This document shows positions 1-64,000 of a stretch of 64,000 nucleotides of DNA, in pieces (position 1 is the stretch's first letter; each line of letters starts with the position of its first letter). This DNA comes from Pseudidiomarina gelatinasegens (lineage in GTDB: Bacteria > Pseudomonadota > Gammaproteobacteria > Enterobacterales > Alteromonadaceae). Under the pieces are notes generated by a model. It did not search any database. It was not told the DNA's origin and worked only from the letters and a program-made list of their open reading frames with translations. The stretch covers positions 62,001 through 126,000 of the forward strand of contig NZ_RSFE01000007.1 of the NCBI RefSeq assembly GCF_004025325.1. The letters run 5' to 3'. A program made the position numbers and the translations under genes.

Positions 1-1
1 G

Positions 2-538
2 CAGTCGCCGGAGCGCTTTAAAAAAGTTGCCCACAAGCGGGTTCGTGTAACCTTAACTGAGCTTGGCAAGCCGTTTACCGTGCAAGCACTGGACGATAGC
101 TTACGGTTTAGTTGGGTCGATAATGAGCCGGTAGACTGCCATATTATGACCCGCATTGCGGTGCTGCCAGAATTACGCGATACCGCGAATATTACCCGCT
201 TGATCAAAGCCGATGCGCTAGATATTGATGGTGATCCGTTGCTGGCGCAGCAGTTTAGTCGGTTGTTTGTCGAACTTGATATTGACTGGCAAGAGCAGCT
301 AGCTCAGCGTTTAGGCGACGTGCCAGCGCACTTTTTGAGTCAGGCCTTTGCGCGCAGCCGCAGTTGGCTTGAGCAAGCACTTGATGACCAAAAGAATTGG
401 GTGCGTGATGTTTTGATTGAAGAAAAACAACTGCTTGTTAGTGCGACTGAATTTGATGTATTTAAACAGCAATTGCAGCAACTGCGCGCAACAGTTGACC
501 GTCTAGAACGTGAAATTGGTAAAAGGAAATCGAAGTGA
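2..538 (+). CDS. ubiJ: Ubiquinone biosynthesis accessory factor UbiJ (5' end missing)
   Basis: The reading frame is open from base 2 and its start lies upstream of the window, so 178 C-terminal residues are visible. UbiJ carries an SCP2-like lipid-binding domain and supports the soluble Ubi complex of aerobic ubiquinone synthesis. The visible part fits the family: a beta-rich SCP2 segment, the segment GDPLLAQQF, a DWQEQLA stretch, then an amphipathic helical tail rich in Lys, Glu and Gln. The GTG at base 80 is inside the gene, not its start. It overlaps ubiB by 4 bases, as expected for the ubiE-ubiJ-ubiB operon. Identification is by family resemblance and neighbourhood. Confidence 0.88.
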
Positions 539-2178
539 GTCAGCGCATCCAGCGAGCCTATCAAATCACGAAAACCTTTTTAAGCTACGGTTTGGATGAG
601 ATTATCCCTGCCCGCTGGTTACCTTGGAGTATACGGGTTGGGCGTTATGCGCTGTTCTGGATGCCGAACAGGCATAAGCAAAAGTCAGCTGGTGCGCGTT
701 TACGGTTGGCATTAGAGTCACTTGGGCCGGTGTGGGTGAAGTTTGGCCAAATGCTGTCAACGCGGCGCGATTTACTGCCGCCTGATATCGCAAATGAGCT
801 GGCTAAATTACAAGATAAAGTTAAAGCATTTCCAGGCGAGAAAGCCCAACAACTCATTGAAAAAGCGCTGGATTTGAAGTCGATTGATGATGCATTTGAT
901 GACTTTTCTGTGCATCCGTTGGCTTCAGCATCGATTGCGCAAGTACATACCGCGCGTTTGAAGCGTGGTGACGATGCTGGCGCTGATGTTGTAATTAAAG
1001 TTATCCGGCCGGACATTCGTACCTCAATTGACGCCGATTTGCGGCTGATGGAAACTTTGGCTGGCGTGTTAGCAAGGCACCTGCCAGATGGTCGCCGACT
1101 GAAGCCGAAAGAGGTCGTCAAAGAATATCGAAAGACACTCCTTGATGAGCTTGATTTGCTGCGCGAAGCAGGCAACGCCATTCAATTAAAACGCAATTTT
1201 GATGATTCACCGCTGCTTTATATTCCAACGGTGTACAGTGATTATAGCCGTCATAATGTGATGGTCATGGAACGCATCGATGGCATTCCAGTCAGCGACG
1301 TGGACACGCTAATGGCCATGGGCGTGAATATGAAAATACTGGCTGAGCGCGGTGTGGAAGTATTCTTCACGCAAGTGTTTAGGGATAGTTTTTTCCATGC
1401 CGATATGCACCCAGGCAATATTTTTGTGTCACGCGACAATCCCGATAATCCGAGCTACTTAGGTATCGATTTTGGCATTGTCGGTACGCTTAACCGTGAT
1501 GATAAACGTTACCTAGCTGAAAACTTTCTGGCCTTTTTCAATCGTGATTATCGCAAGGTGGCTGAGCTGCATGTGGATTCAGGTTGGGTGCCAGCGCACA
1601 TCAATGTTGAAGACTTTGAGTCGGCCATTCGTACCGTGTGTGAACCTATATTTAATAAGCCGTTGGCAGATATCTCTTTTGGCCACGTGCTGGTTAATTT
1701 GTTTAATACGGCGCGCCGTTTTGAAATGGAAGTGCAGCCGCAGTTAGTGCTGTTACAAAAAACCTTGCTGTATGTAGAAGGGTTGGGCCGCACCTTATAT
1801 CCGCAGTTGGACTTATGGAAAACTGCAAAGCCATTTTTAGAAAAATGGATGCAGGAGCAGCTGGGCTGGCGTGCTGTGGTGCGCTCAGTAAAAGAAAATG
1901 CACCGTTTTGGGCAGAAAAGCTGCCTGAGATGCCAACCTTGCTTTATGATTATTTAAAACATCAGCAACCACATGCACAAGCTCAACAACAGTTGTTAGC
2001 TGAGCTACGCCAGGCGCAAAAGCTGCAGACGCGGCAAACCTGGTGGGCGACTATTACTGGCGGCTTAATTATTAGTACAACATTATTATTTGTAGCAAAC
2101 CAACCGGACTGGTTGGTTGCGTTAGTGGCAGCGACGACAGCAGTAAGTGGCGTTGTGGCCTGGCGACGCACTAACTAA
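535..2178 (+). CDS. ubiB: Ubiquinone biosynthesis protein kinase-like UbiB
   Basis: A 547-residue ABC1/ADCK/UbiB atypical kinase, close to the 546 residues of E. coli UbiB. It is needed for ubiquinone synthesis, probably as an ATPase acting on lipid intermediates at the inner membrane. The family signature KFGQ with the following helix is near residue 70. An Ala-rich nucleotide loop (ASASIAQV), the VIKV lysine, HADMHPGN and DFG (in IDFGIVG) follow in order. Two hydrophobic segments at the C-terminus fit membrane anchoring. The start is GTG, overlapping the ubiJ stop by 4 bases, which implies translational coupling. Confidence 0.96.
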
Positions 2179-2196
2179 AACCAAACGAGGCAAATT

Positions 2197-2400
2197 ATGG
2201 GCGGTGTAAGTCTTTGGCAATTATTGATTATTTTGGTGATTATTGTGTTGTTGTTTGGCACCAAACGACTACGCAATATCGGTTCTGATTTGGGCTCAGC
2301 AGTAAAAGGCTTTAAAAAGTCGGTGACTGATGAAGATGTTGAAAAGAAAGAACTGGACCAGAAAAAAGAACAAGCACCTGATCAAACAAAAGATAAATAA
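2197..2400 (+). CDS. tatA: Sec-independent translocase subunit TatA
   Basis: A 67-residue protein with one N-terminal membrane helix, the [10 protein letters not shown] hinge, an amphipathic helix with the GSAVKGFKK pattern, and an acidic and basic tail. TatA oligomers form the passage for folded proteins in the Tat pathway. It lies 18 bases after ubiB and 5 bases before tatB, so ubiJ-ubiB-tatABC is probably one transcript. An AACGAGG-like ribosome site precedes the ATG. Confidence 0.96.
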
Positions 2401-2405
2401 GCACC

Positions 2406-2735
2406 ATGTTTGATATTGGTTTTTGGGAACTCATCGTGATCGCCGTTATGGGCTTGGTCGTGCTGGGGCCTGAACGGTTGCCAGGGGCGCTGCGCGCGCT
2501 GCAACGCACCGTGCACAAAGTGCGCCAATTCTCGAGCAATGTGCAAAATGAATTAAAACATGAGTTGCGTGTAAAAGAGCTGCATGAGCATCTGCAAAAA
2601 GCCGAGCAATTGGATATGGACAAGTTGCCGCCGGAACTGCAACGCTCAGTAGCGGAACTAAAAGCCGCTGCACAACAAGTTCAGCGGCCTTATGCATCAA
2701 AACCTGAAAAAAACGACAAAGACAGCCATGAGTAG
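2406..2735 (+). CDS. tatB: Sec-independent translocase subunit TatB
   Basis: A 109-residue protein with an N-terminal membrane helix containing the conserved Glu (FDIGFWELI) and the [15 protein letters not shown] hinge, followed by a long charged amphipathic helix. With TatC it forms the twin-arginine signal receptor. The 3' end overlaps the tatC start by 8 bases. Confidence 0.96.
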
Positions 2736-3471
2736 TCAGTCACCGTTGCTTGATCACTTACTTGAACTGCGCAATCGATTACTTCGCAGTATTATCGCGG
2801 TGGGTATCGTGTTCGCGGTAGCGGCGACTTTTGCCGATGACCTCTACCATTGGCTAGCAGCGCCAATGTTAGCAAGCTTGCCGCTTGGCTCGAGTATGAT
2901 TGCGACGGATGTCGCTACACCGTTCTTCACTCCCTTTAAACTGGCCTTTGTGGTGTCAATTGCCATTGCCGTACCCTATTTGCTGTGGCAGTTATGGGCG
3001 TTTATTGCTCCAGGGCTATACCGCAAAGAGAAGCGCTTGGTCGTGCCGTTGTTAGCAAGCAGTACCTTATTGTTTTACGCTGGCGTTGCGTTCGCCTATT
3101 TTGTGGTGTTGCCTTTAGCGCTCAAATTTTTGGCCGGAGCAGCACCTGAAGGTGTTACTGTTGCAACAGATATTTCCCGTTATTTAGACTTTGTACTTAC
3201 TATATTCATGGCATTTGGCATTGCATTTGAAACGCCAATTGCCATAATTTTACTTTGCTGGAGTGGCGCAACCAGTGTTACATCATTACGCCGTAAGCGC
3301 CCCTATATTATCGTTGGTGCTTTCGTGGTGGGAATGTTATTAACGCCACCAGATGTGATTTCACAGACACTGTTGGCAATACCAATGTGGCTGCTTTTTG
3401 AACTTGGCTTGCTTATTGCGGGTCTATATCGATCTGAACCCAAACCAGAACCAGAACAAAACCAGGATTAA
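2728..3471 (+). CDS. tatC: Sec-independent translocase subunit TatC
   Basis: A 247-residue polytopic protein with six predicted membrane segments, the core Tat receptor for twin-arginine signal peptides. The N-terminus ([15 protein letters not shown]) is the TatC signature, with F-x-P and [16 protein letters not shown] segments after it. I chose the ATG at 2728 because it puts the signature at the normal distance from the N-terminus. An in-frame ATG at 2692 would add 12 residues that the family lacks. Confidence 0.95.
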
Positions 3472-3474
3472 TGT

Positions 3475-4014
3475 ATGACGAAGCAGTTAATTATTACTTC
3501 AGTAGTTGCACTTGGCGTGTTGCTGAGTGCCAATTCTCCAGCGCAGGCGCAGTCTTTAGATGAACGCCTAGCCGCGTGTAAAAGCATTGAAAATGCCCTT
3601 CAACGTTTAGTTTGTTTTGATGAAGTCGCGGCAAATGTAAAAGGCAGCTCAGTGGCTTCAAACCCTGTAGCGGGAACACCAGCCTCGGAGCGAGCCCAGA
3701 GCGTGGCAGGCAAGAAAGACCGTCCAGCAACTTCACAGCGTGATAACTTTGGTTTTGAACATATTCCGGACGAAGAAGCTGAAAAAGAAAAAGCCGATCG
3801 GCTTGCCATCAAAATCGCGAACCACTCGGTGAACCGAGTTGGCGTATTGACGATTGAGACCACCGATGGCCAGGTATGGGAACAGCTAAGTGCTGAGCGC
3901 TTTAATATTGATGAAAGCGCAGACTATTACTTAGAGCGTGGCCTGTTTGGAAGTTACTTCTTCCTCGGCCGTACCGACGGCAACCGCCGCACACGCGTAA
4001 AACGCATCAAATAG
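3475..4014 (+). CDS. Periplasmic protein of unknown function
   Basis: A 179-residue protein with a clear Sec signal peptide ending near AQAQS (about residue 25). The mature N-terminus has a Cys-containing stretch (LAACKSIENALQRLVCFDE) seen in many small secreted gammaproteobacterial proteins. The middle is Ser/Ala-rich and the C-terminus is a basic, beta-like domain (GQVWEQL to the end). It starts 3 bases after tatC and precedes tatD, so it is probably co-transcribed with the Tat genes. It has no Tat motif itself. I do not recognise its function. Confidence 0.8.
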   Translation: MTKQLIITSVVALGVLLSANSPAQAQSLDERLAACKSIENALQRLVCFDEVAANVKGSSVASNPVAGTPASERAQSVAGKKDRPATSQRDNFGFEHIPDEEAEKEKADRLAIKIANHSVNRVGVLTIETTDGQVWEQLSAERFNIDESADYYLERGLFGSYFFLGRTDGNRRTRVKRIK

Positions 4015-4035
4015 CACGCGGGTTAAATAGGGCTG

Positions 4036-4815
4036 ATGAACTGGTTTGATTGCGGCGTAAACTTAACCAACGGTAAATTACTGCGCGATGTTGAGGGCGT
4101 GTTACAACGTGCCGAACAAGCGCAGGTGAATAAGCTGTTGGTCATTGGCACCAACCTATCGGAAAGTGCTGCCGCAATCGCATTGTGTGAGCGTTTTCCT
4201 GAGCAGTTGGTAGCAACAGTGGGTGTGCACCCCCATGATGCAGCTGAAGCCCCCGCAGACGTTATTAATCAGTTAACGCAGTTAGCTAGTCACCCGAGTG
4301 TTGTTGCCATCGGTGAGTGCGGGCTCGATTTCAATCGTAACTACTCACCGAAGCCGGTTCAGCTTGAAGTTTTTGAAAAACAGTTACAGGTAGCCGCAGA
4401 ACTTAAACTCCCCGTGTATTTGCATGAACGTGACGCGCATGATCAGCAGTGCGAATTACTCGAACGCTATCAGCAAGATATACCGCGAATGGTTGCGCAT
4501 TGTTTCACGGGCGGAAAAAAAGAGCTTGCACGTTACCTCGAACTTGGTTGTTATATAGGTATTACAGGTTGGCTGTGTGATGAACGCCGAGGCCAGGAAT
4601 TGCAAAATGCGGTTGTAGACATTCCAGCAGATCGTCTGCTATTAGAAACTGACGCTCCATTTTTATTACCCCGCAATATCCGCCCGCGTCCTTCGTATAA
4701 TGAACCGTGTTACTTACCTAAAATTGGTGAGTTTTTGGCGCAGCTTCGACAGCAGGAAGTCAGTGAAATTGCTGCCCTAACATGGCAAAACAGCCTTACT
4801 TTTTTTAGAAAATAG
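4036..4815 (+). CDS. tatD: TatD-family metal-dependent deoxyribonuclease
   Basis: A 259-residue TIM-barrel metallo-hydrolase. TatD proteins are 3'-5' exonucleases linked to DNA repair and are not needed for Tat export. Visible motifs include VGVHPHDA, GECGLDFNRN (metal-bridging Glu), the metal-site His in LHERDA, HCFTG and the catalytic Asp in LETDAPFLLPR. The first barrel motif is FDCGVNLT rather than HxH, which is normal for true E. coli-type TatD and separates it from the YcfH and YjjV paralogues. Confidence 0.94.
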   Translation: MNWFDCGVNLTNGKLLRDVEGVLQRAEQAQVNKLLVIGTNLSESAAAIALCERFPEQLVATVGVHPHDAAEAPADVINQLTQLASHPSVVAIGECGLDFNRNYSPKPVQLEVFEKQLQVAAELKLPVYLHERDAHDQQCELLERYQQDIPRMVAHCFTGGKKELARYLELGCYIGITGWLCDERRGQELQNAVVDIPADRLLLETDAPFLLPRNIRPRPSYNEPCYLPKIGEFLAQLRQQEVSEIAALTWQNSLTFFRK

Positions 4816-4822
4816 GGACGCT

Positions 4823-7637
<2,815 letters not shown>

Positions 7638-7653
7638 CATCTGCGAATGTGGT

Positions 7654-8571
7654 CTAGAAGTTCGGGCGGGTCAGCATATTTATGAGTAGGCCCTCCCGAA
7701 GCGCGCCTTCGGCAATTTTTACATGCTGAATGTTCAAATGTTCCACTAATGCGATCAAGATACACAACCCACCAACAAACACGGCTTGCCGATCACGCCG
7801 AATTCCAAGTTGCCCGAGTTTCTTCACATGCCCAAGTGAAATAGCGCGCGCTAATACGTCGCGCAACCACGTTTCACTCATAGGTAACTGCTCATAACGG
7901 GCATTCATGTCATGTAGCGCACGAAAGGTTCCAGAAGCGCCGCTAACGTGTTGCCAGCCGGCTTGCACAAACTGCTTGGCGTGCGGACGAATAAGCGCTC
8001 CTGCGGCTGCTATGGCTTGTTCACAGGCATCACGGCTAATAACTTTGGCTGGAAAAAAGCGGTTTTGCCATGTTACGCAGCCCATATCGAGGCTAACAAG
8101 GTGTTGAGGTTGCGTGCCTTTACCAACAATAACTTCGGTGCTTGCGCCACCGATATCTAGCACCAGAACGGCTTTGTCGCTGTTGATCAGGTGTTGGGTC
8201 GCGCCCTGATAAATCAGTTCAGCTTCACATTCGCCACTGATGATATCAATTGCATGCCCGAGCGCTTGCTCGAAACGGGGTAATATTTGTGCGTGATTGG
8301 TTGCCTTGCGTAACGTGGCAGTAGCCACACAGCGCACACGTTCAGCGGAGATATTCTTAAGTTTGTCGGCGAAGCCTTTAAGGCATTCAATACCGCGTTG
8401 AATGGCAGCTTCACTCACTTCTAAATGTGTGTTGAAACCGTCGGCCAACCGCACCTTTTGCCGATGCCGGCTCAAAATGCGGTAACCGCCGTCACGCTTC
8501 ACCGTAGCAATAATCAAATGGAAGCTATTTGAGCCCAAATCGATTGCGGCGAAGCGTGCGTCCTGCGTCAT
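7654..8571 (-). CDS. Ppx/GppA-family phosphatase, single catalytic unit
   Basis: A 305-residue member of the exopolyphosphatase / pppGpp phosphohydrolase family, with the actin-like N-terminal signature AAIDLGSNSFHLIIA and the second phosphate loop in DIGGASTEV. E. coli GppA and Ppx are about 500 residues, with an extra C-terminal HD-like region that is absent here. It follows rhlB by 9 bases on the same strand, and E. coli also places gppA next to rhlB, so orthology to GppA by position is likely. The substrate (polyphosphate or pppGpp) cannot be told from sequence. Confidence 0.9.
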   Translation of the reverse strand: MTQDARFAAIDLGSNSFHLIIATVKRDGGYRILSRHRQKVRLADGFNTHLEVSEAAIQRGIECLKGFADKLKNISAERVRCVATATLRKATNHAQILPRFEQALGHAIDIISGECEAELIYQGATQHLINSDKAVLVLDIGGASTEVIVGKGTQPQHLVSLDMGCVTWQNRFFPAKVISRDACEQAIAAAGALIRPHAKQFVQAGWQHVSGASGTFRALHDMNARYEQLPMSETWLRDVLARAISLGHVKKLGQLGIRRDRQAVFVGGLCILIALVEHLNIQHVKIAEGALREGLLINMLTRPNF

Positions 8572-8580
8572 GTCGTTTCG

Positions 8581-9861
8581 TTACCTTGACGGCTTACGAC
8601 CACCACCGCCACTGCGCCGTTGCTGATTGCCACCACTACTTCGGCGGCCACCACGTGGCGAGCGTCGCTGACTTGGACGAGGGGTTTTAAGGTCACTGAG
8701 AAGGGCCGTCGGGTCGTATTTCGTTACCGGAATACTGTGCCCAATGTACTCTTCAATGGCTGGCAAGTTGTAAACATACTCCTCACAAGCAAGGTTCACG
8801 GCTTTACCGCTAGCCCCGGCGCGACCTGTACGACCAATGCGATGCACGTAGTCTTCAAAATCGTCTGGTAAGTCGTAGTTGTATACGTGGCTCACTTCAG
8901 GAATGTGCAAACCGCGCGCAGCAACATCGGTCGCAACTAAAAAGTCGAGGGAACCGTCTGTGAACTCTTCAAGAATTTTTAAACGTTTACGTTGCGGTAC
9001 ATCGCCAGTCAATAAACCAACGCGATGCCCATCAGCTTCCAGCCAATTGTAGAGTTTTTCGCACACATGCTTGGTGTTGGCGAAAATAATGGCTTTTTCT
9101 GGCCAGTCTTCTTCGATTAACGTAAGCAGCAGCTTAATTTTATCTTGTTTTGACGGGTAGAATAATTCTTCGGTAATACGCTCACCGGTTTTGCGAAGTG
9201 GCTCGACTTCAACTTTTGTTGGTGAGTTCATATGGTCATACGCGAGTTCTTGAACGCGTTGTGATAACGTGGCTGAGAACAGCATGCTTTGGCGATCACC
9301 TGGGGGTGGCATTTTATTAAACATGTAGCGAATGTCTTTAATAAAGCCTAAGTCGAACATGCGGTCGGCTTCATCGAGCACCACGGTTTGGATTTTATCA
9401 AGCTGATAAATACCCTGCTTGTAGTAATCAATGAGTCGTCCGGTTGTTCCAATTAAGATATCTACACCGGCTTCAAGTTTTTGCCGTTGAGATTCATAAC
9501 CTTCGCCCCCATACACAATACCAAGCTCCATGTCGCAGTGCTTAGCAAGCAATTCGGCATCGTTGGCTATTTGTATGGCAAGTTCTCGCGTCGGCGCCAT
9601 AATAATGGCACGCGGGTAACGTTTATCACCGACACGCGGGTTTTTCAGCAACGTTGTAAACGTTGCTATTAAAAACGCCATCGTTTTACCAGTACCGGTT
9701 TGGGCCTGGCCAGCAACGTCTTTTCCGATTAATGCAATCGGTAAGCTCAATGCTTGTATCGGTGTACAATATTCAAATCCGGCACTTTCCAGTGCGGACA
9801 ATACCTGCGGGTGCAGGTCGAGATCGGCGAAGCGTGTCTCTGTTAAGTGTGTTTTACTCAT
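8581..9861 (-). CDS. rhlB: ATP-dependent DEAD-box RNA helicase RhlB
   Basis: A 426-residue DEAD-box helicase, the RNA-unwinding partner of RNase E in the degradosome. Motifs in order are the Q motif (YCTPIQ), Walker A AQTGTGKT at 53-60, [22 protein letters not shown] and [10 protein letters not shown]. The C-terminus is a short Arg/Gly/Ser-rich RNA-binding tail. Divergence from trxA-rho is the usual gammaproteobacterial arrangement and supports RhlB over other DEAD-box paralogues. Confidence 0.94.
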
Positions 9862-9878
9862 GGCGTAAGCATATCAGT

Positions 9879-9922
9879 TTGCGCTAACATTCAAAAACAG
9901 AAATAATAGGGTTTTATTATTT
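9879..9922 (+). promoter_or_regulatory. Candidate trxA promoter overlapping a palindrome
   Basis: In the rhlB-trxA divergent gap, TTGCGC (9879-9884) is 17 bases from AATAAT (9902-9907), a plausible sigma-70 promoter for trxA. The -10 lies in an inverted repeat with 8-base arms, AAATAATA (9901-9908) and TATTATTT (9915-9922). The symmetry may be a regulator site or simply A+T-rich promoter DNA. Confidence 0.35.
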
Positions 9923-9949
9923 CACGCGAATTCAGCAGCGGAGATTATC

Positions 9950-10276
9950 ATGAGTGACAAAATTGTTCAGCTAAGTGATGAAAGTTTTGAGAGCGATGTT
10001 CTTAATTCTGACAAGCCAGTATTAGTAGATTTTTGGGCCGAGTGGTGTGGGCCTTGCAAAATGATCGCGCCAATCTTGGACGACATTGCAAATGAATACG
10101 GCGACCGCATCACTGTTGGCAAACTGAACGTTGACCACAACAACCAAACCCCACCGAAGTACAACATTCGCGGTATTCCAACCTTGTTGTTGTTTAAAAA
10201 CGGTGAAGTTGCAGGCACCAAAGTAGGCGCTTTGTCAAAAGCACAACTAGCTGAGTTTATTGAACAAAACATCTAA
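9950..10276 (+). CDS. trxA: Thioredoxin 1
   Basis: A 108-residue cytoplasmic disulfide reductase, the same length class as E. coli TrxA. The active site WCGPC is at residues 32-36, with the conserved Asp in VDFWAEW and the cis-Pro in RGIPTLLLF. It supplies electrons to ribonucleotide reductase, methionine sulfoxide reductase and others. It lies just before rho, as in E. coli, with a strong hairpin between them. Confidence 0.97.
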
Positions 10277-10295
10277 AAACTAAGCAGTTGCAGCG

Positions 10296-10323
10296 GGTTG
10301 TTGGGGATTGATCCACAACAACC
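10296..10323 (+). terminator. Hairpin after trxA
   Basis: GGTTGTTG pairs with CAACAACC, with a further GGA/TCC step above one mismatch and a TTGA loop, 20 bases after the trxA stop. The tract after it is only TTTGCTGTGCTTT, so it may be a leaky terminator or attenuator between trxA and rho. Confidence 0.6.
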
Positions 10324-10507
10324 TTTGCTGTGCTTTCACACAATTAATGCTGAAAAACTGGACGTTTTTCAATTTAAGTGTTACTTTTCTCTGCAGAACT
10401 TTTCTTCAGGATGCCAGCCTTCCGGCGCCCGTGCAGTCAAATCCCGAACTGATTTAACTTAAAAAACTTTAACTATTTCCATTGGCCAAAAAAGTCATAA
10501 CCCCCCT
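10324..10507 (+). promoter_or_regulatory. rho 5' leader, C-rich and without a clear ribosome site
   Basis: About 180 bases of non-coding leader precede rho. The last 20 bases are pyrimidine-rich, with a CCCCCC run directly before TATG and no purine-rich Shine-Dalgarno element. Rho is autoregulated by termination in its leader in enterics. A C-rich, structure-poor leader would suit Rho loading, but that is an inference here. Confidence 0.35.
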
Positions 10508-11773
10508 ATGAATCTAACAGAATTAAAAAACAAACCTGTCAACGAGCTGGTTCAGCTTGCCGAGACAATGGGCCTCGAGTCCATGGCGCGCATGCGCAAA
10601 CAAGACATTATCTTCGCCATCTTAAAAGCACATGCTAAAAGTGGTGAGGACATATATGGCGATGGCGCCTTAGAGATTTTGCAAGATGGCTTCGGCTTTT
10701 TGCGCTCGGCCGACTCGTCCTATTTGGCTGGGCCCGACGATATCTATGTATCGCCGAGCCAAATTCGCCGGTTTAACTTACGCACCGGCGACACGGTTTC
10801 AGGGAAAATTCGACCGCCGAAGGAAGGCGAGCGTTATTTTGCCCTCCTGAAGATCCGCGAAGTTAACTTTGACAAGCCTGAAAACTCCCGCAATAAAATC
10901 TTATTCGAAAACTTAACCCCACTGCACGCCAATGAGCGTTTGCGGATGGAGCGTGGTAACGGTTCCACCGAAGATATTACCGCACGCGTGCTGGATTTAG
11001 CGTCGCCGATTGGTAAAGGTCAGCGCGGTCTTATCGTGGCACCACCGAAAGCGGGTAAAACCTTGTTACTGCAGAATATTGCTCAGTCAATAGCTGCTAA
11101 TCACCCGGATTGCGTGTTAATGGTTCTTCTTATTGACGAACGCCCGGAAGAAGTTACTGATATGCATCGCTTGGTGAAAGGTGAAGTTGTGGCTTCAACC
11201 TTTGATGAGCCAGCAAGCCGCCACGTTCAAGTTGCCGAAATGGTGATTGAGAAGGCGAAACGCTTAGTTGAACACAAGAAAGATGTGGTTATCTTACTCG
11301 ACTCGATAACGCGTCTTGCGCGCGCATACAACACCGTTATTCCAAGTTCAGGCAAAGTACTGACCGGTGGTGTTGACGCCAACGCATTGCACAAGCCGAA
11401 ACGTTTCTTTGGTGCTGCACGTAATGTTGAAGAAGGTGGTAGCTTAACCATCATCGCAACAGCGCTTATTGATACCGGCTCAAAAATGGATGAAGTCATT
11501 TACGAAGAGTTTAAGGGCACCGGCAACATGGAATTGCACCTAAACCGTAAAATTGCTGAGAAGCGTGTATTCCCAGCTATCGACTTCAACCGCTCTGGAA
11601 CACGTCGCGAAGAACTTCTTACCAGCCCAGAAGAACTTCAGAAAATGTGGATTTTGCGCAAAATCGTTCACCCAATGGGCGAAACCGAAGCGATGGAATT
11701 CCTCATCGACAAGCTTCAGATGACCAAAACCAACGACGAATTCTTTGAGGCGATGAAACGCCAAAAGAGCTAA
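10508..11773 (+). CDS. rho: Transcription termination factor Rho
   Basis: A 421-residue hexameric RNA-dependent ATPase that ends transcription, close to the 419 residues of E. coli Rho. It opens with [19 protein letters not shown] (N-terminal helix bundle), followed by the OSB primary RNA-binding domain (GFGFLRS). Walker [11 protein letters not shown], the [12 protein letters not shown] region and [15 protein letters not shown] (Walker B) are all intact. Confidence 0.98.
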
Positions 11774-11781
11774 GTTAAGTA

Positions 11782-11813
11782 GCGGCCTTACTTTTTCTTA
11801 AAAGTAAGGTCGC
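11782..11813 (+). terminator. Hairpin after rho
   Basis: A 14-base stem (GCGGCCTTACTTTT against AAAAGTAAGGTCGC, one G-U pair) with a 4-base loop begins 8 bases after the rho stop. The downstream T content is modest (AATCTCTTCGTTTT). It probably terminates rho transcription. Confidence 0.65.
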
Positions 11814-11922
11814 AATCTCTTCGTTTTACCCCTGCTTAAATTGTTAATTTACTTGCGCCTTTAACCTTTTATCGTTATTACTTGTTGATAAAACATTAAA
11901 TCGATAAAAAGGATTTGTTGAG

Positions 11923-13497
11923 ATGGCGCGCATAAATCGTTTATTCATTCCATCCGTTTTAGCACTGGCTTTATTGGGCTGTGGTGACGGAGAAGTGTTC
12001 CAAAGTGGTCAGCCGCCTGGGGGAGATCCCAACGGCGGTGATGGTGACGGAGGCGGTTCAACAACTACGCCAGTAGCGACTTCGCAAAGTGTTTCAGTTA
12101 CTGAATTAACGCCCAATGATGCGGTTCAAGCCGAAATTATTGTCACACTATCTGAGGTGCCCGAATCAACCGTGTCGCTGAGTTACGCTACGGAAAATGG
12201 CACAGCCCTCGCGGCGGAGCATTACCGTTCCACTTCTGGCTCACTTGAATTTTCAAGTGGGCAAACTTCAAAGTCATTTTCAATCCCGATAATTTCAAAT
12301 AACTACTACGGCAGTGATAAGTCGTTTACGGTGAATTTTTCCGGAGCGGATGGTGTTGAATTGGGTGCTTCATCCATTGAAGTGACAATTGTAAACGATG
12401 ACCCGATTCCTTCTGTGCAATTTAGCCAAGCTCAATTTAAAACGTCAGAGCAAGCCGGTGAAGTGGAGGTGTTAGCCCGTTTAAGTCGAGCCTCAGAAAC
12501 GCCTGTGAGTTTTAATATTGGGTTAGCCGGTACGGCAACGCGTGATAGCGACTACACGTTTGCCGACCAAGCATTCTCCATTCCAGCTTTCGCAACGCAA
12601 ATCGAGATACCACTAACCATGCTCGCGGACGATTTAAAGGAAGGTGGTGAAACTATTATTCTTAGTTTAAATAATGCCGATGGGGCTGCTATCAACGCCG
12701 CCCGAAGTACGCTTACCGTAATGATTTCTGGTGACGCAGTACTGGCAGATACTGGCTATGTCACTTATTACAATGCTGGCAATTATAATGCCGCAACCCC
12801 TGCTGCAGGATATGACTATCAGGATGCTGATTATGGTCGTGACACCGGTGCGGAGGGGAGTTTCGATGATGATGGCCAAGGCAACTTAAACTTCACCAAA
12901 TTGGACTTTAATGGCAATGCGTTGCCGCGCAATGCCGTTGAATTTGAGTGTGTACGGGATAACCTGTCCGGAACCGTTTTTGCGGTGTGGGGAAGCCCAG
13001 ACTACATTCGTACTTGGAATGATCCTGCGAATTTGTACCGTTGGTATAATTCCGATTCGGCCAATAATGCAACCAATCCTGGCACAGCAAGCCCATATGA
13101 GCTGGAATTAAATGTTGATGAAACTTATTGGAATGCACCGACGTGTGCGTTTCCGAATATTGAGGGTGGGCCTATCGACTATTCAGCAGGCTGTACCAGC
13201 GAGAATTATCTAACTTATCTTAATGTAATGGGCTACTGCGGCTTTAGTGATTGGCGTTTACCTACGGTGAACGAGGTTCAGAGCAGTTCAATGTTTGGAC
13301 AGATACTGTCCTATGATGCGAATTACTTCCCCGATGTTGCGCAGTTTAATTCAACCAAAATCATGACGTCTTCACCAGCAGCTGATAACGCTGGGGCAGC
13401 GTGGTGCTGGGATATAGAAAATTCGCGACGCATGTTATGTAATAAAAACGACTACATCAGTATTCGTGCCGCACGTAACCCCGCTGTTAGTGATTAA
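11923..13497 (+). CDS. Lipoprotein with Calx-beta repeats and a DUF1566 domain
   Basis: A 524-residue lipoprotein with a signal peptide and lipobox ALLGC (acylated Cys20). A Gly/Asp-rich linker of about 30 residues follows. Two Calx-beta-like modules occupy about residues 50-155 and 160-260, recognisable by SYATENGTA and the FSVNF-type strands before VTIVNDDP. The C-terminal domain (about 270-524) is DUF1566/Lcl-like, with CGFSDWRLPTVNEV. Calx-beta folds bind calcium in other proteins, and DUF1566 has no firm function. It is probably surface or periplasmic, and paired with the next gene (15 bases apart), which carries the same domain. Confidence 0.82.
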   Translation: MARINRLFIPSVLALALLGCGDGEVFQSGQPPGGDPNGGDGDGGGSTTTPVATSQSVSVTELTPNDAVQAEIIVTLSEVPESTVSLSYATENGTALAAEHYRSTSGSLEFSSGQTSKSFSIPIISNNYYGSDKSFTVNFSGADGVELGASSIEVTIVNDDPIPSVQFSQAQFKTSEQAGEVEVLARLSRASETPVSFNIGLAGTATRDSDYTFADQAFSIPAFATQIEIPLTMLADDLKEGGETIILSLNNADGAAINAARSTLTVMISGDAVLADTGYVTYYNAGNYNAATPAAGYDYQDADYGRDTGAEGSFDDDGQGNLNFTKLDFNGNALPRNAVEFECVRDNLSGTVFAVWGSPDYIRTWNDPANLYRWYNSDSANNATNPGTASPYELELNVDETYWNAPTCAFPNIEGGPIDYSAGCTSENYLTYLNVMGYCGFSDWRLPTVNEVQSSSMFGQILSYDANYFPDVAQFNSTKIMTSSPAADNAGAAWCWDIENSRRMLCNKNDYISIRAARNPAVSD

Positions 13498-13512
13498 TCA
13501 AGGAGGATATTT

Positions 13513-14052
13513 ATGAAAAAATTAACTTACTTATCGCTAATAGCTTGTGTGGTTGGCTTTCAAGGCGTGGCAGAAGCTTCGTGTAAATACGAGTCGATTA
13601 AACCAAACACTGCACCTGATCAGTTCTATGATAATCGCGACGGCACCGTGCTTGATGTACGTACGGGTTTAACGTGGTCATTGTGTTTGTATGGACAAAC
13701 GTATGACGCAAGCAATAATAGTTGCACTGGCGCACCGACCGCGGTAACAGACTGGAGTGTTGCGCTAAACGCACAAGATGACTTTAGCCATGGTGGCGTA
13801 ACAGATTGGCGCCTACCGAACATAAAAGAGCTGGCGACTTTGGTTGAATATGCGTGTTTTGACCCAGCCATTCGCACTGAAGTATTTCCTGAAACTCCAA
13901 GCGCACCATTTTGGACGAACACACCAGATGCTGAAGGTGTTGACCCAGCGCCACTTGCGATAGGCCGTTATATTGACTTCTATGATGGTGGTGAATTCAA
14001 TGATAACCCAGCCGTTTCGCGTTTCATCCGGTTTGTACGCACGGCTGGATAA
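13513..14052 (+). CDS. Secreted DUF1566 (Lcl-like) domain protein
   Basis: A 179-residue protein with a Sec signal peptide (cleavage near VAEAS) and one DUF1566 domain. The repeat motif is GGVTDWRLPNIKEL, plus GLTWSLC and the FWTNTPD ending typical of the family. Several Cys residues could form disulfides. An AAGGAGGA ribosome site precedes it, and it follows a larger DUF1566 lipoprotein. The pair probably acts together outside the inner membrane. The role is unknown. Confidence 0.8.
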   Translation: MKKLTYLSLIACVVGFQGVAEASCKYESIKPNTAPDQFYDNRDGTVLDVRTGLTWSLCLYGQTYDASNNSCTGAPTAVTDWSVALNAQDDFSHGGVTDWRLPNIKELATLVEYACFDPAIRTEVFPETPSAPFWTNTPDAEGVDPAPLAIGRYIDFYDGGEFNDNPAVSRFIRFVRTAG

Positions 14053-14053
14053 C

Positions 14054-15043
14054 TTATTCTTCTCGTTTTAGGGCAAGTTCGGATAATAGGGCAAAGTGAT
14101 CAGAGCCAAACGGCGGTAGCCGTTTGAGCTCAACCAGCATGAAATGGTCGCTATGGAATACATGGTCGAGAGGCCATCGCATAATCGGAATTTTTGCGTG
14201 AAAGGTATTGTAGATGCCACGGCCCATACGCGGATCGAGTAACTGGCTTTCTTGCAAAAACGCCCGCGTGGATTTCGACCACGCAACATCGTTGAGGTCA
14301 CCGGTGACAATAACGGGCCCTTGTTCGTTGCGAGCGCGTTTAGCCACGAGCATGAGTTCATTGTCACGTTGTTTTGATTTTTCATTTTCAGTTGGGCTTG
14401 GCGGCGCAGGATGCACACAATGCATACGAATGGTGCGTGTTGGCAGCTGTAAGTCAAAATGCATAGAAGGAACACCTTCTTGCACAAGTTCAGTAACTTC
14501 AAGGTTGGTAACGGGCCATTTCGAATAGACCATCATTCCGTATAAGTTGTTTTGCGGTCGGCGCACAACATTCGGCAAGTCGTCCTCAATGTCGCGAAAT
14601 TGATCTTCCCACCACTCGTCAGTTTCAACGGCTACAATGACATCCGGACGGTTGTTATTAATAATCTGTGTAAGTGCTACACCGTGGCGATTGTGCTCCA
14701 ATACATTAACGGTCAATAAACGAATGTGTTCGTCCACTTTCTTTTCGTCCCGCTTACGTTTGTAACGTTTCACGGTGCGTGCAGCAAAGGGTGTGTAGGG
14801 GAAAATCCACCAGAACTGCCAGGCGCCACATAACAGTTGAATACTCACCAATAACCAAGTGCTGTAGGCGTCGGCGGGCAGGAAAAATGCACTAGTAATC
14901 AATAAGATTAAGGCGACAGCACTTTGTTGCAAACGGGGAAAGTCCCACACCCGCACCCACCATACGGTGCGATTTGAGCGGGGTAATAGGCTCGTCAGAG
15001 CTAATAATCCAGTAACAGCAGCTATGATCCAAAACGCCAGCAT
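14054..15043 (-). CDS. Membrane-anchored endonuclease/exonuclease/phosphatase-family protein
   Basis: A 329-residue protein with two or three N-terminal membrane helices (to about residue 90) and a C-terminal EEP-fold domain facing the periplasm or cytoplasm. Catalytic features are LTVNVLEHN, the VAVETDEWW Glu, GDLNDVAWS and the terminal GSDHFALLSEL His. Related membrane EEP proteins are widespread in gammaproteobacteria. The substrate may be nucleic acid or a phospholipid, and cannot be read from the sequence. Confidence 0.82.
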   Translation of the reverse strand: MLAFWIIAAVTGLLALTSLLPRSNRTVWWVRVWDFPRLQQSAVALILLITSAFFLPADAYSTWLLVSIQLLCGAWQFWWIFPYTPFAARTVKRYKRKRDEKKVDEHIRLLTVNVLEHNRHGVALTQIINNNRPDVIVAVETDEWWEDQFRDIEDDLPNVVRRPQNNLYGMMVYSKWPVTNLEVTELVQEGVPSMHFDLQLPTRTIRMHCVHPAPPSPTENEKSKQRDNELMLVAKRARNEQGPVIVTGDLNDVAWSKSTRAFLQESQLLDPRMGRGIYNTFHAKIPIMRWPLDHVFHSDHFMLVELKRLPPFGSDHFALLSELALKREE

Positions 15044-15149
15044 GGCGATATCCCTATATGTTCATCGAGTCAGCGCTGAAAACTATATCAAAAACATTTA
15101 TACTGCGCGCTTACTTATTGGTAATTGATTAATCAAAGCGAGAGCCAGC

Positions 15150-16616
15150 GTGAAATATCAAGACTTACGCGATTTCATTCAATTGTTAGAAAAGCGCGGT
15201 GAATTAAAGCGCATTCAACAAGAAATCGATCCTTACCTTGAAATGACTGAAATTGCTGACCGCACGCTAAAGGCTGGTGGGCCAGCGCTGTTGTTCGAAA
15301 ATGTTAAAGGACATGATATTCCGGTATTGGCCAACTTATTTGGCACGCCCGACCGTGTCGCTTTGGGTATGGGGCAAGAGTCGGTTGAGGCTTTACGTGA
15401 TGTAGGTAAGTTGCTGGCGTTTCTGAAAGAGCCAGAACCGCCGAAAGGCTTTCGCGATGCCTTGAATTTATTACCGATGTATAAAAAAGTTTTAAGCATG
15501 TCGCCCAAGCAATTAAAAAAGGCGCCATGTCAGTCGATAGTGTTTACTGGCGACGATGTTGATCTCACTAAGCTCCCTATTCAGCATTGCTGGCCGGGTG
15601 ACGTAGCGCCGTTGATAACGTGGGGACTTACCGTTACCCGTGGGCCGCATAAAGAGCGTCAAAACCTCGGTATATACCGGCAACAGCTACTGGGCAAGAA
15701 CAAGGTAATCATGCGTTGGCTATCGCATCGTGGTGGCGCGCTTGATTTCCAAGAGTGGCAACGCGAACATCCAGGTGAGAATTTCCCGGTGGCCGTTGCA
15801 CTGGGTGCTGACCCAGCAACTATCTTAGGCGCGGTAACGCCAGTACCAGATACCTTGTCTGAATATGCGTTTGCGGGCTTGTTACGTGACGGTAAAACGG
15901 AAGTGGCCAAGTGTCTGAGCAATGACTTACAAGTACCGGCGCATGCTGAAATTATTCTTGAGGGCTATATCGCCCCAGGCGAGACCGCTCCGGAAGGCCC
16001 TTATGGTGACCACACAGGTTACTACAACGAGGTTGATGCGTTTCCGGTATTCACCGTGACACACATGACCATGCGCGATAAGCCGATTTACCATAGTACC
16101 TACACTGGCAGGCCACCCGATGAACCGGCCATCTTGGGAGTCGCGCTCAACGAAGTATTTGTGCCCTTGTTGCAAAAGCAATTCCCTGAAATCGTTGATT
16201 TTTACTTGCCGCCGGAAGGTTGCTCGTATCGGGTTGCTGTGGTGACCATGAAGAAGCAATATGCGGGGCACGCAAAACGCGTCATGATGGGCGTTTGGAG
16301 CTTCTTGCGCCAGTTTATGTACACCAAATTTGTGATTGTTTGTGATGACGATGTGAACGCTCGCGATTGGAAGGATGTTATTTGGGCCATGACTACCCGT
16401 ATGGATCCGGCCCGTGATACGGTTCTGATAGAGAATACACCAATCGATTATCTGGACTTTGCATCACCGGTTTCTGGTTTAGGATCGAAAATGGGTATGG
16501 ATGCAACCAATAAGTGGCCCGGCGAAACTGATCGGGAGTGGGGCGTTCCGATTGTGATGGATCCCAAGGTCAAGCAACGTGTCGACGAGATTTGGGATAG
16601 CTTGAACATTCTCTAA
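15150..16616 (+). CDS. ubiD: 4-hydroxy-3-polyprenylbenzoate decarboxylase UbiD
   Basis: A 488-residue prenyl-FMN-dependent decarboxylase that removes the ring carboxylate in ubiquinone synthesis. It matches the E. coli enzyme in length and carries [18 protein letters not shown] near the N-terminus. The catalytic Glu region is [13 protein letters not shown]. The start is GTG, preceded by AAAGCGAGAG. fre follows 39 bases later, the same pairing as in E. coli. Confidence 0.96.
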
Positions 16617-16655
16617 TTGCACACCAATGAGTTAATTTAAGGATTATTTGTTGTT

Positions 16656-17354
16656 ATGAAAGAGCTGCTGTGCCGTGTTGCTGCTATTGAAAATTTAACG
16701 CCATCGGTGTTTCGTGTTTTGCTGACTTTGCCAGAGCCGATTGAGTTTTTGGCCGGCCAGTATGCGCAGGTCATTATGGGCGAACGTGATAAGCGTCCGT
16801 TTTCAATTGCATCCTGCCCGTCGAAAACGGAGCAACTTGAGTTACACATTGGCGCAACAGCTGACAACCGTTATGCGATGGAAGTACTTGATAAAATGCG
16901 CGCTACTGGCGAGGTGCGTATTGAGGTACCTTTAGGAAATGCATGGTATCGCGAGGATAGTGAGCGCCCACTAATATTAATTGCCGGTGGCACAGGCTTT
17001 TCCTATACATGGTCTATTTTGCAGGCGCATTTGCGCAGCAACTCGACGCGGCCTATAACCTTATATTGGGGTGGCCGTAAACCAGAAGACTTGTATCTTG
17101 ATACGCAGTTAAAAAAGTTATCTGACCAACATGCGAACATGCATTACTGCCCAGTTGTAGAGCAAGCACCTGAAACGTGGCATGGCGCTCAAGGATTAGT
17201 GCATAACGCAGTTATGGCTGAACAGTCAGATCTGAATGAAGCAGATATTTATGTAGCGGGGCGGTTTGAAATGGTGCGTGTTATTCGCGATGCATTTCAT
17301 GCACAAGGTTTACCGCTTTCACAACTTTACGGCGATGCACTGGCGTTTATCTAA
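16656..17354 (+). CDS. fre: NAD(P)H-flavin reductase Fre
   Basis: A 232-residue FNR-like flavin reductase (E. coli Fre has 233) that supplies reduced FMN/FAD. The flavin site is RPFSIAS and the NAD(P)H site is LIAGGTGFSYTWSIL, with YVAGRFEMV near the end. Reduced FMN is also the substrate for making the prenyl-FMN cofactor of UbiD, which gives a functional reason for the ubiD-fre pair. Confidence 0.94.
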   Translation: MKELLCRVAAIENLTPSVFRVLLTLPEPIEFLAGQYAQVIMGERDKRPFSIASCPSKTEQLELHIGATADNRYAMEVLDKMRATGEVRIEVPLGNAWYREDSERPLILIAGGTGFSYTWSILQAHLRSNSTRPITLYWGGRKPEDLYLDTQLKKLSDQHANMHYCPVVEQAPETWHGAQGLVHNAVMAEQSDLNEADIYVAGRFEMVRVIRDAFHAQGLPLSQLYGDALAFI

Positions 17355-17361
17355 ACAGTTC

Positions 17362-17370
17362 TGTTATACT
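17362..17370 (+). promoter_or_regulatory. Extended -10 promoter of the thiamine operon
   Basis: TGTTATACT is an extended -10 element just after the fre stop. Transcription would start near 17377, about ten bases before the TPP riboswitch. No good -35 is visible, which an extended -10 tolerates. Confidence 0.5.
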
Positions 17371-17387
17371 CGCCGCGCAATTTTTAC

Positions 17388-17486
17388 CAAGGGGTGCCAC
17401 AGCGACATCGAATATGATGCCCAGATGGCTGAGATGCAATTTGCAAACCCTTTGCACCTGATCCGGTTAATACTGGCGTAGGGATG
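17388..17486 (+). ncRNA. TPP riboswitch (THI element)
   Basis: Conserved THI-box blocks are present in order: GGGGTGCC (17391-17398), GCTGAGAT, ACCCTTTGCACCTGATCCGG and the closing GGCGTAGGGA. Thiamine pyrophosphate binding is expected to shut off the downstream operon. The genes controlled are uptake and salvage genes, not synthesis genes. About 70 bases separate it from the receptor start, room for an expression platform. Confidence 0.95.
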
Positions 17487-17558
17487 GTAGCAATCATACT
17501 CCATTTTAAAACCTGCCCGACCGGATTATTTCTGACCCTGTGTTTGAGGAAATGATCC

Positions 17559-19637
17559 ATGATTTCAACTGTTGTAAGTTTAGTAGCGCTAGCCGCAATC
17601 TCTCCCGATGAGCCCATTGAACGTATTGCTGTTCAAGGTCAGTACCGCTCGCTTTATGTGAATGAAGCACCCACCAGCGTGTCCGTATTAACGGCCGATG
17701 TAATGGGGCAACGCCACGGCACACACATGGAAGACGTGCTCAATGTTATTCCCAATTTAAACTTTTCGAGCGGCAGTTCGCGCGCACGTTTTATGCAAAT
17801 TCGTGGCATCGGTGAGCGCAGTCAGTTTGTTGACCCAATTAATCCATCGGTGGGTATTTTAATCGATGGCATCAATTACAGTGGCCTAGGCCAAGCCGCA
17901 CAGTTATTCGATATTAGCCAAGTGGAAGTGTATCGCGGGCCACAAAGTGGTCGCTTTGGTGCTGACGGTATGGCGGGTATGTTGGTGCTTGAAAGCACAC
18001 AACCTAACACCGATTTCGATGGCTTTTGGCAACTGGGGGCTGCAAATTATGGCGCTCTGGAAGGTGGTTTCGCCGCAGGTGGTGAGGTTGCTCAGTTTGG
18101 TCGAGTGCGACTTAGTGTGTATCAACAGCGTGATGATGGCTTCACTGACAATATTTATCTAAATCGTGATGACACACAAGCACGCTCAGAACGTATAGCA
18201 CGTTTAAATGTGTGGACAGAGCTAAGTGCTGACTGGCAGCTGCGTAGTACCTTGCATGCCTACCGCCAAAACAATGGCTACGACGCATTTTCGTTAGACA
18301 ATACCCGTGAAACCTATTCAGATGAGCCGGGTGAGGATGATGTAAGCCTGCAAGCTGCGCGCTTTGAATTAACATACAGCGGCGCGGATACTCACCAGAC
18401 GAGCGTTAGTTACAGTGCTCTTAGTGCAGATACGCTCTACAGTTATGACGAGGATTGGAGTTATGTTGGCATTGCGCCCGGCTGGGAATACTCTTCAACT
18501 GACGCCTATTGGCGCGACCGCCTTGATCACACGTTGGATATACGGTGGTTAAGTAACACGCCGTTTGATTTGTTTGGGTTACCAACCGACTGGGTTGTTG
18601 GCTGGTACCACTTGCAGCGTGACGAAACTCTTGAGCGCGAATTTATGAATTGGGATTTAGGTGCGGAAGATCGTTTTGTTAGCGATTATGACAGTATGCG
18701 TAATGCCTTGTATGGCGAACTAACGCACTATTTTAATCCGCGCTGGAAGCTGACCACGGGCTTGCGTTTAGAGCGCTATCGTAACGAATATAGCGATACC
18801 AACGCCGTAAACGCGCAGCCACGAAATACCATGGCAGGTGGCCGGGTCAGTGTGAGTTACACCCCTGAAGTAGGCCAGCTATGGTATGTCACGTGGTCAC
18901 AAGGCTATAAAACAGGCGGTGTAAATGGCGACGCACTCGGAAAAGTAACGGACAACCCCGAACTTGAAACCTTTTTATTGCAGCGCGCCACGTTCGCACC
19001 AGAATATTTAGAAAGTTTTGAAGTGGGCTATAAATTTATCAATAGCGACGACACGCTGTCGCTAAACTTGGCGGCATTTAATCAAAATCGAGATCAAGTG
19101 CAGTTGAAAAGCTGGGTAAATCGCGCCCAAACGTTTGTGGGGTATATCGAAAATGCTGCGGCAGGGACAACGCGGGGCATTGAGGCTGAGTTGAATATGC
19201 AAATTCAGCCGTCGTTATGGTGGTTTGCCAACGTTGGTTTGCTCGATAGTGAAATTCGTGGTTTTATCACCGAAGACGGGATTGATATGACCGGGCGTGA
19301 GCAAGCGCAGGCACCAAGCTATCAAGTCAATACTGGGTTAAATTGGCAGATCACAGATAGTTTGAAGGCAAGTATTCAGGTGGATGCCAAAGACAGCTTT
19401 TACTTTTCGGATTCTCACAACAGCCAAAGTGATAAGTTAACTCTGCTGCATGCAAACTTGAACTGGCAGATTGATGCGTGGCGTATCACGTTATGGGGGC
19501 GCAATTTAGCCGATGAAGATTACGCAACCCGTGGGTTTTATTTTGGTAATGACCCACGCGATGGGTATGAGCCGACCACCTATGTACAATGGGGCGAGCC
19601 ACGCCGATTCGGCATCACCTTTGATTACAGTATGTAA
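17559..19637 (+). CDS. TonB-dependent outer-membrane receptor, predicted for thiamine
   Basis: A 692-residue TonB-dependent receptor with a short hydrophobic leader, a TonB-box-like ERIAVQG near the mature N-terminus, a plug domain (about 40-160, with MQIRGIGERSQF and VEVYRGPQSGRFGAD) and a C-terminal barrel. The TPP riboswitch directly upstream and the pnuC-type permease and kinase downstream point to thiamine or a thiamine precursor as ligand. Similar receptor-PnuT-kinase operons were described by comparative genomics in Shewanella and relatives. The leader is short, so the start is less certain than the family. Confidence 0.92.
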   Translation: MISTVVSLVALAAISPDEPIERIAVQGQYRSLYVNEAPTSVSVLTADVMGQRHGTHMEDVLNVIPNLNFSSGSSRARFMQIRGIGERSQFVDPINPSVGILIDGINYSGLGQAAQLFDISQVEVYRGPQSGRFGADGMAGMLVLESTQPNTDFDGFWQLGAANYGALEGGFAAGGEVAQFGRVRLSVYQQRDDGFTDNIYLNRDDTQARSERIARLNVWTELSADWQLRSTLHAYRQNNGYDAFSLDNTRETYSDEPGEDDVSLQAARFELTYSGADTHQTSVSYSALSADTLYSYDEDWSYVGIAPGWEYSSTDAYWRDRLDHTLDIRWLSNTPFDLFGLPTDWVVGWYHLQRDETLEREFMNWDLGAEDRFVSDYDSMRNALYGELTHYFNPRWKLTTGLRLERYRNEYSDTNAVNAQPRNTMAGGRVSVSYTPEVGQLWYVTWSQGYKTGGVNGDALGKVTDNPELETFLLQRATFAPEYLESFEVGYKFINSDDTLSLNLAAFNQNRDQVQLKSWVNRAQTFVGYIENAAAGTTRGIEAELNMQIQPSLWWFANVGLLDSEIRGFITEDGIDMTGREQAQAPSYQVNTGLNWQITDSLKASIQVDAKDSFYFSDSHNSQSDKLTLLHANLNWQIDAWRITLWGRNLADEDYATRGFYFGNDPRDGYEPTTYVQWGEPRRFGITFDYSM

Positions 19638-19650
19638 TAGGGCATTTTAA

Positions 19651-20217
19651 ATGGAAGTTACCGCTATTGTATTTGCACTTATTTACCTGTGGTTGGCTGC
19701 GCGCCAATCGCTGTGGTGCTGGCTTGCAGGTGCAATCAGTTGTGCAATCTATACGTACTTAATGTTTGGTGTGCAGCTCTATATGGAAGCAGGGCTGCAG
19801 GCTATTTACGTTGTTCTGGCCGTATATGGCTGGTGGCAATGGCGGTACGGTGTGGCGCAGGCACCAGCCAGTGAGCAAATGGAATATTCGTGGTATTGGC
19901 ATGGCGCTGCGATTATAGTGCTAGCATTAATTGCTAGCCTTTGTGCGTGGTTGCTAACCCTCTATACAGACGCTGATCAAGTTTGGTTGGACAGTTTTAC
20001 AACCGTGTATAGTTTGTTTGCAACCTGGTTATTGACCCGAAAATTATTTTCTAACTGGCTCTATTGGTTAGTTATTGATAGCGTATATATATACTTGTAT
20101 GCCATTAAAGGGTTTGAAAAAACCAGCGGGCTTTTTGCCATTTATGTATTGTTGATAGTATACGCCATGTGGAATTGGCGGCGGAGTCAAAAGGATTTAT
20201 GCAGCAGCACTGGTTAA
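19651..20217 (+). CDS. PnuC-family thiamine permease (PnuT-like)
   Basis: A 188-residue integral membrane protein with about seven helices and PnuC-family patterns (LQAIYVVLAVYGWWQW, LFATWLLTRK). PnuC proteins facilitate uptake of unphosphorylated vitamins that are then trapped by a kinase: PnuC for nicotinamide riboside, PnuT for thiamine. Position behind a TPP riboswitch and before a kinase-like gene makes thiamine the expected substrate. Confidence 0.9.
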   Translation: MEVTAIVFALIYLWLAARQSLWCWLAGAISCAIYTYLMFGVQLYMEAGLQAIYVVLAVYGWWQWRYGVAQAPASEQMEYSWYWHGAAIIVLALIASLCAWLLTLYTDADQVWLDSFTTVYSLFATWLLTRKLFSNWLYWLVIDSVYIYLYAIKGFEKTSGLFAIYVLLIVYAMWNWRRSQKDLCSSTG

Positions 20218-20978
20218 CGAATTTACCAATACACGGTGTGATGAACACGGAGCCTTTGCTGCGTGGTGTCGCCAATGATGTGTATAAAATAACGGCAACC
20301 AACGGTACGTATGTACTAAAGCATTTCCGCTTTGATCACCCCTACGGTTTAGATCGTGATCAAGAAGTGGCTGTGCAGCAAAAGTTAGCCGAGCATGGAG
20401 TGGCACCGGAAGTGCTTCATTATGACCCGGTGCAAGGTTTAATGCTGCAAGCATTCATTGATACCCCTGATTTGTCCCATGACAAAAAATCGCTTGGCAC
20501 TAAAATTCAGCGTTTAGGTGAAATCAGTGCGCATATTCATCGTTTGCAAGTGGAAGTGCCCGTTTGGTCTTTGCGAACCCGTGTGCAGCGTTATTGCGAC
20601 AATCTTGCACAGTTTGAACCTGACCGTGCGCGTCAGTTTGAGAAGCGCCTGCAGCAACAGCGAAAGTTATTAGATAGCTTTGGGAACAATCCGGTTTTTT
20701 GCCATAACGATTTAGCTTTCCATCACGTGTTTTTAAGTAAGCCGGCCCTTGTTATTGACTGGGAATATGCTGGTTTAGGTGAGCGCTATTTTGATTTAGC
20801 AAACTGCATTCAGGTTAATCAGCTAGAACGCACTGAGCAGCGTGCATTTATCAATGCTTACGAAGGTGCTTCTGGGGAGCGAATCAATACCGCCGTATTG
20901 CAGAACTGGCTCGAGCTGTCCAACACCATCAGCCAGCTCTGGTATGAATTGCATCATCACTTGCAGCACAATCACTAG
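20199..20978 (+). CDS. Thiamine-kinase-like phosphotransferase
   Basis: A 259-residue APH/choline-kinase-fold protein. The catalytic motif is CHNDLAFHHVF (catalytic Asp, with His where many members have Asn), followed by the metal site VIDWEYAGLGERYFDLA, typical of ThiK and choline kinases. It would phosphorylate imported thiamine and trap it. I chose the ATG at 20199, preceded by AAAAGGA. It overlaps the permease gene by 19 bases, so the two are coupled. An upstream in-frame start at 20169 lacks support. Confidence 0.86.
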   Translation: MQQHWLTNLPIHGVMNTEPLLRGVANDVYKITATNGTYVLKHFRFDHPYGLDRDQEVAVQQKLAEHGVAPEVLHYDPVQGLMLQAFIDTPDLSHDKKSLGTKIQRLGEISAHIHRLQVEVPVWSLRTRVQRYCDNLAQFEPDRARQFEKRLQQQRKLLDSFGNNPVFCHNDLAFHHVFLSKPALVIDWEYAGLGERYFDLANCIQVNQLERTEQRAFINAYEGASGERINTAVLQNWLELSNTISQLWYELHHHLQHNH

Positions 20979-21004
20979 TCGGGTTTAACAAACAAGGAGA
21001 CTTC

Positions 21005-22330
21005 ATGTCCAAGCTAACCGATCGTATGTACGGCTATTTAGCTGAGGATGAGGATGCTCGAGTTTGTAAGGATATTCCTGAGAGTGCCTGTAATGACCAG
21101 CCCCAAGCATTTCTGGCACACCTGTGGTCATTAACGTTAACGAAGCTTGGTGACTCGCTGGTTAGTGCACGCTTGGTATTGCCATGGATGCTTACCGCGC
21201 TTGGTGCCCCGAGTATTTTTATTAGTGCCTTAGTTCCGTTGCGTGAATCGCTCGCTTTATTGCCCCAGCTATTTATTGCGCAACAAATGCGCCAAACACC
21301 GGTGCGTAAATGGTTCTGGGTGGTGGGTAGTATCGGCCAAGCCTTGGCTTTGGTCGGTATGGTTGTCGCTATCTTAATAACCCAAGGGGTATTGCTCGGC
21401 TGGGCGGTTGTGATTCTTCTCGCGCTGTTTAGTTTGTCGCGTGGGGTGTGCTCGGTTGCTATTAAAGACGTACAAGGCAAAACTATTTCCAAGACCCGTC
21501 GGGGAAGGCTGTCTGGTCTGGCGGCATCGATTGCAGGTTCACTATCGTTAGTAACCGCGCTGGTGATTATTTTCGCCCCCGAAGTAACGAACACAGAACG
21601 CGATGGTGAAGCCTGGGTATTCATGGTGCTACTGAGCTTTGCGGCTGCATTGTGGCTAATTGCGGCACTTATTTATGCTCGTGTACCGGAGGTGCCAGGA
21701 GCAACCGAAGGTGGCGGCAATGCTCTGGTTGAGGCACTAAAGTCAATTCGCCTGCTATGGACCGATAAGAATTTTGGTCAATTTGTACTTACGCGCGCAC
21801 TGTTGGTCGCCTCGGCATTTGCGATACCCTATATTGTGGTCATGATTCAGCGCAGTGGCGATGGCAGTTTAACCGGGCTCGGTGGGCTGATGTTGGCGAG
21901 CGGTTTAGCCGGTATGCTAGCTGGCCGATTCTGGGGGCGTTGGTCTGATAGTGCCAGCCACCACGTCATGGCAGCAGCCGCATGCTTAGCGACATTAATT
22001 ATGGCGGTTGCCTTAGCGCTCTATATTTGGAAACCGGACTATTTGGCGCAGCAAGGGTTGGCTGGCGCTCTGATTTTTATGGCCGCCGTTGCACATCATG
22101 GCGCACGGGTAGGTCGTAAAACGTATCTGATTGATATGGCCACACAGGAAACCAGAGCACAATTCACGGCGGTTTCAAATACTGTCATTGGTGTGGTGTT
22201 ATTGCTCGGTATTTTACTGGGGGTATTGGAAACTTACGCCGGTGTCGAAGCTGTTGTAGGTTTACTGATTGTGTTAGGCGCTATTGCAGCAGTTCGAGCG
22301 CTGCGCTTGCCCAATGTTCAGCACGACTAG
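21005..22330 (+). CDS. Major facilitator superfamily transporter
   Basis: A 441-residue protein with about twelve membrane helices and a roughly 35-residue hydrophilic N-terminus. A central loop (RVPEVPGATEGGG) separates the halves. It is preceded by AACAAGGAGA and lies 26 bases after the thiamine operon, so it may share the riboswitch-controlled transcript. A rho-independent terminator follows. The substrate is unknown and a link to thiamine rests only on position. Confidence 0.85.
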   Translation: MSKLTDRMYGYLAEDEDARVCKDIPESACNDQPQAFLAHLWSLTLTKLGDSLVSARLVLPWMLTALGAPSIFISALVPLRESLALLPQLFIAQQMRQTPVRKWFWVVGSIGQALALVGMVVAILITQGVLLGWAVVILLALFSLSRGVCSVAIKDVQGKTISKTRRGRLSGLAASIAGSLSLVTALVIIFAPEVTNTERDGEAWVFMVLLSFAAALWLIAALIYARVPEVPGATEGGGNALVEALKSIRLLWTDKNFGQFVLTRALLVASAFAIPYIVVMIQRSGDGSLTGLGGLMLASGLAGMLAGRFWGRWSDSASHHVMAAAACLATLIMAVALALYIWKPDYLAQQGLAGALIFMAAVAHHGARVGRKTYLIDMATQETRAQFTAVSNTVIGVVLLLGILLGVLETYAGVEAVVGLLIVLGAIAAVRALRLPNVQHD

Positions 22331-22347
22331 CTCAGCAAGAATAAATG

Positions 22348-22378
22348 AAAAAGGCGAGTCACTTTGGCTCGCCTTTTT
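22348..22378. terminator. Bidirectional rho-independent terminator
   Basis: AAAAAGGCGAG and CTCGCCTTTTT pair around a short loop, with an A tract on one side and a T tract on the other. It closes the MFS gene on the plus strand and the DUF3185 gene on the minus strand. Confidence 0.9.
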
Positions 22379-22410
22379 CAGATTAACTTCTTAGGGTATC
22401 GTTCGGTCGA

Positions 22411-22608
22411 TTATTTACCCCGAATTACACCATACAAGCCAACGATAACAGCCACTGCGCCACCAATTAAGTACCACATTGCTTCGTCAGTTGTTTCGCC
22501 GGTGACAGCCTGAGACGCTTCAGAAGCCATAGAATTATATGCTTCCCAGCCGAAATATAACAAAATGACACCGACCACCAGTAGAACGATTCCAATGACT
22601 TTGTTCAT
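22411..22608 (-). CDS. DUF3185 small membrane protein
   Basis: A 65-residue protein with two membrane helices flanking a short loop (residues about 5-25 and 42-62), matching the DUF3185 pattern MNKVIGIVLLVVGVILL. I chose the inner ATG because AAAAAGGA lies 8 bases before it. An ATG 24 bases upstream would add an unlikely basic extension. The function is unknown. Confidence 0.82.
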   Translation of the reverse strand: MNKVIGIVLLVVGVILLYFGWEAYNSMASEASQAVTGETTDEAMWYLIGGAVAVIVGLYGVIRGK

Positions 22609-22687
22609 AGTATTTTTCCTTTTTATTTTCATGGATTAAGTTACTACTTAATCAGCATAGCAAACTTCCTGCAATTTGCGAAAAGCA

Positions 22688-22719
22688 TAAAAAAACCGCG
22701 CCGAATGGGGCGCGGTTTT
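22688..22719 (-). terminator. Rho-independent terminator of dps
   Basis: CCGCGCC (22696-22702) and GGCGCGG (22709-22715) form a G+C-rich stem. On the minus strand it is followed by a run of seven Ts, about 20 bases after the dps stop. Confidence 0.9.
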
Positions 22720-22739
22720 CAATGAGCTCGTAGCAGTGA

Positions 22740-23213
22740 TTAACCAAGGTACGAGGTTAGCATCCAAGCAGTTTTTTCTTGCTCTTTAATGTAATCGCTC
22801 ATCAACGAGGATGTACCTTCATCATTCGATTCACCAGCAAGTTCAAGAATTTCACGTTGTAGACGAATCACGATTCGATAACTGTCGAGAATTTCACGAA
22901 CACAGGCTTTACCGTCATGAATGTCTTTTGCTTCTTGAATCTCACTTGCCTTAATGTAAGTGGAATAAGCATGAAGAGGACGTTGCCCCAGCGTTAATAT
23001 ACGCTCGGCGATTTCGTCGACCTTTAATAACAAGTCATTGTAGGTTTCTTCAAACTTAGCATGCAATTCAAAGAACTCTTGGCCTTTGATATTCCAGTGG
23101 AAGCCGCGCGTGTTCATGTAAAACACTTGGTAGTTGGCCAATAGCTGATTTAAGCGTTCTGCCAATTGCTCAGCATGATGTTGGTCCATACCAATCACGT
23201 TTAACTGTTGCAT
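22740..23213 (-). CDS. dps: Dps-family DNA-binding ferritin
   Basis: A 157-residue ferritin-like four-helix protein that stores iron and protects DNA from peroxide. The inter-subunit ferroxidase ligands are visible in GFHWNIKG (His) and KFEETYNDLLLKVDEIAER (Asp/Glu). The N-terminus is short and not Lys-rich, so direct DNA binding is doubtful. The nearest types are the Dps/MrgA proteins. CAAGGAG precedes the ATG. Confidence 0.93.
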   Translation of the reverse strand: MQQLNVIGMDQHHAEQLAERLNQLLANYQVFYMNTRGFHWNIKGQEFFELHAKFEETYNDLLLKVDEIAERILTLGQRPLHAYSTYIKASEIQEAKDIHDGKACVREILDSYRIVIRLQREILELAGESNDEGTSSLMSDYIKEQEKTAWMLTSYLG

Positions 23214-23294
23214 GTTTAACTCCTTGTTTGGATTTGATTTCTAACTTGTACTTGAGGTTCAGTATAGACCAATTCAAGTAATAAGTAGCAATGA

Positions 23295-24224
23295 TTAAAC
23301 CCGATTAAGCTCATCGACTTTGCCATCACGGATATGCGCTTCGCCGCGTTTCTTTGCCAATTGAATTTGCTTTTCACGTTCGGCAAAACGCTCTTTTTGC
23401 TCAGCAGTGGTTTTGTCATGACAGTGCGGACAACTCACACCTTTCACATAGTGTTCGGATTGCTTTTCGTCTTCCGTAATGGGCATACGGCAAGCATAGC
23501 ACTGATCGTAATCACCTGGTTGCAGGCCGTGCCGGACAGTGACTCGCTGGTCAAATACGAAACAATCGCCGTTCCAGGTTGTGTCTTCTTCGGGAACTTC
23601 TTCTAAGTATTTAAGAATGCCGCCTTTTAGGTGGTAAACCTCGTCAAAACCGATTGATTTCAAGTAGGCTGTGGACTTTTCGCAGCGAATACCGCCGGTA
23701 CAGAACATGGCAACCTTCTTGTGCTTATCCGGATCAAGGTGTTCTTTAACGTATTGCGGGAATTCTCGGAATGAGTCTGTTTTTGGGTTAATCGCACCTT
23801 CAAAGGTACCCACGGCAAATTCATAGTCATTGCGTGTATCAATGAGTAACACTTCCGGATCGCGAATCAGACTATTCCAGTCTTTCGCTTCAACGTAGGT
23901 GCCAACCACATTCTTCGGGTCAACCCAGTCGATACCCATGGTAACGATTTCTTTTTTAAGTTTTACCTTGGTGCGATAGAACGCTTGCTTGTCGCTCGGA
24001 GATTCTTTGTGTTCAATATCGGCAAACGCATCGCTGCTGCGAATAAAGCGCAGTACATTGTCGACCCCATCTCGGGTGCCGCAGATGGTACCGTTAATGC
24101 CTTCACGAGCTAACAGCAAAGTACCTTTAACTTCATTTTCAATCATGCAGTTATATAGCGGTTCGCGGAATGCTTCAAACGCATTAAACTCAACGAACTT
24201 ATACATTGCAGCGCAAATATACAT
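23295..24224 (-). CDS. trhO: tRNA uridine(34) hydroxylase TrhO (rhodanese-like, YceA family)
   Basis: A 309-residue protein with an N-terminal acylphosphatase-like domain, a central rhodanese domain with active-site Cys175 (CTGGIRCEK) and a C-terminal Cys-rich zinc-binding tail (CYACRMP and CPHCHD). TrhO makes 5-hydroxyuridine at tRNA position 34, using prephenate-independent, O2-dependent chemistry. The start is preceded by GAAGGAAAT. It lies 70 bases from dps, on the same strand. Confidence 0.93.
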
Positions 24225-24298
24225 CAGTTATTTCCTTCTTTTGGCGAATCGGATCGCAAATCCGAGGTCAAAAATTGCGCACGAATTTTAGCATAACT

Positions 24299-24826
24299 TT
24301 ATTCGTTGAGCAGCTTTTCCACGTGTGTTTGTAAGTCTTTTAAACCGTACTCTCGGCCAATTGCGAGCGCATCTTCGGTGTTGGCGTTGTGGTGCCATGC
24401 AGCGCGCAATGCCATCATGGCGCCAACGCGATTGCTGCTAGAACAATGCAAGAGTACGGTTTCGTTCGCGGTAAGTGCTAACAGACGATCAAATTCGGCA
24501 ACATTGTCGCGGGTTAAGTCAGCACCACCAGCGACAGGAACACGATAATAATCCAGGTTGAGTTCTTGTGCCCAGATGGCTTCATCATCGTTACCCATAT
24601 CCGCATCTGTAAGTAAATTAATCACAGCAGTAACGCCCTGCTCTTTGAGTTTTACCAGATCGCTTTTAGCGGGCTTACCTGAAGTAAAATGTTGTGCTGT
24701 TGGATGGTGGATATTGGGTACATCAGCAACATCCATGGGAATACGATTAACAGTTGGTTCCGCATCGCAGGCAGTGAGTGCAAGTGCCGTAAATACAATT
24801 AAAAATGAGTGTGATAACGCGCGCAT
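24299..24826 (-). CDS. Lipoprotein with a DUF442-type phosphatase domain
   Basis: A 175-residue lipoprotein (lipobox LTAC, Cys20) carrying a dual-specificity-phosphatase-like domain. The P-loop is HCSSSNRVGA with Cys128 and Arg133, a C-X4-R spacing rather than the usual C-X5-R. The HCxSxNRVG form is typical of the DUF442 branch. A supporting Asp-containing loop (NLLTDADMGND) lies upstream. The substrate is unknown, and the location (periplasm or outer membrane) is unusual for a Cys phosphatase. CAAGGAG precedes the start. Confidence 0.78.
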   Translation of the reverse strand: MRALSHSFLIVFTALALTACDAEPTVNRIPMDVADVPNIHHPTAQHFTSGKPAKSDLVKLKEQGVTAVINLLTDADMGNDDEAIWAQELNLDYYRVPVAGGADLTRDNVAEFDRLLALTANETVLLHCSSSNRVGAMMALRAAWHHNANTEDALAIGREYGLKDLQTHVEKLLNE

Positions 24827-24884
24827 GGATAACTCCTTGTTTGGTTTTCTAATGCAATGAATGTGCTTGTTACTATAGATAAAA

Positions 24885-24911
24885 TTGAACAGTTCACAAT
24901 ATCACTATACA
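24885..24911 (+). promoter_or_regulatory. Weak candidate recC promoter
   Basis: TTGAAC (24885-24890) and TATACA (24906-24911) are separated by 15 bases in the divergent gap upstream of recC. The spacing is short for sigma-70, so this is a tentative call. Confidence 0.3.
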
Positions 24912-24991
24912 GCGCCCCAGATTGGTGTAATCCGCTGGTTTAAGCCGCGGTATTTCGTTAGGATGAGAACTAGACATGCAGAGGAACAGTC

Positions 24992-27900
24992 ATGAGCGCG
25001 CTTACCCCAGGATTCATAGTTGCCCACAGCCATCGGTTACAGGACTTAACCGACCTTGTGGTGTCGATTAGCAAACAGTATCCGCTGGCGCCGCTGGCGA
25101 CTGAGACCAATTTAGTGCAGTCCAATGGCATTGCGCAGTGGTTAAAACAACATCTTGCCGCTGGGTTGGGAATTGCGGCAATGGTTGATGTCACCTTGCC
25201 AGCACGTTTTCAATGGCAAGCATACCGCGCAGTGCTGGGCGATGATTTACCGCGCCACTCGCCGTTCGACAAAGACCGACTAACCTGGCGTATTTTGCGT
25301 GTATTACCCGCACATCTCAACGAACCGGAATTTGAGCCATTACGGCGCTACATGGCCGATGATACCGACCAACGTAAATGTTTTCAGTTAAGCGAACGGC
25401 TTGCAGATTTGTACGATCAGTATCAAATATATCGAGCCGATTGGTTAAGTGCTTGGGCCGAAGGCGATTTCAGCACAGCCCCGGATACGCAGCAGTGGCA
25501 GCCATTGTTATGGCGCTATTTGTTGGCGGATGTTGGCGACTCTCGTTGGAACAACCGTGCTTACTTGCATGAGCAATTCGTTGACCAATGCCAGCAAGTG
25601 ACTGTTGCGACTCGACCCTCAAAGATTCCACAACGGGTGGTTGTATTCGGTATTTCAAGCTTACCCAAACAAACTTTAGAAGTTCTGCAGGCACTGAGTC
25701 GTTTTACGCAGGTGGTGCTCTGTGTGCATAACCCTTGCCAATATTATTGGGCGGATATTATTGATGGTCGGGATATCTACCAGCAGCACATGAAGTCGCG
25801 GCGCCGGAGTCGCCATCAGGCCGAGCTTAGTCCGGCTGATTTACATGCAAACAGTCATCCATTATTGGCATCATGGGGGAAACAGGGGCGCGACTATATT
25901 CGGTTACTTGATCAGTTTGATGAAACCGAACAGCTACGCGGCGAATTTCCAACCTTAAAGCTGGATATGTTCGAGCAAGAGCTACCGCCAGAGCCCACTG
26001 TGCTTGAAGCATTACGTTTTGATATCTTACAGCTCAATGCAACGGCAGATGCCAAGCAACAGTGGGCAGATATTCAACTGAACGATGAAGCGTTGCAGTT
26101 CCATAGTGCGCATAGTCCACAACGTGAAGTGGAAGTGTTGCATGATCAGTTGTTAGCGCAGTTTGCGCAAAATCCCGACTTAAAGCCGCGCGATGTGATG
26201 GTTATGGTGCCAGATATCGATCGTTATGCGCCGCACATCGAAGCCGTGTTCGGTCGGGTAGAACGCAGTGACCCAAGATACATTCCCTATAGCTTGGCTG
26301 ACCAAGGTGCGCGCCATCAGCACCCGATGTTAATTGCATTGGAATACGTTCTCACGATAGGGCAACAGCGCGCCAATGCGAGCGAAGTTTTTGATCTATT
26401 ACAAGTGAACGCGATTCAAAACCGCTTTGCTATGCAACCTTCCCAATTGGCAACACTGCAACATTGGATTGATGCGGCGGGTGTGCGCTGGGCACTTGAT
26501 GAGCACCACCGGCGTCACTTGCAGTTACCAGAAACTCACCCCAACACCTGGCTTTTTGGCCTGCAGCGCATGGTGCTCGGGTACGCAACTGGGGACGTGG
26601 AGTCGTTAGATTCAGCCTGGCAAGAGATTGAGCCGTTAGTCGATGTCGGCGGGCTAGACGCCGATATTGTCGGTGCTCTGCAGCAATTTGTGCAAGTGTT
26701 AACTGATCATTTTGAACATGCAAGCCAAGCGTATACACCACAGCAATGGGCCACGTATCTGAACACACTTTTATCCCGGCTGTTTGCTCCTGAAATCGAT
26801 GCCGACGTGGTATTAATGAATCGCTTGCAGCAGCGCCTGCAGCAGTGGTTGGAAGCAACGCAAAGTGCTCATCTTGATACCCCAATTTCATTAGCTGTAG
26901 TGCTAGAAAGCTGGCTGAGCAGCGTGGATGAACCAACACTGAATCAACGGTTTTTGGCGGGTAGCGTTAATTTCGCAACGTTGATGCCAATGCGTGCGAT
27001 TCCATTCAAGTGTGTTTGTTTATTGGGAATGAATGACGGTGATTACCCGCGTACGCAAAAGCCCTTTGATTTTGACTTGATGGCGCACGACTATCGGCCC
27101 GGCGATCGTTCCCGCAGAGAAGATGACCGCTATTTATTTTTAGAAGCTATCCTGTCAGCGCAAGATTGCCTTTATATCAGTTGGCAAGGTCGCAATATTC
27201 GCGATAACAGCGAAAAGCCACCGTCGGTTTTGGTGAGTCAATTGCTGGAGCATATTCAACATACCTATGGCGCGCGCCGCAATGGTAAACCATGGGTGTT
27301 AGAGCACCGCTTGCAACCGTTTAACAATGCCTATTTTTCGGCTGCAAAACCGACATCTCAAGGGTTGTTTACCTATGCGGATGAATGGCATTTAGTGCAT
27401 CATCAGGGTGCGGAAACGCCCGAGAGTGGTGCCGCGCTGCCGCTATGGATGCCTTCGCGTGCGCTGACGGTGAAGCAACTGGCCGATTTTATGAAGGAGC
27501 CAGCAAAATTATTTACTCAAGTGCGCTTCAACACCTACCTCAGTGATCGAACCATGAACTTGCGTGATGAAGAACGATTCGCACTTGATAACCTCGAGCG
27601 TTGGCAGCTACTGCAGCCAACCCTAGAGCAGGCAATACAAAGGTTGCGCGCGGGTCATGACGTAGGTGCTGCCGCTGCGACCATAGTAGCGATGTTAGAG
27701 CGTTTTCAGCGTGCTGGTGAAATACCTCCGGGGGCCGCTGGCGTTGCCATGAAGCAAGCGCTTTATGACGACACGACCGGTTTGTTGGAGCGTGCGGAAG
27801 AGCTATTCACAGACTATCCTGAAGCCGTGGATAGTGTGCAAATTCAGCGGAATTTCGAATCTGGGCTGATGGTAGAAGCAACGTTTTCGAACCTACAGCA

Positions 27901-28456
27901 AGGCGCAACAGGTGACTGGCTTTGGCTGCATGTTACGCCGTCTGTGGTAGTGGATAATAAAGTTAAAAGCTATAAACCTCGGCCTAAATATGCCGTGCAA
28001 ATTTGGGTTGAACATTTATTACTAAATAGCCACCACGCCACCCACAGTAAAATTTTGGGGCGCGAGGGCGTGATAGCTTTTGCCGCAATGCCAAAAGCGG
28101 ACGCTCAGTATCTTTTGGATAAACTCATGCACTATGTTGCTATTGGGTTGCAAGAGCCATTACCTATGGAGCTTGAAACCGCTTTCGCCGGCATCAAGGA
28201 AAACCATAAAGACTGGTCAACATCCTTCGACTTTGAGCAGGTAAATGCTGTTCACCCCAAAGCGCAAACGTTCTATGAAGAAAGCACACAGAATCATACC
28301 GCGCAGATACTACGTGCGGTGTATACCGCGCGGTATTTCCCTAGCTATCAGTGTTTAACACAAAGTGAACGCTTCAATGAGTTGGCGCAAGCGCTGTATC
28401 AGCCAATGATGCAAGCACTGTTGTCGAACTCAGTGGGTAACGAGGCGACTCAATGA
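24992..28456 (+). CDS. recC: Exonuclease V gamma subunit RecC
   Basis: A 1154-residue RecC (E. coli 1122). It holds the inactive helicase and nuclease folds that split DNA strands and read Chi in RecBCD. Early segments SNGIAQWLKQHLA and NEPEFEPLRRYM, and CVCLLGMNDGDYPR in the middle, are family hallmarks. It begins a recC-recB-recD-arfB run and overlaps recB by 4 bases. The protease gene ptrA that separates recC and recB in E. coli is absent here. Confidence 0.96.
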   Translation: MSALTPGFIVAHSHRLQDLTDLVVSISKQYPLAPLATETNLVQSNGIAQWLKQHLAAGLGIAAMVDVTLPARFQWQAYRAVLGDDLPRHSPFDKDRLTWRILRVLPAHLNEPEFEPLRRYMADDTDQRKCFQLSERLADLYDQYQIYRADWLSAWAEGDFSTAPDTQQWQPLLWRYLLADVGDSRWNNRAYLHEQFVDQCQQVTVATRPSKIPQRVVVFGISSLPKQTLEVLQALSRFTQVVLCVHNPCQYYWADIIDGRDIYQQHMKSRRRSRHQAELSPADLHANSHPLLASWGKQGRDYIRLLDQFDETEQLRGEFPTLKLDMFEQELPPEPTVLEALRFDILQLNATADAKQQWADIQLNDEALQFHSAHSPQREVEVLHDQLLAQFAQNPDLKPRDVMVMVPDIDRYAPHIEAVFGRVERSDPRYIPYSLADQGARHQHPMLIALEYVLTIGQQRANASEVFDLLQVNAIQNRFAMQPSQLATLQHWIDAAGVRWALDEHHRRHLQLPETHPNTWLFGLQRMVLGYATGDVESLDSAWQEIEPLVDVGGLDADIVGALQQFVQVLTDHFEHASQAYTPQQWATYLNTLLSRLFAPEIDADVVLMNRLQQRLQQWLEATQSAHLDTPISLAVVLESWLSSVDEPTLNQRFLAGSVNFATLMPMRAIPFKCVCLLGMNDGDYPRTQKPFDFDLMAHDYRPGDRSRREDDRYLFLEAILSAQDCLYISWQGRNIRDNSEKPPSVLVSQLLEHIQHTYGARRNGKPWVLEHRLQPFNNAYFSAAKPTSQGLFTYADEWHLVHHQGAETPESGAALPLWMPSRALTVKQLADFMKEPAKLFTQVRFNTYLSDRTMNLRDEERFALDNLERWQLLQPTLEQAIQRLRAGHDVGAAAATIVAMLERFQRAGEIPPGAAGVAMKQALYDDTTGLLERAEELFTDYPEAVDSVQIQRNFESGLMVEATFSNLQQGATGDWLWLHVTPSVVVDNKVKSYKPRPKYAVQIWVEHLLLNSHHATHSKILGREGVIAFAAMPKADAQYLLDKLMHYVAIGLQEPLPMELETAFAGIKENHKDWSTSFDFEQVNAVHPKAQTFYEESTQNHTAQILRAVYTARYFPSYQCLTQSERFNELAQALYQPMMQALLSNSVGNEATQ

Positions 28457-31400
28457 CAACAATTAATTCCCTGCAACCACTTACGTTTCCGCTGTACGAC
28501 AGCCGTTTAATTGAGGCCAGCGCCGGTACCGGTAAAACCTATACCATTGCCGCTTTGTATTTACGTTTGGTGTTAGGGCACGGAACCAGCCGTTGTTACA
28601 CCCCTGACGAAATTTTGGTGGTGACGTTTACCGACGCCGCAACTGAAGAACTGCGCAATCGTATCCGCGCGAACTTAAGTGAAGCGGCGGCTTTCTTCCG
28701 CGGTGACATTGACGCAAGCGATGAATTTTTGTGCCAGTTGAAAGCTGAATTTCCCGTCGCTGAGCATGCGCAACATGGTCGCGTTCTGGATTTGGCTGCA
28801 CAAGCAATGGACGAAGCCGCGGTGCATACTATTCATGGTTGGTGTAACCGCATGCTACGTGAACACGCGTTTGCGAGTGGCAGCTTATTTACACAACAGT
28901 TAAATACCGACACCCAAGCGTTGTGGGAGCTCGTCAGTGAAGATTATTGGCGAACTTATGTGAGCCCATTAGCTGATCACGAATTACCTCATTATCGGTT
29001 AATAACCACAGAGTTCAGTGATCCCCAACGACTATTTCAAGCAGTACGTTCAATTTTGAATCAAGGGCAGTCAGCGACGTTGCCAGCGCCGACTGAACTG
29101 TTGCACCAACAGCTTGGCGCTGAGCAACAGGTGCGTGAGCAATTTTATCAGTACCCTTGGGCTCAATGGGCCGATGAATGTGAACATATGCTGCAAGAAT
29201 TGCGGACGCAAAAACTGGTTAACGGTAATAAATTGCGGGCAGATTCTGTGCAGAAATGGTTTGCTCAGATACGGGATTGGGCGGTCACGATTTCTTCACC
29301 AGATGCGGATTTATTGCCGCCTTTAGATCCCGTTTCGGGCTGGCAGAAACTAACGGCTGACGATCTGCAGCACAATTCATTAAAGACCGATCTGCCCGCG
29401 CACCCATTATGGGATAAGCTCGCTGCCTTAAAAAGCGCCGTTGATGGGTTACCCAAGCCGCGCGCAGGTTTACTGCAACACGCCGCAAAGTGGATGCAAC
29501 AACGTTTCGCTTTTATTCAACAGCAACGCGGCGAAATGGGCTTTGATGATATGTTGACGCGTTTGCGTTTTGCCCTGCATGGTGAGTTTGGGGATGCCTT
29601 AGCTGACACTGTTCGAAGCCAATTCCCGATTGCGATGGTGGATGAATTTCAAGACACGGACCCCGTGCAGTATGCAATTTTTGACAAGGTGTACAACATT
29701 GAAAGCACCTATCCCGATACCGGTATATTTTTAATTGGTGACCCGAAACAGGCGATTTACTCCTTTCGTAATGCAGACATTCATACGTATTTAAAAGCGC
29801 GTTTAGCAACCACGGGCCGCCACTATACGCTAGGCACCAATTACCGTTCGACAGCGTCAATGGTAGCCGCCAGTAATAACTTGTTTTTACAGGCGAAAGA
29901 CACGCCTCGCGGAGCATTCTATTTTCGAGATTTAGACACGGGGAACGACCCACTGCCTTTTATACCTGTTGAAGCAAATGGTTTAAAAAGCCGTTTCAGT
30001 GTCAATGGTGACGTGCCATCTGCCATGCAGTTTGATTGCTACATTACGGATAAGAAAGTTGATAATTATTCGCTAAATTCCATTTTGGCTGAGCATCAAG
30101 CTGAGCAAATTGCGCAGCTACTGAACAATCCGAATGCCGGCTTTGAACACAATGGTGAACTAACGCGAATTCAACCAAGCGACATTGCGATATTGGTGAA
30201 TAGCGGTACCGAAGCCAAAATGATTCGTGCGGCTCTGCGCGCGCGGGAAGTCCAAAGTGTGTATTTATCCGATCGTGATTCTGTATTTGCCAGTTCACAG
30301 GCGGTTGAGTTACTTCGTATTTTGCAAGCATGCGCACAGCCACGTGACCCAAGCTTGTTGCGTGCTGCGCTGGTGAGCCGATTACTGGGGTTATCATTGC
30401 ATGACATTGATTCTGTCTTGAATGACGAATTGAAATGGGATGGTTTTGCTGAGCAAGTGCTCGATTACCACCATCGCTGGCAACAGCGCGGTGTGTTAGC
30501 AATGATTCAACGCATGTTACACGACTATGATGTGCCAGCACGCTTGTTGCGTGTCGTAGACGGCGAAAGGCAACTAACCGACTTGTTGCATATGGCAGAA
30601 TTATTACAGCAGCATGCCGCTGTAAGTGAAGGAATGGCGGGGCTGTTGCGCTATCTGGCCGAGCATATTGAGCTGGCGCGTGAGGGAAACAGCAGTACCG
30701 ATGCAAAGGAACAGCAAGTTCGACTCGAAAGTGATAGTCAATTGGTGCAAGTGATCACCATCCACAAGTCAAAAGGGCTGCAGTACCCGCTGGTATTTTT
30801 GCCGTTTATTGCCTGCACCAAAACGTTGGACAAACGGGTCAAGTACCCAGCGGTTTATCATGACGCGGACGGCAGCATTAAAGTTGCATTGGATAAAGGT
30901 GATGATGCAGTAGCAGCAAAACTTGACCAAGAACGCCTTGAAGAAGATATTCGAAAGTTATATGTGGCGGTAACGCGGGCTCAATTCGCCACCTTTATTG
31001 GCTTAGCGCCCTTTAAAACTTTAGCAGATACTGCGTTAAATTATTTATTGAGCGCTGGCAACCAGCTTGATTTGGTCCAGTGGACGCCACCAGATAGCTG
31101 CTCGGTTGCTGTTGTAGCAGACGACGTGGCAGTCACAAAATATTGCCCAGAATCGCAGGGTGCCGTGGCTATTCAATACTGCACAATGCCAGCAGAACAT
31201 AGGTTTGAACCTTGGTGGGTAGCAAGCTATAGCGCGCTGAAATATGGTGACTGGGTCGCTGCTGATGATGCTGACAGCGAAAATGCGCTTGAAGAACAAC
31301 GTGACACAACACCGCAACCGCAAGTTGCGCCGTTGCAAAATACCATTCATAGCTTTCCGAAAGGCGCTGAAGCCGGTACCTATTTGCACAATCTGTTAGA

Positions 31401-32076
31401 AGATGCCGCCGAGGAAGGTTTTGTAGCGCTTGCGAAGCAACCCGCATTAGCCGAAGCCTTTGTGCATGAACGCGCGCAACTTGCACCATGGGAGCCGCAT
31501 CAAGCGGTGTTAACGGGTTGGCTGCAGTCGATGTTAACAACGCCGCTGCCAGTTGCTGACGACAACATTTGTTTGGCTGACCTGAAGAATTACCATGCCG
31601 AGCCGGAATTTTGGTTTCCAGCCCATAAGATTGATGCCCAGCAGCTTGACCTGCTTGTTCGGCAATACGTGTTGCCTGAGTTTGATCGGCCCAAAGTGTT
31701 ACCGATGCAACTCAACGGAATGCTCAAGGGATTTATTGATCTTGTTTTTGAACATAACGGTCGCTATTACGTTGCAGACTATAAGTCGAACTACTTAGGT
31801 GCTGATTTAGCTGCTTACACGCACGCCGCCATGCGCGATAAAATACTCAGCAGCCGTTATGATTTGCAGTATGTAATTTATTTGGTGGCACTGCACAAGT
31901 TATTACAGTCTCGCTTAGGTTCAGCGTATGACTATGACACTCATGTGGGCGGTGCTGTGTATTTATTCTTGCGCGGTATAGAGGCACCCAATGCCGGTGC
32001 ATTTTATGATCGGCCACCACGCCAACTTATCGAACAATTGGCTGATTGGTTTGTAGCACAGGGGGCAATGGTATGA
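28453..32076 (+). CDS. recB: Exonuclease V beta subunit RecB
   Basis: A 1207-residue UvrD-like 3'-5' helicase fused to a RecB nuclease domain. Walker A (ASAGTGKT) is at residues 22-29, DEFQDTDP is motif II, and the SF1 motifs TIHKSKGLQYP and LYVAVTRAQ are present. The C-terminal nuclease keeps the catalytic ADYKSN (D1109, K1111). It is the main motor for double-strand-break resection. Confidence 0.97.
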   Translation: MTTINSLQPLTFPLYDSRLIEASAGTGKTYTIAALYLRLVLGHGTSRCYTPDEILVVTFTDAATEELRNRIRANLSEAAAFFRGDIDASDEFLCQLKAEFPVAEHAQHGRVLDLAAQAMDEAAVHTIHGWCNRMLREHAFASGSLFTQQLNTDTQALWELVSEDYWRTYVSPLADHELPHYRLITTEFSDPQRLFQAVRSILNQGQSATLPAPTELLHQQLGAEQQVREQFYQYPWAQWADECEHMLQELRTQKLVNGNKLRADSVQKWFAQIRDWAVTISSPDADLLPPLDPVSGWQKLTADDLQHNSLKTDLPAHPLWDKLAALKSAVDGLPKPRAGLLQHAAKWMQQRFAFIQQQRGEMGFDDMLTRLRFALHGEFGDALADTVRSQFPIAMVDEFQDTDPVQYAIFDKVYNIESTYPDTGIFLIGDPKQAIYSFRNADIHTYLKARLATTGRHYTLGTNYRSTASMVAASNNLFLQAKDTPRGAFYFRDLDTGNDPLPFIPVEANGLKSRFSVNGDVPSAMQFDCYITDKKVDNYSLNSILAEHQAEQIAQLLNNPNAGFEHNGELTRIQPSDIAILVNSGTEAKMIRAALRAREVQSVYLSDRDSVFASSQAVELLRILQACAQPRDPSLLRAALVSRLLGLSLHDIDSVLNDELKWDGFAEQVLDYHHRWQQRGVLAMIQRMLHDYDVPARLLRVVDGERQLTDLLHMAELLQQHAAVSEGMAGLLRYLAEHIELAREGNSSTDAKEQQVRLESDSQLVQVITIHKSKGLQYPLVFLPFIACTKTLDKRVKYPAVYHDADGSIKVALDKGDDAVAAKLDQERLEEDIRKLYVAVTRAQFATFIGLAPFKTLADTALNYLLSAGNQLDLVQWTPPDSCSVAVVADDVAVTKYCPESQGAVAIQYCTMPAEHRFEPWWVASYSALKYGDWVAADDADSENALEEQRDTTPQPQVAPLQNTIHSFPKGAEAGTYLHNLLEDAAEEGFVALAKQPALAEAFVHERAQLAPWEPHQAVLTGWLQSMLTTPLPVADDNICLADLKNYHAEPEFWFPAHKIDAQQLDLLVRQYVLPEFDRPKVLPMQLNGMLKGFIDLVFEHNGRYYVADYKSNYLGADLAAYTHAAMRDKILSSRYDLQYVIYLVALHKLLQSRLGSAYDYDTHVGGAVYLFLRGIEAPNAGAFYDRPPRQLIEQLADWFVAQGAMV

Positions 32077-34007
32077 TTCGTGAGCTTCAGCTGTGGTACC
32101 AACACCAATGGATTCGAGCTATTGATGTGAGTTTGGCAGAACAACTGCAACGCCAACTTGGTAAGGGCAATGAAGCCGTCGCACTCATGGCGGGTTTGGT
32201 TAGCTATCAACTGGGGCTGGGGCACCCGTGCCTTGATCTTACCCAATTGTATCGGGACGCTAACGCGACTTTGGCGCTCCCACCAGATCATGCACAGCCG
32301 GAGAGTCTTGAGCAATGTCAAAAGCCAGCCCAATTATTAGCGGGTATTTCCGGTTTAACCTCATTAGAACAATGTCAGCAGTTGCTGAGCCAAAGCGCTG
32401 CCGTAAATACACCTAACAGCCCCTTGGTGTTGGATGGAACGCGACTATATTTACGCCGTTATTATACCTACGAGCAGCGCATTAAAACCGATTTAACACA
32501 ACGTATGAGTACGCAACAGAACGTTGATACAGCAGCACTGAAACAGGTGTTAGATGCATTGTTTGGCACCCAGAGCGAACTAAGTTGGCAGCGTAATGCC
32601 TGTGCAATGGCGATGCGTAGCTTGTTTACGATTGTCACTGGGGGCCCAGGTACGGGGAAAACCTATACGGTCGTGCGTCTATTGGCCACATTACAACAAC
32701 TTCGTGAGCAAGCTGAACCGTTGCGTATACGGCTTGCCGCGCCGACGGGAAAAGCTGCCGCGCGAATGAGCGAATCCATTGGCGAAGAGCTTGGGTCATT
32801 ACCCCCGGGTAGTGACCTGAGTAAAGATATTTCAACCGAAGCGGTAACTTTGCACCGTTTACTGGGTACCTTACCCAATTCGCGTGGATTTCGGCACAAC
32901 AGCAATAACCCTTTACACACCGATGTGTTAATAATCGATGAAGCATCCATGGTTGATATCGAGATGATGGCAGCTGTTGTTGCTGCTTTGCCCGCTCACG
33001 CTCGGCTTATTTTACTTGGTGACAAAGATCAGCTCGCTTCAGTAGAAGCTGGTGCAATTTTGGGGCAGTTGTGCGACCAAGCCGAGTACGGACACTACAC
33101 GCCGGCCTTAGCGAGTTGGCTAAATGCCACATCGAATTACTCGATACCGGATGACAAGATTGATTCCAGTGGCGAACTCTGGCCTTACCTCCAACACACC
33201 ACCATGTTTCATGAAAGCCGTCGATTTGACCCTAATAAAGGCATTGGAAAGTTGGCGCATGATGTTAACGTTCAGGATACCGATTGGCTGGCTGGGTGGT
33301 TACGCAATAGCCAAGCGATTGCCGCCGCGCAACCGGAATTTGATAATATACAAGTGGTACAAACCCAACTGCCAGGTCATGCATCAATCAAGCACTTGGT
33401 AGAAGCAGGGTATGCGCCATTGAAAGCTTTAATTGAGGCAAGACCTGACAGTGACGACGACCAACAATTGGACAAGTGGGCGGTTGCGGTATTAAATCAG
33501 TTGGCACAATTTCAGTTGCTAACCGCGATACGTGATGGTGATTGGGGCATGCACCAGTTTAATCAGCGCGTCGCTTATTGGCTGTACGGCGATAAAGTTA
33601 CTGAGCATGGCTGGTTCGTTGGAAGACCCGTTATGGTGACGCATAATGACTATAGTATGGACTTGCGCAACGGTGACATTGGTATGGTGCTCCAGAGGCG
33701 TGCAAATGACCCGTTGCGGGTTGCATTTCAGACTGCCGATGGTGCTATTCGCTGGATACTGCCAAGTCGATTGACGCAGGTGGACACGGCTTATGCAATG
33801 ACCATACACAAGTCGCAAGGATCGGAGTTCACCCATACGGTTATGATCATGCCAGAGCACGATGTGCCCATTTTAACCAAAGAGCTGTTGTACACAGGTA
33901 TCACGCGTGCAAAAGAGCGCTTTACGTTGGTGAGTGCGCAACCGCAATTAGTGATAAAAGCAATAAAACGACGCATCCAACGTAGCGGCGGACTTGCTCA
34001 TGGTTGA
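32073..34007 (+). CDS. recD: Exonuclease V alpha subunit RecD
   Basis: A 644-residue SF1B 5'-3' helicase. Walker A (GGPGTGKT) is at residues 190-197, IIDEASMVD is motif II, and AMTIHKSQGSEF is motif V. I chose the ATG at 32073 because it overlaps the recB stop in ATGA. The reading frame can be extended upstream to 32046 without support. E. coli RecD is 608 residues, and the excess lies mostly in the linker after the Walker B region. Confidence 0.95.
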   Translation: MIRELQLWYQHQWIRAIDVSLAEQLQRQLGKGNEAVALMAGLVSYQLGLGHPCLDLTQLYRDANATLALPPDHAQPESLEQCQKPAQLLAGISGLTSLEQCQQLLSQSAAVNTPNSPLVLDGTRLYLRRYYTYEQRIKTDLTQRMSTQQNVDTAALKQVLDALFGTQSELSWQRNACAMAMRSLFTIVTGGPGTGKTYTVVRLLATLQQLREQAEPLRIRLAAPTGKAAARMSESIGEELGSLPPGSDLSKDISTEAVTLHRLLGTLPNSRGFRHNSNNPLHTDVLIIDEASMVDIEMMAAVVAALPAHARLILLGDKDQLASVEAGAILGQLCDQAEYGHYTPALASWLNATSNYSIPDDKIDSSGELWPYLQHTTMFHESRRFDPNKGIGKLAHDVNVQDTDWLAGWLRNSQAIAAAQPEFDNIQVVQTQLPGHASIKHLVEAGYAPLKALIEARPDSDDDQQLDKWAVAVLNQLAQFQLLTAIRDGDWGMHQFNQRVAYWLYGDKVTEHGWFVGRPVMVTHNDYSMDLRNGDIGMVLQRRANDPLRVAFQTADGAIRWILPSRLTQVDTAYAMTIHKSQGSEFTHTVMIMPEHDVPILTKELLYTGITRAKERFTLVSAQPQLVIKAIKRRIQRSGGLAHG

Positions 34008-34416
34008 TATTGTGATTTCCCAACGTGTGACTATCCCCGAACGGGAAGTTGAATGGCAATTTATTCGATCATCCGGCGCGGGCGGGCAAAACGTGAATAA
34101 AGTTTCGACGGCCGCTCAGCTAATTTTTGATATTCGCGCATCGTCACTACCTGAGCTTTATAAAGAGCGTCTGCTAATGCTGCGTGACCATCGGGTAACC
34201 CAAAGTGGGAAAATTATTATCAAGTGCCAAGAATCACGAAGCCAATTAAGTAATCGCGAGTCGGCTTTGGCGCAGTTCGTCGCATTAGTTAAGAGTGTCG
34301 GCGCAACACGAAAAAAGAGAATTCCAACCAAGCCCTCCAAAGCAGCCAAGCAACGGCGGGTTGATTCGAAGAAAAAGCGCAGTTCAATCAAAGCGATGAG
34401 AGGAAAAGTTGATTAA
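34000..34416 (+). CDS. arfB: Alternative ribosome-rescue factor ArfB (YaeJ)
   Basis: A 138-residue release-factor-like peptidyl-tRNA hydrolase that frees stalled non-stop ribosomes. The catalytic GGQ is at 28-30 (SSGAGGQNVNK), and the C-terminus is a basic tail that enters the empty mRNA channel (TRKKRIPTKPSKAAK to the end). The ATG at 34000 overlaps the recD stop by 8 bases. A TTG two codons upstream is less likely. Confidence 0.95.
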   Translation: MVDIVISQRVTIPEREVEWQFIRSSGAGGQNVNKVSTAAQLIFDIRASSLPELYKERLLMLRDHRVTQSGKIIIKCQESRSQLSNRESALAQFVALVKSVGATRKKRIPTKPSKAAKQRRVDSKKKRSSIKAMRGKVD

Positions 34417-34514
34417 TTTTTGAGCTTGAAGCTCCGATCAGTTCGGGCCATACTGCTGTTGATTTACATGTTTGCAACAAAGCATAAAAATACGAACAAC
34501 AAGTAGGTAAGCTC

Positions 34515-37043
34515 ATGAAAAATAATTTATTCAAACGTAACTTGCTGACATCGTTGATGTTGTCTAGCAGTGTGTTGGTGCTTGCTGCGTGCGGCAGCAG
34601 CTCAAGCGATACGCCTCCAGACAGTGGCGAGCCGACCACGCCACCACCACCAACCGGCTTAGCAACTTTTGCGCCAAGTGGTGAGCTCAGCGCCGATATC
34701 ACCTATACGGATTATGGTGTGCCGTATGTGAAAGCAGACAATATGGAAAGTTTAGGGTTTGGCGTTGGCTTCGCATTTGCAACAGACAACCTTTGCATTC
34801 TGGCGGACCAAGTTGTTAAGTTCAATTCTCAACGCGCCTTATACTTTGGCCCAGATGCAGTGCCGGGCTCTGGTGATTCAGAAAACCTATTAACCGACTT
34901 CGGCTTTTTAACCTTAGGTATTCGTGCGAACGCGGAAGCGGGTTTTGAACAAATTAGTGAGAACGCTCAAGCACTTCTAACCGGTTATGCTGCGGGCTAT
35001 AACAAGTATATCAACGAAACCGCAACCGCAGATATGGACCCAGCTTGTGCGGGGCAACCATGGGTTCAAGAAATTACCCCACTTGATGTAATGACCTACG
35101 CACAGGGCGTTGCTTTGTTGCCAGGTGCAGCAAACTTTACCGGGCCACTGTTTTTGGGTGTACCGAACAACCAAACCTTCGTGACCTCAGAATCGGGCGA
35201 GCCGTTGGCATTAAACTTTGATGCTTCAACTGTTGGCATTCCTGATACAAACCCAACCGAAGCAGGCTCCAACGGATGGGCAATTGGTAGCGACTTGAGT
35301 GCGACAGATAAAGGCATGTTGATAGCCAATCCGCATTTTCCTCACACGGGCAACCAACGTTTTTGGCAGTTTGGTATTGAAGTGCCAGGCCACTTAAAAG
35401 TGGTTGGTGGCTCACTCTCAGGTATGCCAGGTATCATCAACATTGGCTTTAATGAAAATGTTGCGTGGACACACACATTCTCGACGGCTTCGCGCTTTAC
35501 CATTCATCGCCTCACGCTTGACCCTGAAGATGAAACAGGTACGAGCTACATGTTGGACGGTGAAAGTGTACCCATGACAACTAAAACACATGATATTCGT
35601 GTTGCAACCGGCCCTGATTCTTTTGTGACCATGCGTAAAACCAGTTACTACAGTGAATTTGGTCCAGTGATTGTGATTCCAAATGCATTGCCTTGGGGCA
35701 CGGATCAAACAGGCACCGATGTAGCATTTGCATTGCATGATGCTAACTTACCGAACTATGACTTATTCGATCATTGGCTAGGTATGAATATGGCGGAAGA
35801 TATTGCCGCCTATAAACAGACTTTCGTGGATTTCACGGGTACGGTCTTTAACAATGCGATGGCCGTTGATGCTGATGGCAACGCGTTCTTTACCGATGGC
35901 TCATCGGTGCCGAACATTTTGCCGGAAGCACTCGCGCAATGGGCAGAAGACCCGTTATACCAAGCGCTTACCCAGCAAGCTGACTTATTCATTTTCCCTG
36001 GCGACGACAGTGCGTTTATTCCGCAAGGCACCGTGCCTTTCGAACAGGCGCCACAGCTTGAACGTACCGATTTTGTTCAGAATTCAAATGATAGCTTTTG
36101 GTTAACCAACCCAGCAGCACCTATCGACGGTCTTTCGCCATTGTGGGGGCCGGTTGGCAATCAGCAGTCATTGCGTTCGCGCTTGGGTCAAAAGATGCTC
36201 GCTGAAGGTGGCTCTGTCGATGGCCGTTTCAACCGCGCAGACTTGGTTGACCGCCTAATTGGCAATCGTACTTTCTTAGGTGAAGCTGTGCTGACTGACC
36301 TGTTAGCCTTGTGTGAAAGTCAGGGCGCAACACCAGTTGATATGCCAGATTCAAGTCAGGTCGTGATTACCCCAGCTTGTGATGCTTTAGCGTTGTGGGA
36401 TGGGCGTATGAACCGTGCCAGCCAGGGTGCCATGATGTTCCGTGAGTTCGCATTTGAATTCAATCGCGCGCCACAATGGCAAGTTGCTTATGACCCAGAG
36501 TTGCCAACAACAACCCCAAATACGTTGGCAGCAAACAATACGGTATTGCAGCAACTGGCAACAGCACAGCAGCGCATTGTCGATGCGGGCCTTGATCCTG
36601 CCGCAACGCTAGGAAGTGTGCAGTTTGTTGAGCGTAGCAACCCGACCGGAACAGCATCAGGTGTTAAGTTACCGTGGGCCGGTGCACACAATATAGAAGG
36701 TGGTTTCAACGTATTCCGCAGCAATATGGGCAACGATGGTACGCTATTGCCGCGTCATCGTTATCCATTATTACCTGGCAGTGACTTGAGTGCCGAAGCA
36801 GGTGGTTACCACATCACTTATGGTTCGAGTTGGATGTTCGCTATGGAATTTACCGACGAAGGCCCACAGGCTGAAGGTTTGTTAACGTACTCACAGAGCG
36901 GCAATGTGCTCTCTGATCATACCCTTGATCAAACCATGCTGTACTCAGCAGAACCACAGTTGCGCCCGCTTCACTTCACTAATGAAGATATTGAAGCGAA
37001 TGCAACTAGCACACTAAACTTGAGTGGTACAAGTTTAAGATAA
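34515..37043 (+). CDS. Penicillin-acylase-family lipoprotein
   Basis: An 842-residue Ntn-hydrolase precursor. The N-terminus is a signal with lipobox LAAC (Cys26) followed by a Ser/Thr/Pro-rich linker. The autoproteolytic site and nucleophile are in GSNGWAIG (Ser252), giving a small alpha and a large beta chain. The TDYGVPYVKADNMESLGFG start of the alpha chain is family-typical. Relatives cleave acyl-homoserine lactones or beta-lactams, but the substrate here is not determined. A strong terminator follows, so it looks like a single-gene unit. Confidence 0.9.
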   Translation: MKNNLFKRNLLTSLMLSSSVLVLAACGSSSSDTPPDSGEPTTPPPPTGLATFAPSGELSADITYTDYGVPYVKADNMESLGFGVGFAFATDNLCILADQVVKFNSQRALYFGPDAVPGSGDSENLLTDFGFLTLGIRANAEAGFEQISENAQALLTGYAAGYNKYINETATADMDPACAGQPWVQEITPLDVMTYAQGVALLPGAANFTGPLFLGVPNNQTFVTSESGEPLALNFDASTVGIPDTNPTEAGSNGWAIGSDLSATDKGMLIANPHFPHTGNQRFWQFGIEVPGHLKVVGGSLSGMPGIINIGFNENVAWTHTFSTASRFTIHRLTLDPEDETGTSYMLDGESVPMTTKTHDIRVATGPDSFVTMRKTSYYSEFGPVIVIPNALPWGTDQTGTDVAFALHDANLPNYDLFDHWLGMNMAEDIAAYKQTFVDFTGTVFNNAMAVDADGNAFFTDGSSVPNILPEALAQWAEDPLYQALTQQADLFIFPGDDSAFIPQGTVPFEQAPQLERTDFVQNSNDSFWLTNPAAPIDGLSPLWGPVGNQQSLRSRLGQKMLAEGGSVDGRFNRADLVDRLIGNRTFLGEAVLTDLLALCESQGATPVDMPDSSQVVITPACDALALWDGRMNRASQGAMMFREFAFEFNRAPQWQVAYDPELPTTTPNTLAANNTVLQQLATAQQRIVDAGLDPAATLGSVQFVERSNPTGTASGVKLPWAGAHNIEGGFNVFRSNMGNDGTLLPRHRYPLLPGSDLSAEAGGYHITYGSSWMFAMEFTDEGPQAEGLLTYSQSGNVLSDHTLDQTMLYSAEPQLRPLHFTNEDIEANATSTLNLSGTSLR

Positions 37044-37060
37044 ACAGCACCTCTGCAGCG

Positions 37061-37098
37061 AAGGCGGCCCGCGATTTAATTGCCGGCCGCCTTTTTTT
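37061..37098 (+). terminator. Rho-independent terminator after the acylase gene
   Basis: AAGGCGGCC pairs with GGCCGCCTT and is followed by a run of seven Ts, beginning 18 bases after the stop codon. Confidence 0.92.
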
Positions 37099-37134
37099 GT
37101 TTACAGTCAAATGTAAAAAAATTTAATTTAGCAA

Positions 37135-37163
37135 TTGACGAAATACCCATATCAGCTCATAGT
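37135..37163 (+). promoter_or_regulatory. Weak candidate promoter of the sqr gene
   Basis: TTGACG (37135-37140) is 17 bases from CATAGT (37158-37163). The -35 is good, the -10 only fair. It lies about 37 bases upstream of the coding start, which has the ribosome site TAGGAG. Confidence 0.35.
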
Positions 37164-37199
37164 TATTGCACAATAATTAAGCAAAGCTAGGAGTTTAAA

Positions 37200-38480
37200 A
37201 TGGCTCGCGTAATCGTTGTTGGTGCTGGTCTTGGTGGTGTTTCGGTGGCTTTTGAGTTGCGCGAGAAACTTCCCAAACAGGCACAAATCACAGTTGTTGG
37301 TGAAGGTGCCGAGTTCAATTTTGTTCCTTCTAATCCATGGGTCGCATTGGGTACGCGTAAGCGCGACGATGTGGTGATGCCAATTGGCGACTTCTTTAGT
37401 AAGCGAAATATTGAATTTTCTCCAGCGGGCGTTAAAGAAATTCATGCCGCCGAAAACCGCTTAACCTTGAATGATGGCAGTCAACACGATTATGACTATT
37501 TAGTTTTGTGTACTGGACCGAAGCTTGATTTTGCTGCCGTTGAAGGTGCTGGGCCCGAAGCTGGTGGTTCACAGTCCATTTGTACCGTCGATCACGCGGT
37601 AACGTCACATCAGGACTTCTTAAAGCTGTGTGAAGCGCCTGGGCCTGTTGTCATTGGCGCGTTGCCGGGTGCAAGTTGTTTTGGTCCTGCTTACGAATAT
37701 GTATTAACACTTGAGTACGAACTACGAAAACGCAAAATTCGTGATCAGGTACCGATTACTTTCGTAACGCCTGAACCCTATATAGGGCACATGGGGCTGG
37801 GGGGCGTTGGCGACTCGAAAGGTTTAATGGAACACAAATTCCGTGAGCACGGTATTAAATGGATTTGCAACGCAAAAGTGACAAAACTTGCCGAGGGTCA
37901 TTGTCATTTTGATGAGATGAATGAACAGGGTGAGGTGGCTAAGCAGCATCAGCTTGACTACGTGCATTCAATGTTTTTACCGCCGTTCAAAGGCTCACCG
38001 GCGGTGGCTGCTGTACCAGAGCTCTGTAATCCGAAGGGTTTTGTGATTACCGACAAACACCAGCGCTCGCCGAAGTATCCTAATATATTTGCAGCGGGCG
38101 TGTGCGTGGCCATTCCGCCAATAGAAGCAACACCGGTGCCCGTTGGCGCGCCTAAAACAGGCCTCATGATCGAGTCGATGACAACCGCTATCGTAAGTAA
38201 TATTGAGGTGCATGAAGCCGGGGGTACTGACTTTGTCGAGCCAACGTTGAGCGCCTTATGCTTAGCTGACATGGGCAATACCGGTGCAGCATTCTTGGCT
38301 GTACCGCAAAACCCGCCACGAAATCGTAATTGGACAGGTAGCGGGCGCTGGGTACACTGGGCAAAAGTAGCTTTTGAGAAATACTTTATGTACAAAATAC
38401 GACGCGGTACATCTGAGCCGGTCTATGAACGCGTTTCACTGCGCTTTATGGGTGTTGAGCGACTGAAATCTAAGAAATGA
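37200..38480 (+). CDS. Sulfide:quinone oxidoreductase-like flavoprotein
   Basis: A 426-residue FAD-dependent disulfide reductase of the SQR family, which oxidises sulfide to sulfane sulfur and passes electrons to quinone. The N-terminal dinucleotide fold is VVGAGLGGVSVAFEL. Cys128 (SICTVDHA), Cys160 (PGASCFGPAYE) and Cys354 (CLADMGNTGA) match the three catalytic cysteines of the Acidithiobacillus enzyme in position and context. The C-terminus has the short amphipathic helices used for membrane contact. It directly abuts the convergent MaoC-like gene. Confidence 0.9.
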   Translation: MARVIVVGAGLGGVSVAFELREKLPKQAQITVVGEGAEFNFVPSNPWVALGTRKRDDVVMPIGDFFSKRNIEFSPAGVKEIHAAENRLTLNDGSQHDYDYLVLCTGPKLDFAAVEGAGPEAGGSQSICTVDHAVTSHQDFLKLCEAPGPVVIGALPGASCFGPAYEYVLTLEYELRKRKIRDQVPITFVTPEPYIGHMGLGGVGDSKGLMEHKFREHGIKWICNAKVTKLAEGHCHFDEMNEQGEVAKQHQLDYVHSMFLPPFKGSPAVAAVPELCNPKGFVITDKHQRSPKYPNIFAAGVCVAIPPIEATPVPVGAPKTGLMIESMTTAIVSNIEVHEAGGTDFVEPTLSALCLADMGNTGAAFLAVPQNPPRNRNWTGSGRWVHWAKVAFEKYFMYKIRRGTSEPVYERVSLRFMGVERLKSKK

Positions 38481-39380
38481 TCAGTCGTTGGCGAAGCTGA
38501 AGCTGCCTTCTAAACGTTGGAGGTGGTCTTCAGCACCGCAAATTTGATAGTTACCACCGCTTGTCCCTTCGCCAGTTTCAGGTTTTTGCCACAGTACTAT
38601 TTTGGCTGGCAAAGGCACTGGGCGCTTAAAGTTGACGTCAATTCGATCAATCGGTCTGCCTGCGGCACGTTCAATTTCCGCTTGTGCGCGCGCTGACATG
38701 TACATTCCGTGAATGATCGGCTGATCAAAGCCAAACCAACGTGACAGTAACGGGTGTAAATGGATGGGATTAAAATCACCGGAAAGCCGCGCGTAGTCGC
38801 GTGCAATTTTTGCTTCAATGTGCCACGAGTTAACTCGCAACCATTCGCTTCCAGGTGCTTCAGCAATTTTTTGTTCGCGCGGTTTACGAGGCCCCTCAGG
38901 CTGTTTGGGCATAACTTGATATTCGCTGACACAAGTTGCAACCCGTTCGTCATCTTGCCAAAACTCAACGGTAAATAAAGGGCGTAAACGACGCGCTGAT
39001 ACTTTTGGGCCACGGGCAGGAATTTTGATTGAAGCTTTTAGAATAAAATCAATATCGGCAGCAATGGGTTGATGACGTTCAACTCGGTTGCTGACATGCA
39101 CTAACCCTGGTGCTGGCCATGGGAAGTGCTCACCAAGCATTTGTGCTAGGTGCACGCGTTGTGCCAAGCAATAAATAAGCGTGATAGGCACTTCACTCAC
39201 AAAGCCGCCAAAGGCCTCGTGATACCGTTTTAATTGATCAGGCGTAAACGCAGGTGCGCTGAACTCTGCGTCCAGAACATTCGCATCGGCGGGTTCTTGT
39301 TCATTCCGCGCAACTGTAAACAGTGAGCGAAACAACATACCCGGAAGGTTCGGTAAATTAACCGGTTGTTCGACGTGCAT
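38481..39380 (-). CDS. MaoC-like hot-dog dehydratase
   Basis: A 299-residue protein with a double hot-dog fold. The C-terminal half has the hydratase motif (YARLSGDFNPIHLHP) with the catalytic Asp and His, and IHGMYMSA. The N-terminal half is the substrate-shaping half without a motif. MaoC proteins hydrate enoyl-CoA or acyl-ACP intermediates, and the exact substrate here is unknown. Its stop abuts that of the sqr gene with no space for a terminator. A TATAAT element on the minus strand (39464-39469) may serve as -10. Confidence 0.85.
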   Translation of the reverse strand: MHVEQPVNLPNLPGMLFRSLFTVARNEQEPADANVLDAEFSAPAFTPDQLKRYHEAFGGFVSEVPITLIYCLAQRVHLAQMLGEHFPWPAPGLVHVSNRVERHQPIAADIDFILKASIKIPARGPKVSARRLRPLFTVEFWQDDERVATCVSEYQVMPKQPEGPRKPREQKIAEAPGSEWLRVNSWHIEAKIARDYARLSGDFNPIHLHPLLSRWFGFDQPIIHGMYMSARAQAEIERAAGRPIDRIDVNFKRPVPLPAKIVLWQKPETGEGTSGGNYQICGAEDHLQRLEGSFSFAND

Positions 39381-39510
39381 TAGAACTTCATCCTTAAATC
39401 AACGCATCGATGTCGACTGTACATCGTCAATTACGTGTTTATGTATACCATAAAATGATGGCTATTATATAACTATGCGATGATTAAACAGAACATACCA
39501 CACAACGGTT

Positions 39511-40392
39511 TTATGCTGTTAATAGGCTGTAAAGTATGGTGCCGACAAACGCTGTCAGTAGTAGAACCAGATACGCCAGCATGCATAAAACAAAGTTCAG
39601 AATTGTGACTGGCCACGACTGCTGATAAAAGTTTTTTTGCGTTAATAATAGGTAAACAAATATCCACAGAAATAGACCAATATCAAGCCAACTGCCAAAA
39701 TCACTGAGCCACTGGAGGCCGCTGATTAAAGCCAGATAGTCGAATAATTCCGTGATTAGCGTTATGCCAAGCAGCGACAGTAAGATGAAGGCATGTGTAT
39801 GCAGCGCAAGCGTTAAATGCTCAAGGTAATAATGCGAACGATAAATATACAGCAACTTAAGAAATAACGCCCAAAACGGCAGCATTAACAGCATCATTTG
39901 AGGAGCAAGTTGCGTCAAGCGCTGCGCAAAAACATCTGGGTTGGCGGTCAAGTATTTGATGCGTTCTTTCAGTGCGCTCTGTTGTTCCGCGTCCAGAAAG
40001 GGAAGATCAGCTTGCATGTCCTCAATTTTTATTTGATTCGTTGGGTCGTTGGCTGACATTGCCTCTGGGGAAAAACCTATTTGAATAAAGCTTGAGAACA
40101 CAACGAATGCGAATAACGAAATGAAGAAATATAAGCGTAACGGTGGCACATAAGATGCATGACGGCCGCGCATAAATTCAAGTGTTAGAAAACCAGGTTT
40201 AAGGAAGAGACCGCGCAAGGTGCGATAAAAGCGTGAATCCCAATGACCGATTTCGCCCATGAGATCACCAAGAACAGCAAAAATACTTCGTATGTAAACA
40301 CGGTGATGCTGCCCACAGTGGTGGCAAAACTCACCTTCCAGAGGGGCGTCGCAATTTAAGCAATTCTGGTTTTGCCAAGCTTTATCGCTCAT
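39511..40392 (-). CDS. DUF3667 membrane protein with zinc-ribbon N-terminus
   Basis: A 293-residue protein with an N-terminal CLNCDAP and CHHCGQ pair forming a likely zinc ribbon (about residues 10-30), a RSIFAVLGDLMGEIGHWDSRF amphipathic segment typical of DUF3667, and about five membrane helices after residue 75. Cytoplasmic zinc ribbon and membrane domain suggest a membrane sensor or channel, but the function is unknown. Confidence 0.85.
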   Translation of the reverse strand: MSDKAWQNQNCLNCDAPLEGEFCHHCGQHHRVYIRSIFAVLGDLMGEIGHWDSRFYRTLRGLFLKPGFLTLEFMRGRHASYVPPLRLYFFISLFAFVVFSSFIQIGFSPEAMSANDPTNQIKIEDMQADLPFLDAEQQSALKERIKYLTANPDVFAQRLTQLAPQMMLLMLPFWALFLKLLYIYRSHYYLEHLTLALHTHAFILLSLLGITLITELFDYLALISGLQWLSDFGSWLDIGLFLWIFVYLLLTQKNFYQQSWPVTILNFVLCMLAYLVLLLTAFVGTILYSLLTA

Positions 40393-40443
40393 ATATTCTC
40401 TTCATAAGATAATGAATTAACGACTAAGTTTAGCGGAGTTTAA

Positions 40444-40476
40444 AAAAAATGCCGACAATAAATGTCGGCATTTTTT
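40444..40476 (-). terminator. Bidirectional hairpin ending the small periplasmic gene
   Basis: TGCCGACA (40450-40457) and TGTCGGCA (40463-40470) form a stem with a 5-base loop, flanked by A and T tracts. It lies 24 bases beyond the stop of the minus-strand gene. Confidence 0.88.
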
Positions 40477-40499
40477 ACGATTGTGTGAGCGAACAGCGA

Positions 40500-40769
40500 T
40501 TAATAATTGTCGCCGTTGTCACCGTTATCCTTTTTCTTCTTCTTTGGCTTTTCTTTTAATTTATCACTTTGTTCATTACGTTCTTTTTGTAAAGCTTCCT
40601 TCTCTGCCTTCATTTTGGCGCGTAAAGCTTCACGTTGATCTTGTTTTTCTTCAGCCTTGTCTTTGGCTTCTTCAGCAGTTTCCTGACCTTTCTTTGCATT
40701 TTGATCTTGTGCCACAGCGATACTTACTGTGCTTAGAGCTAATACCATAGCCAATAAGAATCGAATCAT
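40500..40769 (-). CDS. Small secreted Lys/Glu-rich protein
   Basis: An 89-residue protein with a Sec signal peptide (cleavage near VAQDQ) followed by about 65 residues that are nearly all Lys, Glu, Gln, Asp and Ala. It would form one charged helix or stay disordered, with a terminal DNGDNGDN. The minus-strand ribosome site TAGGAGG precedes the ATG. No family is recognised. A bidirectional terminator sits behind it. Confidence 0.7.
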   Translation of the reverse strand: MIRFLLAMVLALSTVSIAVAQDQNAKKGQETAEEAKDKAEEKQDQREALRAKMKAEKEALQKERNEQSDKLKEKPKKKKKDNGDNGDNY

Positions 40770-40879
40770 AACGACCTCCTAATAGGTAGTTTGGGGCAGT
40801 AGTTTGACGAGCGGGTTGGTTTAAGTAAAGCTCTAGTGCCGACAATATACAATGTAGCATAGTGTTATTTTGCTGTAAT

Positions 40880-40916
40880 TTTACAAAAATGAAATGCTGC
40901 GACATGATATGTCGCA
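40880..40916 (+). promoter_or_regulatory. Promoter with a 19-base operator palindrome (regulator autoregulation)
   Basis: TGCGACAT (40898-40905), GAT, ATGTCGCA (40909-40916) is a perfect 19-base inverted repeat 50 bases before the WYL-type regulator gene. TTTACA (40880-40885) sits 17 bases upstream of CATGAT (40903-40908), so the palindrome covers the -10. This is the expected place for the regulator's own repressor site, also controlling the divergent small-protein gene. Confidence 0.6.
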
Positions 40917-40964
40917 ACTTAGGGTTAAGCTATGGCCCTGACGCCAATGACAAGGAGCATGTCA

Positions 40965-41483
40965 GTGCAGAGTGTTTTACGATACCTTATGATGTTGCAG
41001 CACGTACCCAGGCAACCCCATAAAATTGATGCGAAGACATTGCAACAACGTTTGTCTGAAAAGGGTGTCGAAATTAGTGTTCGCACCATTCAACGTAACC
41101 TGAACGAGTTATCTGAAGTGTTTCCGCTAACCACGGATGAACGCTCGAAGCCGTATGGCTGGAGTATTGCGCAGGGCGCGCCGCAATTGCCGTTTTTAAA
41201 TTTGGCACAACACACGCGCAACGGCGCCGTTGCTAAAGTGAAATTAAAATGCGCGGCGAAGTTATCCAATCTGATCGCCAACAACCCACTGCATCCGGAT
41301 CAAAAAATTGACCATAATGGGTCCCACTTTTACTTAACAGTAGATATGCCTATCAGTAATGATTTGGTTGCGTGGATACTGAGTTGTGGTGAGCATGCAG
41401 AGGTTCTTGAGCCCCCCGCCTTACGCGACGAAATTGAAACGCATGTAGAGCGAATGCATGCAAGCTATAACGGCAGGAATTAA
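40965..41483 (+). CDS. WYL-type transcriptional regulator without the WYL core
   Basis: About 172 residues. The N-terminal winged helix-turn-helix (SVRTIQRNLNELSEVFPL) is that of YafY/WYL regulators. The C-terminus (NDLVAWILSCGEHAEVLEPPALRDEI) is the WCX dimerisation extension. The roughly 100-residue WYL ligand-binding core normally between them is missing. AAGGAG at 40952-40957 best fits a GTG start at 40965; an ATG at 40932 would add 11 residues. A palindromic operator lies upstream. Confidence 0.78.
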   Translation: MQSVLRYLMMLQHVPRQPHKIDAKTLQQRLSEKGVEISVRTIQRNLNELSEVFPLTTDERSKPYGWSIAQGAPQLPFLNLAQHTRNGAVAKVKLKCAAKLSNLIANNPLHPDQKIDHNGSHFYLTVDMPISNDLVAWILSCGEHAEVLEPPALRDEIETHVERMHASYNGRN

Positions 41484-41485
41484 TT

Positions 41486-41947
41486 TCAGAGAGCTCTTTC
41501 GTGGCGTAATAGCCATTCTTTCTTATCCAAGCCTCCGGCATATCCTGTCAGCGTCCCATTGGCACCAATAACGCGGTGGCAAGGTACCACAATCGCGATA
41601 GGATTTCGGCTGTTTGCCATGCCAACCGCACGCACGCCTTTCGGGTTATCAATTGCGCGCGCAATATCGGCGTAACTTGCGGTATTGCCGTACGCGACAG
41701 TCTGCAATTGCCGCCAGACTCGCTGTTGAAATAGCGTCCCTTGAGCATTTAATGGCAAGTCGAAGTGATTGCGCTGGCCCGAGAAGTATTCGGTAAGTTG
41801 CTGCTGCGCGGTTTTTGTTACGGCGCAGGACGGATATTGCTGCGGCTGTGCAAATGAAATATCACAAATGCTGACACCGTCACGGCTTGTGACCGTGACA
41901 ATGCCAAGGGGACTATCTAAATAATCTTGAAACATGGTTTCTGACAT
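41486..41947 (-). CDS. ogt: Methylated-DNA-protein cysteine methyltransferase
   Basis: A 153-residue O6-alkylguanine-DNA alkyltransferase. The suicide active site is in VPCHRVIG (Cys123), with the DNA-reading YADIARAI helix and GMANSRNP loop upstream. It repairs O6-methylguanine by stoichiometric transfer. I place the start at the ATG at 41947; in-frame starts at 41959 and 41968 exist because of a 12-base repeat at the gene's 5' end. Confidence 0.92.
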   Translation of the reverse strand: MSETMFQDYLDSPLGIVTVTSRDGVSICDISFAQPQQYPSCAVTKTAQQQLTEYFSGQRNHFDLPLNAQGTLFQQRVWRQLQTVAYGNTASYADIARAIDNPKGVRAVGMANSRNPIAIVVPCHRVIGANGTLTGYAGGLDKKEWLLRHERAL

Positions 41948-41980
41948 AGTTACCACCATAGTTACCACCAGAGTTACCGT
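41945..41980. repeat. Three-copy 12-base tandem repeat at the uspA-ogt junction
   Basis: CATAGTTACCAC is perfectly repeated at 41945-41956 and 41957-41968, and a third divergent copy runs to 41980. The array covers the uspA stop and the ogt start. Read on the minus strand each unit adds four residues and a possible start codon to ogt. Confidence 0.85.
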
Positions 41981-42834
41981 AAAATAAGCAGTGGGCTGTC
42001 ACTATTATTTAGCATGTTGGTGGTGGTACTGCCAACTAAGAATTGGCGAATTCTTGAGTGGCCGTAAGCCCCCATAACCAACACATCGAGCTTATGCTCA
42101 CGTTGATAGCTATGTAAAGTCGGTTCGACATCGCCAGCCAACAAGGCAACATGAACTTCATGACCATGTTGCTCAAGCTTTTCTTTCGCCCACTTTAGTT
42201 GTTCTTGATTGGCTGCAGTATCAGCATCCACCATAACAACATGAATGGGTAAGCCGCGGAACAGCGGGCTTTGCGCAACCATATCCACGCCTTTACGTGT
42301 TGTTTCACTGCCATCATAAGCAAGCAATACACTTTTAGGTTGGCTGTAATTTTCAGGCGTGAGTAAAACCGGGCGGTGCACACTGCGAAGTACAGTTTCT
42401 AAATGGCTACCAATATGGTTCTTACCACTATCTGGCTCGCTTGTGTCTTCACCGTGGATACCTAATACAAATAGCCGTGTGTCGGCTTCCATACCGGTCA
42501 GGGTATCCGCCAAGTCGCCGTGGCGCTGGCGCAGGGTAACTTGTTCTGCACCATTGCTACGCACGCGATTTTGAGCCGCTTCAAGCATATGGTGCCCTTG
42601 TTGCAAGGCCAGTTTGTTACGCTGCGCATCGAGTTCAGCGAGCTCATCAAGTAGCATTTCGCGACTACCAAGGCCGATATTACCTGTCATATCGGTATTG
42701 ACTGGATAACGGCCTTGATCAAGCACATGCAGCAAGGTGAGCGGCGCTTGCAGCTGCAAGCTCGCCCACGCGGCATAATCACATACCGCTGCAGTTGCTT
42801 TTGAGCCATCAATACAGGCGACTACGTTTGTCAT
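41974..42834 (-). CDS. Two-domain universal stress protein UspA family
   Basis: A 286-residue protein made of two Usp domains. The second has the ATP-binding pattern GAYGHSRIRQFLVGST (G-X2-G-X9-G-S/T), while the first has a degraded loop (GIHGEDTSE). The ribosome site GGAGA precedes the start. It follows sulP by 11 bases on the same strand, so it may adjust SulP transport under stress. Confidence 0.9.
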   Translation of the reverse strand: MTNVVACIDGSKATAAVCDYAAWASLQLQAPLTLLHVLDQGRYPVNTDMTGNIGLGSREMLLDELAELDAQRNKLALQQGHHMLEAAQNRVRSNGAEQVTLRQRHGDLADTLTGMEADTRLFVLGIHGEDTSEPDSGKNHIGSHLETVLRSVHRPVLLTPENYSQPKSVLLAYDGSETTRKGVDMVAQSPLFRGLPIHVVMVDADTAANQEQLKWAKEKLEQHGHEVHVALLAGDVEPTLHSYQREHKLDVLVMGAYGHSRIRQFLVGSTTTNMLNNSDSPLLILR

Positions 42835-42845
42835 TTTTGTTCTCC

Positions 42846-44333
42846 TTAGTGGCCCATAATGTTGTCGGCGGCGTCCGGTTTATCGTGTACACCAAATCGA
42901 TCAACAATAGTGGCGCTGGCTTCATTGAGCCCGCGCACTTCGACTTCAGCACCTTCGCGACGGAATTTAATGACAACCTTATCAAGCGCTGCAACCGCCG
43001 TAATATCCCAAAAGTGGGCTTTGTGAAGGTCGATGATGACATGATCAAGGGCCTCTTTGAAGTCGAACGAATCAATGAACTTGTCTGCCGAACTGAAAAA
43101 TACTTGGCCAATAACTTCGTAAGTTCGCTCAGAACCTTCATTATTAATGCGTGACTGAATCACCATAAAGTGGCCGATCTTGTTGGCAAAGAACATCGCC
43201 GCTAACAGCACACCAACACCAACCCCGAGTGCCAGGTTGTGTGTCGCAACAACGACCACGACGGTAGTGACCATCACGATATTGGTTGAGAGTGGGTGTT
43301 TCTTCAGATTGCGAATCGAATCCCAGCTGAACGTACCAATAGAGACCATGATCATCACGGCAACGAGAGCTGCCATCGGGATGATTTTTAGCCACTCGTC
43401 AAGTACTAGAATCATGACCAATAAAAACACACCGGCAAGCAACGTCGATAGGCGTGTGCGCCCGCCTGACTTGATGTTGATCACGGACTGCCCAATCATG
43501 GCACAGCCAGCCATACCACCCATCAAGCCAGCACCGATATTGGCAATGCCTTGTCCGCGGCATTCGCGGTTCTTGTCGCTGGTGGTGTCAGTTAAGTCGT
43601 CAACAATGGTGGCTGTCATGAGTGATTCAAGCAAACCAACCACTGCTAAAGCAGCTGAGTACGGGAAGATAATTGCTAAGGTCTCGAACGTTAAGGGTAC
43701 TTCTGGCCATAAAAATACCGGTAGCGTATCTGGTAGGTCACCCATATCACCGACGGTGCGAATATCAAGGTTCAGCATGACAGCCACAATGGTGAGCGCA
43801 ATGATGCAAATCAGCGGTGAAGGTACCAAGCGGCCAATTACCGGCACGTAAGGGAATAGATAAATAATACCTAAGCCTGCTGCTGTCATCGCGTAAACAT
43901 GCCAAGTTACATTGGTTAGTTCTGGTAGCTGTGCCATAAATATCAAAATGGCGAGAGCATTAACAAAGCCGGTTACAACAGAGCGCGACACAAAGCGCAT
44001 TAATGAGCCGAGCCTTAGCACGCCCATAACAATCTGCAGCACACCCGTAAGCAAGGTGGCAGCGAGCAAATACTCTAACCCATGGTCTTTTACCAAGGTG
44101 ACCATTAACAGTGCCATGGCTCCTGTTGCTGCGCTGATCATGCCTGGGCGTCCACCCACAAAGGCAATTATAATAGCGATACAAAAAGAGGCATAAAGGC
44201 CGATTTTAGGATCAACGCCAGCGATAATTGAAAAGGCGATAGCTTCAGGTATGAGGGCCAAGGCCACAACAAGTCCTGCCAGCACGTCACCACGAAGGTT
44301 CGAAAACCAATTTTGGTGTACAGACTTTAGCAT
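42846..44333 (-). CDS. SulP-family anion transporter
   Basis: A 495-residue transporter with about 11-14 membrane segments and a C-terminal STAS domain (about 410-480, [20 protein letters not shown]). The N-terminus [27 protein letters not shown] is the SulP signature. Family members carry sulfate, bicarbonate or dicarboxylates, and the substrate is not deducible here. The ATG at 44333 gives the standard start. Confidence 0.9.
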
Positions 44334-44449
44334 GTAGTATTCACTTCTTTGCTTGGGATCGATTTTGTTTATAGAGTAAAACAAAACTATAGACGAAGAT
44401 TGACTCGCTGTTACGAGAAGCCGCGGATATTACAGGAAATAGGTGAATA

Positions 44450-45658
44450 ATGAAACAAAAAGCACGATTCACGATGGGCCCTGCGGCCCTTGTTGCGGCA
44501 GCATTTATCGGGCCAGGAACAGTTGTTACAGCGTCTTTAGCGGGTGCAAACTTTGGCTATGCTTTGCTGTGGGCATTGGTGTTCTCGGTTGTTGCCACCA
44601 TGATTTTGCAAGAGATGGCGGCGCGTTTAGGGGTGGTTACACAACAGGGGCTAGGTGAGAATATTCGTGCGGGTATTTCACGGCCTTGGTTACGGCGGTT
44701 GGTTGTACTGCTGATTTTTGCTGCGGTCATTATTGGCAACAGCGTTTATCAGGGTGGCAATATCAGTGGTGCAAGGCTTGGTCTTGCCGACTTGTTGCCA
44801 ATTGATGGCCAATACATTCCCGTTGTTCTCGGAGCATTAGCCGCGGTGGTGTTGTGGCAGGGCAGTTATAAGGTTATCGAAAAAGTGCTTATCGGCCTGG
44901 TGTTGCTGATGAGTGTCGCGTTTTTGGCAACGTTTTTACTCACCCAGCCTGATTGGGGGGCGCTATTTAGCGGGCTCTTGATACCATCAGTGCCTAGCGG
45001 CGGCATCTTGATGGTGGTGGCACTTATTGGTACAACGGTGGTGCCGTATAATTTGTTTCTGCATTCTTCAAGTTGTGCGCAAAAGTGGCAATCTGCAAAC
45101 GACCTCGGTGCTGCGCGTAAAGATATTTATATATCGGTACCTTTGGGCGGGCTTATTTCGATGGCAATTGTAGGTACTGCTGCGTCAGCATTCTTCGGAA
45201 AGGCTATTACTATTCAAGGTGCAGCAGACTTAGGGCAAGCCTTACAACCCTTGTTTGGCGACAGCGCAACCACCTTTATGGCATTAGGGTTATTTGCTGC
45301 GGGGCTATCGTCGTCATTGACGGCACCTCTGGCTTCAGCCTATGCCTTAAGCGGTGTACTGGGTTACTCAAACAATCTCAAAGATAAAAAATTTAGGGCC
45401 ACTTGGTTCACGATTCTTCTTGTGGGTGTTGTCATTGCCTCGTTGGGTTTGAAGCCGATTGAAGTTATTATTTTTGCGCAGGTCGCAAATGGATTGCTGC
45501 TGCCATTTATGGCGCTATTTCTGGTCTGGGTATGCAATCAACCACGTTTAGCGCAGCACCGCAACTCACTGCTGCAGAACATTCTTGGTGGGTTGGTATG
45601 TGCGGTAGCCATCGGGCTTGGCGCTCGCAGTATTGCCTCGGCTATGGGCTGGTTGTGA
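44450..45658 (+). CDS. Nramp-like transporter with altered metal site
   Basis: A 402-residue protein with eleven predicted helices of the Nramp fold. The metal-binding DPGN of transmembrane helix 1 is GPGT (residues 21-24) and the MPH of helix 6 is VPY (198-200), so both coordinating sets of a Mn2+/Fe2+ transporter are replaced. Nramp-related transporters of this kind can move Mg2+ or other cargo. The gene is divergent from sulP, with a 50-base-class gap. Confidence 0.86.
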   Translation: MKQKARFTMGPAALVAAAFIGPGTVVTASLAGANFGYALLWALVFSVVATMILQEMAARLGVVTQQGLGENIRAGISRPWLRRLVVLLIFAAVIIGNSVYQGGNISGARLGLADLLPIDGQYIPVVLGALAAVVLWQGSYKVIEKVLIGLVLLMSVAFLATFLLTQPDWGALFSGLLIPSVPSGGILMVVALIGTTVVPYNLFLHSSSCAQKWQSANDLGAARKDIYISVPLGGLISMAIVGTAASAFFGKAITIQGAADLGQALQPLFGDSATTFMALGLFAAGLSSSLTAPLASAYALSGVLGYSNNLKDKKFRATWFTILLVGVVIASLGLKPIEVIIFAQVANGLLLPFMALFLVWVCNQPRLAQHRNSLLQNILGGLVCAVAIGLGARSIASAMGWL

Positions 45659-45660
45659 CT

Positions 45661-46617
45661 TTATTTGCCGAACAACATTTCCATTTCTAAGCCGATAATC
45701 CATCGCGGTTTACGTGTTTCAATGAGGGTTTCTCGTGGCCAATGAAGTCCAACCCAGCCCTCGATAAACAGCCATTCGCGTTTGAACCGGCTACGATGAA
45801 GTGCCCGCAGGCCGTAATCCCTGAGGGGCACTTCATGTTCAGATTCACCCGACCACCAAACTTCAGCGCCGACAGCGCGTTCATAATGATAAATATAATA
45901 GAGCTTTTGTGAGGTGTTCCAGCGGACCCCTTGGGTTCGTTCGGCAAAGGTTGCTCGGCCCCAAACTTTCGCAAACCAGTTTGGCGCCAAAACAAAGTCA
46001 AACTCTGCAGTTTGAGCAATACCAAAGCCGTCGCTATCGCGCCAAAAACCGACACTTTGCAGCGATGCTTCTGTGCTTTCACCAAGGATCGATTCGTAGC
46101 GGTAGCGGGCTCGAAGGTAGGTGTCAAGCTTTAAGCCTCCACGAATACCGGCGCCAAAAGACAAACTGTGTTTCTGGCTGAGGTGGGGGTCAAAACCCAA
46201 GCCAAGCATCCATTCTTCGTCAGATAGGTTGCGTCTTATTATCGAAGGGCGGGTTTGCTGAGAGTCGTTAATGAAATCATCGAAGTCACCGCGTCCGATA
46301 ATTGCTGAGAATTTTCGTTCAGCATGAGGAAACACCACAGCGGCACGGAAACTTGAGTCTAATTTAAAGCCATCATATTCATCCCAAACGGGTGTAAGGG
46401 TTAGGCTTCCCGAGGCAGTATCGTAGGCCTCTGGGTCAATATTATCGGCAAAAAAGGAGTCTAACCAAGCTGCAGTGGCATTCACCGAACTGGTTAAGCC
46501 AGTTCGGAATTCATCAATCATTGCCTCCTCTTCCGGTGGCTGCTCTTCGGATTCTTTGGCTTGACCAAGAACAGCAGAGCTGATGAGCAGACACAGGCAA
46601 AAAATGCTCCAGCGCAT
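45661..46617 (-). CDS. Outer-membrane or periplasmic beta-rich protein of unknown function
   Basis: About 318 residues with a signal peptide (cleavage near VLGQAKE). An acidic stretch (EEQPPEEE) follows, then alternating aromatic strands that suggest a beta barrel (GAGIRGGLKLDTYLRARYRYES, AEFDFVLAPNWFAKVWGRATF). The end FGK is unlike the usual terminal Phe. A strong AAGGAGG precedes the chosen ATG at 46617. The gene converges with the Nramp-like gene, leaving two bases. Confidence 0.75.
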   Translation of the reverse strand: MRWSIFCLCLLISSAVLGQAKESEEQPPEEEAMIDEFRTGLTSSVNATAAWLDSFFADNIDPEAYDTASGSLTLTPVWDEYDGFKLDSSFRAAVVFPHAERKFSAIIGRGDFDDFINDSQQTRPSIIRRNLSDEEWMLGLGFDPHLSQKHSLSFGAGIRGGLKLDTYLRARYRYESILGESTEASLQSVGFWRDSDGFGIAQTAEFDFVLAPNWFAKVWGRATFAERTQGVRWNTSQKLYYIYHYERAVGAEVWWSGESEHEVPLRDYGLRALHRSRFKREWLFIEGWVGLHWPRETLIETRKPRWIIGLEMEMLFGK

Positions 46618-46683
46618 TCGACCTCCTTGCGTCATGTTGTATTGAACATACAAGGAAATAGGTCGATTCGCTAGTTAGATTAA

Positions 46684-48363
46684 TTAAATACTTACACGTT
46701 TGTAATGGCGATACTCGGGGCTCCAAAAGTTGGCCTCGATACGCTCCCTTAAAGTATCGTCGCTCACTTCGAGCGCAAGACCTTGCTGCTGGGCAACTTT
46801 AGCCACATTAAAGGCAATTTTCTTACTTAACTCAGCGATGTGGCTAATGCGAGGCAGCAGGCTATCACTTTCGCCGTTAACACGCGGTGACTCATCAGCA
46901 AGTGTGTTGCTTGCAGCCATCAGCATCTCGTCTGAGATAATACGCGCCTTTATGGCGATAACGCCCAGTCCAATACCCGGGAATATATAGCTATTGTTGC
47001 ACTGCGCTATCGCATATTCCTGGCCTTTATATTTTATCGGGTCAAACGGGCTGCCTGTTGCAATGATGGCTTCACCGTCGGTCCATTCGATGACATGTGC
47101 TGGATGCGCTTCGATCTGCCGTGACGGATTAGACAACGGGAAAATAATCGGTTGCTCGGTGTATTGATGCATGGCGCGAACAACTTGTTCGGTAAACAAA
47201 CCAGGTTGACCCGATACCCCGATAAGAATACCAGGCTTGGCGCAATGCATGACATCAAGCAGCGACGCGTATTCTCCACTGTGCTGCCAGTCGGCTAGTT
47301 GCTCGAGGGGGTGTGCCAGGGCTTGTTGGAAGTCACGCAAATCGCTCATGCCTTCGGTCAGCAAACCGAAGCGATCGACCATGTAGATTTGACTGCGAGC
47401 TTGGGCATCGGTTAAGCCTTCAGCGACCATTTGCTGGATAATTTGTTCGGCGATACCGCAGCCAGCTGACCCTGCGCCGACAAACGCGACCTTTTGATCT
47501 TTTAGCTGCATGCCCTTGCTGCGTGAGGCCGCCAGTAATGTGCCAACAGTAACCGCAGCGGTGCCTTGTATATCATCATTGAAACAGCAATATTCATCAC
47601 GATATTTACGCAACAATGGCATGGCATTAGGCTGCGCAAAGTCTTCAAACTGCACCATGGCTGCTGGCCAACGGCGATGTACGGCTTTCATAAAACGGTC
47701 AACGAATGCCTTGTATTCACTTTGATCGATACGTTTGTGGCGCGCGCCCATGTACATTGGGTCATTGAGCAGCTTTTCATTGTTGGTGCCAACGTCTAGA
47801 CACACAGGCAGGGTGTAGGCAGGGCTGATACCGCCGCAGGCAGTGTAAAGACTGAGTTTACCGATAGGAATGCCCATGCCACCAATGCCTTGATCGCCCA
47901 AACCAAGAATGCGTTCACCGTCAGTAACAACGATCACCTTCACTTTCTGCTTGGTTGCATTGCGCAAGATGTCTTCCATCTGATCACGGTCTTCGTATGA
48001 GATAAACAAACCGCGTGAACTACGATATATATCAGAGAATTGTTCGCACGCATCGCCTACTGTTGGGGTGTAGATAATTGGCAGCATTTCTTCGAGATGC
48101 TGCTGCAGGAGACGATAGAAAAGTGTTTCGTTATTGTCTTGAATTGCGCGCAAATAAATATGCTTATTAATGGCCGTATCAAAACTTGAATACTGCATGT
48201 AACAACGCTTTACTTGCTCTTCAATGGTTTCATAGCGCGGTGGTAGCAAACCGGTTAGATTGAACGCAGTTCGCTCTTCGCGAGTAAACGCGCTACCTTT
48301 GTTAAGTAACGGTGTTTCAAGCAAATTTGGGCCTGCATAAGGAATATACAGCGGATTCTTCAT
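46684..48363 (-). CDS. maeA: NAD-dependent malic enzyme
   Basis: A 559-residue malic enzyme (E. coli MaeA 565) that decarboxylates malate to pyruvate. Signature segments are [13 protein letters not shown], the malate-binding [19 protein letters not shown], the nucleotide fold [15 protein letters not shown] and [14 protein letters not shown]. Assignment to MaeA rather than the phosphotransacetylase-fused MaeB follows from length and the N-terminus. Confidence 0.94.
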
Positions 48364-48445
48364 GAATCATTCTCCTCGCGCGACGTAATTAAGTGGCAGT
48401 TTGGTGACTGAATCCGCAATTATTGCAGAAAAATGGGAGGAAGGC

Positions 48446-48895
48446 ATGGGAAATCCGGCGTTTGAAGTGAAACTTAAGTTAATCGACAACTATAAGTTTG
48501 AGGTTGATTTTGGCGAGTTTGGACAAATCATCACGGATGAACCCGAACCCGTTGGGCATGGCGAAGGCCCCGGGCCGAGTCAAATACTCGCGGCCTCAGT
48601 TGCCAACTGCCTTGCCGCAAGTTTGATGTTTGCTATTCGCAAGTTTAAAGGTGATCCGGGTAAGGTGACAGCGAAGGTTCAAGGCGACATGGAGCGCGTT
48701 GATGGCCGCCTTCGTATCGGTAGCATGCAGGTTGAGTTAAACCTCGGTCAAGCAGCCGATAGTATCGACAAACTTGACCGCGTTTTAGAGCAATTTGAGA
48801 ATTTCTGTGTGGTCACGCAAAGTGTTCGAAATGGTATCAAGGTTGACGTAACCGTATTGGATGACGCAGGCCAAGTGCTCAAATCAGCCGAATAG
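48446..48895 (+). CDS. OsmC-family peroxidase-like protein
   Basis: A 149-residue OsmC/Ohr-type thiol peroxidase. The two reactive cysteines are Cys55 (ASVANCLAASL) and Cys121 (NFCVVTQSV). I chose the ATG at 48446 with the ribosome site GGGAGGAAGG. The GTG at 48401 would add 15 residues with a poor match. The 3' end overlaps the oppositely oriented oxygenase gene by 12 bases. Confidence 0.85.
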   Translation: MGNPAFEVKLKLIDNYKFEVDFGEFGQIITDEPEPVGHGEGPGPSQILAASVANCLAASLMFAIRKFKGDPGKVTAKVQGDMERVDGRLRIGSMQVELNLGQAADSIDKLDRVLEQFENFCVVTQSVRNGIKVDVTVLDDAGQVLKSAE

Positions 48896-49579
48896 TTGCT
48901 GTCCCGGGTTGAGCAATATCCAACTGGTTAAAATGAACTTATCATTGGATTTTGGCACCGTCCCGCGGTGGGTGTGGGTGAAATAACCGGGTGCTATAAC
49001 CATGCGGCCGCGCTTTGGCTTGATGCTTTTATTTTGATAGTAGAAGTCGGTGGTGCCGCCGTCTTCTACATCGTTTAAATAGAACATAAACAGCAAACTA
49101 CGATGCAGCGCTTCAACGCTGTTTTTCTCAGGGTAGACTTCACAGTGCCAATAATTATAGTTGCCCTGATCTTTTAAATATTTTTGAGCTTGAATGGGGC
49201 CGAGGCGATAAAGCAACTGCATGTAGGCCTGTTCTTTACCCGCTGCAATTTCATCAAAATTTTCATGCGTTAAATTTACCGGCGCTCCGGTAACGGGATG
49301 TTTTACTTTCAAAGCAACAGGTGCGATCAATGCGAAATGATATTTCTTAAAATATTCCAGCGCATATTTAGTGGTTACATCGCAAATAGTCTTTAACTCG
49401 TTGGCATAATCTTGATGCTGATTTAAATAAAGGTCTTCACTTAATTTTTTGTCTGTATCGACACCACCGCCAGTGCGGCCAGGTTGCTTATGCGGGCTGT
49501 TTTCAAATAAGTCGATAAACTTGTCACAAAACTCTGCTGAAAGCGCATCATCATAAACTTCAATAAAGTCGTTATTCAC
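48884..49579 (-). CDS. 2-oxoglutarate/Fe(II) oxygenase (prolyl-hydroxylase type)
   Basis: A 231-residue double-stranded beta-helix enzyme. The iron ligands are H145 and E147 (WHCEVYP) and H204 (HTHRGTVP), with a Glu instead of the usual Asp. K214 (DKFILTSW) is a plausible 2-oxoglutarate anchor. N-terminal Cys residues and FIEVYDDALSAEFCDKFIDLF are typical. The target (a protein proline or a small molecule) is unknown. Confidence 0.83.
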   Translation of the reverse strand: MNNDFIEVYDDALSAEFCDKFIDLFENSPHKQPGRTGGGVDTDKKLSEDLYLNQHQDYANELKTICDVTTKYALEYFKKYHFALIAPVALKVKHPVTGAPVNLTHENFDEIAAGKEQAYMQLLYRLGPIQAQKYLKDQGNYNYWHCEVYPEKNSVEALHRSLLFMFYLNDVEDGGTTDFYYQNKSIKPKRGRMVIAPGYFTHTHRGTVPKSNDKFILTSWILLNPGQQLFG

Positions 49580-49581
49580 AA

Positions 49582-50019
49582 TTATCCCCAGTAATTAAAA
49601 TCTTTACCAAAACACACAGCCGAACTGAACTCATTGCCGTCGGCTTGTTGGTCTTCTAGGTGAAGTGCCTGCATCACAGCATGTTTTAACACTGGCAGGT
49701 GAGAATGTTCAAACTGTTTAACTGCGCTTAACAAGGTCACCGGGCCTTCGCGTAGCCGCTGCATGATAGGTACAAGCGCTTCCGGATGATTTTCCAATTC
49801 AGAAAAATAGCGTTTAGCGAACGTCGAATAATCAATATCTCCAGCATGATACTGTTTGCGTAGCTGGTTAGAGGGACAAGCCTCTTTGCACCAGATTGAA
49901 TGCGCGAGTTGTTCCTTTTTGATACCACGCGGCCATAGCCGGTCAACCAATATCCGCTCGCCGTCAGTTGGGTCCACAGCATCATAAACACGCTTAAATT
50001 GAATGAAATATGCAGCCAT
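49582..50019 (-). CDS. DUF488-family protein
   Basis: A 145-residue DUF488 protein with the hallmark KRVYDAVDPTDGERILVDRLWPRG. The preferred ATG at 50019 is preceded by AAGGATTGTA. A longer frame from 50115 crosses the upstream region without support. The function of DUF488 is unknown. The stop is 2 bases from the oxygenase start on the same strand. Confidence 0.85.
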   Translation of the reverse strand: MAAYFIQFKRVYDAVDPTDGERILVDRLWPRGIKKEQLAHSIWCKEACPSNQLRKQYHAGDIDYSTFAKRYFSELENHPEALVPIMQRLREGPVTLLSAVKQFEHSHLPVLKHAVMQALHLEDQQADGNEFSSAVCFGKDFNYWG

Positions 50020-50159
50020 TACAATCCTTAAAGAGTCAACTAAACTAGCTTTACCTAAGCCAAAAGCTTTTTTTGCGCGTAGATTATAGTTAGTGTGATT
50101 AGCTAGTGTGATCAAGAGGTCGCCAAATTTCTACCCTTTTTACGACTTAAGGACAACCG

Positions 50160-51512
50160 ATGACATACATCCGTAACACGATTGAACAACTGCAGCAAAC
50201 AAGCCCAGCGCAAACTGAATTTTATCAAGCAGTTGAAGATGTCCTCGAGAGTCTCGAGCCCTTATTAGAACAAAATCCAAAATACCGTGAGCAAGCCATC
50301 ATTGCGAGGCTGGTGGAACCAGAGCGTCAGATTATGTTTCGCGTGCCTTGGATGGATGATAATGGTCAAGTACAAGTCAATAAAGGCTATCGAATTGAAT
50401 TCAATTCGGCGCTCGGTCCTTACAAAGGCGGCCTGCGCTTCCACCCCAGCGTAAATGGCTCCATCATTAAATTTTTAGGCTTTGAACAAATTTTCAAGAA
50501 TGCGTTAACAGGTCTACCGATAGGTGGCGGTAAAGGCGGTGCAAACTTCGATCCGAAAGGGAAGTCGAATGCTGAAATTATGCGATTTTGCCAATCCTTT
50601 ATGTCTGAATTGTTTCGCCATATTGGGCCACAAACGGATGTTCCCGCTGGCGACATTGGGGTAGGTACACGTGAACTTGGCTATTTATTTGGCCAATACA
50701 AACGCTTGGTCAATCGTTTTGACGGTGTGTTAACGGGCAAAGGCTTATTATGGGGTGGTTCTCACGCGCGCAAAGAAGCCACTGGATATGGGTGTGTGTA
50801 CTTCGCCAATTATATGATGGCCGATCGTGATGTCGAGCTCGACGGTAAGCGGTGCGCTGTTTCGGGTTCTGGCAATGTCGCTATTTACACCATGGAAAAG
50901 CTTTATGAGCTAGGCGCGAAGCCGGTAACGTGCAGTGACTCGTCAGGCACCATCTACCATGAGGCCGGTATCGATCTCGATTTGATAAAGCAGCTAAAAG
51001 AACAACAACACAAGCGACTTGAGCAGTATTTAGAAACACACACCGGAGCTGAATATACGCCGCGTGAAGAATATCCTGAGGATGGCCATCAAGTATGGCG
51101 TTATGAAGTTGATTTGGCGTTTCCTTGTGCCACGCAGAATGAAGTGACACGAGCCGATATCGAAAGCTTGCTGGAGCATGGCTGTTTGGGTATCGCGGAA
51201 GGTGCAAATATGCCACTTACCGAAGCTGCTTTTGATGCCGTGCAAGAAAGCTCTATTGCCTATGGACCAGGCAAAGCAGCCAATGCCGGCGGTGTGGCGA
51301 CGAGCCAATTAGAAATGGCTCAAAATGCCAGCATGCAGCGTTGGAGTTTTGAACAGGTTGATGAACGTTTAAAGCAGGTGATGAAAAACATCTACACAGA
51401 TATTTCCCGAACCGCTGACGACTTTGGTCAACCGAGAAATTTGGTGTTAGGTGCTAATGTTGCTGGGTTTAAACGTGTTGCCGACGCCATGATTGAGCAA
51501 GGTTTGGTTTAA
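50160..51512 (+). CDS. gdhA: NADP-specific glutamate dehydrogenase
   Basis: A 450-residue enzyme that aminates 2-oxoglutarate with NADPH to give glutamate. The substrate site GPYKGGLRFHPSV and the catalytic GGGKGGANFDPKGKS are intact, and the nucleotide fold SGSGNVAIYTMEKL is present. Length and the N-terminal helix fit the E. coli hexameric type. AAGGAC precedes the ATG. Confidence 0.97.
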   Translation: MTYIRNTIEQLQQTSPAQTEFYQAVEDVLESLEPLLEQNPKYREQAIIARLVEPERQIMFRVPWMDDNGQVQVNKGYRIEFNSALGPYKGGLRFHPSVNGSIIKFLGFEQIFKNALTGLPIGGGKGGANFDPKGKSNAEIMRFCQSFMSELFRHIGPQTDVPAGDIGVGTRELGYLFGQYKRLVNRFDGVLTGKGLLWGGSHARKEATGYGCVYFANYMMADRDVELDGKRCAVSGSGNVAIYTMEKLYELGAKPVTCSDSSGTIYHEAGIDLDLIKQLKEQQHKRLEQYLETHTGAEYTPREEYPEDGHQVWRYEVDLAFPCATQNEVTRADIESLLEHGCLGIAEGANMPLTEAAFDAVQESSIAYGPGKAANAGGVATSQLEMAQNASMQRWSFEQVDERLKQVMKNIYTDISRTADDFGQPRNLVLGANVAGFKRVADAMIEQGLV

Positions 51513-51545
51513 TTTCACGAATTTTGTCGTTACAACTCAAATTAA

Positions 51546-51574
51546 AATGCTAGTTAATTCAGTCAACTAGCATT
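51546..51574 (+). terminator. Hairpin after gdhA
   Basis: AATGCTAGTT and AACTAGCATT form a perfect 10-base stem with a 9-base loop, beginning 34 bases after the gdhA stop. There is no T run after it (TGTTCTAGC), so intrinsic termination is uncertain. Confidence 0.5.
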
Positions 51575-51690
51575 GTTCTAGCACGTCTTTACAAAAAACA
51601 AAAAATTCTACGCAACTAAACTGTGCAAAAAAGCGACTAAACTAGTATCTGATAGCGGTTGTTGCTATCTGCCGTTTGGAGGCAAGAAGC

Positions 51691-53118
51691 ATGCAAAAAT
51701 TTAATTTAAAAGCCCGCCTGAGTGCGGTTGCTTTACTTGGCTCAGTCTCAATGATGGGCGCTGCGTTGGTTCCAGTTGCTACACAAGCAGAGCCAGTGCA
51801 AGCACAATCCGTTTATTATTCGCAGGCTGAGCTTGATAGGCTACTGGCGCCAATTGCGCTGTATCCGGACAGTTTGCTTTCACATGTGCTGATTGCAGCA
51901 ACCTACCCGTTAGAAGTTGTTCAAGCAGAACGTTGGGTCAGTAAGAACGACCATCTGCAGCCACAGGAAGCATTGGAGCGGGCAGCAGATGAGCCGTGGG
52001 ATGCTAGTGTAAAAGCGCTGGTGGGAACGCCCGAAGTGCTGAAACAAATGAGCGATGACCTAGAGTGGACGCAGGCCGTTGGTGAGGCTTTTCTTGCTCA
52101 GCAAGAAGATGTTTTAGCGCGCGTGCAAACGCTGCGTGACCATGCCTATACGGCAGGTAACTTGCGTTCAAATAAACACGTGAGCGTTGAGCGCGAAGAC
52201 AAAACCATTGTCATCGAAAACGTTCGCCGCGAAGTGGTGTATGTACCTTACTATGACACCCGCGTGGTATACGGACCGTGGTGGTGGAATAGCCATCCGC
52301 CAGTGTTCTGGTCGCGCCCATCGTTAACTGTAAGTATTGGCTCCGGTATCTATTGGGGCATTAGCTACAATGTGCCTAGCCATTATTACTACAGTCACTT
52401 CTACTGGCCACAACGTTATGTGGTGATTAACAATCATTATTACCAAGCACCGCCGAAGAAGCGCCGTGATTACTGGATGAAGGGCCAAGATGCCAAACGT
52501 TGGTATCACAATCCGAATCATCGACGTGGTGTGGTTTATCGCCATCGCGATTTGCAGCCTGAGCGGCCGAAGTATTATATGGTCAATAATGGGCAGCAAA
52601 CTGTGCGCCCAACGGTAAGCTCGCGTGCGATGCCGGCGAAGAGTGTCGCGACACGAAATGTGACCAGTTTTGATCAACGCCCAAGCAAAGAGCGTGTAAT
52701 TCGCACGCTGCGTGGGAATGAGGTTAAGAATGTTCCAACGCAACGTCGTGTTACGCAACCAAATTGGCGTGATCCGGTTGTGCGTGAAACGTCACGACCA
52801 AAGCGTGATGCGATTGTTCGCACACCAACAGTTCGTGAACCTGCAGTGCGGAAAAATGACGTTCGCCAGCCTTATATGGGGCAACAAAAGGTGAATCGTT
52901 CAACGCCGCAGAGTAGCCAGCGCGCAGTGCCACAAATTAAAGCGCCACAGCGCGCTGTAACACAGCCCAAAGCACCGGTGTATAAGCCAGTGCAACAACC
53001 GAGCTATAACCGTACACCAACGTCACGGCCGCAGGTTGGTGCATCGCCTCGAGCAAATGTACCTACTCCGGCTGCAAAACCAGCTCGCAATGGGCAAAAC
53101 CGCATGAAAGACTTTTAA
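51691..53118 (+). CDS. DUF3300 secreted protein
   Basis: A 475-residue DUF3300 protein. The signal peptide ends near TQAEP. The conserved N-terminal region has AELDRLLAPIALYPDSLLSHVLIAATYPLEV. The middle is very rich in Tyr, Trp and His (RVVYGPWWWNSHPPVFW), and the tail, from about residue 290, is basic, Pro/Arg/Gln-rich and disordered. The ATG at 51691 follows GGAGGC. The 5' leader has a small hairpin (GATAGC/GCTATC, 51651-51669). The role is unknown. Confidence 0.82.
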   Translation: MQKFNLKARLSAVALLGSVSMMGAALVPVATQAEPVQAQSVYYSQAELDRLLAPIALYPDSLLSHVLIAATYPLEVVQAERWVSKNDHLQPQEALERAADEPWDASVKALVGTPEVLKQMSDDLEWTQAVGEAFLAQQEDVLARVQTLRDHAYTAGNLRSNKHVSVEREDKTIVIENVRREVVYVPYYDTRVVYGPWWWNSHPPVFWSRPSLTVSIGSGIYWGISYNVPSHYYYSHFYWPQRYVVINNHYYQAPPKKRRDYWMKGQDAKRWYHNPNHRRGVVYRHRDLQPERPKYYMVNNGQQTVRPTVSSRAMPAKSVATRNVTSFDQRPSKERVIRTLRGNEVKNVPTQRRVTQPNWRDPVVRETSRPKRDAIVRTPTVREPAVRKNDVRQPYMGQQKVNRSTPQSSQRAVPQIKAPQRAVTQPKAPVYKPVQQPSYNRTPTSRPQVGASPRANVPTPAAKPARNGQNRMKDF

Positions 53119-53128
53119 ACGCGGTGTG

Positions 53129-54772
53129 TTAAATACCGAAGTCGTCGAAGCGAATTCGCGCTGAGTCGACATTGAGTGAGGCCAGCATCGCCAATGTTGC
53201 TTGCAACATGGCGGGCGGGCCGCACACATAGAAATCATAATCCCCTGGATGGTTCTGCAGCCACTGCGCAACCGCCACATCGATATTCCCTAACTGAATC
53301 TGCTCAATGTCCTGATCTGTTTGGTCAGATATAACCGGCACATAGCGCAGATGAGACATTGCCACAAACTCATCGCAGTAGATAAGCTCTGCAGTACTGC
53401 GCGCACCATGAAATAGATGCATAGGTCGCCCTTGGGCTGATTCAGCCTGAACCAGTGCGCGTATCGGTGCTATACCGACGCCGCCGGCAATATAAATTTG
53501 TGGGCGGTTGGAAACGGCGCGGTCAGTTGCTAGAAAGTCACCAAATGGGCCAGTGGCATGCACTGGGTCGCCTTGCTGCAACTGACACAAATAGCTTGAG
53601 CCAATACCCGCCGGCACGTTAGATGATGGTGCTGGCATAGCACGTATTAAAAATACCAGTTCCGTTGTATCAGAATTCTTGGTAGCAGGCGCACACGCGA
53701 ATGAGTAATTTCGCAACACACTGCCAGAATCACTTGGTATTTCGAATTGCATGAACTGCCCAGCTTGATAGCTAAAGTGGCCCTGCACAGTAAATTTAAG
53801 CTCCGTGATCAAGGGCGAGACAGATCGTTGCTGTGCCAGTTTTAAGGTGAAACGTTTGGCGTTACTCTCTAAAAGCTGTACAGCCTGTCCGTGGTCACGA
53901 TGCTGGCATGCAAGCCGGATACCATCAGTCAACTCCGCAGTACTCAGCAGTCGTTGTTCGGCGTCCGTGATAGGCGTGTTGGCATCAACCATGACTTTGC
54001 AAAGTCCGCAGGTGCCCCCACCACCACAGCCGCTGGCGATGGGTTGGTGCTTGCGCTGCAGTGCTTCCAAAATGGATAGTTTACGACGCGGGTTCAAGTC
54101 GCCCCGACGAATATTGCGTATCAGCAAGAGCAGTCCGGATAGGGTAAACCACAGCGCTAAAAATGCTGCGGTATAGTTCAACAGGTGATTGAAATTACGG
54201 CCACCTGAATAATCCATAAAGTGCAATTTAAAGGCCCAATCGGCAAGCAACCAAGGGGTATTTCTGTGGTCAAGCACGCGGCCATTATTGGCATCTACGT
54301 ACACTCTGGTGTTGAGGTCATCGCGAAAATCAACGCGGTAGCCTTTACCTTGCCACCCAAAGATTTCCTCGGTGGTTGTGATGGTACTGACTTGTTCAAG
54401 TTCGCCCGGACCGTCGTACGTCGCTAGAGCCAGCTGTTCGGCCTGTTTAGCGTTAGTGAACCACGGTTCACCTGTGTTGCCATCAAGGAATAACTGTTGC
54501 TCAGGCAAATTAATCTGATATTGCGGCTGCTGACCAATACGATACAACTTTATCGATAACGCCTGCGGATACATGTCCCACATCTCGCGTAGGTCTATTT
54601 GCGGTGGGTGTTGTCGTAGGACGAGCCCCGTTGGGTTGGTCTTATATTGATGCCCAGACATTGCGTGATGCCCTTGCAGGGCGAAGTAGAACCCAGACAC
54701 CAGCCACAAAATTACCTGAATCAGCAGTACTAATCCCAGCCAGCGATGCAGCCATTGCATAAAACGCATCAT
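53129..54772 (-). CDS. PepSY membrane protein fused to ferredoxin and flavin/NAD reductase
   Basis: A 547-residue fusion of three parts. Residues 1-225 are a PepSY-type membrane domain with N- and C-terminal helices. A 2Fe-2S ferredoxin domain (about 230-305) has C249, C255, C258 and C289. The rest is an FNR-like reductase with an FAD site (RNYSFACAP) and the NAD site YVCGPPAML. This gives an electron path from NAD(P)H via FAD and 2Fe-2S to the membrane, resembling NqrF. It overlaps the upstream PepSY gene by 4 bases. The acceptor is unknown, possibly periplasmic iron-siderophore or heme. Confidence 0.88.
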   Translation of the reverse strand: MMRFMQWLHRWLGLVLLIQVILWLVSGFYFALQGHHAMSGHQYKTNPTGLVLRQHPPQIDLREMWDMYPQALSIKLYRIGQQPQYQINLPEQQLFLDGNTGEPWFTNAKQAEQLALATYDGPGELEQVSTITTTEEIFGWQGKGYRVDFRDDLNTRVYVDANNGRVLDHRNTPWLLADWAFKLHFMDYSGGRNFNHLLNYTAAFLALWFTLSGLLLLIRNIRRGDLNPRRKLSILEALQRKHQPIASGCGGGGTCGLCKVMVDANTPITDAEQRLLSTAELTDGIRLACQHRDHGQAVQLLESNAKRFTLKLAQQRSVSPLITELKFTVQGHFSYQAGQFMQFEIPSDSGSVLRNYSFACAPATKNSDTTELVFLIRAMPAPSSNVPAGIGSSYLCQLQQGDPVHATGPFGDFLATDRAVSNRPQIYIAGGVGIAPIRALVQAESAQGRPMHLFHGARSTAELIYCDEFVAMSHLRYVPVISDQTDQDIEQIQLGNIDVAVAQWLQNHPGDYDFYVCGPPAMLQATLAMLASLNVDSARIRFDDFGI

Positions 54773-55518
54773 GAGGCCACCTTCGTCGGTTTTTGTCGTA
54801 AGGTGAAAATGAGCAGTACCATCCCAGTAACCATCAACACACCAGTGCCTAAAATAAAGATGCGTAGTAACCAAGAGGTGATATTTTCGCGCGTTTCATA
54901 GTCCATGATGTGTAGCATCCACATGAAGTCGAAACCGCGCCAAAAGTCATGGCGTTTTGTCAGCAATTCGCCGGTTCTTGGCGAAATATAGAAACTGGTG
55001 TTGGCAAAATCGTCGTAGTTAACCTGCCACACAGGCAGCAGACTGGCGCTTATCTCGCTCGGCGCTTGGCTCTCGAGATACTCAACCGATCGAATTTTCG
55101 GTGTATCGGTAGCGGCGTAATAAACATTGGAAATTGCGGTAATATCTGCTTGTGAAAACTCCAACCGCTCGAGCGTTTGTGCATTTATAAGTTGTGTGGT
55201 TCTATGCCCAAATATTTTATAGGTGGGTACCATGCTGCCATGTATTAACGTGCTCTGCAGGGTGATTTCGCGAGCTCGCGGAAATGCTTTCAGTACTTGG
55301 TTTAACGGTGCTGGCTGGGCTGTTACGGGTAACTGTTGAGCCACAGGCCGGACTAAATGGTCGCCATGAATAAAACTTAATTCGAAAAACACCATATACG
55401 CGCCACTGATACTCCAGAGCACCATCTGCACGCCGAAAAATAACGATAACCAGCGATGCCACACGCGCCAGCGGCCTGAGCGCTGTGTTAGTTTTGTTGA
55501 TTGGGTTGGCTGTGACAT
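54769..55518 (-). CDS. PepSY-associated membrane protein
   Basis: A 249-residue protein with two flanking membrane helices (about 20-45 and 215-240) and a PepSY-type periplasmic domain between them. The GRWRVWHRWLSLFFGVQMVLWSISG start is typical of PepSY-associated helices of iron-reductase-like modules. It overlaps the fused reductase gene (ATGA), so the two probably form one complex. Confidence 0.86.
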   Translation of the reverse strand: MSQPTQSTKLTQRSGRWRVWHRWLSLFFGVQMVLWSISGAYMVFFELSFIHGDHLVRPVAQQLPVTAQPAPLNQVLKAFPRAREITLQSTLIHGSMVPTYKIFGHRTTQLINAQTLERLEFSQADITAISNVYYAATDTPKIRSVEYLESQAPSEISASLLPVWQVNYDDFANTSFYISPRTGELLTKRHDFWRGFDFMWMLHIMDYETRENITSWLLRIFILGTGVLMVTGMVLLIFTLRQKPTKVAS

Positions 55519-55620
55519 CTCATTCCTATTGCATGCAACTCGTGTTGTCTTCTTAGTGTAATCGACGAATACTATAGAAAGGTTTGCTTTGGTTCAAAGA
55601 ATAATCAAAAAGAGAACATC

Positions 55621-56295
55621 ATGAAGTTTAGCTATTTTTACGAGCGTGCGGTAGCGCGACAGGGCAGTGAACAGGCATTGCTAACGCGTATGCCGCAACT
55701 GGCTTCACCTGAAGCGTTGAGCCGCCTATCGGATGATCGATTTTTAGCGGAAATGACGCGCTGTGTTTTTCGGGCGGGTTTTGCTTGGCAAGTCATTGAG
55801 AACAAGTGGGAAGGTTTTGAGGCTGCGTTTGCTGGATTTTTACCAGTCTACTGGCAACAAGTGCCACCAGAGCGGCTTGATGAATTGGCGCGTGACGTAC
55901 GTATTGTGCGTAATCCGCAGAAAATTGCTACGGTGCCTATTAACGCTCGCATGATTGTTGAGGCCTCTGAGCAGCACGGTGGGTTTGGTCGGTTTTTGGC
56001 GAATTGGCCGTCAAGCGAACAAGCCGATTTGTTGCGCTATTTTAAAAAACACGGGGCGAGACTAGGCGGTACTGCGGCGCATCATGTGCTGCGTCGCGTG
56101 GGTTGGGATGGTTATATCCTGACGCCAGATAATTTAACCGCGATGCGCAATCACAATTTACTTGATGCCTCGCCGTACAGTCAACGAGGCGCCAAGCAAA
56201 TTCAGCAGGCATTCAATCAATGGCATGCTGAGACCGGATTACCCTACAGTCATCTGTCACGGATACTATCAATGACAATTGACGTTAAAGGTTAA
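55621..56295 (+). CDS. DNA-3-methyladenine glycosylase I-like protein
   Basis: A 224-residue all-helical protein similar to the Tag-like (3-methyladenine DNA glycosylase I) branch, with MTRCVFRAGFAWQVIENKWEGFEAAF and the helix-hairpin-helix-like region TAAHHVLRRVGWDGYILTPDN. The Zn-binding His and Cys of true Tag are not all evident, so substrate is uncertain. It is the last core-like gene before the defense island. Confidence 0.75.
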   Translation: MKFSYFYERAVARQGSEQALLTRMPQLASPEALSRLSDDRFLAEMTRCVFRAGFAWQVIENKWEGFEAAFAGFLPVYWQQVPPERLDELARDVRIVRNPQKIATVPINARMIVEASEQHGGFGRFLANWPSSEQADLLRYFKKHGARLGGTAAHHVLRRVGWDGYILTPDNLTAMRNHNLLDASPYSQRGAKQIQQAFNQWHAETGLPYSHLSRILSMTIDVKG

Positions 56296-56468
56296 CGTAG
56301 CGTATTGGCTTACCCTCACAGGTTTATGTAGGATAATATCTGTAAACCTAATTAAACAGAGTGCTCTCGGTATTTCCAGATTTTTTGGTATTTGTTACCA
56401 AATTTATTGGTTTCTTTCTCTTTTTGAAGCGTTTTCCAGATTTCTATTGCAAAAAGTGGCAATCGTGA

Positions 56469-56693
56469 ATTTGCTCCAGAATAGAGTTGATTGTCGTGAG
56501 GATTGATTGGAAAAGGCTTGAAGACCCCAAGCTATCATACTGTTTAACTCTTCATAAGCTACAGGGGGCACAAGCAGAAAATATCAGTATATTACTAGAA
56601 CGCGGCATATAGCTTGAGTGTAGTTGGTTTTACACCGCGGTGACTCGCGTAGAGAGCAAAATCTGCATTATCGCTGAGAATATTGTCGTTTAA
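56469..56693 (+). pseudogene. Fragment of an SF1 (RecD/UvrD-like) helicase gene with an in-frame stop
   Basis: In one reading frame the DNA encodes SYCLTLHKLQGAQAENIS (motif V) and LLERGI, then a TAG at 56610-56612, then LECSWFYTAVTRVESKIC (motif VI) to a TAA at 56691-56693. Both motifs belong to the C-terminal helicase domain. The frame stays open through both except for the TAG, so it looks like a degraded gene with only its 3' part left. No motif I is found nearby. It marks a deletion at the left edge of the island. Confidence 0.75.
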
Positions 56694-57056
56694 TTTAGTT
56701 ATATTAAGTGCGTCCTTGTACAAAAACTAAATAGAATTGGTTTAAAGCTTATTATATCGCTGATTTCCAGAGTAACTAATAGTCGTTGGCAGGTAGTCCC
56801 AACCATTACAATATGACTAGAGAATGTTGCCTCGAGAGGCAATGCAGAAGAGTGAGCTTGGAAAAAGTGCCAGTTAAGCACGAAGAAGCGTGGACCGTAT
56901 ATATAGCTGGAAAGAACTAACTCTGATAAGACATACCATTTGGAGTCGTTGAACAAATCGACAATAGCTTTCAAAGATGCTCTGCTTTCGTTATTGTTGT
57001 TTATTTGTGTCTGCTGCTATTAAGGGTTAATCGTTCAAATCAAAGAGTGAAATCTA
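56694..57056. other. Gene-free A+T-rich stretch
   Basis: I see no credible gene in these 363 bases. A short coding-like string occurs at 56852-56920 (GTG start, 22 codons) and open minus-strand frames exist, but none resembles a family. It probably contains debris of deleted island genes and the promoter of the next operon. Confidence 0.5.
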
Positions 57057-57695
57057 ATGGTTAGTGAAAATGTCGAACTGATTTCTCAAGTTTCCTGGGT
57101 TGAATCAGGGATTTTTTGGACAAGTTTTGTACTTGCTATAATTACTGTGACAGCAACTTTTTTTAACTATTTGCTATTGAGAACACAAAAAGACCCAGAA
57201 GTGATCGTTTATGCGACACCGGATGACAGGCGACCCTCTATAATAAATCTGGTGATCGAAAATATTGGTCCAGGTTTAGCTAAAAATGTGACATTCAAAA
57301 TTCCAGATTACTTTCCTGCCGACGCGTTTGGATTTGATAATTCAGAAAAACCCAAGTCGATGACCAAAGGGCCCTTGCTTCGTGGAATCCCTTCTTTGGG
57401 GCCTGGTGCGAAGCGAATTCTGACATGGGGCCAATACGGAGGCCTGCAAAAGGGGTTGGGGGACGATACGGTATCTGTGATTTGTACATATTCACGGGAC
57501 CGAATAGGTTTGCCGGGTCAGAAGAAATTGACGACCGTTTGCTCTTTGGATATCCAGTCCTTTGAGGCTACAGATGCTTCAGACAACAATTGGGATAAAA
57601 AATCAGCAAACGAACTCGAGAAAATTGCAAAAGCATTAAGTCAATCAGCTACAGGCTCCAAGCCGCTAAAGATATTTCTTAAGGAAGATAACTAA
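57057..57695 (+). CDS. Membrane protein of unknown function upstream of a Type III R-M system
   Basis: A 212-residue protein with an N-terminal membrane helix (about residues 18-40). A cytoplasmic or periplasmic beta-rich domain follows (EVIVYATPDDRRPSIINLVIENIG), and the C-terminal 50 residues are charged. Homologues seem to occur as stand-alone genes in many genomes. It is 2 bases from mod, and mod-res are overlapped, so all three are one operon. A role in restriction is not established. Confidence 0.75.
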   Translation: MVSENVELISQVSWVESGIFWTSFVLAIITVTATFFNYLLLRTQKDPEVIVYATPDDRRPSIINLVIENIGPGLAKNVTFKIPDYFPADAFGFDNSEKPKSMTKGPLLRGIPSLGPGAKRILTWGQYGGLQKGLGDDTVSVICTYSRDRIGLPGQKKLTTVCSLDIQSFEATDASDNNWDKKSANELEKIAKALSQSATGSKPLKIFLKEDN

Positions 57696-57697
57696 AA

Positions 57698-59308
57698 ATG
57701 CCCATTTTGAAATGGCTCACTAGAGATGAGGATGTTAGAGCAGCAGCAGCAGTCCCTTATCGTCTAATTGAAGAAGTTCCAGAGTTAAGTTATGGGGATG
57801 TTAAAACCGGAAACATGCTCATTCAAGGCGACAACCTAGACGCTTTAAAGGCTCTGTTACCATACTACGCAGGGCAAGTTAAGTGCGTTTACATCGACCC
57901 ACCATATAACACTGGTGCAGCGTTTGAACACTACGATGATAATCTTGAGCATTCCAAATGGTTATCGATGATGTGGCCACGAGTTGAGTTGCTCCGAGAG
58001 CTTTTAACAGAAAATGGCGTTCTATTGATAAGTTTAAATGACGATGAGGTCCATTATCTAAAAGTTATATGTGACGAAATTTTTGGTAGAAAAGCATTTA
58101 AAGGCAGCTTTATTTGGCACTATGAGGGTAACACAGATAATCAAGCCCAAATTATTAATTATCATGAACACATTCTTATTTACTGTAAGGGGCAATTGGC
58201 GGTCACACCAGGAGTAGTAGACCCAAACACTCAAGAGTCGAGTAAACTTAATAACCCAGAAATAAGAAATACAGTTGTCAAGAATGGTCCCAAAAACCCA
58301 TCAAAACCGGTACTTATTCCAGCTGGATTCCCAACGTCCTTGCCTAATGGTGAGTTTAAACCAGATAAATCTGCGTTTCCTAAGTGGAGTGCCTCGTTGC
58401 AAGTTAAAGACGGGAAAACTATCACCGATGTGATTGCTACATCAGGTTGGAGCTCGAGAAAAATCCTTGAAGACTTTATAGGTAATAATTTTAAGCCTGT
58501 TTTAGATAGTAAAGGCCAACATACTCGTTTTGAAATAACGCATACAGGCGCAATAGAGTACATTAAAACAAGAAGACAAGATAAAGGGCATATTGTCTCT
58601 GTACTTCGCGGCTTTGGCACAACGAATAAAAACCGTATGAAGCTTGAAAAGCTAGGGTTGAGTTTTACCTATCCAAAACCTGTAGACTTGATAACTTATT
58701 TAATTCGCGTTTTTTCGTCAGGCAATGATCTTGTATTGGACAGTTTTTTAGGAAGTGGAACTACAGCTCACGCAACTCTGGAAGCCAATAGAATAGATGG
58801 GGCGAATCGCAAGTTTATTGCAATAGAGATGCTTAAACGCAATGCAGAAGAAATTGCGCAATCAAGATTAAAAGCTGTTATTTCAGGTCATAAAAAAGCA
58901 GAAATTGAAAAGACTGGCGGTGGCTTTCGCTTTTACCGTTTAGGGCCACCCGTCTTTACTGAGGACGGGCAAATACAGCCAGATATCCGCTTCCCGGTAC
59001 TCGCAGCTCATATTTGGTTTGCTGAAACCGGCCAATCGTGGCATCAACCAGACGACTTATCTCCGTTTCTTGGAGAATGTGAGAAAAAAGGATACGCCTT
59101 GTTGTATAACGGAATTCTCGGAGATAAGTCAGCTTCTGGTGGTAATGTGCTTACCCGCAAAACACTTTCAATAATTCGAAGTGCCCAAGGCAACTTTAAG
59201 GGAACACTAATCGTTTACGGCGAAAGAACTGCTCTGTCTGAAACGACATTGAAGTCAGAGCAAATTGAATTCAAGCAAACTCCATACGATGTAAAGGCGC
59301 GAAAATGA
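57698..59308 (+). CDS. Type III restriction-modification methyltransferase (Mod)
   Basis: A 536-residue adenine-N6 DNA methyltransferase of the beta class. Motif IV DPPYNTG is at residue 67 and the AdoMet loop DSFLGSGTTAHATLEANR starts at 348, in the order IV before I. The region between (about 110-340) holds the target recognition domain. The end carries the family tail (GGGFRFYRLGPPVF). It gives modification and DNA recognition to the Mod-Res complex. The target sequence is unknown. It overlaps res by 4 bases. Confidence 0.93.
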   Translation: MPILKWLTRDEDVRAAAAVPYRLIEEVPELSYGDVKTGNMLIQGDNLDALKALLPYYAGQVKCVYIDPPYNTGAAFEHYDDNLEHSKWLSMMWPRVELLRELLTENGVLLISLNDDEVHYLKVICDEIFGRKAFKGSFIWHYEGNTDNQAQIINYHEHILIYCKGQLAVTPGVVDPNTQESSKLNNPEIRNTVVKNGPKNPSKPVLIPAGFPTSLPNGEFKPDKSAFPKWSASLQVKDGKTITDVIATSGWSSRKILEDFIGNNFKPVLDSKGQHTRFEITHTGAIEYIKTRRQDKGHIVSVLRGFGTTNKNRMKLEKLGLSFTYPKPVDLITYLIRVFSSGNDLVLDSFLGSGTTAHATLEANRIDGANRKFIAIEMLKRNAEEIAQSRLKAVISGHKKAEIEKTGGGFRFYRLGPPVFTEDGQIQPDIRFPVLAAHIWFAETGQSWHQPDDLSPFLGECEKKGYALLYNGILGDKSASGGNVLTRKTLSIIRSAQGNFKGTLIVYGERTALSETTLKSEQIEFKQTPYDVKARK

Positions 59309-61962
59309 AGCTAAAACAATATCAAAAAGCCTCCCTAACGACTTTACGAAAGTATCTTGAAGAAGCTCGAATTGTTGGTCCTTCAGAAGCTTATACAGCA
59401 CTAACAGCAGAGCCTGAGCTTGCAAAACGGTTGAAAGGGTTTGCTTCAAAATACAAACCGCTAAAGTCATCGCCGGATGTGCCCTACGTTTGTCTGCGTT
59501 TACCCACTGGCGGCGGCAAGACTATATTGGCCGCCCACTCAATAACCGTTGCAAAAGAAGCATGGATTGAAAAAGATTATCCGATGGTGCTTTGGTTGGT
59601 TCCAACCAACACTATTCGTACGCAAACTGCAGAAGCACTTAAGAATCCGCGTCACCCCTATCGCCAAGTACTTGATGAAGCATTTGAAGGAAGGGTGCGA
59701 ATTTTTGATATTGGTGACTTTACGCAGATCACAACGCAAGACTTAAGCTCCAACCTATGTGTCGTCGTTGGCACCATTCAGACGTTGCGTGTAACCAATA
59801 CCGATGGGCGAAAAGTGTATGCGCACAACGAGAATCTGGAATCTCATTTTTCTAGTGTGTCAGCAAATACAGCAGGTTTAGAGCCCATTGATAATGATTC
59901 GAGAGGCGGCTTCCGTTTCAGTTTCGCCAACTTAATGCACTTGCATCGACCGCTCGTTATCATGGACGAAGCACACAAGGCAGGGTCAGATTTAAGCCAA
60001 GAGGTTTATGAGCGCATCAACCCGTCGGCATGCATTGAATATACTGCCACACCAAAAGGCTTTAATAACATTCTCCACACCGTTTCAGCACAAGAGCTGA
60101 AAGATGAGGAAATGATAAAAATGCCAGTGGTTCTGGATGAGGCTGAAACTTGGCAGGGCGCAGTAAACTCGGCGATTTTTAAACGCGCTGAATTGCAGGA
60201 ATACGCAGACCGCGACCGTGATGACTACATTCGGCCTATTGTGCTCTTCCAAGCAGAAAAGAAAGGTGGAGAAGCTACAGTTGAAGTACTTAAGCAGCAC
60301 TTAATTGAAAATGAAAATATTGATGAGCATAAAATTGCCGTTGCAACAGGCTCTCAACGAGAACTAGATGGAATCGACTTATTCAAGCCGGATTGCCCTA
60401 TAGAGTACGTCATTACAATAGAAGCATTGAAAGAAGGCTGGGATTGCTCATTCGCTTATGTCTTCTGTTCACTGGCCAATATTCGTAGCTCAACAGATGC
60501 AGAGCAACTATTAGGGCGAGTTTTGCGAATGCCATATGCAACAAAGCGAAAAGAAGCGGCATTGAATAAATCCTACGCAAAACTTGTTTCGAAGCACTTC
60601 TCTGAAGCGGCGATGACTTTGAGAGACAAGCTCGTTGATATGGGATTTGACGAGAGTGAGGCGGAGGATAATATCGAAGCCGAACAACCTGGTTTTGATG
60701 ATGGTTTATTTGGCAAGCCAGAACGTCGTCGTCCAACAATGTCCGTGGAAGTTAAAGCAACGCCTCAAGAGCAACGCGAATTGCAAAGCATTGCCCCAGG
60801 AAAAATTAAAGTCTCTGCAGGCGAGAATGGGAATGCAACAATTGAGTTCTATGGCGTACCCAAACCGCGTGAAGAACAAGCACTTATCGAAAAGGCACCA
60901 ACGAACATGCATGAAGTCTTGCGTGCCAAGCTTAAGGAGTTCAAAGAACAACATCCAAATGAGCTCGCGCCGGCGCATCTTGGTGAAGAATTTATTGTTC
61001 CGCGTTTAATGACTAATATTCAGGGCGAGTTAGTGTTTGGCGATACGGATATTCTGATGGAATATCACGATTGGTCGTTAAACGATTACCCTGCTCGGCT
61101 AAGTGCCAAAGAGTTTGATATTGTCGAGACCACCAATGCTTTTGAAATTGATTTGGACGGAAACCGATTAACGGTATCTGTTTCGGATGCTTCATCGCAG
61201 CTTTCTCTCGATATTGCAGTTGAGGATTGGACACCAAACAGTCTTGTGCGTTGGTTGGATAGTCGTATTCGAGATCAGTGGATTGGGCAGGCTGAATTAC
61301 TGGCGTGGTTAAGTGATATCGTTGAAAACTTGACTCAGGAACGAGGTATTCCTTTATCTCAATTGATGCGCTGTAAGTTTATTTTAGCGCGGAAACTCAA
61401 ACAGAAAATTCAGAGTTTCCGATTATTAGAACGTGAAAAGGTTTACCAAAGTAACTTATTTGGGCCGACAGCTCGTATTGAGGTGTCATTTGATGAAGGC
61501 TTCCGGTTCTTTGACGACATGTACTATGACGTGCCTAAATATCGTGGTGGTCAGTTCAAGTATAAGAAGCACTTTATGGGGCCAGATGAAGTTCCCTCTT
61601 TTGATAGTAAAGACGGCGGTGAAGAACACATGTGTGCTCTTGCCCTTGATGCATTGCCAGGACTGAAGTACTGGACACGCAATGTCGCCCGTCATCGTAA
61701 TTCCTTTTCGTTGCCTACCTCCACGGATAAGTTTTATCCCGATTTCGTAGCGCTAATGGATGATGGGCGGTTGCTAGTTGTAGAGTACAAAGGCAAAGAC
61801 CGTTCGGCTGACGAAAGCCGCGATTCGCGAGAGAAGAACCTAATTGGCCAGCAATGGGCAAAAGCATCAAACGGCAGAGCTGTCTTTGTGATGGCTACTA
61901 TGGAAAAAGGTGACCCGAAAGAAGTTCGAGCCCAAGTGCTAGCGGCGCTAGGCATGAGTTAA
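59305..61962 (+). CDS. Type III restriction enzyme helicase-nuclease (Res)
   Basis: An 885-residue SF2 helicase with an endonuclease tail. Walker A LPTGGGKT is at 66-73, DEAH at 221-224, and motif VI is LLGRVLRMPYA. The C-terminal PD-(D/E)xK site has P812-D813 (YPDFVALM) and E827-x-K829 (VEYKGK). It cleaves DNA near unmodified head-to-head sites with ATP. All catalytic parts are intact, so the system is probably functional. Confidence 0.95.
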   Translation: MKLKQYQKASLTTLRKYLEEARIVGPSEAYTALTAEPELAKRLKGFASKYKPLKSSPDVPYVCLRLPTGGGKTILAAHSITVAKEAWIEKDYPMVLWLVPTNTIRTQTAEALKNPRHPYRQVLDEAFEGRVRIFDIGDFTQITTQDLSSNLCVVVGTIQTLRVTNTDGRKVYAHNENLESHFSSVSANTAGLEPIDNDSRGGFRFSFANLMHLHRPLVIMDEAHKAGSDLSQEVYERINPSACIEYTATPKGFNNILHTVSAQELKDEEMIKMPVVLDEAETWQGAVNSAIFKRAELQEYADRDRDDYIRPIVLFQAEKKGGEATVEVLKQHLIENENIDEHKIAVATGSQRELDGIDLFKPDCPIEYVITIEALKEGWDCSFAYVFCSLANIRSSTDAEQLLGRVLRMPYATKRKEAALNKSYAKLVSKHFSEAAMTLRDKLVDMGFDESEAEDNIEAEQPGFDDGLFGKPERRRPTMSVEVKATPQEQRELQSIAPGKIKVSAGENGNATIEFYGVPKPREEQALIEKAPTNMHEVLRAKLKEFKEQHPNELAPAHLGEEFIVPRLMTNIQGELVFGDTDILMEYHDWSLNDYPARLSAKEFDIVETTNAFEIDLDGNRLTVSVSDASSQLSLDIAVEDWTPNSLVRWLDSRIRDQWIGQAELLAWLSDIVENLTQERGIPLSQLMRCKFILARKLKQKIQSFRLLEREKVYQSNLFGPTARIEVSFDEGFRFFDDMYYDVPKYRGGQFKYKKHFMGPDEVPSFDSKDGGEEHMCALALDALPGLKYWTRNVARHRNSFSLPTSTDKFYPDFVALMDDGRLLVVEYKGKDRSADESRDSREKNLIGQQWAKASNGRAVFVMATMEKGDPKEVRAQVLAALGMS

Positions 61963-61998
61963 GTGGAACTATGAGTTATATTTATATCAAAGATGTGG

Positions 61999-62029
61999 TA
62001 TATTCGGCCGCATTTCGAATTATACGAAA
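61999..62029 (+). promoter_or_regulatory. Promoter and small operator of the Panacea module
   Basis: TGG with TATATT (61999-62004) is an extended -10. Near the expected transcript start, TTTCG (62013-62017) and CGAAA (62025-62029) form an inverted repeat with a 7-base spacer. The downstream Shine-Dalgarno is AAGGAG at 62030-62035. The module appears to have its own promoter, and autoregulation by the antitoxin is a reasonable inference. Confidence 0.5.
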
Positions 62030-62041
62030 AAGGAGTTAAGC

Positions 62042-62494
62042 GTGGTGCTTTCTCAAGAATTAAATACTGTCCAAGAGGCAATAATCTTTCTTCATCGCAA
62101 AATGTTCGATGAAAGCCCATCTCCGATGAAGCTCCAAAAGCTTTGCTATTACGCTCAGGGGTTTGCTCTGGCTGAAGGTCATGAATTGTTCCCCGAAGAC
62201 TTTCAAGCTTGGCAACATGGACCTGTGCTGCAATCTCTATATTGGGAATATCAAGCATTTAAATGGCGTCAAATTGACTGTGATGTTAGTGAACCAAAAC
62301 TACCTCAATTAGATCTTATTGAAAATGTCGTAGCGGCCTATGGGCGTTATGATGGTGCTGCCCTAAGTACCATGACTCATAGAGAAAAACCATGGATTGA
62401 TGCTAGAGGTGACTTGCCAGAGTCATCCGGTAGTAACGAAGTTATATCAAAAGATTCTATGAAGCGGTTTTTCACGAGTAAGCTCCAGAGCTGA
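62042..62494 (+). CDS. Panacea (DUF4065) antitoxin-like protein
   Basis: A 150-residue protein (GTG start) with the DUF4065/Panacea hallmark MKLQKLCYYAQGFALAEG and FQAWQHGPVLQSLYWEY. Panacea proteins neutralise diverse toxins in PanAT systems, and SocA is the founding proteolytic-adaptor member. The next gene starts 8 bases after the stop, so a two-gene operon is implied, with antitoxin first. Confidence 0.85.
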   Translation: MVLSQELNTVQEAIIFLHRKMFDESPSPMKLQKLCYYAQGFALAEGHELFPEDFQAWQHGPVLQSLYWEYQAFKWRQIDCDVSEPKLPQLDLIENVVAAYGRYDGAALSTMTHREKPWIDARGDLPESSGSNEVISKDSMKRFFTSKLQS

Positions 62495-62501
62495 AACTCT
62501 C

Positions 62502-63107
62502 ATGGGTAAGAGCAAATATGCTGATATCGCAGATCGTGATGCAGAATCCGTATCGCAAGAGAAACTCAAAGTATCTTTCGAGAATATCGACTTTAATTCT
62601 GAAGAGTTTTTCTTTCACGGTTTAGATCCCCACTATTACTCAAAATTTTTTAATTGTATTTCTGAGCTTCAAAGATCTAAAGAGTCCGAAATAGCCCAGC
62701 AGACACACCCAAGCTTATCTCCAAAATCCATATTCAATACTAAGACGTCTATAAAAGACTCTTTCCCTGATTGTGTAATTGAGAACGTAAAGCAAAAACT
62801 TTATATTGAAACTAGAGACGATCAAGATTCAATGAATAGAGCTTTAGAGATAACCTCGAGGGCTTTTGAGGTTAGTCTGGGGAAAAATCATGGCCGTTTG
62901 CACGGTTTTCTTTGGAATAATACTTTTTACGTTGTTTGGATAGACCCTGCACACAATTTATTTCCGATGGATAGGAAAATTTCTAAACATGCAGATGCTG
63001 CAGTTGTTAGATGCTTCTCTCCTGATGAATGCAAGCGCCTGCAAAGTAAAATTCGCGAGCTACAGTATGAATATGACGAGCTCTATGAAGCTTTTGCGAA
63101 TCAATGA
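62502..63107 (+). CDS. Unidentified partner of the Panacea protein, candidate toxin
   Basis: A 201-residue protein. The first 100 residues look unstructured or variable. The C-terminal part has NRALEITSRAFEVSL, GRLHGFLWNNTFYVVWIDPAHNLFP and a coiled-coil-like end (LQSKIRELQYEYDELYEAF). The FYVVWIDPAHNLFP strand-turn pattern recalls small RelE-like folds, but I cannot name a family. Position after a Panacea gene makes a toxin role likely. The ATG is not preceded by a strong ribosome site, so coupling to the antitoxin gene may drive its translation. Confidence 0.65.
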   Translation: MGKSKYADIADRDAESVSQEKLKVSFENIDFNSEEFFFHGLDPHYYSKFFNCISELQRSKESEIAQQTHPSLSPKSIFNTKTSIKDSFPDCVIENVKQKLYIETRDDQDSMNRALEITSRAFEVSLGKNHGRLHGFLWNNTFYVVWIDPAHNLFPMDRKISKHADAAVVRCFSPDECKRLQSKIRELQYEYDELYEAFANQ

Positions 63108-63197
63108 GTGATCATACTGAAAAAAAGTGTTTGCTTTAGGGTATTAAAGGATTTAGTGGATTTCTCAAGTAAAGTTAATATTTACGATGCTCTAGAT

Positions 63198-63225
63198 TTG
63201 ACTATCGTTATTTTTCTAATATATT
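63198..63225 (+). promoter_or_regulatory. Retron promoter
   Basis: TTGACT (63198-63203) is 16 bases from TATATT (63220-63225). The predicted transcript start, near 63232, coincides with the first base of the msr-msd RNA, which supports both calls. Confidence 0.7.
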
Positions 63226-63232
63226 GACTTAC

Positions 63233-63363
63233 GGCTCACATGCAGATTTGTTGGTTGCGCTTCGCAACCTGTGACAACATTGCTAGATAGACTCGCCTTT
63301 CGGACTACTCGTTTGAGCGTCCTGGAACTACTCGCCAGCCGCGCGTAGGAGTGCATGTGAGCC
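63233..63363 (+). ncRNA. Retron msr-msd non-coding RNA
   Basis: A perfect 12-base inverted repeat forms the a1/a2 stem: GGCTCACATGCA (63233-63244) and TGCATGTGAGCC (63352-63363). Directly after a1 comes CAGATTTGTTGG and a hairpin (GGTTGCG/CGCAACC, 63253-63269), closely resembling the msr of the Ec67 retron as I recall it. Further stems lie at 63302-63322 (GGAC/GTCC) and 63322-63338 (CTGG/CCAG), in the msd region. The a2 arm ends nine bases before the first candidate RT start codon. The RT copies msd into branched ssDNA. Confidence 0.85.
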
Positions 63364-63372
63364 ATCTCTTCA

Positions 63373-64000
63373 ATGCTGATAGCGAGAGTGATTTTGATTC
63401 ATAGAAGAGACTACCAACTGCTAAAAAAAGCAAAAACGAAGCCTGAGTTAGCGTCACTTCTCGGAATAACTGCGGCCTTTCTAACAAGAGTGCTTTATCA
63501 TCCTGGTGCCAATGACCATTACCACCAATTTGAAATTGATAAAAAATCCGGTGGAAAAAGAAAAATAAGCGCTCCCTCGAATGAACTAAAGGATATTCAG
63601 AGCCGATTATCTACTCTCCTTCAAAATTGCCTCGATGTAATCCGCTTCGACACCGAAGTCAGCCGAGAATGTCTTGTATCTCACGGTTTTGAGCGAGAAC
63701 GTTCGATAATTACCAATGCTGCTATCCATAAAGGAAAGAGGAACATACTAAATTTGGATTTAGATGATTTTTTTGGACAATTTAACTTCGGACGTGTTCG
63801 AGGTTATTTCATAGCAAATAAGCATTTCGAACTTGACCCACATATTGCTACAGTAATTGCTCAAATTGCTTGTTATGAGAACTCTCTTCCTCAGGGCAGC
63901 CCATGCTCTCCTGTTATAGCCAACCTTATAACTGCCAGCCTTGATATGAAGTTGTTGAATTTAGCTAAAAGCTGCGGTTGTTCTTATTCGCGGTATGCGG
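63373..64000 (+). CDS. Retron reverse transcriptase, 3' end missing
   Basis: About 209 residues are visible and the frame runs off the window. Retron marks are the NAAIH motif (NAxxH), LNLDLDDFFGQFNFGRVRGYF (catalytic Asp motif), LPQGSPCSPVIANL and YSRYA, cut exactly before the expected Asp-Asp. It aligns over most of its visible length with the Ec67 (Eco2) retron RT. Start candidates are ATG 63373 and TTG 63394, the latter preceded by GAGAG. In Eco2 a TOPRIM-type effector is fused behind the RT, so the unseen 3' part may hold one. Confidence 0.9.
   Translation, partial: MLIARVILIHRRDYQLLKKAKTKPELASLLGITAAFLTRVLYHPGANDHYHQFEIDKKSGGKRKISAPSNELKDIQSRLSTLLQNCLDVIRFDTEVSRECLVSHGFERERSIITNAAIHKGKRNILNLDLDDFFGQFNFGRVRGYFIANKHFELDPHIATVIAQIACYENSLPQGSPCSPVIANLITASLDMKLLNLAKSCGCSYSRYA

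Follow-up and report, generated by a model that had tools for sequence, protein, structure and literature searches.

A mini-WYL regulator without its sensing core, and its candidate operator, in Pseudidiomarina and Idiomarina

The regulator gene and the palindrome in its promoter

The window, i.e., the whole stretch of 64,000 nucleotides of Pseudidiomarina gelatinasegens DNA that was analyzed, carries at positions 40965–41483 of the forward strand the gene of a predicted mini-WYL regulator, which lies between two genes of the reverse strand. The divergent neighbor is an ORF for a Lys/Glu-rich protein of 89 amino acids (40500–40769), and the convergent one is ogt, encoding an O6-methylguanine DNA methyltransferase (41486–41968; Pfam PF01035 and PF02870). 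An earlier note on this DNA had called the Lys/Glu-rich protein secreted. The ORF was confirmed, while the signal peptide is a putative one, by our own reading of a signal-like N-terminus.

The regulator ORF can be read from an ATG at 40932 as a protein of 183 amino acids. The description as a regulator holds, but a later start is preferred: the protein is most likely 172 amino acids long, from the GTG at 40965 to the stop codon at 41481–41483, because the ATG would fall on the -10/start-site region of the promoter. The GTG is preceded by a Shine-Dalgarno sequence, AAGGAG (40952–40957, forward strand), and the alignment of the 15 orthologues shows an ATG or GTG at the same position, after a Shine-Dalgarno-like stretch, in every one of them.

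Of the proposed architecture, a winged helix-turn-helix (HTH) followed by a WCX domain with no WYL domain in between, the WCX domain and the lack of WYL were borne out by the domain searches. Residues ~89–169 (41229–41471, forward strand) matched the Pfam WCX model PF25583 with 47.2 bits (cut-off 23.9), the WYL model PF13280 gave no match to the protein at E-values up to 1, and HTH-type models matched below their cut-offs only. The winged-HTH part, residues ~1–67 (40965–41165, forward strand) with the recognition-helix region RTIQRNL, was delimited by alignment with full-length homologues; both the protein search and the alignment showed residues 1–80 to be clearly homologous to full-length WYL regulators. 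In each of the three mini proteins scanned by Pfam, WCX was present and WYL absent. The AlphaFold model has a mean pLDDT of 68, with values of 63–90 for ten-residue blocks of the WCX domain and weaker ones for the HTH part, whose helices stand in a low-confidence region. The predicted WCX domain superposes on that of DriD with a Z-score of 11.7 (rmsd 1.9, 86 positions aligned) and on that of PafBC with a Z-score of 9.3 (rmsd 3.9, 85 positions aligned).

Upstream of the gene, at 40898–40916, lies a perfect palindrome of 19 bases, TGCGACATGATATGTCGCA, with 8-bp arms and a 3-bp center (TGCGACAT-GAT-ATGTCGCA), exactly as first described. When the window was dinucleotide-shuffled 100 times, no match to the palindrome within 3 mismatches arose, which, together with its conservation among promoters, rules out a chance palindrome. 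The pattern TGCGWCA-N5-TGWCGCA was found in the promoters of all 15 mini genes (12 exact, three with one mismatch), 47–61 bp before the start codon. This conservation supports the view that the palindrome behaves as the operator of the regulator, and its symmetry implies a dimer. A one-mismatch copy at 7099–7117 of the window, TGCGCCAGGCTTTGTCGCA, is at chance level (1.17 expected within 2 mismatches).

The palindrome had been placed over the -10 of the predicted promoter. This promoter, TTTACA-17-CATGAT (40880–40908), was recovered by a consensus scan (9/12; 0.6 expected by chance). Its TTTACA box (40880–40885) does not vary among the 15 mini promoters and would be either the -35 assumed in the earlier note or part of the divergent promoter. 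A footprint of the same promoters revealed a conserved -10-like box, GTTAAGCT (about 40924–40931, forward strand; TATAAY in the relatives), 7–8 bp after the palindrome. Because this box is conserved and CATGAT is not, the palindrome probably overlaps the -35/spacer region, at about -38 to -20, rather than the -10, and transcription is predicted to start near 40937. Either way, the palindrome lies on the core promoter.

Relatives, loss of the core, and age of the operator

The protein search of 97 genomes gave matches in 24. The short form was present in 15 genomes of the Pseudidiomarina/Idiomarina genus, including that of the window (G000). The proteins of the other 14 are 46–78% identical to that of the window. 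In a scan of named genomes, 14 of the mini genes were traced to Pseudidiomarina species, to one metagenome-assembled genome, and to Idiomarina loihiensis SN11. A full-length homologue within the genus was found in Pseudidiomarina planktonica (G021; L020/L117), with WYL and WCX matches of 46.1 and 64.6 bits in Pfam, and eight genomes of other genera matched in frames of 245–368 codons, mostly full-length WYL proteins. When the 15 mini proteins were aligned with the full-length ones, the HTH and WCX parts were seen to be retained and ~150 residues between them to be missing. The 14 relatives thus carry the same mini gene without the core, and the identical architecture in 15 genomes rules out a sequencing gap or frameshift as the reason for its absence.

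No WYL domain was detected anywhere in the genome in six of the 15 mini genomes, including G000, so these six hold no partner sensor. A separate WYL subunit acting in trans was rejected for them on this ground, although the remaining nine genomes encode one to three WYL proteins each.

Ten homologous ORFs with a longer frame were examined. The exact operator lies upstream of those in G021, G040, and G035, and the operator was found with one mismatch in G032 and with two in G081; some of these full-length operators are followed by -10-like boxes similar to that of the mini gene. No operator was found within 300 bp upstream of the other five (in G091, G052, and G088, and two in G079), which are distant full-length homologues and count against our best explanation. 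G079 has just two exact copies in its genome, both within ~500 bp of its two homologues but off the usual promoter distance. Since several full-length WYL homologues carry the operator in their own promoters, this comparison of sequences dates the operator to before the core was lost. The homologue of G040 (L023, ORF 1513–2232, reverse strand), one of those with the exact operator in front, stops at 239 amino acids before the WCX domain and is perhaps a broken gene or the opposite kind of truncation.

The closest comparison within the genus is the P. planktonica homologue, which shares 62% identity with the mini protein over residues 7–91 and has the same operator in its own promoter; it differs in its length (329 amino acids), its WYL domain, and its location at another locus. 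Among the studied regulators, DriD of Caulobacter crescentus, a WYL transcription activator that is itself activated by ssDNA, is reported to have the consensus ATACGAC-N7-GTCGTAT and sites that overlap the -35 with a constant offset to the -10, according to the accessible part of that study (PMC12340889). As far as this part goes, the operator core CGAC-N7-GTCG and its spacing are identical in DriD and the mini regulator, the WCX fold is shared, and the mini operator, like the DriD sites, probably lies over the -35 with its spacing to the -10 fixed, while the outer bases of the half-sites differ (TG in the mini operator, ATA in that of DriD). DriD is an activator, whereas the sign of control by the mini regulator may be either. 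In contrast to DriD, the mini protein lacks the three-helix/WYL core, so that no ssDNA sensing is expected of it, and its operator copies are mostly intragenic. PafB/PafC, a mycobacterial DNA-damage activator for which the accessible text describes WCX as the dimer interface (PMC6789036), shares the WCX fold but is heteromeric and has WYL domains, and its sequence similarity to the mini protein is weak (E 0.34). CapW of CBASS and BrxR of BREX are described, in the parts of the reports at hand, as WYL repressors that act as dimers on promoter palindromes (PMC9122588, PMC9122601). They share the HTH and WCX parts with the mini protein, but have retained the WYL ligand domain and are located with defense systems, of which the scanned neighbors of the mini gene show none.

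Copies of the operator across the genomes

Further copies of the palindrome, for which the earlier note had proposed a search, form a genome-wide set. In 26 genomes of the genus, TGCGWCA-N5-TGWCGCA has 155 exact copies, compared to two of the reversed pattern. The 15 mini genomes hold 145 of them (1–22 each), while the 11 genomes without the gene hold 10 (0–3 each). The spacing is fixed: with strict arms and spacers of 0–30 allowed, 52 of 57 matches in five mini genomes have spacer 5, and with W arms it is found in 54 of 64 matches in three mini genomes and in none of three matches in three genomes without the gene. We regard this as the strongest control; neither codon use nor composition accounts for the spacing. 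Codon bias (in-frame ATxxVA, common in signal peptides) was rejected as the source of the intragenic copies, since spacer 5 alone, and no other in-frame spacer, is enriched. A mobile palindromic repeat is not favored either, for the five central bases vary and the copies occupy orthologous codons, although a tandem repeat in G020 does carry eight copies. Symmetric change of both half-sites was seen in one orthologous gene (G003) and was rejected as a rule (59 A/T, 28 A/A, 9 T/T, and 3 T/A).

When phylogeny is ignored, the association between gene and copies has a Mann-Whitney p of 6 × 10−5, or 2 × 10−4 without the exact own-promoter copies. When phylogeny is allowed for, 2–4 independent contrasts remain and the association is not significant; this test used a rough tree of one gene segment for 21 of the 26 genomes, in which G003 and G006 were dropped for want of an ORF call and the row of G013 was cut at another offset. 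There are exceptions to the association as well: G011 has the gene and the own-promoter copy only, G015 has two copies more, and G005 has three copies without the gene.

Such counts bear on the possibility that the protein is a local autoregulator of its own promoter, and perhaps of the divergent neighbor, with the dispersed copies being functionless or the sites of another factor. The own-promoter copy is indeed the only one kept in all 15 mini genomes, in G011 it has no exact companion, and the full-length relatives have few copies (0–4 exact ones in the eight longer-form genomes outside the genus, two in P. planktonica). A purely local role nevertheless fits poorly with the genome-wide fixed spacer of 5 and with the far smaller numbers of copies where the gene is absent, no other candidate factor turned up in passing, and we consider it unlikely.

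The location of the copies was surveyed for 122 of the 133 exact copies outside the own promoters of the mini genomes, from 14 genomes; three copies in G017, one in G018, five in G019, and two in G020 were missed. Called ORFs contain 107 of the 122, many of them core genes, and 15 lie outside. After removal of eight copies in spurious ORFs, 99 coding copies remained, 24 of which fall within the first 150 bases of the gene, compared to 15 expected. This mostly intragenic placement is unusual for an ordinary promoter regulator and is counted against our best explanation. It would suit a nucleoid or chromosome-structure protein better, whose sites serve the organization of the DNA and not the transcription of single genes, as the spread copies of matS and SlmA sites do. 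However, two local accumulations resemble regulation and make such a role still less probable than a local one. In G018, 14 of 21 copies are inside a polysaccharide stretch of 85 kb, where ~0.7 would be expected by length, the stretch having been chosen after the fact; it includes genes for RodZ, an RfaH/NusG-like protein, YjbH, Wza, a galE-like epimerase, and a CapD/WbpM-like protein. In G020, tandem repeats next to a galE-like gene pack eight exact copies into 861 bp. This array (L077 12860–14060; G020:C1, ~834.9–836.1 kb) is non-coding and interleaved with a second short palindrome of the TGTCAAATGACA type, and a silencer or a multi-site promoter is possible.

Several sites recur between genomes. 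Between mraZ and its divergent gene, a site within one mismatch was found in eight of the 15 mini genomes and in none of the eight others examined; in the remaining seven mini genomes it is degenerate or absent, which is counted against our best explanation. The gene divergent from mraZ encodes a CHASE-GGDEF-EAL protein by Pfam in G003 and looks alike in G004, G006, and G013. A gene for an M14 peptidase has an exact copy in six of nine orthologues; the copy is missing in G005 and in two mini genomes, G004 and G013. A gene of 560 amino acids without a Pfam match carries an exact copy in six mini genomes; no copy was detected at the corresponding position in G002 or in five genomes that lack the mini gene, in a comparison where the stretch was not located in 11 of 23 genomes. 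At same-residue pairs, third-base identity was 70/75 inside and 257/510 outside the site for the M14 peptidase, and 39/56 inside and 198/405 outside for the 560-amino-acid gene, both comparisons being biased by the use of orthologues with the site only.

Copies also recur at the start of a PilZ-HD gene (by Pfam) in three genomes, next to a gene that we read as flagellin-like, and one lies directly before a response-regulator-EAL gene in G008. The six exact copies of G000 comprise that of the own promoter, two in a polysaccharide locus, and three elsewhere. The remaining copies are in genes without an evident common theme, and the polysaccharide and c-di-GMP theme is to be taken as a leaning, not a test. 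Transposase-like ORFs were noticed in the polysaccharide locus of G000 (L057 12112–13070; G000:C11, ~346.1–347.1 kb), with an operator copy on one side of them and the RfaH-like gene on the other. A copy in G013 (G013:C4; L073 2350–2416) centers a hairpin, GGCCG...CGGCC, between convergent genes and may double as a terminator. In I. loihiensis SN11 (G015:C1, ~975 and 1595 kb; L175 and L176), two near-identical genes of more than 1300 codons contain the same intragenic copy; by appearance only, they are possibly phage tail genes.

A proposed signal-blind regulator and its neighborhood

The loss of the domain, the conservation and age of the operator, the genome-wide motif of fixed spacing, and the higher number of copies where the gene is present together suggest that a sensing regulator has turned signal-blind and acts at many places. 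The ancestor would have been a DriD-type WYL regulator that lost its sensing middle, the three helices and the WYL domain. The winged HTH would still read the ancestral operator TGCGAC-N7-GTCGCA and the WCX domain probably still forms the dimer, so DNA binding free of any signal is expected. By binding its own core promoter the protein would set its own level. It would also block or modulate transcription at the dispersed copies, which are mostly intragenic and lean toward the exopolysaccharide locus and c-di-GMP genes; the intragenic copies could serve as roadblocks, silencers, or structural sites. We infer such a signal-blind dimer, controlling its own level and occupying dispersed sites, as the best reading of the data, and hold it to be probable, though only slightly so. 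More tentatively, and with appreciable doubt, it may be proposed that by losing its core a local autoregulator gated by a signal became a DNA-binding protein that needs none and acts genome-wide. From the few exact copies per genome in the full-length relatives examined, the operator would then have multiplied to a maximum of 22, most of them in coding sequence and clustered at the exopolysaccharide locus and at c-di-GMP genes, and a nucleoid-like or biofilm-wide regulator would have arisen by domain deletion.

The promoter geometry allows either repression or activation. An auto-activator would, like DriD, bind over the -35 and recruit RNA polymerase to a weak promoter, and such a role would suit a palindrome that spans about -38 to -20 and keeps a nearly constant distance to the -10-like box, much as reported for the DriD sites (PMC12340889). 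On the other hand, CapW and BrxR are described as repressing from palindromes at or near the -10 of their promoters (PMC9122588, PMC9122601, as far as the accessible text goes). We regard autorepression as somewhat likelier than DriD-like autoactivation, and the auto-activator reading as quite improbable. For the signal-blind dimer, the operator is exact, old, common to full-length homologues of other genera, and near that of DriD, which makes the claim directly testable.

WYL regulators have been studied for what the WYL domain senses. A conserved natural lineage that has no sensor, but still an operator and a dimer domain, offers an experiment made by nature on what the rest of the protein does alone, and a possible case of a regulon growing after signal control was lost. 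The WYL family is known, and the sensorless lineage is a variation within it. The study of PafBC, in its accessible part, took the WYL model as the starting point for its classes of architecture (PMC6789036), which left no place for HTH-WCX proteins; surveys of this design are blind to such proteins. Among the literature matches listed, from a coverage without subscription papers and bioRxiv, there was no account of a sensorless HTH-WCX case, nor did phrases for a WYL-lacking protein yield one among the matches listed. WYL together with Idiomarina had no match in the full-text literature searched, none of the listed matches to both half-site strings was relevant by title, and the combination of WYL with exopolysaccharide, autoregulation, and palindrome led solely to a CRISPR review.

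The earlier note had also raised control of stress or phage defense, which the neighborhood does not bear out. Eight proteins were scanned with PADLOC, seven of the window at and around the locus and one full-length relative. The two WYL-family proteins among them, the mini regulator and the full-length relative, matched WYL models and a Cas3c model, one neighbor matched an 'effector' model at 14 bits, and the other five had no match. A defense island is thus unsupported among the proteins scanned, and the neighbors tested by Pfam are ordinary (DUF3667, O6-methylguanine methyltransferase). A phage-defense or DNA-damage regulator is very improbable: WYL regulators of CBASS and BREX exist, DriD is reported to answer DNA damage (PMC12340889, accessible part), and the adjoining ogt is a DNA-repair gene, but the sensing domain is gone, no defense neighbors were seen among the scanned proteins, the copies that recur are at envelope, polysaccharide, and c-di-GMP genes, and ogt stays in place without the mini gene.

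The Lys/Glu-rich gene is likewise kept in relatives without the mini gene. In eight of the 11 genomes that lack it, the Lys/Glu-rich gene adjoins ogt with nothing between (L219–L226), and this persistence side by side weakens a joint function of the regulator with either of them. As for the remaining loci, L218 is cut by a contig end, and L227 and L228 hold other, Ada-like genes. In several relatives, both with and without the mini gene, a second WYL-WCX protein of 353–359 amino acids with a different HTH is encoded a few kb from the mini/ogt locus (L234 4965–6026, L235 2179–3258, L236 1456–2517, L237 4153–5229, and L238 13812–14882).
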